A program made the position numbers and the translations under genes. A stretch of DNA of 20,093 nt from a virus, in the IMG/VR virus record IMGVR_UViG_3300031963_005395, positions 1 to 20,093 of that record. The stretch is one strand, 5' to 3'. Of this stretch, positions 1 through 20,093 are shown piece by piece (position 1 is the stretch's first letter; the number at the start of each line of letters is the position of its first letter). Under the pieces are notes generated by a model, which was not told the origin of the DNA, ran no database searches, and saw nothing but the letters and a program-made list of their open reading frames with translations.

Positions 1-378
1 TGTCCCGTCCAATTCAAAAAATATTCCGTTTTGTGATCCGAAATAACCCACTCTTTGACGAAGTCCAGTTTTTGCAGAATTCATCACAAATGTGTTTAGA
101 ATCAAAAGTGATTTACCAGGCTGATAAGCAAAAACTCTTTTTGATTCTCTGTAAACGTAATTTCCGCTAGTAGTATTGACGTTCATCGAAATCATGCTGG
201 TGTTTGCATTGAAACTTGTGCTTGAACCAGTGGCGCTGTTGGCTGTGTGAAATTTGTCATTCACGATGTAACGATTGAAACTGTCAAATAGAGTGACTGG
301 ATTTGAAACGCGCAAACGCCCGAATGCGTCCTTTCTCTGATAGATAAAATCAACTTCTCTATTGTATAAATGTGACAT
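1..378 (-). CDS. Phage structural (tail fibre/virion-like) protein, 3' part outside window
   Basis: Read from an ATG at 378 leftwards, an open frame of 126 codons runs off the left edge without a stop. It begins MSHLYNREVDF and contains RVSNPVTLFDSFNRY, then a Ser/Asn/Thr-rich stretch, then RESKRVFAYQPGKS and LRQRVGYFGSQNG. I recognise this type of N-terminus from uncharacterised virion-like proteins of aquatic T4-like phages, but cannot name a function; a beta-rich tail or fibre component is the best guess from composition and position. The start overlaps the stop of the upstream gene by one base (TAATG), which suggests translational coupling. No signal peptide or membrane segment is visible. 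The gene is real with good confidence; the role is uncertain. Confidence 0.8.
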   Translation of the reverse strand, partial: MSHLYNREVDFIYQRKDAFGRLRVSNPVTLFDSFNRYIVNDKFHTANSATGSSTSFNANTSMISMNVNTTSGNYVYRESKRVFAYQPGKSLLILNTFVMNSAKTGLRQRVGYFGSQNGIFFELDGT

Positions 379-1223
379 TATATGACTCTCCAGCCGTCGC
401 GGTAAATAAACTTCAATCCGCCGTTGTTAATATTTAAACGAACATAACTCTTATTATCTATTTTATCTGGCGCTGTTGGATAAATGTCGATATAGCGATA
501 AGGATATCCCGCTGTCCCAGATTCATCCTTGACGTAAAATTCTCTTCCAGTGTATATATCAGAAGATGGTGGCAATGTAACAACTACGTTTGATGCAACG
601 TTGACGCCAATATAATAATCATCGTTTGTTATCTGGTAAGTATTTGAAGTTAGATAAACTGTATTTGCTACAATTTCATTTGGATTGATATAATCTAATT
701 GAAAGTAACCATTACGCCACGTTACAAATTGTTTTGGGTCTTGTATTGTCGATCTTGCAAAATCGTCAGCATCATAAATGCGAACAATACCAGTACCACC
801 GCCACCCCAAGAAAGAGTGGAAATCTTCTGCATCATCTCAGCAAGAGTTTTACGAATGCCTTCGATCTCTTTGTCTCTATAGAAGTTATTGGCAGTATTT
901 GCTTTTGGACCAAGAACATTAACGACTTGCTGCACCAATTCTTCTTTTGGAGGTTGTAAATTAGTTTCGGCTGGTTTAGCTGGCTGCGGCGGAAGTTCGT
1001 CAAGTGGAGCGATCTCTGTTAAAACTTGAGGTTCTTCAAAAATAGGTTTGCGATTTAAAAAAGTTGTCCCTTCTTCGTAGGCAACTATCTTCTTTTCTTC
1101 TTTAAATAATAATTTTGTGAGTTCTTCTTCGCGACGAATGGACTCGACGAGCGCAGGGTCAACTGGCTGACCGAATGCTCTTGCCATTTTCACTAGGAGT
1201 TTTTTCTCCTCCAATGTTTTCAT
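378..1223 (-). CDS. Putative tail fibre/baseplate structural protein
   Basis: A 281-residue protein in two parts. The N-terminal ~130 residues are charged, helical and Pro/Glu-rich (MKTLEEKKLLVKMARAFGQP, then repeated PxPA/E linkers). After a glycine hinge (WGGGGTG near residue 140) the C-terminal ~100 residues form a beta-rich domain with ITNDDYYIGVN, VVVTLPPSSDIYTGREFYVKD and a terminal IYRDGWRVI. That end domain is a recurring module of phage tail and fibre proteins in my memory, so a structural role is likely; it is not an enzyme by any visible motif. The ATG at 1223 lies 4 nt after the endolysin stop, and its own stop overlaps the next ATG. It is probably co-transcribed with the lysis genes as a late gene. 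Confidence 0.75.
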   Translation of the reverse strand: MKTLEEKKLLVKMARAFGQPVDPALVESIRREEELTKLLFKEEKKIVAYEEGTTFLNRKPIFEEPQVLTEIAPLDELPPQPAKPAETNLQPPKEELVQQVVNVLGPKANTANNFYRDKEIEGIRKTLAEMMQKISTLSWGGGGTGIVRIYDADDFARSTIQDPKQFVTWRNGYFQLDYINPNEIVANTVYLTSNTYQITNDDYYIGVNVASNVVVTLPPSSDIYTGREFYVKDESGTAGYPYRYIDIYPTAPDKIDNKSYVRLNINNGGLKFIYRDGWRVI

Positions 1224-1227
1224 AATA

Positions 1228-2379
1228 TCACACTACGAAGCCAGGTTTATAGACTGTTTTTCCGTTGACTGTCACTGCTGTCAAAATTTGTTTGCGATTC
1301 TTTCCTTCAGAATAGGAAGCATGCACCCATCCGCTATTTGGTCCTTCTTTCGGATCATAGAACTCTAGGATGATTTGATCAAAGTCACAATTTTCGCTGA
1401 CCCACTTTGCAAGGTCTGGATTTGGGAGTCCGTCGATTTCGAAGTCCACTGCCTCCCCATTACAATGTTGAGACTTACTAGAACCACCAACAGCAGCATT
1501 AAGGGCAGCACCACGGTAGCCACTATTAATACGGACAGGCTTATTATAATGCGCGCGAACAGGTTCAAGTATTTTTTCGCAGACTTTTTTAAGATTTGCA
1601 GCATGGGCAGGTCCAGGAGTGTTATCTATGCGCTTACGAATTGCAGTTTCGGACTTCGTAAACTCATTCAATTTGAAATGTGTAGATAACTGCATATCTG
1701 GCGTTACGGTGAGTGCCTCGGCGACTGGTCTTGCAACGACGTTCGCTACTGGCGCTGGTGTTGCTGATGTTGCCCAGCCAATGTATTTCTTCGTCTTATC
1801 CGAGCGATCTTGTAAGCCGTGTGTGCCACCATTAATTTTCTTAGTAAGGGATAAAATCGCAGCATCGGTTACTCCTTGATCGCAGATTGCCCAAAGTTTA
1901 TTGCGCTCGAAGAAAAACATTGCTGACTCGAAAGCCAATTCAGTTGCAACGATGTCTGGATTGCTCATGACGTCTGGACGCTTGCAATAATCAGCGAAGG
2001 CTTTATAGTTATCCTTGCCAGTTAGTTGAAGCGCACCACGACCACGATATCTCCAACCATCGCCACTCGCTTCAGGACCGTTGCCCATGCGCGATGCATA
2101 AACTCGATTAGCAATTTTTTCTGGTTTGCGTTCATATTGTGCTGCGATTGCATCTGTTGGAAAATATTTTCCAAAAATTCCACGAAGACCCTTTGCCGAA
2201 TAATTCAGATTCTCAGCGAATGCTTTGAATCCGCCAGTCTCATGAGCCGTTTGAGCAAAGAAATGTGCAGCGCGAACAGGCGATAGTTTGTAAAAATCCA
2301 TCGCTGCTTTGAAAGTTCCTGGACCCCAAGAACCGTCGGCTGTAATTCCAATTTTCTTTTGTAGTGCTGCTAGACTCAT
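1228..2379 (-). CDS. Two-domain endolysin: GH19 glycosidase plus M15 peptidase
   Basis: A 383-residue peptidoglycan hydrolase with two catalytic domains. Residues ~1-205 form a GH19 (chitinase/lysozyme-like) domain, with the catalytic-region HETGG at 46-50, YRGRGALQLTG at 111-121 and INGG at 182-185. After an Ala/Pro/Val linker, residues ~228-370 form an M15-type zinc D,D/L,D-carboxypeptidase-like domain: SGYRG (286-290), zinc ligands His305 (SQH) and Asp312 (AVD), a probable catalytic Glu339, and His353 in WVH. A glycan-strand cutter and a peptide cutter are therefore joined. There is no signal peptide, so release through a holin is expected, and a holin candidate lies directly upstream. The Shine-Dalgarno TGAGG lies 7 nt before ATG 2379 and overlaps the holin stop codon. 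Confidence 0.92.
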   Translation of the reverse strand: MSLAALQKKIGITADGSWGPGTFKAAMDFYKLSPVRAAHFFAQTAHETGGFKAFAENLNYSAKGLRGIFGKYFPTDAIAAQYERKPEKIANRVYASRMGNGPEASGDGWRYRGRGALQLTGKDNYKAFADYCKRPDVMSNPDIVATELAFESAMFFFERNKLWAICDQGVTDAAILSLTKKINGGTHGLQDRSDKTKKYIGWATSATPAPVANVVARPVAEALTVTPDMQLSTHFKLNEFTKSETAIRKRIDNTPGPAHAANLKKVCEKILEPVRAHYNKPVRINSGYRGAALNAAVGGSSKSQHCNGEAVDFEIDGLPNPDLAKWVSENCDFDQIILEFYDPKEGPNSGWVHASYSEGKNRKQILTAVTVNGKTVYKPGFVV

Positions 2380-2388
2380 GATTCAACC

Positions 2389-2721
2389 TCAGGCGATATG
2401 ATCATCGACCTCATCAACAACGTCTTTCATTGGCTCTGGAGCAAGAACTTCTGGTTCTTCCTTCTTTGGCTCTTCCTTTTTATCTTCTGACTTGCCAAGC
2501 ATAATGCCTGATAGAATACCAGTTAGGAACGTAGCAATTGGTGTGATGAGTTCAAAGAACTTGGCATCATTTGGAGACTGAGTCATTGGCTGTGTCACAA
2601 AGATAAGTGAGTACAGAACAACAAAAACAATTCCAGTGAGCGTGAATGCGAGTGATAGACCGACAGTAAACTTCAATCGAGCCATCAATTCAGTTTCAGT
2701 ATAACGTGGACCCTTAAACAT
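2389..2721 (-). CDS. Putative holin, two transmembrane segments
   Basis: A 110-residue membrane protein. Hydrophobic segments lie at about residues 18-42 (FTVGLSLAFTLTGIVFVVLY and on) and 56-77 (ELITPIATFLTGILSGIMLG), followed by a highly charged tail (KSEDKKEEPKKEEP) ending in acidic residues. Small size, two TM helices, a charged C-terminus and a place immediately upstream of the endolysin fit a class II-like holin that lets the lysin through the inner membrane; this is inferred from context, not from a diagnostic motif. I chose the ATG at 2721 over two in-frame upstream starts (2745 and 2727) because AAGGAG sits 7 nt before it, and because it clears the upstream stop at 2724 by 2 nt. An antiholin or unrelated small membrane protein is possible. 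Confidence 0.75.
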   Translation of the reverse strand: MFKGPRYTETELMARLKFTVGLSLAFTLTGIVFVVLYSLIFVTQPMTQSPNDAKFFELITPIATFLTGILSGIMLGKSEDKKEEPKKEEPEVLAPEPMKDVVDEVDDHIA

Positions 2722-2723
2722 AA

Positions 2724-2975
2724 TCATTCTCCTTTCTGTTCGCAATTACAATCTGCAGCAGGTGCTGCTGGTGTTTCTTCAACTTGTTCAACCTGTGTTT
2801 CTGATTGCTCTGGTGGCAATCCATTCAATGTATCGTAGCAATATCCATCAGCCTCGCAAGCAGGACGATTGCATTCTTCTTTGTCCTTATTTTCTGGATC
2901 CTGACAAGGATATCTATAACCACCTTCACAACCTACCAATAACAAAGCAGCAAGAATTAGTGATACTGCTTTCAT
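2724..2975 (-). CDS. Small Cys-rich lipoprotein, possible outer-membrane spanin
   Basis: An 83-residue protein with a clear lipoprotein signal: Lys2, a hydrophobic run SLILAALLLVG, then the lipobox Cys16. The mature part is short, acidic and Cys-rich (Cys24, 35, 40, 46, 76, 78) with Pro/Ala/Glu-rich low complexity near residues 55-75. I recall similar small GGYRYPC-containing lipoproteins in aquatic T4-like phages but know no assigned function. Placement before holin and endolysin suggests a lysis role such as an Rz1-like o-spanin; however, no partner i-spanin (TM plus coiled coil) is visible nearby, so this is tentative. The Shine-Dalgarno AGAGGT lies 5 nt before ATG 2975, and the gene starts 3 nt after the upstream stop. 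Confidence 0.8.
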   Translation of the reverse strand: MKAVSLILAALLLVGCEGGYRYPCQDPENKDKEECNRPACEADGYCYDTLNGLPPEQSETQVEQVEETPAAPAADCNCEQKGE

Positions 2976-2978
2976 TGT

Positions 2979-3344
2979 TTACCTCTTTCCGTGTTTTAAG
3001 TAATACATCGCTCCAGTTATTTCATCTTGGACAATTATTGGAGAATTTGGATTTTGTCGAGCATACTCTTTGATCTCCTGTCCAACTTCATCCCTACCAA
3101 CATAACTGGAGTAATGCTTTCTGTGTTTCTTTCCGTGCAATGCCTTGTTAAAGGCTTCAGAATTCACTTTGAATACTGGCTTTCCACCAAAAACATCATG
3201 AGGCTTTCTACGCAATATTTTCTTTGCGAGGATTGTGTCATATCCCGCAATCGGTTGTCCTTGAGCAGAACCCAATCCTTGCATTCCAGCGCCAACTGAA
3301 TTTGCTGGCGCTTCTTCGCTCAGAAATTCTTTGAATGTTTTCAT
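2979..3344 (-). CDS. Small basic protein with T4-type capsid-targeting N-terminus
   Basis: A 121-residue, Lys/His/Gly-rich protein. It opens with MKTFKEFLSEEA, close to the capsid-targeting sequence that I recall for the T4 internal proteins (MKTYQEFIAEA), and LSE fits the (L/I)xE rule for cleavage by the gp21 prohead protease. If so, it is loaded into the prohead, trimmed after about residue 10, and injected with DNA. The next stretch (PANSVGAGMQGLG) is Gly/Ala-rich and flexible; the body contains LRRKPHDVFGGKPVFKV and ends basic (YLKHGKR). No enzyme motif was seen. The ATG overlaps the stop of the preceding gene (TAATG). The gene is certain by context; packaging is inferred from the N-terminus. 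Confidence 0.85.
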   Translation of the reverse strand: MKTFKEFLSEEAPANSVGAGMQGLGSAQGQPIAGYDTILAKKILRRKPHDVFGGKPVFKVNSEAFNKALHGKKHRKHYSSYVGRDEVGQEIKEYARQNPNSPIIVQDEITGAMYYLKHGKR

Positions 3345-4399
3345 TACTTTTTCTTTTTATTTCCAGAACGATATCCTGGGAGTTTAGTTGTTGCAGCAAG
3401 ACCTTTCATTGGTCCACTTATACCTTTAACAGCATGCGTCAAAACATTTACTGTTTTTCCAGTTTCTTTGTGTACGCCTTTAATAGTAACAGATATTCCG
3501 CTACCTTGTTTATCCATTTTTAATTCTGAAAATTGAGACAAATGAGTATCAATATCTTTTGATGGCTCATCGATATGATGCGTCACACTTGATCCTGCCT
3601 CATTGTGAGAAGTGCGAGCATGCATTCTATAAACTGGACTTTTAGTTTTTGCTGCTACGACTCCACGAACATAGTCTTTCAATTCATCAGAAGATTTTTG
3701 AGAAAGTGCTTTGTGCATATCTTTAGCCATTGCTCGAGTTGTTTGAAGTTTACTTTCATTTGCTGCTTTACCGCGAGTTGATGTTTTCTCTTTTTTCCAT
3801 TGCTCGTGATTCTTTTCTCCACTACCAGTATAGCCTAAAGCAGAAAGTTTCTTTTTATGGCTTGCAAATCTACTTAATAAAGTCTTGGCTCCAGTCATGG
3901 ACTGGAGGCTTTCTAAACCTGGATTGCGAATATTTGGCTCTTTTTGAGAACCATATTTTAATCCAACGCCAACATGTTTTGTAGCACCAGTTTTTGGATG
4001 CTTAAATCTATACATAACGTCTGAATCGTTATTTGGATCGTCTTTACCTGTAAATTTGGCAACGTCTTTAGCGCCATTGCTAGTCCAAGCAACATGAGTA
4101 ATATGCTTAGGATTGTGACCTTGTTCGGTTAAATGCGCAGTCATATGTTCAGCAGAAGACTTAGCATGAGAATCAATTGTTTTATATTCTGCTGGTGTAA
4201 TTCTTGCTTTAATAGCGTTATGAGTTTCTTCTGGAGACTTACCAGAGATCTCATCACGATAATGAGTTGGAAATGTTTTCTCTGGGTGCATATGTCTGGC
4301 ATGCAAGAGTTCAAATAATTTACCCTTGTCGTCATTGGATACTGCTTCTACAAGAATATTCGAGTAGGCTTCTTCAATATATTGCTTAAACTTAAACAT
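3344..4399 (-). CDS. Predicted packaged protein with nuclease-like core
   Basis: A 351-residue basic, His/Lys-rich protein. The N-terminus MFKFKQYIEEAYSNILVEAV is short, amphipathic and carries two (L/I)xE-A triplets (IEE-A, LVE-A), as expected for capsid targeting and prohead-protease trimming. The middle holds HITHVAWTSNGAKDVAKFTG, then DDPNNDSDVMYRF (about 120-132) and HVGVGLKYGSQKEPN (about 142-156). An Asp on a strand followed about 20 residues later by a strand ending in xLK is reminiscent of PD-(D/E)xK nucleases, but the usual E/Q before xK is Gly, so this is only a hint. The C-terminus is a Gly/Lys-rich tail ending NKKKK. ATG 4399 has GGAG 7 nt upstream, within a small hairpin. Confidence 0.8.
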   Translation of the reverse strand: MFKFKQYIEEAYSNILVEAVSNDDKGKLFELLHARHMHPEKTFPTHYRDEISGKSPEETHNAIKARITPAEYKTIDSHAKSSAEHMTAHLTEQGHNPKHITHVAWTSNGAKDVAKFTGKDDPNNDSDVMYRFKHPKTGATKHVGVGLKYGSQKEPNIRNPGLESLQSMTGAKTLLSRFASHKKKLSALGYTGSGEKNHEQWKKEKTSTRGKAANESKLQTTRAMAKDMHKALSQKSSDELKDYVRGVVAAKTKSPVYRMHARTSHNEAGSSVTHHIDEPSKDIDTHLSQFSELKMDKQGSGISVTIKGVHKETGKTVNVLTHAVKGISGPMKGLAATTKLPGYRSGNKKKK

Positions 4400-4403
4400 T
4401 TAA

Positions 4404-4418
4404 AAACTCCAAGAGTTT
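4404..4418 (-). promoter_or_regulatory. Small hairpin covering a ribosome binding site
   Basis: On the minus strand AAACTC-TTG-GAGTTT is a perfect 6-bp inverted repeat with a 3-nt loop. The 3' arm starts with the GAG of the GGAG Shine-Dalgarno of the gene starting at 4399, and T residues follow it. It could tune translation of that gene, or act as a weak attenuator. The stem is short and AT-rich, so stability is modest. It lies in the 72-nt gap 4400-4471, one of the longest gaps in this block, where I see no other clear signal. Confidence 0.35.
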
Positions 4419-4471
4419 GACTTTTAATTGACTTTATGATACAATAACTATGTCTGGCATAATGAATGATT

Positions 4472-4858
4472 CTAAAGTTTTCTCAATATATCTACAAGTT
4501 TATTATCTAAACTAATATCACTTGAGATAATGTTCTGCCCTCTAATACCCTTTACAATATTTGGCATAGCAGAAGTGTAGACTAGAAAGGTTTTCAATGC
4601 GCTATAGTCTTTAGGATCTATGCGAAAGAATAACATTCTTGTACTTGCTTCAATACCAAATACATTCTGTGTCACAACCAAATGGTTTAATAACAATCGT
4701 TCTTTTATGTCACCAGTCACTCTATATCTATAGAGTAGCCTTTTTATATATCGAATTCTTTTATAATCTTCATCGAATTCGCTTTCTACGCAGTTAGGTT
4801 TATCATAACACTTCACTGCATACATTGCTATATTTTGTTCAGTCAAATTTTCAAACAT
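4472..4858 (-). CDS. Conserved T4-like phage protein of unknown function
   Basis: A 128-residue protein, MFENLTEQNIAMYAVKCYDKP at the start, then RIRYIKRLLYRYRVTGDIKERLLLNHLVVTQNVFG and TRMLFFRI. The pattern (predicted helices, one central conserved LLNH segment) is one I recall from small uncharacterised proteins of aquatic T4-like phages. No catalytic motif, signal peptide or membrane span is visible, and unlike its neighbours it has neither a capsid-targeting N-terminus nor EEVEQIDE linkers. It begins 3 nt after the stop of the upstream gene, so it is co-transcribed with head-associated genes; a role in head completion or tail joining is possible but unsupported. Confidence 0.8.
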   Translation of the reverse strand: MFENLTEQNIAMYAVKCYDKPNCVESEFDEDYKRIRYIKRLLYRYRVTGDIKERLLLNHLVVTQNVFGIEASTRMLFFRIDPKDYSALKTFLVYTSAMPNIVKGIRGQNIISSDISLDNKLVDILRKL

Positions 4859-4861
4859 AAA

Positions 4862-5317
4862 TTAGACGTATTCGTTACTATTTCCGCTATCGTCGTCTCT
4901 TCTTGCTGGTAGATATCTTGGCTTCATTGGTGCTTCATCTTCATCACCCAATAAATCCTCTGTGCTCATGTTCTTTAGATCAGCCAATTCATCCTGACTG
5001 ACAACCTGAGCATAACCATCAACATATCCACTATCATTAGTATTGTACACGATATAGATGTAGAAACCAGGGTTTTGAGGAAGAGCATAGGTTATCTCAG
5101 CATCTAGATTTAGGAATTGATCCGTCATCGTTGCTGGAAGCAATACCCCATAACGCTCAAATGTGCCTCTGAGTTGCGCTAAGAATATTGGTGCATTCTG
5201 ATATGGTTTATCAGTTAATACTTCTAATTCAGAATTCAGAGTATCAACGTTCTGATCGCTCAACTTGAATGGAACGTCAATAGACTCTTCTTTTAAAAAA
5301 TCTAAAAATGTTTTCAT
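4862..5317 (-). CDS. Acidic protein with T4-type capsid-targeting N-terminus
   Basis: A 151-residue protein opening MKTFLDFLKEES, again close to the T4 internal-protein leader, with LKE fitting the (L/I)xE cleavage rule. After this comes a compact domain of about 95 residues (KLSDQNVDTLNSEL, LRGTFERYGVLLPATMTDQF, FYIYIVYNTNDSGYVDGYAQV). An acidic and Arg-containing low-complexity tail follows (LLGDEDEAPMKPRYLPARRD) with a Ser/Asn end. Unlike the other CTS-like proteins it is acidic, so it is more likely a core/scaffold or effector protein than a DNA-condensing peptide. Its ATG overlaps the upstream stop (ATGA). No enzymatic motif was recognised. Confidence 0.83.
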   Translation of the reverse strand: MKTFLDFLKEESIDVPFKLSDQNVDTLNSELEVLTDKPYQNAPIFLAQLRGTFERYGVLLPATMTDQFLNLDAEITYALPQNPGFYIYIVYNTNDSGYVDGYAQVVSQDELADLKNMSTEDLLGDEDEAPMKPRYLPARRDDDSGNSNEYV

Positions 5318-6141
5318 TTTATGTTTGCATCCATTTCAGGTTTGGTGTTAATTTTAGTTGCAGGCTTGTTAGGGTTTAGTTGTTTATTGCCACGAGCATT
5401 TTTTGCTGCTTCTACCACTCGATTGACTGCTTTTGTTATTTTAGTATTAACGGTTTCTTCGCCCATACGTTTCATTTCGCGTTCCATTGCACGTTGTATA
5501 GCGCGTTGCGCAGCAAGAGTTCCAGCCTGTGCTGGCTTTTCGACTTTTGAAAGTTTGTCAGATTCAGCCTGAGCCTTACGAACTGCAGGTGACATCTTGT
5601 ATCCTGCTTCGCGTTCGGCTTCAGTTACCTGCTCGACTTCTTCTTTTTGATATTTGTGAAGATTGGCTGCCCACTTTTGCCCAGTTTTAGATTTCAAAAA
5701 ATTATGCAGTTGATTATGGGGATTATCACCATAATTTCTAATATTAGGCAAATCTTTTCCGTGCAGTTTTCCGTTCGTTCCACCAAAATAGGTGTCATGC
5801 GTTAAAGTTCCAACACGTTTATCATTATGATGCACATCGTAATGGTGCATCTTTGCCTCTGAATCAAATTCCATTGGCATTTTGCGGCTCTTTGTTTTTG
5901 TGACTTCGTATTTGTTACTTGCTGCATCAATCTGCTCGGCTTCTTCTTTGATCACCTTAGACTTGACAACTGAGGCTTCTTTGATCATAAAGCCAAGAGC
6001 GCGTTGCTGATTTGCAGCACGATTCAAGGCTTCTTGTTCGCTTTTAGCCTCTACTAGACGAGTAACTGTATCAACACGACGACGTAATGAAACGTGCTCA
6101 TGAGCAGGGTTTGTATATTTGATTTGTACTTGATACTTCAT
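5314..6141 (-). CDS. Modular head-associated protein with EEVEQIDE-type linkers
   Basis: A 275-residue protein in three parts joined by two copies of the linker also found in the 677-aa and 868-aa neighbours. Part 1 (1-65) is a small domain, MKYQVQIKYTNPAHEHVSLR with RAANQQRALGF. Linker 1 is EEAEQIDA at 66-73, in which the final Glu of the IDE triplet is Ala, so it may not be cleavable. Part 2 (75-165) contains KMHHYDVHHNDKRVGTLTHD and HNQLHNFLKSKTGQKWA. Linker 2 is EEVEQVTEA at 167-175. Part 3 is Lys/Arg/Ala-rich and helical (RAIQRAMEREMKRMGEE and on), ending disordered. The role is probably in the capsid interior by context; no enzyme motif was seen. The ATG follows GAAGGT and starts 4 nt after the upstream stop. 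Confidence 0.8.
   Translation of the reverse strand: MKYQVQIKYTNPAHEHVSLRRRVDTVTRLVEAKSEQEALNRAANQQRALGFMIKEASVVKSKVIKEEAEQIDAASNKYEVTKTKSRKMPMEFDSEAKMHHYDVHHNDKRVGTLTHDTYFGGTNGKLHGKDLPNIRNYGDNPHNQLHNFLKSKTGQKWAANLHKYQKEEVEQVTEAEREAGYKMSPAVRKAQAESDKLSKVEKPAQAGTLAAQRAIQRAMEREMKRMGEETVNTKITKAVNRVVEAAKNARGNKQLNPNKPATKINTKPEMDANIK
5620..5946 (-). repeat. Two copies of the 24-bp EEVEQIDE-coding repeat
   Basis: The DNA at 5923-5946 and 5620-5643 (plus-strand core CTGCTCGRCTTCTTC) is nearly identical to the linker-coding repeats of the next gene upstream (6656-7663). Identity at the DNA level, not only the protein level, suggests recent module copying or recombination between genes. Confidence 0.75.
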
Positions 6142-6145
6142 TTTA

Positions 6146-8179
6146 TTAACCTTCTATTGCTTTTTTAGCGGCAGATCTGATACGGGCTTTAATCACGTCG
6201 CCATAAGTAATTTTGTTAGGGTTGCCATGATATTTAGCGAGAGATTTTTCGCTAGGTGTCACAGCAATTTTACCTTCTTCTGAGATTTCAGACTCTTCAT
6301 TCATCTCGCCTTGCATATAATTTGCAGTAGTCGAGATGTAATCTTCGGCTAGAGTAATCTTGCTCTGCACCCATTCTGGAAGGTTGGTATTATCTTCTAG
6401 CATATCATGCATGCGCTTGGCGTTATGCATAATGCTGCGAAGTTGAGACTTTGCCATATCACCTTCGTAGTCATACTCGCCTGCATCTGCAGCGTCTTTT
6501 GGTTCTTCGTTCATTATATCTTCCCTGGCTAAAACTTCGCGACCAGAGCGCAATGGTGAATGTCCTCTGTCGAATGGCACCTTGCCTTTGATTGCTGCTT
6601 CGACGCCCTTAGCACGAACCCAATTGTCTTTTTTCTTTTTATTTTCTAAATTACGTTCATCAACCTGCTCGGCTTCTTCTTTTTTGAGTCCAGCCTTCAT
6701 TGCTCTTCTAGCAAGATTACGGACATAGCGATGACCCGCTGGTTGTTTTCCTGGTGGCATAGTTGGCTTCTCCTTGACTGGACCACCGAGCGCTGCCTCG
6801 GCTTCCTGTTTAGTAACTTCATCAATCTGCTCGACTTCTTCAAAATAAGCCTTCATGTGCGCTTCGGTGTCTTTCTTGGTTTGATTTGGACCAAGACCGC
6901 CAAGTTTTGTCATGCGGCGAATATATTTTTTTGTAGCAGCAGCCGCGCGACGATTTTTATTGCGATTTAAGAAGTTTTTTACATCAGATGATTTTGGGCG
7001 AGCGGCTGCTTCATAATCGAAGCGCATGTTGGCTTCGTCAATCTGCTCGACTTCTTCTTTCTTCAACTCTTTCGCACGACGTTCTGATGCTGGCATTTCT
7101 TGATCTTGTTTTCTTTGCAACTCTGCAGCACGAACATCGGATGCTGGAACTTGACCCGTTGCACCAATGTCCTGTAGACGCTGAGCCAATGCTGGACGTT
7201 CAGCGGCAAGTTGAGCAACTGACTTTGTTGTATCAGTGTGTGCTTTTGCTCCCATTGAAGCCAATGACATTGCACCAACTGCGAGTGCCTTTGCAATTTT
7301 GCCTTCTTCGAGTTCTACTTCTTCTTTTTTAAGTTTTGCTGTCGCGAGTTTTATACCCGATGCTCTGTTTTTTATCTTTTGCGGGTTTACTGTTTGATAT
7401 TCTTTACCTCTCAAATCTTTTGCCATAGACTCAATTTCATTCTGAGCCTTTGACTTGTATGATTGCAGAGTTTTCTTTTTTAATTCATCAATCTGTTCGA
7501 CTTCTTCTTTTACTTTTTTATATTGTTTTTGCAATATTTTCAATGCACCTGATTTAACTTTATCGCGTTTAACTGGATTCGCTTTTTTTCCTAATGCTAA
7601 TCCTTCAGCACCACGACTTGAAGATGGTTGAGATTTATCCATTTCATCGAGTTCGACTTCTTCATCCATCGATGATCTGGTCACCTTGGAATGTAGGCTG
7701 TCATGGACATCGCGCAAGTCATCGTGTTGACGCTGTAGAGTTGGAACATCAAAACTTTTTGCTTTTTTGGCAACCGACTTCTCAGCAGCAGCCTTGATTG
7801 CTGCCATTCTCATTTGTGCAGGAGTGAGTTGAACTGGCTCAGTTCCGCGTTGTTTGTTCAATGCAGCAACTTCATCTGGCGACCAAACTCTGCCCTTGTC
7901 GGCTTTCTGAGAAACTCCAGCACCACCATGTTCTCCGCCAACGGCAAGACCCTTCGTAGCACCATAGGCAGTTGCGCTTGCTGCTGCAAGTTGCTTTGCT
8001 CTTACAGTTGGCTTGACTTCTTTGGATGCTTGCTTGACGCTTTCTCCAGCCCCATGACCGCTTGACTTGAGCCATGATTGAAATGCTGGATTCTTAGCAT
8101 GAACTTTCTTTAGTCTGTCTTGCATTACTTTTGAACCAGAAGTAAATGCTTTATCCCATGCTTTTGTTGGATCTGCCAT
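6146..8179 (-). CDS. Modular head polyprotein with repeated (I/L/V)xE linkers
   Basis: A 677-residue, Lys/Arg/Ala-rich protein built of short basic modules separated by acidic linkers: EEVELDE 173-179, EEVEQIDE 225-232, EEVELEE 286-292, EEVEQIDE 375-382 and 447-454, EEAEQVDE 501-508, with a looser NEESEISEE at 627-635. Modules between linkers are strongly basic: 233-285 has 15 Lys/Arg to 4 Asp/Glu, and 383-446 has 16 to 5. Module 240-283 and the segment near 570-625 (YEGDMAKSQLRS, NLPEWVQSKITLAEDY) are types I recall as recurring in aquatic phage proteins of unknown function. Each linker contains a triplet compatible or nearly compatible with the T4 gp21 prohead-protease rule (L/I)xE. The protein may therefore be a prohead core polyprotein cut into DNA-binding peptides; this is inferred. 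It starts 1 nt after the upstream stop. Confidence 0.85.
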   Translation of the reverse strand: MADPTKAWDKAFTSGSKVMQDRLKKVHAKNPAFQSWLKSSGHGAGESVKQASKEVKPTVRAKQLAAASATAYGATKGLAVGGEHGGAGVSQKADKGRVWSPDEVAALNKQRGTEPVQLTPAQMRMAAIKAAAEKSVAKKAKSFDVPTLQRQHDDLRDVHDSLHSKVTRSSMDEEVELDEMDKSQPSSSRGAEGLALGKKANPVKRDKVKSGALKILQKQYKKVKEEVEQIDELKKKTLQSYKSKAQNEIESMAKDLRGKEYQTVNPQKIKNRASGIKLATAKLKKEEVELEEGKIAKALAVGAMSLASMGAKAHTDTTKSVAQLAAERPALAQRLQDIGATGQVPASDVRAAELQRKQDQEMPASERRAKELKKEEVEQIDEANMRFDYEAAARPKSSDVKNFLNRNKNRRAAAATKKYIRRMTKLGGLGPNQTKKDTEAHMKAYFEEVEQIDEVTKQEAEAALGGPVKEKPTMPPGKQPAGHRYVRNLARRAMKAGLKKEEAEQVDERNLENKKKKDNWVRAKGVEAAIKGKVPFDRGHSPLRSGREVLAREDIMNEEPKDAADAGEYDYEGDMAKSQLRSIMHNAKRMHDMLEDNTNLPEWVQSKITLAEDYISTTANYMQGEMNEESEISEEGKIAVTPSEKSLAKYHGNPNKITYGDVIKARIRSAAKKAIEG
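6656..7663 (-). repeat. Six dispersed direct repeats coding EEVEQIDE-type linkers
   Basis: Copies lie at 7643-7663, 7484-7507, 7304-7324, 7034-7057, 6818-6841 and 6656-6679. Four (7484, 7034, 6818, 6656) are 24-mers of the plus-strand form TTCRTCAAYCTGYTCGRCTTCTTC; the other two are shorter variants with LDE or LEE. Spacing is irregular (about 150-270 bp) because the modules between them differ in length. The copies are in frame and embedded in one gene, so this is neither CRISPR nor an integration repeat. Confidence 0.85.
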
Positions 8180-8180
8180 G

Positions 8181-8450
8181 TTAATACTCGCTAATCTGTA
8201 GTTTTAAATCCGTTGTTCCGCGCTTTATTCTATGGAAGGTATATGACGGAATCACATACTCTTTCCCAACTATCAAAGGCTCTGGAAGGTCATCTTCGAA
8301 CTGAATTTCCCAGCCTTCTCCTTCCAAAACAGTCACAATTCTATTATTTTTATCGCGATGCCATACTAATTCTTCGTTCAAAACGTCCTTCGAGAATGTT
8401 CTGAAGAACGTTTTATTATTTAGTTTTTCGTCGGTATATGCTGACACCAT
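8181..8450 (-). CDS. Small cupin-like phage protein
   Basis: An 89-residue protein. ELVWHRDKNNRIVTVLEGEGWEIQFEDDLP, followed by a short gap and EYVIPSYTFHRIKRG, reads like the two conserved strands of a single-domain cupin: the first His with a following Glu-Gly turn, and the IPxxxxHR motif with a second His. The likely fold is a small beta-barrel that may bind metal; the substrate is unknown. Similar short proteins with FFRTFS and VWHRD are common in aquatic T4-like phages in my memory. I chose the ATG at 8450 (it overlaps the preceding stop as TAATG) rather than the in-frame TTG at 8459, because coupled overlaps are the rule here. It sits between two mosaic head-type genes. Confidence 0.75.
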   Translation of the reverse strand: MVSAYTDEKLNNKTFFRTFSKDVLNEELVWHRDKNNRIVTVLEGEGWEIQFEDDLPEPLIVGKEYVIPSYTFHRIKRGTTDLKLQISEY

Positions 8451-11056
8451 TACCACCAAGTCTTCCCAGAGTTGCTAAAGAATCTTGGCCATCTGCAAGC
8501 CCAGTACGAAGCCGAGGTCTTATCCTTGTTGGTCAAGCAGCGATGACGAGCGACGAAAGAACGAACTCTGGCTGGATCATTAAATTTCTTAGCCATTCCA
8601 GATTGACTGAAGCGAACCTTCTTTACGCCACCATCGCCTGTACGGACATAAACCGCACCGCCGCCGCCTTCGCGCCATGGCTTGCCGATACCTTTACCAT
8701 CTGTTGGGTCGGATTCTTCTTTCATAGGAACCGAATACTCTCTATACGGATCAAACTCATCATCGTCAGATCTGTGTTCTTTACCGCCCATTCGATTTAC
8801 AATTCTATTGTAGAGTTTAGATCTCGATGGCTCATCGCTGCTGCCAGCAAATACCATTGTTTTTAAACCGTGTTTTTTCGCGTGTTTTTGTGCAATAGAC
8901 TTAACTGTTGAGATGATTGAAGAAGCCTTTCCACCACCTTCGCCAGTAATTTCATGTTCCCCTGCTTCAAAATATTTTCTGTCTCCATGTTTACCTACTG
9001 GGACAAAATCTGCAGGTTTTTTTCCGTGATACCCGAACGATAAACTGCCCTTTTTACCTTGAAAGCGATTAATTGAGACAGAATAAGTATGTTGTAGATT
9101 TCCTTTTCCTGGGATTCGGAATGTGTACAGGTGTTCAGGTCCATTTTCGCTTTTAGGGTCTTCTGGGCGTAAAGTCCCGTGATATGTGTGTGGATAAACT
9201 GTGTTGAACACCTCATCAATTTGTTCCATATCTTCTTCGAATGGATAGTCAAGAATCACTTCCCGACCTTCGTAGATTGCCGTTTCACCGATGTCTGAAT
9301 TGAGCATATCGGCTTCCCATTCATCAGCAGGAGTATATTGTCCTTCTGCATATAGACGCTTGGCTTCGTTTATCATCTCAAAGAACATATCTGATCCTGG
9401 ACGGAAGACGTTTTCAGTGAACGAAATCTTATTCTCGAGATGGTACTCAACGGCTTCTCTAAGTTTTTCTTCTCTCGTAAAAACAGAAGTGATTGGCAAT
9501 CCATCCACTGTCATGTTTAATCTGTCTGGAGAAGGTGGCTTAGATTTTGTTTTTTTTGGTTTTAGCGTCGGAGTGACATCTACTCCATCAACAGTTTCTT
9601 TTCTTAAACTTCTAAAATCTTTTTTGGCATAAGCAGCAGTTTCATTACACTGACAATCGCCGCCGCATCCGCAATCTGTTTCTAATGGAGTTTCAATTTC
9701 TTGCTCTTGACCAGGAGTCATAGCAATAGCATGTTTTTTATACTCATCAGTTCCTACTAATTGCATTTCAGAAATATTGTTTTCTCTTGCTGCCAATACT
9801 TTTGTTCTATTACCCTTTCTAGGTAGTCTGCGAAGTTTTTTTGGTAGTTCTTCTTGAAGTTCTTCTTCCTCTTTTACTGGAACGCAATTAGGAACTTTTT
9901 TCCCATTCTTAGTTTTCATGCCGATTGCGGTATAACCCTTCCAGCATGCATTTTTTAGATCGCCAGTAGCCTTTTTAATTTCAGTTAGCGATTTTGGTCT
10001 AGGTTCATCTTTTTTTTCAATTTCTTTCATTTCTAAACCTAGAGAGATAACTCTTTCTAGGAGTTTCTGAATTTCGCTAGCAAAGAAAACTTTCTCCATT
10101 TCTGAAGATTCGTTTAGATTGATTGAGTTATTGAATACATGTGCCTCAACAAACGCAGCAAGTTTTTCTGTCTTTAGGAATTTATCAATACGCTTGTTTT
10201 CTTGAATAGGATTCTCGCGTTGTTCATTGCGTAGACGTGAGACTTTATTGGTAACAGAAACGTAAACGAAATCGTAGGTGTATCCGTGCTCATGCAACAT
10301 GTCTTGAATCTTAGCAATTCGCGATTCATCTAATGCGCCATTAATGACGAGATTAGTTTTGCTCTCATACAATTCATTTGCTGATTGATTTAGAATTTGA
10401 TCAGCCTGTACCTCTGTGAGATCAAAGCGTGAAAAGATGTTATTCAAAACATAGTCTTTTCCGCTACCAGGTGCACCAAGTAAGAAGATTCCAATAGGAT
10501 TGATTGATTCCATTTGCATTCCCGCTTTTACTGTGTCGTGTATTTGTTTGCCAAGTTTTTTATCACTGTAGTGTGAGACGAACTCATCTTTCTTTCCAGC
10601 AGCAACTAGACCGCGAAGTTTAGATGCTGACATTCCTTCTGCGCCTTCGGCATCTGGATCGCGATGTCCTGCTGACTTAACTTCCACTTTTTTAATTCCA
10701 GGAAATTCTTTTTTACGATATTTCGTTAGCAATCCCTGAAACTCAGCAACGCGATCAGAACCAACAATCATTGTCACATGAGTATGACCTTTTGATTCTA
10801 GGTGTTTCATCGCATCAATTGCTGTTCTAACTTTTTCGTGAGAAATAACATTTGCCTCAGGAAACAATTTGCGCATAGCGCCCACTTTTTCCTCATGCGA
10901 CATTGGATTTTTCTTAGGATCTTGCGTACGAGTAGGAAAAATATAATGAGTTCCACCAGTTGATTCGGCGTGATCCTGAACTGCCTTTACCAGTTTACCA
11001 TGACCCTGTTCGGTAGGAGGATTGAACCTGCCAAAGGTAAATGTTGCTTTACTCAT
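8450..11056 (-). CDS. Mosaic protein: nucleotidyltransferase, P-loop kinase and structural modules
   Basis: An 868-residue multidomain protein. Residues 1-180 form a nucleotidyltransferase of the NMNAT/cytidylyltransferase superfamily: TFGRFNPPTEQGHGKL (6-21) holds the GxFxPxxxGH signature, and GMSASKLR (141-148) corresponds to the SxTxxR-type motif. Residues 186-340 form a kinase-like P-loop domain with GAPGSGKD at 194-201. Residues 369-393 are a CWKGY...VPNC module that I recall from other phage proteins. A metal-binding-looking CGCGGDCQC lies at 462-470. EEDMEQIDEV at 607-616 is the same linker as in the neighbours. Residues 617-780 may be GNAT-like (SRSKLYNRIV). The C-terminal ~75 residues (VYVRTGDGGVKKVRF, RHRC, YWACRWPRF) match a phage module I recall as DUF5872. 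The enzyme substrate is unknown. The start overlaps the upstream stop (ATGA). Confidence 0.85.
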   Translation of the reverse strand: MSKATFTFGRFNPPTEQGHGKLVKAVQDHAESTGGTHYIFPTRTQDPKKNPMSHEEKVGAMRKLFPEANVISHEKVRTAIDAMKHLESKGHTHVTMIVGSDRVAEFQGLLTKYRKKEFPGIKKVEVKSAGHRDPDAEGAEGMSASKLRGLVAAGKKDEFVSHYSDKKLGKQIHDTVKAGMQMESINPIGIFLLGAPGSGKDYVLNNIFSRFDLTEVQADQILNQSANELYESKTNLVINGALDESRIAKIQDMLHEHGYTYDFVYVSVTNKVSRLRNEQRENPIQENKRIDKFLKTEKLAAFVEAHVFNNSINLNESSEMEKVFFASEIQKLLERVISLGLEMKEIEKKDEPRPKSLTEIKKATGDLKNACWKGYTAIGMKTKNGKKVPNCVPVKEEEELQEELPKKLRRLPRKGNRTKVLAARENNISEMQLVGTDEYKKHAIAMTPGQEQEIETPLETDCGCGGDCQCNETAAYAKKDFRSLRKETVDGVDVTPTLKPKKTKSKPPSPDRLNMTVDGLPITSVFTREEKLREAVEYHLENKISFTENVFRPGSDMFFEMINEAKRLYAEGQYTPADEWEADMLNSDIGETAIYEGREVILDYPFEEDMEQIDEVFNTVYPHTYHGTLRPEDPKSENGPEHLYTFRIPGKGNLQHTYSVSINRFQGKKGSLSFGYHGKKPADFVPVGKHGDRKYFEAGEHEITGEGGGKASSIISTVKSIAQKHAKKHGLKTMVFAGSSDEPSRSKLYNRIVNRMGGKEHRSDDDEFDPYREYSVPMKEESDPTDGKGIGKPWREGGGGAVYVRTGDGGVKKVRFSQSGMAKKFNDPARVRSFVARHRCLTNKDKTSASYWACRWPRFFSNSGKTWW

Positions 11057-12192
11057 ATTTTTGCTCTTAATAGTGCGCTTCTTGCACGATTTGCTTTACT
11101 AAATTCTAAGCGATTTACAAGTTTAATTCCCTTAGAAACAAACCCTTCGCCGCCTGATTCTTTTCCTGCGATTTCAGTTTTGACACCGCCATGCGCAGTT
11201 TTATTTAGAGCATCTGCAAGAGCGTTAGTTGCTTGCTGAACGTGGTGATGAATTTCAAATGAGCGATTGAAGGCTTCTTTGTTATTATCAATGTGAGCCA
11301 TGTGAGCATCGCGCTGCGCTGCTTTTTGATTCTTAGCCTTCTCAGTTTTTACTTTGTCGATTTCTTTTTGTAATCTTCCGCCGAGGTGTTTCTTATAACC
11401 TTCGACGCTTGGCTTTTCGCCAGTATCAAGAGTTGAGTTTATATAAGTTCTTAAGTGTGTTTCATGACCTGCTAAATGACCATAGTCATGGTTTTTCATT
11501 AGAGACTGAGCAGCAGAAATATGTTCTAGGACTTTCTTTTTTGCTGCAGCAGGAATTTTTTGTTGTTCTTTTGAAACTGAGTGATCAACCAAATGCACAT
11601 CTGGGTGAGAACGGAATTCTGACTGATCAATAACAGGCGTCGCCTTACGCTTTGGTCCTTTGAGTTCAGTATGAAGTGCTATACTGACTCTAGATTTAGC
11701 AAGTTTTTTGCCTTCTGAAGAATCTTTAGGGACTGAATATGAGACTGTATTAGGTGTGTGTCCAATACGACCACCCTTTTCTTCACGAGTTTCAGGTGTG
11801 GACATAAACCCACCCTGCCATTCTCCAGATCTATTAGGAAGAATTTTATGAGCGTGTGCAAGAATAGTCTTTAATGGACTTGCTAGATAAGGCTTGTGTC
11901 CATGCTGACGTTCAATGTCATCATTAGAATAATTATAACTTGAACCAGCGCCTTTATACTTTACTCCGACTTTGCCTGTGTCATCTCTTTTGATTTGAAA
12001 TGACATTCTGTCGTCAATTTTACGAGTGGCTGGGGTACGACCCATCGCAACACCCCTGAGTGTAGTCAGAGCATGTTGCGCGGGTTTCGGACCATCAAAC
12101 GTCAGATCGGAAGGGTGCTCTATGTGCTGAATGCCAACTGCTTCTTTGGCTTCTGATAGAAATGATTCTACGAATAGTCGAAATCGTTGCAT
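11053..12192 (-). CDS. CTS-like protein with degenerate KxDG nucleotidyltransferase-like domain (DUF6267-like)
   Basis: A 379-residue basic protein. The N-terminus MQRFRLFVESFLSEAKEAVG is amphipathic with LSE-A fitting prohead-protease trimming. Residues 21-180 follow the layout of a phage family I recall (HxEHPxD start, KxDGxP motif, GHxPxL, QGDxxxT, HTPNTxxYSVP, KVxxxxHT), including IQHIEHPSDLTFDG, GHKPYLASPLK, WQGGFMST, GHTPNTVSYSVP and SRVSIALHT. That layout resembles covalent nucleotidyltransferases/RNA ligases (motif I KxDG). Here the motif reads KIDDRMS (Lys58), with Asp instead of Gly and the downstream residues changed, so activity is doubtful. The C-terminal half is helical, His/Lys-rich. 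ATG 12192 follows GGAAGG. A 33-nt gap separates it from the sugar block. Confidence 0.8.
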   Translation of the reverse strand: MQRFRLFVESFLSEAKEAVGIQHIEHPSDLTFDGPKPAQHALTTLRGVAMGRTPATRKIDDRMSFQIKRDDTGKVGVKYKGAGSSYNYSNDDIERQHGHKPYLASPLKTILAHAHKILPNRSGEWQGGFMSTPETREEKGGRIGHTPNTVSYSVPKDSSEGKKLAKSRVSIALHTELKGPKRKATPVIDQSEFRSHPDVHLVDHSVSKEQQKIPAAAKKKVLEHISAAQSLMKNHDYGHLAGHETHLRTYINSTLDTGEKPSVEGYKKHLGGRLQKEIDKVKTEKAKNQKAAQRDAHMAHIDNNKEAFNRSFEIHHHVQQATNALADALNKTAHGGVKTEIAGKESGGEGFVSKGIKLVNRLEFSKANRARSALLRAKI

Positions 12193-12219
12193 TGCCCTTC
12201 CACGCTGTGGGAGAATATT

Positions 12220-12236
12220 ATCTATTTAGTATAGAT
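12220..12236. promoter_or_regulatory. Short palindrome at the sugar/head block boundary
   Basis: ATCTAT-N5-ATAGAT is a perfect 6-bp inverted repeat that spans the stop codon of the upstream SDR gene, in front of the 33-nt gap 12193-12225. On the minus strand its loop and 3' arm read ACTAAATAGAT, which is 6 of 8 to the T4 late element TATAAATA at best. It may be an operator, a weak promoter or chance in AT-rich DNA; there is no GC-rich stem with a T-run, so it is not a clear terminator. Confidence 0.25.
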
Positions 12237-13017
12237 TAGGTTTCATTGTACTCACAGCATTTACAAGAGCATCACGAACATCTGACATTGCGTCATATGC
12301 TGGAATGGTGCAAGTAGAACGACCTGCCGCCGTTGCAGCGCGGAATTCGTCTGGCGTAAACCACTGAGGCTGGATACCCATAATCTCAGCGAGTTCATGC
12401 ATGTTCACAGAACCCTTGTTGACTAGGTTATAATACCCATCTGGAGCCTCATCCAACATCAAATCGCAGGCTACATTGACCGCTTCATCAAGATCTGTCA
12501 AAGAATTTTGACCTGCATCGATCAATTTTGCGTTTTTGGCGTAGTTGTAGACCTTGTATAGGTAGTTTTTTGGCTCAACCTTACCCGTAAATGGCATACG
12601 AATACGATAGACCTGAGCCTTATCGCCCAAGTATACGTCTGAAACGCCCTTTGCAACTGAATAGGTGCTGCCAAAGAAGTTTGGTGGGGCATCTACGGTT
12701 TGAATATCGCCTGTATAGATACAACCGCTTGAAAAATGCGACATTCTGACGCCATTTTCCTCAGCAGCGGCATACAAAAGTCCTGGATAAATTGCGTTCC
12801 CGTAAACTGTATTCTGCTTATCCAATTCACAAGCATCCACGTTTGGAGTTCCAGTTACGCCAGCGCAATTTACCACCCAATCATAACGGTTTTTGTGTAA
12901 AGCACTGATTGCAGAATTGTGGGATGCCATTGTTACGACAAATCCACGCTCCACCAAATTGTCGAATACCTTTTTACCTGTCCAACCACGACCAACTACT
13001 AGAAAATGCATAATCAT
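12226..13017 (-). CDS. SDR-family 4-keto-sugar reductase, possibly epimerase/reductase
   Basis: A 263-residue extended short-chain dehydrogenase. The Rossmann GxGxxG is at 9-14 (GRGWTG), NCAGVTGTPNVDACE at 50-64, SSGCIYTGD at 96-104 and the catalytic pair Tyr119/Lys123 in YSVAK; RIRMPF and NSLTDLDEAV follow. It resembles RmlD-type reductases, and more specifically the plant and giant-virus-like bifunctional 3,5-epimerase/4-reductase (UER/NRS-ER), which share AGVTGxPNVDxCE, a GCI segment, FxGSxYSxxK and RxRMP as I recall. With rmlA and rmlB just upstream it would finish synthesis of a deoxysugar nucleotide such as dTDP-L-rhamnose using NAD(P)H. GAGGG lies 7 nt before ATG 13017, supporting this start over an ATG two codons later. 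It starts 2 nt after rmlA. Confidence 0.85.
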   Translation of the reverse strand: MIMHFLVVGRGWTGKKVFDNLVERGFVVTMASHNSAISALHKNRYDWVVNCAGVTGTPNVDACELDKQNTVYGNAIYPGLLYAAAEENGVRMSHFSSGCIYTGDIQTVDAPPNFFGSTYSVAKGVSDVYLGDKAQVYRIRMPFTGKVEPKNYLYKVYNYAKNAKLIDAGQNSLTDLDEAVNVACDLMLDEAPDGYYNLVNKGSVNMHELAEIMGIQPQWFTPDEFRAATAAGRSTCTIPAYDAMSDVRDALVNAVSTMKPNLY

Positions 13018-13019
13018 AA

Positions 13020-13892
13020 TTAAACCCTCATTGTCAAAATTTTGTTTAGATACTTACCATAATCCGACTTCTTATACTTATTCGCCGCATATTCAAGATC
13101 CCATGCAGAAATCCATTCATTACGATATGCAATTTCTTCAGGGCAAGCAATCATCGTTCCAGTTCTACGCTGGACTGAACCGACGAACGTTGACGCCTCA
13201 GCCAATGATTCAAACGTACCTGTATCAATCCAAGCAATACCACGGTTTAGATACTCAACGTTGACCTGATTCTGTTCTAGATACATTCGATTCAGATCAG
13301 TAATTTCCAACTCACCACGAGCAGATGGCTTGAGTTGTTTTGCATACTCAACAACCTTGTTGTCATAGAAATACAATCCAGTAACGGCATAGTTACTTGG
13401 AGCAACTTCTGGCTTTTCAATAATGTCTACGGGGTCGCCATTCTCATCAAGTTTCAAAACCCCGAATCGTTCTGGATCATGTACATGATAGGCAAACAAT
13501 GTACAGCCAGGATTACTCTGTGCGAAATTGAAACGATTGATTAGATCATTTCCATAAAAAATGTTATCGCCAAGAATCAAAGCAACGTCGCTCTTCCCAA
13601 TCCACTTTTCAGCAATTAGAAAACACTCAGCAATACCATTAGGTTGTAACTGAGTTTCGTAAGATATTTGTAAACCCCACTGATTTCCATTACCGATTAG
13701 ATTCTCGAATGGTGCTCTATCAGCAGGTGAAGTGATAATCATAATATCACGAATGCCAGCAAGCATCAGCGTCGACAATGGATAATATACCAGCGGCTTG
13801 TCATAAACTGGCAATAGTTGCTTGGATACAACTTTCGTGCATGGATAGAGACGAGTTCCCAACCCACCACTCAATATAATTCCCTTTCTCAT
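13020..13892 (-). CDS. rmlA: Glucose-1-phosphate thymidylyltransferase (RmlA)
   Basis: A 290-residue nucleotidyltransferase that joins dTTP and glucose-1-phosphate to dTDP-glucose plus pyrophosphate. The signature is clear: GGLGTRLYPCT at 9-19, SKQLLPVYDKP at 23-33, QPNGIAECF at 83-91, the metal-binding LILGDNIFYG at 105-114, and IIEKPEVAPSNYAVTGLYFYD further on. Length is normal for short RmlA enzymes. I chose ATG 13892 rather than the in-frame GTG at 13901: it overlaps the rmlB stop as ATGA and has GGAG 8 nt upstream. The order rmlB-rmlA-SDR with overlaps indicates one translationally coupled unit supplying an activated deoxysugar. Possible uses are decoration of virion proteins or DNA, or alteration of host surface polysaccharide; the sequence does not decide. 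Confidence 0.95.
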   Translation of the reverse strand: MRKGIILSGGLGTRLYPCTKVVSKQLLPVYDKPLVYYPLSTLMLAGIRDIMIITSPADRAPFENLIGNGNQWGLQISYETQLQPNGIAECFLIAEKWIGKSDVALILGDNIFYGNDLINRFNFAQSNPGCTLFAYHVHDPERFGVLKLDENGDPVDIIEKPEVAPSNYAVTGLYFYDNKVVEYAKQLKPSARGELEITDLNRMYLEQNQVNVEYLNRGIAWIDTGTFESLAEASTFVGSVQRRTGTMIACPEEIAYRNEWISAWDLEYAANKYKKSDYGKYLNKILTMRV

Positions 13893-14836
13893 AAGTACCA
13901 CTCCACTGTCTTTTCAAGACCATGTATAATATTAGTTTTCGCTTTCCATCCAAGTTCATTGTAAATCTTTTCAGCATTCATAGCATAACGCATATCGTGA
14001 CCCTTTCTGTCTGTCACGAAATTTAACCAATCAGTATAACGATTGACATCCTTACCCATAATCTCAAGAATCAATTTGATCATTTGAATGTTTGTCAATT
14101 CAACTCCACCACCGATATTGTATCGCTCGCCAGATTTGAAATTCTGACCGATCGTCAACAAAGCCTCGCAGTGATCTTCGACAAACAACCAATCGCGAAC
14201 GTTGATGCCCTGCCCATAAACAGGGATTGGTGTATTGTTTTTGATGTGGCGAATAATCGTTGGAATAAACTTTTCGTTGTGCTGACGAGGACCGTAGTTA
14301 TTCGAACAATTAGTCACAACCGCGTCAATCTTATGTGTGTTTACATAAGCACGAACCAAATGGTCGCTGGCTGCTTTGGTTGCTGAGTATGGATTGCGAG
14401 GATCATATGGAGTTGTTTCACTAAACTCAGGATCATTAGGACCAAGACTTCCATAGACCTCATCAGTCGAAACATGGACTAACTTGCCGCCATACTTGCG
14501 AATGCACTTTAGAATGTTGTGAGTGCCATTAATATTAGTGCTGAGGAAATCATCGTCACCACGAATAGAATTGTCAACGTGAGACTCAGCAGCAAAATGA
14601 AACGTAATGTCTGGTTCATAGGTGTGATAGATCCCATCCAGTGAATCTAGATTGCGAATGTCGACTTTCTTGACGGTAAGTCGCCAATCGTCGTAGTATC
14701 CGTTTAGATTTGATCCGTTAGCAGCGTATGACTGATTGTCAAGAACGACAATCTCATCGCTAGGATATTTTTTCAGGTGAGAGATTACAAAATTAGAACC
14801 AATAAATCCCAAACCGCCAGTCACAAATGTCGTCAT
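13889..14836 (-). CDS. rmlB: dTDP-glucose 4,6-dehydratase (RmlB)
   Basis: A 315-residue extended SDR that converts dTDP-glucose to dTDP-4-keto-6-deoxyglucose using bound NAD+. Motifs in order: GGLGFIG at 7-13, the conserved FAAESHVDNSI at 81-91, catalytic Thr124-Asp125-Glu126 in VSTDEVYG, Tyr150/Lys154 in PYSATKAASDHLV, NCSNNYGPRQ and EKFIPTIIRH, then a C-terminal RYTDW. The TDE triad is what distinguishes the dehydratases from simple epimerases. Its ATG overlaps the stop of the upstream zincin-like gene (ATGA) and no good Shine-Dalgarno is visible (TTTATAAAAATAATTT before ATG), so translation probably depends on coupling. It is slightly shorter than typical cellular RmlB (about 340-360), as is usual for compact phage versions. 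Confidence 0.95.
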   Translation of the reverse strand: MTTFVTGGLGFIGSNFVISHLKKYPSDEIVVLDNQSYAANGSNLNGYYDDWRLTVKKVDIRNLDSLDGIYHTYEPDITFHFAAESHVDNSIRGDDDFLSTNINGTHNILKCIRKYGGKLVHVSTDEVYGSLGPNDPEFSETTPYDPRNPYSATKAASDHLVRAYVNTHKIDAVVTNCSNNYGPRQHNEKFIPTIIRHIKNNTPIPVYGQGINVRDWLFVEDHCEALLTIGQNFKSGERYNIGGGVELTNIQMIKLILEIMGKDVNRYTDWLNFVTDRKGHDMRYAMNAEKIYNELGWKAKTNIIHGLEKTVEWYL

Positions 14837-15447
14837 AAATTATTTTTATAAACCTTCTTCAAAAATTTATTCCAAATTTTAGGGTCCTGTTTACGAAAAG
14901 TTTGGCGATACATAAAGATCGCCTCACACTCGCGCCAACTGATCTTATGCGCTTTTCGTAATTTATTTATATTCAGTTTCTCAGCCTGTGTTTCGTATGC
15001 ATGAGCATCCAGTTCGTCGGGATTGCCATAGTACATAGCCTTCAACTTGTTCTGCTTCGGCTTCGGCTTGTATTCTTTTTGCAAAAGCAATGGACGACCT
15101 TTTTGCTGATACTTGTGCCGATACTCATGATGAATGGCTCGAATGATCTTCACAGCCAGATTCACCGCACCCTTCTCAGTTATAATTGCCTTCTTAGAGT
15201 CTTTCGGGAAACTCAACTTGATGAAGATGTGCTCAGGAATAAAGTCTGAAATACGATTGCAATAATGACCGCTGACAATAATATTATGATCCTTATAATA
15301 CTCAGAGTCAAATCTATCAGAGCCAAAAGTAACAATGTTTCGATTGAATGTTCGATTCAAACTACGAATGATAGAAGGTACGCTCTTTTCACCAACCCAA
15401 TCTTCGGCAAGAGCATAGACCTTCTTCTCAATTCGCTGAAGTTGCAT
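14833..15447 (-). CDS. Putative zincin metallopeptidase (HExxH)
   Basis: A 204-residue protein with a helix AVKIIRAIHHEYRHKYQQ whose HEYRH (107-111) is the HExxH zinc-binding/catalytic motif. About 35 residues on, NPDELDAHAYETQAE (142-155) provides acidic candidates for the third ligand, as in gluzincin-type folds. The rest is basic, with a Lys-rich C-terminus. I recall similar HEYRHKYQQ proteins in aquatic T4-like phages, but the substrate is unknown; it could be a peptidase acting on host or phage proteins, or a non-catalytic relative. The stop overlaps the rmlB start (ATGA), and the start at 15447 abuts the helicase stop, so it bridges replication and sugar blocks. It is not the prohead protease gp21, which is a serine protease. 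Confidence 0.75.
   Translation of the reverse strand: MQLQRIEKKVYALAEDWVGEKSVPSIIRSLNRTFNRNIVTFGSDRFDSEYYKDHNIIVSGHYCNRISDFIPEHIFIKLSFPKDSKKAIITEKGAVNLAVKIIRAIHHEYRHKYQQKGRPLLLQKEYKPKPKQNKLKAMYYGNPDELDAHAYETQAEKLNINKLRKAHKISWRECEAIFMYRQTFRKQDPKIWNKFLKKVYKNNL
14964..14971 (-). promoter_or_regulatory. Candidate T4-type late promoter element TATAAATA
   Basis: The minus strand reads TATAAATA exactly, the T4 late promoter core recognised by sigma gp55. It sits inside the zincin gene, about 130 nt before the rmlB start, that is, between the replication genes and the sugar/head/lysis genes. I saw no other exact copy on this strand. In DNA of this composition one such 8-mer per 20 kb is expected by chance, so the position is suggestive, not proof. 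Confidence 0.3.
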
Positions 15448-16826
15448 TACACTTTGAGATTCTTGAATTTATCTGTGCTGCTGCGACCGCGATCGAACAC
15501 AGGCTTTGATTCCGCTTCCTTCATGACTGCATCTTGCGCTTTTTGTTCAAGATCATAGAGTTTCATTTTACCGCGATCTACTCCAATAGTAAACCTTTTA
15601 TGCAAATTCGGATCATTGTAACGATTCTTCAACTGCTTCACGAGCAACTGATTCAACTGCTGCAGTTCTTCTGTGCTCACCAATGCAAACATAAAATCAG
15701 CAGTAGCAGGCAAACCAAAAGACTCTGAAGTATCTTCCAGACCAGGATCTGAGTTCGAAAAGCCCGAACGTGTCGTTTGAGTTGCGGAGACAATCGGCAC
15801 GTTGTTTTCAACGGCAAGTCCGCGCAGTTCTTCGGCGATCGCTTTGATGTAAGTGTAGGAATTGACATTCGCGCCAGCCTTGATTCGTGCGGATGCGCAA
15901 ATATTTAGGTAGTCGATGAAAATAATATCTGGACGGAAGTTCTTTTTCAACGCAAGTTCATTGATCAATGCACGGAAGTGTGCTGGATTTGCCGAAGCGG
16001 TCGGATATTCTTTGATGATGAGTTTACCCTTTACACGCTCCTTCAGTTTGCCCATGCGCTTTTCATACATGTCTTTCGGCATGTTCATTAGATCATCAAG
16101 GGATACGTTTAGAAGATTCGCGTCAATACGTTCAGCGATCTTCTCTTCAGCCATTTCTAGCGTGATGTATAGAACATTATAATTTTGCGTCAGGCAAGAA
16201 GCAGCCACATGACACATGAAAAGAGACTTACCGACGCCAGTACCTGCAAGAGCAATATTAAGGGTCTTTTGCGGAAGTCCTCCTTTAGTGATCTTGTTGA
16301 AGTATTCAAGATCAAACGGGATTCTTTTTTCGATGCGATGATAGAAATCGTACCGATCAGCGTAATTATCCAAAAAGTCGTGACCAATATTAGGATCGAA
16401 ACTAACGCCCAAAGCATCAGAAAGCAAAGTAGGAATGCTTCCTTTGCCGCGATTTTGATCTTTTCCGTCCAGGATCTGAATGGAATCCATGATAGCATTG
16501 TAGATAGCCTTTTCTTGACAAAACTTTTCGGTCGTGTCAAGAAGCCATTCGAGTTTTTGTTCGGATTTGTCAACTGCAACTTCCTTTAGTAACTCAAGCG
16601 ATTTAGTGACTTCGGTCTCAGTAAGTTTTGTAGATTCCTTGAGACTAATCTCCAGTGCTGCTATCGGCGGCGGACTGTTGTACTTGAGAATGAACTGCTT
16701 TATTTCTTCGAACAGTTTTCTTTCGTGGCTTTCGCTCAGGTACTCGCTTTTCAGAAACGGCAACGACTTCCTCATGAATTGTTCGTTCCGAATCAGATTC
16801 GACAAGATCAGTGTTTCCGTTTTCAT
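15447..16826 (-). CDS. 41: Replicative DnaB-type DNA helicase (T4 gp41-like)
   Basis: A 459-residue replicative hexameric helicase that unwinds the fork 5'-3' on the lagging strand and partners with the phage primase. The N-terminal DnaB-type domain (IRNEQFMRKSLPFLKSEYL, residues 12-30) leads to a RecA-like ATPase core: Walker A GTGVGKS at 195-201, ITLEM with Glu224, Walker B IIFIDYLN at 301-308, and the SATQTTR region at 347-353. Order polymerase-uvsX-small gene-helicase parallels T4 genes 43, uvsX, 40 and 41. The ATG at 16826 gives a normal N-terminus, although the preceding gene overlaps its first 182 nt in another frame. The C-terminus is Lys/Ser-rich and short. Confidence 0.94.
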   Translation of the reverse strand: MKTETLILSNLIRNEQFMRKSLPFLKSEYLSESHERKLFEEIKQFILKYNSPPPIAALEISLKESTKLTETEVTKSLELLKEVAVDKSEQKLEWLLDTTEKFCQEKAIYNAIMDSIQILDGKDQNRGKGSIPTLLSDALGVSFDPNIGHDFLDNYADRYDFYHRIEKRIPFDLEYFNKITKGGLPQKTLNIALAGTGVGKSLFMCHVAASCLTQNYNVLYITLEMAEEKIAERIDANLLNVSLDDLMNMPKDMYEKRMGKLKERVKGKLIIKEYPTASANPAHFRALINELALKKNFRPDIIFIDYLNICASARIKAGANVNSYTYIKAIAEELRGLAVENNVPIVSATQTTRSGFSNSDPGLEDTSESFGLPATADFMFALVSTEELQQLNQLLVKQLKNRYNDPNLHKRFTIGVDRGKMKLYDLEQKAQDAVMKEAESKPVFDRGRSSTDKFKNLKV

Positions 16827-17154
16827 TCTTTTCCCTTTTCGCTGTTTCGATAGAGTTAGTAATTATATTACGCATAATGTTAGAAGTAAATCGGTTGAAT
16901 GCCTTTGACTTTACATCACAATTGTTCACATTTGAAATAACATCAATGTCAAAAGTTAATAGATTATTTTCACCAACACGAATATTTGAATACTCGACAA
17001 TCACACCATCATATTTTCTGAGAAGTTTGACTGCGAACGTACCAGGTTCACCAGCAAGATCAAAGAAAAACGTGTAGTGCTTGTCGAGTTTGATTCGCTT
17101 GACTGCGTACCAAAATTCAATTTTAGCAATGAGATCTAAAATTTTATTCTTCAT
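16645..17154 (-). CDS. Unknown T4-like phage protein overlapping helicase gene
   Basis: A 169-residue protein between uvsX and the helicase, in the place of T4 gene 40, without visible similarity to it. The first ~110 residues look folded: FFFDLAGEPGTFAVKLLRKY, VIVEYSNIRVG, LLTFDIDVISNVN, NRFTSNIMRNIITNSI. The last ~60 residues are charged and disordered (HEEVVAVSEKRVPERKPRKK and on) and are read from DNA that also encodes the helicase N-terminus in another frame. I start it at ATG 17154, inside the uvsX 3' end; a GTG two codons earlier (17160) is also open. No catalytic motif was recognised. A helicase-loading or recombination partner is possible from context alone. Confidence 0.75.
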   Translation of the reverse strand: MKNKILDLIAKIEFWYAVKRIKLDKHYTFFFDLAGEPGTFAVKLLRKYDGVIVEYSNIRVGENNLLTFDIDVISNVNNCDVKSKAFNRFTSNIMRNIITNSIETAKREKNENGNTDLVESDSERTIHEEVVAVSEKRVPERKPRKKTVRRNKAVHSQVQQSAADSSTGD

Positions 17155-18199
17155 CGTCACTATCTACGCTTACTGCATTGCCAGCAATCGCTGAACTGAA
17201 CTGGTAATTATCGCGAACCCACTGCTTGAAACTTTCGCTGGAAAGAATGCTATCCCAGAATTCAGCGCACTCAGTATCAGCCATGCGCCACTTCTTGCTA
17301 TCAACTTCACCAGTGGTAGTGTTTACCTTGGCATACCAGCCAACGTTTGGCTTCGTTACATGACCAGATTCAAGAGCCATATCAAGTAAGCCACTGTAAC
17401 GAGAAATGCCACCATCGAAACGTACAGTAACAGGAATCTTGGCTTTTTCTCTGACATAACGCGACTTCTCAACATTGATAATAAAGTTGTAACCGATTAG
17501 TTCTGCACCATCCTTTTCTTGTTGACGTCCAAGAATGTAGATGTTATCGGCTGAGTAATAGGAACCTGTTCCGCCACCGACAATATCCTTGGGAAACATA
17601 CCGATCTCTTTATAGGTATGATTTACAACAACCATAGGAATGTCCTTCAGGGTGAGGTGAGGCGTCACCATACGGAACAGGGATTTTATTTGCTTGGCGC
17701 GAGTCATGTCACCGACTGACTTTTGCTCAAGGGCATCTTCAACTTCCTTCTTTGACGCAAGATTGCCGATTGAGTCAACGACGATCATAATACGATCACC
17801 ACGCTCAATATTGCTCAATTGCGACATAATATCAAATTTTAATTGTTCAACGTCTGTGATTGGCGTATGAACAACGCGATCTGTATCAATTCCGAATGAC
17901 GTGAAATAGTTTTGCGGAGTACCAAACTCCGAGTCATAGAACAAAACTACTGAATCAGGGTACTTGTCTTGATAGGCTTTCGCCATCAAAAGACTAAATG
18001 CGGTCTTGAAGTGCTTCGACGGACCAGCCCACATCGTAAGACCAGGAGTGAAACCGCCGTCAAGATCACCAGAGAACGCAACATTCACTACAGGGATGCT
18101 GGTCTGAATCATATCCTTGGCGGCAAAGAACTTGGACTTCGCAAGAATAGCGGTGTCCTTGATCGTAGAATTTTTCTTGAGTTTTTCGAGTAGGCTCAT
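17144..18199 (-). CDS. uvsX: UvsX RecA-like recombinase
   Basis: A 351-residue RecA/RAD51-family strand-exchange protein for recombination-dependent replication and repair. The N-terminal oligomerisation part is followed by the ATPase core: Walker A GPSKHFKT at 59-66, FYDSEFGTP at 87-95, Walker B RIMIVVDSIGNL at 136-147, VVVNHTYKEIG and DIVGGGTGSYYSADNIYILGR. The end is acidic (VDSDDEE), as in T4 UvsX, where the tail modulates partner binding. It would act with UvsY and gp32-type proteins, not seen in this window. The Shine-Dalgarno GGAG lies 8 nt before ATG 18199. The gene lies 41 nt downstream of the polymerase stop and overlaps the next gene by 11 nt. Confidence 0.96.
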   Translation of the reverse strand: MSLLEKLKKNSTIKDTAILAKSKFFAAKDMIQTSIPVVNVAFSGDLDGGFTPGLTMWAGPSKHFKTAFSLLMAKAYQDKYPDSVVLFYDSEFGTPQNYFTSFGIDTDRVVHTPITDVEQLKFDIMSQLSNIERGDRIMIVVDSIGNLASKKEVEDALEQKSVGDMTRAKQIKSLFRMVTPHLTLKDIPMVVVNHTYKEIGMFPKDIVGGGTGSYYSADNIYILGRQQEKDGAELIGYNFIINVEKSRYVREKAKIPVTVRFDGGISRYSGLLDMALESGHVTKPNVGWYAKVNTTTGEVDSKKWRMADTECAEFWDSILSSESFKQWVRDNYQFSSAIAGNAVSVDSDDEE

Positions 18200-18240
18200 A
18201 TTTGTATCTCCGTTTGGCGATGTATATATTGTATATTATT
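18200..18240 (-). promoter_or_regulatory. AT-rich polymerase-uvsX gap, weak promoter candidate
   Basis: This 41-nt gap is one of few in the replication block. On the minus strand it reads AATAATATACAATATATACA and then the uvsX Shine-Dalgarno ACGGAG. TAATAT with a TTGATT 16 nt upstream (in the polymerase 3' end) resembles a weak sigma70-type promoter. No GC-rich hairpin or terminator is seen, so read-through from the polymerase gene is also expected. Confidence 0.3.
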
Positions 18241-20093
18241 TTATGAAAAAAAGCAATCAAGTGTTTCGACTTGGTGTGAAGTCCAATTGATAGGATTGAG
18301 AATGATCTCTAGTGGCTCCAAGAATGTCTTCTCGAACTGCAAATCATAATCTATGTACTGTTCTGCGTCAAATTGTTTAGGTAAAACAGAAAGAAACGCA
18401 AGAGTGTTATTGTTGAAGATATTTGGTTGCTTTAAATACACATATTTAATTTTTTCACCTTCTTTGATCAATTGGTATCTCTTTGTTAATTTTAATTCTC
18501 GCAAGAAATGATTGTATACAAGAGCACCTTTGGTGTGAATTGGTGTTTTGAACTTAAAGATGTTTGCAACATCAGCGTATTGTACAAGACCATTGACGCT
18601 TCTTGGAAATGAGATATCTTCTACAGGCAACTTTTTAAATTCTTCTCGGAACTCTTCAATAAACTTGTGAAGTGTGCTCTCATCTTTTGTGATGATGATA
18701 TTGATTGCTTCTTTGATCTTCGCTCTGCAAATAGCAGGAGTTGAAGAACGAATAGCGGAAATACCCATCATCTTGAGTTTGGGTTTTGCGTATGCAACAC
18801 CTTCGCTGTTGTACACGTTCAGCACATAGTTCTTTTTCGCGACCCATATAGCCTTGTCAGCCAAAGACTCACGTTTCATTTCCATGCGCTGTTGATAACA
18901 ATTCAAATATTCAGCAAGTTCACCATAAGACTTGTCAATGAATGGCTGAATCTTCTGATCGCAAACCTTATCCATGAAGTCAATGACTTTCTTCGTTTCA
19001 GAAACATTTGGATAGAGTTTCTTGACCAGCGGACCCATGTTCAGATAGATCGAGTCAGTATCAGAAGCGATGACATAGTCTCCATCTTGCGTCTTGAGAA
19101 GAGTGTTCATATACTCATTGATCTTCTTCTCAATCCAACGAATCGACAACTGACCTGCTGTAGTAATCCCCTCAGCCATCCGAGTATCGAAGAAACGGAA
19201 GTATTGGTTACCCATCGCACCGTAAGCAGAATTCAGCGTAACCTTTTTCGCCAACTGCAGATTATTATATCGTGCAATTTGTTTCTCCAAGTATTCTACT
19301 TGATTCTTATCCTCAAGAACAGTTTCAATTTTCTTTTTGGCTTCAATAGCCAACTTCTTATAGCGTGTACGATCTTTGTACATGCTATCCATAATCTCAG
19401 GCATGACACCCTGAAACTTGTTCGTAAACAATTGCCCATTTGGCGTTGCGCTTACGTTCAGTTCTTTTAAAATGCTCGTATCAATAGTTTGATTGAGTAG
19501 GTTTTCGACATTGATTTCATTGTTCGAAATAAACCCACGCATGTTATCATTATATTTTGCTGGCTCAATGAGAGTTTCCATCGAAATATTGTATTGCATA
19601 ATCAAATGCGGATACAGACTGTTCAAGTCAAACGAAGCAACCCACTCATGCATTCCCATAATTGGATCTTTTACATATGCGCCTTCATATGCAGATTCTT
19701 TAGATGATTTCTTCATCTGTGGGATTACAATATTTTTTTTCTTTAGGTGATTATAGACAATTGAATCCCACATGCGCACTTGCGTGAAGACGTCATCATA
19801 ATTTACTTTGTTATCATACGCAAGAGTCAATGCCAACTCAAGAAGTTTCATCTTGTCTTCAAGTTTCTCGACAAGTTCTACGTCCTTGACGTTATACTCA
19901 ATAAACTTTTGATAATCTTGCTTGTACAACTCATGTAGATTTTCATACTCAGAATAATCTAACTTCTTTTCGCCAAGTTCAATATTTGCAATGTGATCTA
20001 GGCGATATGACTCTTGCTGCGAATATGTAAACTTCTTGTACAATTCCAGATAGTCTAGAGTTGCAACACCATCAATCTCGAAGATCTGATGTT
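18241..20093 (-). CDS. 43: Family-B DNA polymerase (T4 gp43-like), 5' end outside window
   Basis: The C-terminal 616 residues of the phage replicative DNA polymerase are visible; the frame is open to the right edge (first visible residues HQIFEIDGVATLDYLELYKKF), so the TTG at 20043 is not a real start. The exonuclease Exo III motif YNVKD is at about visible residues 66-70. Polymerase motif A is SFDLNSLYPHLI (about 153-164), motif B KKVTLNSAYGAMGNQYF (about 282-298) and motif C IASDTDS (about 341-347). These are the family-B hallmarks, with the metal-binding aspartates present. Two thirds of a T4-size enzyme (about 900 residues) are present, lacking the N-terminal and first exonuclease motifs. 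It ends at TAA 18241. No intron or intein interrupts the visible catalytic motifs. Confidence 0.97.
   Translation of the reverse strand, partial: HQIFEIDGVATLDYLELYKKFTYSQQESYRLDHIANIELGEKKLDYSEYENLHELYKQDYQKFIEYNVKDVELVEKLEDKMKLLELALTLAYDNKVNYDDVFTQVRMWDSIVYNHLKKKNIVIPQMKKSSKESAYEGAYVKDPIMGMHEWVASFDLNSLYPHLIMQYNISMETLIEPAKYNDNMRGFISNNEINVENLLNQTIDTSILKELNVSATPNGQLFTNKFQGVMPEIMDSMYKDRTRYKKLAIEAKKKIETVLEDKNQVEYLEKQIARYNNLQLAKKVTLNSAYGAMGNQYFRFFDTRMAEGITTAGQLSIRWIEKKINEYMNTLLKTQDGDYVIASDTDSIYLNMGPLVKKLYPNVSETKKVIDFMDKVCDQKIQPFIDKSYGELAEYLNCYQQRMEMKRESLADKAIWVAKKNYVLNVYNSEGVAYAKPKLKMMGISAIRSSTPAICRAKIKEAINIIITKDESTLHKFIEEFREEFKKLPVEDISFPRSVNGLVQYADVANIFKFKTPIHTKGALVYNHFLRELKLTKRYQLIKEGEKIKYVYLKQPNIFNNNTLAFLSVLPKQFDAEQYIDYDLQFEKTFLEPLEIILNPINWTSHQVETLDCFFS

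Follow-up and report, generated by a model that had tools for sequence, protein, structure and literature searches.

Why would a T4-like phage string small proteins together on one chain, with nearly the same acidic linker between them time after time? Each internal protein known from T4 comes from a gene of its own. P0001, a 677-aa modular protein of a T4-like freshwater virus of bacteria, raises the question: its ORF occupies 6146..8179 on the minus strand (stop codon within the range) of the stretch analysed here, 20,093 nucleotides of IMG/VR record IMGVR_UViG_3300031963_005395 (the window; all features located below are on its minus strand). A preliminary description made from the letters alone took the protein for a possible prohead polyprotein, whose linkers would be cut by a gp21-type protease to release several DNA-binding peptides.

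The chain and its linkers

Six clean linkers and one looser one, every one with [I/L/V]xE, divide P0001 into pieces of 42-179 aa. Linker 1, EEVELDE (aa 173-179; 7643..7663), has its predicted cut at LDE|M; linker 2, EEVEQIDE (aa 225-232; 7484..7507), at IDE|L; linker 3, EEVELEE (aa 286-292; 7304..7324), at LEE|G; linker 4, EEVEQIDE (aa 375-382; 7034..7057), at IDE|A; linker 5, EEVEQIDE (aa 447-454; 6818..6841), at IDE|V; linker 6, EEAEQVDE (aa 501-508; 6656..6679), at VDE|R; and the looser linker 7, EESEISEE (aa 628-635; 6275..6298), at ISE|E or SEE|G. Residue positions, a strict regular expression and shuffles bear out the count of linkers as originally given: the expression matches four of the seven, and 20,000 residue shuffles yield a mean of 0.00055 matches and a maximum of one, which rules out repetition by chance. 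The triplets were also rightly said to fit or nearly fit the T4 rule, (L/I)xE: P3 is L or I in five of the six clean linkers and V in one, and the looser linker reads ISE. The residues at P1' are, in order, M, L, G, A, V, R and G; the small residues (A, G) said to follow often do so in 3/7 linkers of P0001, and in 52/286 linkers among the matches listed for a wider set.

The N-terminal module (aa 1-179; 7643..8179) lacks a capsid-targeting-like start: its N-terminus, MADPTKAWDKAF, fails the pattern, which four neighbouring genes match. Related modules begin proteins of loci L140 and L124. The chain further comprises a family A module (LxKxTLxSY...KNRxxGI; aa 233-292; 7304..7483), a family G module (ANMRFDYEAAARP; aa 383-454; 6818..7033), a family H module (VTKxEAExxLGGPV; aa 455-508; 6656..6817), an acidic two-helix module marked by EGDMA (aa 557-629; 6293..6511) that has counterparts in T4-like phages, S-WAM2 and S-SM2 among them, and a basic C-terminal module (ITYGDVIKAR; aa 636-677; 6149..6274) with related C-termini at L140 and L126. 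Neither a peptidase nor any other catalytic domain was detected, no Pfam family scoring above its cut-off; PHROGs, Pfam and a phage-record search gave no full-length relative, and PHROGs and Pfam no match to the T4 core proteins gp67, gp68 and gp22. The phage-record matches are confined to a C-terminal stretch at approximately aa 557-624, the EGDMA module, and come from 12 records (eight Synechococcus and four Flavobacterium), several being double entries of one phage.

Less their last ten residues, the six internal pieces carry net charges of +9, +9, +3, +11, +6 and -3. The two K/R to D/E counts on which the modules had been called strongly basic (15:4 and 16:5) are reproduced when linker acids are omitted, and five of the six internal pieces are indeed net basic, one of these being nearly neutral; the piece at aa 509-635 is acidic (-3). 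The notion of a neutralised precursor has to be given up, since P0001 as a whole has a net charge of +25 (126 K/R versus 101 D/E, pI 9.5), and the DNA binding ascribed to the modules, a reading of charge, is unsupported.

Family A is modeled as a two-helix hairpin (pLDDT 80, pTM 0.34), as is the EGDMA module (pLDDT 86, pTM 0.65); Foldseek found no match for the former in a viral library or for the latter in the PDB. Both helices extend into the linkers in the family A model, so the linkers are not predicted to be disordered. The EGDMA hairpin of P0001 itself contains two further [LI]xE motifs, from which it follows that the motif by itself would not suffice as a cut signal.

Modules are shuffled between phages

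Relatives were sought in scans of viral contigs covering at least 120 and at least 600 stretches; of 600, 267 encode relatives, and 80 were retained. The non-redundant set comprises, among the matches listed, 178 linkered proteins with 1-6 strict linkers each (111 have one), and cutting these at their linkers yields 563 modules that form 58 clusters of two or more, with changing neighbours. Clustering was done with linkers removed; with linkers kept, clusters become chained through linker tails. With linkers likewise removed, 203/212 internal modules among the matches listed are net basic, versus 478/1275 control windows. The linkers themselves have D at P2 in 275/286 cases and L, I or V at P1' in 186/286 (matches listed).

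Modules are permuted between phages, and DNA matches end at linkers. Locus L138 has 97% DNA identity to aa 174-232 of P0001 and then, directly, 91% identity to aa 374-454, with two modules left out between them; at L126 the modules run in the order 5-6-other-4. Within the P0001 gene, 105/188 DNA match ends fall no more than 12 nt from a linker, versus 16% expected, although the matches are not independent of each other. Codon usage at linkers is also biased when set against the remainder of those genes: CAG, for example, encodes 78% of Gln versus 29%.

What is fixed at a module boundary

Loci were chosen by a family A pattern, KxTL[GA]SYxKKA, that contains no linker, giving at least 120 viral stretches and three bacterial ones. 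Among the 123 copies in the matches listed, E stands at P1 in 122 and I, L or V at P3 in 119, with M in two more; the sole exception at P1 is bacterial and probably a chance match. (A bacterial origin of the module was considered and rejected: 84,980 species genomes scanned with the module pattern gave the three stretches, one of them probably chance.) The strict linker expression fails in 94/123 of these copies, some near it and others as diverse as ITE, VTE, INE, LFE and LQE. Omitting the bacterial copy and another whose upstream region is short leaves 121, of which 92 are non-canonical and thin to 58; among these matches listed, P1 is E in 58/58 and P3 is I, L or V in 57/58. For comparison, [ILV]xE occupies 1.85% of positions in linkered proteins. 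The information content of the thinned, diverged boundaries is 4.60 bits at P1, 2.98 at P3, 2.46 at P2 and 2.04 at P5.

Over all loci at hand, and among the matches listed, [ILV]xE precedes 171/176 copies of family A, 15/15 of F, 20/20 of I, 7/7 of G, 6/8 of H and 3/4 of C; the canonical linker accounts for 2, 4, 4, 2 and 1 copies of F, I, G, H and C, respectively, whose loci were partly picked by linker. An EF-hand-like module conforms in part, with Glu at P1 in 24/24 copies and [ILV]xE in just 6/24 (matches listed). No support is drawn from family D (zero matches to its expression), E (a loose pattern, 16/50), K (offset, 2/5) or L (one copy). To judge by these counts, several apparently unrelated modules have an [I/L/V]xE boundary in common, and the EF-hand-like module shares it partly. 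Modules of this kind also stand behind [ILV]xE in Synechococcus phage S-SKS1, Prochlorococcus phage P-TIM68, Caulobacter phage Cr30 and BUCT-ZZ01. The diverged linkers of Cr30 still have LEE, LDE, INE or LNE at the boundary, and one protein begins MRSKILAE|ISKKTLANY. Product AGS80949 of Cr30 (host C. crescentus CB15) contains several family A modules, and UTS52006 is the gp67-slot product of BUCT-ZZ01 (host Synechococcus elongatus PCC 7942); cuts predicted in these products include LEE|ISGGTL, LDE|ISKATL and LYE|LSSKTL.

Linkers and capsid-targeting-like N-termini

Comparison of the segments found after strict internal linkers with the N-termini of ORFs gave 73 junctions; removal of five with a strict linker left 68. 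In 56/68, [ILVMF]xE lies within two residues of the module start ([ILV]xE in 38/68); without that tolerance the figure is 46/73. The corresponding controls are 10.3% when random ORFs are read at the same positions and 1.0% when the boundaries are shifted. A capsid-targeting-like pattern begins 41/68 of these N-termini, and 40 of the 41 carry [ILVMF]xE. Examples are MKTYKQLQE|RINMAKAKMGDV, MKSFLEFQKLDE|VNHRE and MLKFKQYLDE|VKKPTG. Of the 12 misses, the EF-hand-like module accounts for ten, and in six of those it stands behind ILQQE or VLQQE. Before modules, then, the linker and the capsid-targeting sequence are interchangeable as far as these junctions represent them.

The EF-hand-like module (ALKGxQHKIDKNKNGKID) follows many N-termini (L015, L029, L030, L098 and others), at junctions with Glu at P1 that often read LQQE or FME, not [ILV]xE.

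Capsid-targeting starts were also tried, and rejected, as a class mark of linkered genes: 26/148 linkered genes have one versus 182/1563 in the comparison, a weak enrichment (p=0.047), and 18/148 versus 126/1563 have a start plus a site (p=0.089).

The neighbourhood of P0001 and its genome

A 275-aa neighbour (5314..6141) has two linker-like stretches, EEAEQIDA and EEVEQVTE, and an 868-aa neighbour (8450..11056) with cytidyltransferase PHROG and zeta-toxin Pfam matches has a linker, EEDMEQIDE. Four genes have capsid-targeting-like starts: MKTFKEFLSEE (3312..3344) on a 121-aa gene at 2979-3344, MKTFLDFLKEE (5285..5317) on a 151-aa gene at 4862-5317, MFKFKQYIE (4373..4399; it reads on as MFKFKQYIEEA) on a 351-aa gene at 3344-4399, and MQRFRLFVESFLSE (12151..12192) on a 379-aa DUF6267 gene at 11053-12192. 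We take such starts (e.g., MKTFKEFLSEE) to resemble the T4 capsid-targeting letters. With four genes of this pattern, the stretch looks like a cargo island.

Elsewhere in the window, a lysin-like gene at 1228-2379 combines GH19 chitinase and M15 peptidase matches in a single protein, and three genes at 12226-14836 resemble, by eye, enzymes of nucleotide-sugar synthesis. A cytidylyltransferase of P-TIM68 has the capsid-targeting-like start MKSFTSFFTEA and may be compared with the linkered, cytidyltransferase-matching neighbour.

A 197,424-bp virus record, G002, encodes a protein 100% identical to P0001 over 677 aa, together with gp23 and a gp21-type protease (S77; PF03420, E=2.6e-31), of the kind whose absence would have refuted the preliminary reading. 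The linker expression matches four of its 249 ORFs of at least 60 aa, the 868-, 677- and 275-aa genes that the window also contains and a 183-aa gene, the last of which sits between the portal gene and gp21. A loose capsid-targeting expression matches nine of the 249; four of the nine are in the P0001 neighbourhood and at least one, a helicase-like gene, is probably a chance match. In G002 the P0001 gene does not lie between gp20 and gp23: it is at 33-35 kb and the core operon at 175-182 kb. Thirty-six linker- or module-holding records, picked mainly by length in batches of 19 and 17, were tested for both head genes: gp21 is present in 12/19 and 14/17, and gp23 in 12/19 and 15/17, one of these merely an end fragment (a 61-aa frame). 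Both genes are present in 18/18 tested records of 100 kb or more.

Linkers in prohead core genes, and predicted sites in the capsid protein

A linker or linker-module unit lies within a gene in the gp67, gp68 or gp22 slot in 12/26 portal-to-capsid regions. Parsing of 21 of the 26 regions scored 12; L242 and L377 were dropped as chance, and on reading L368, to which the parsing had given no score, and L379, which lay outside the parsed 21, were added. L367, L375 and L378 were read and left uncounted, and L369 stands by pattern alone. The 26 are not all independent, G014 and G019 being near-identical. The core region of Cr30 (L378), outside the 12 counted, has one LDE|A stretch. In G002 a gp67-like protein, normally short, bears an extra linker-module-linker. 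A very basic core peptide occurs as a separate gene behind MKTFKEFLLTE|V (G022), IIAE|A (G003), LNE|G (G015), LDE|A (G004) and LEE|A (G007 and G014); in G002 it is a fusion, again behind LEE|A. The bars here were set by eye at the closest [LI]xE; if they are right, acidic residues are tolerated at P2.

A very basic peptide, separate or fused, adjoins gp21 at L236, L238, L239, L242, L246, L247 and L368, and several of these peptides have GGKVQRR and GYTIRGG motifs. It looks like a packaged DNA-binding protein.

The site predicted for the capsid protein, taken as the last [LIVFM]xE ahead of the conserved FDP motif, provides a second standard. Among 25 distinct sequences it has E at P1 in 25/25 and L (23) or I (2) at P3; D or E is found at P2 in 0/25, and L, I or V at P1' in 0/25. 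At P2 and P1', the linkers are thus unlike the predicted capsid sites of the same group in these 25 sequences. EEVEQ, moreover, is conserved beyond the needs of L/I-x-E, which may reflect common descent, a core-docking signal or both.

A proposed mechanism

The reading of the linkers as gp21-type sites accordingly stands in part: module-anchored P1 and P3, interchange with capsid-targeting sequences, insertion into core genes and gp21 in the genome speak for it, while P2 and P1' differ from the predicted capsid sites and linkered genes are barely enriched in capsid-targeting starts. On balance we think it probable that P0001 is a gp21-processed, modular chain of internal proteins, in which cutting, packaging, ejection and the function of the pieces are read from sequence. 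Small, mostly basic modules, each shuffled independently of the others, make up the chain, which would enter the prohead core alongside the scaffold. Once active, the prohead protease gp21 (S77) would read the linker as [I/L/V]-x-E and cut after Glu; the separate peptides would stay in the mature head beside the DNA and would be ejected into the host, as T4 internal proteins are.

The units in gp67-, gp68- and gp22-slot genes would also suit a linker that docks its protein to the prohead core, as an internal capsid-targeting sequence that need not be cut, the chain being packaged whole or lost with the scaffold; conservation of EEVEQ past the protease rule and the dissimilarity of P2 and P1' to the predicted capsid-protein sites lean the same way. 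That the linker is such a docking signal, not necessarily cut, nonetheless seems unlikely to us, because P1 and P3, the two positions named in the T4 rule, are the most constrained in diverged linkers (4.60 and 2.98 bits), and because these modules are also found behind capsid-targeting-like propeptides; in T4, gp21 removes such propeptides (PMC9026906).

Less likely again is that the linker is mainly a recombination seam, at which like DNA enables module exchange and cutting is unnecessary. The codon bias (CAG for Gln), the permuted module orders and the clustering of match ends at linkers (105/188, from matches that are not independent) are what a seam would produce; a seam accounts for shuffling and not for constraint on the protein, which at the thinned diverged boundaries fixes P1 and P3 (58/58 and 57/58) while other positions vary more, and it is compatible with cleavage. 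That [ILV]xE belongs to the module fold as its N-cap, with a structural role rather than that of a site, is suggested by the predicted hairpin of module A, whose first helix takes in the linker, and is most improbable given that the motif is common to several other modules without apparent relation and to capsid-targeting-like N-termini.

Predicted cleavage and exchange at the same linker lead to a broader reading, which we hold tentatively and with a good deal less confidence than the processing of P0001: across environmental T4-like phages the linker might serve as protease site and recombination seam of a cargo-cassette system, whose inserted modules would be packaged, cut free and injected. 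If this is true, neither a new promoter nor a new targeting signal would be needed for phages to re-sort peptides for anti-defence or host takeover. Should the chains be cut as predicted, many unnamed small modules of aquatic T4-like phages become candidate injected proteins, recognisable from sequence by their boundaries, which would offer a route to mining possible anti-defence peptides. It would also be an unusual polyprotein strategy for DNA phages, with processing in trans by the capsid protease.

Relation to known systems

No description of a linker-chained cargo system was found in the accessible parts of the open-access literature, preprints excluded. The nearest published idea in those sources is that of polyvalent proteins, multi-domain proteins that are proposed to be injected and partly processed and have been likened to RNA-virus polyproteins (PMC5512222). 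Their processing is put down to peptidase domains within them, and enzymes make up many of their domains (PMC5512222); P0001, in contrast, has small modules and no detected peptidase domain, and its supposed protease is that of the head, acting in trans. In SPN3US and PhiKZ, the prohead protease cuts after Glu at a short motif, several times in some proteins, and 13 of the 14 known cuts of SPN3US belong to N-terminal propeptides; a chain of shuffled modules is not described in the accessible parts of these accounts (PMC10052503, PMC7411985, PMC9026906).

T4 itself offers closer parallels. Its protease follows the rule L/I-X-E and cuts the core proteins gp67, gp68 and gp22 into several fragments (PMC9026906). 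P0001 is like these core proteins in that linker units lie in gp67-, gp68- and gp22-slot genes (12/26 regions), and unlike them in being encoded elsewhere and having no database match to them. The propeptides of T4 IPI, IPII, IPIII and Alt are also cut by gp21 (PMC9026906, PMC3012670), and the role of the T4 capsid-targeting sequences has been described (PMC9026906). With these internal proteins P0001 shares the gp21 family in its genome, the [L/I]-x-E rule at module boundaries, pieces that are mostly basic, and modules that are found behind T4-like capsid-targeting N-termini as well. Whereas each T4 internal protein is a single cargo with one N-terminal targeting propeptide (PMC9026906, PMC3012670), repeated internal sites link the modules of P0001 into a chain, and the modules are shuffled between phages. 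P0001 is best described, on its present evidence of sequence, as a putative linker-chained variant of the T4 internal-protein system.
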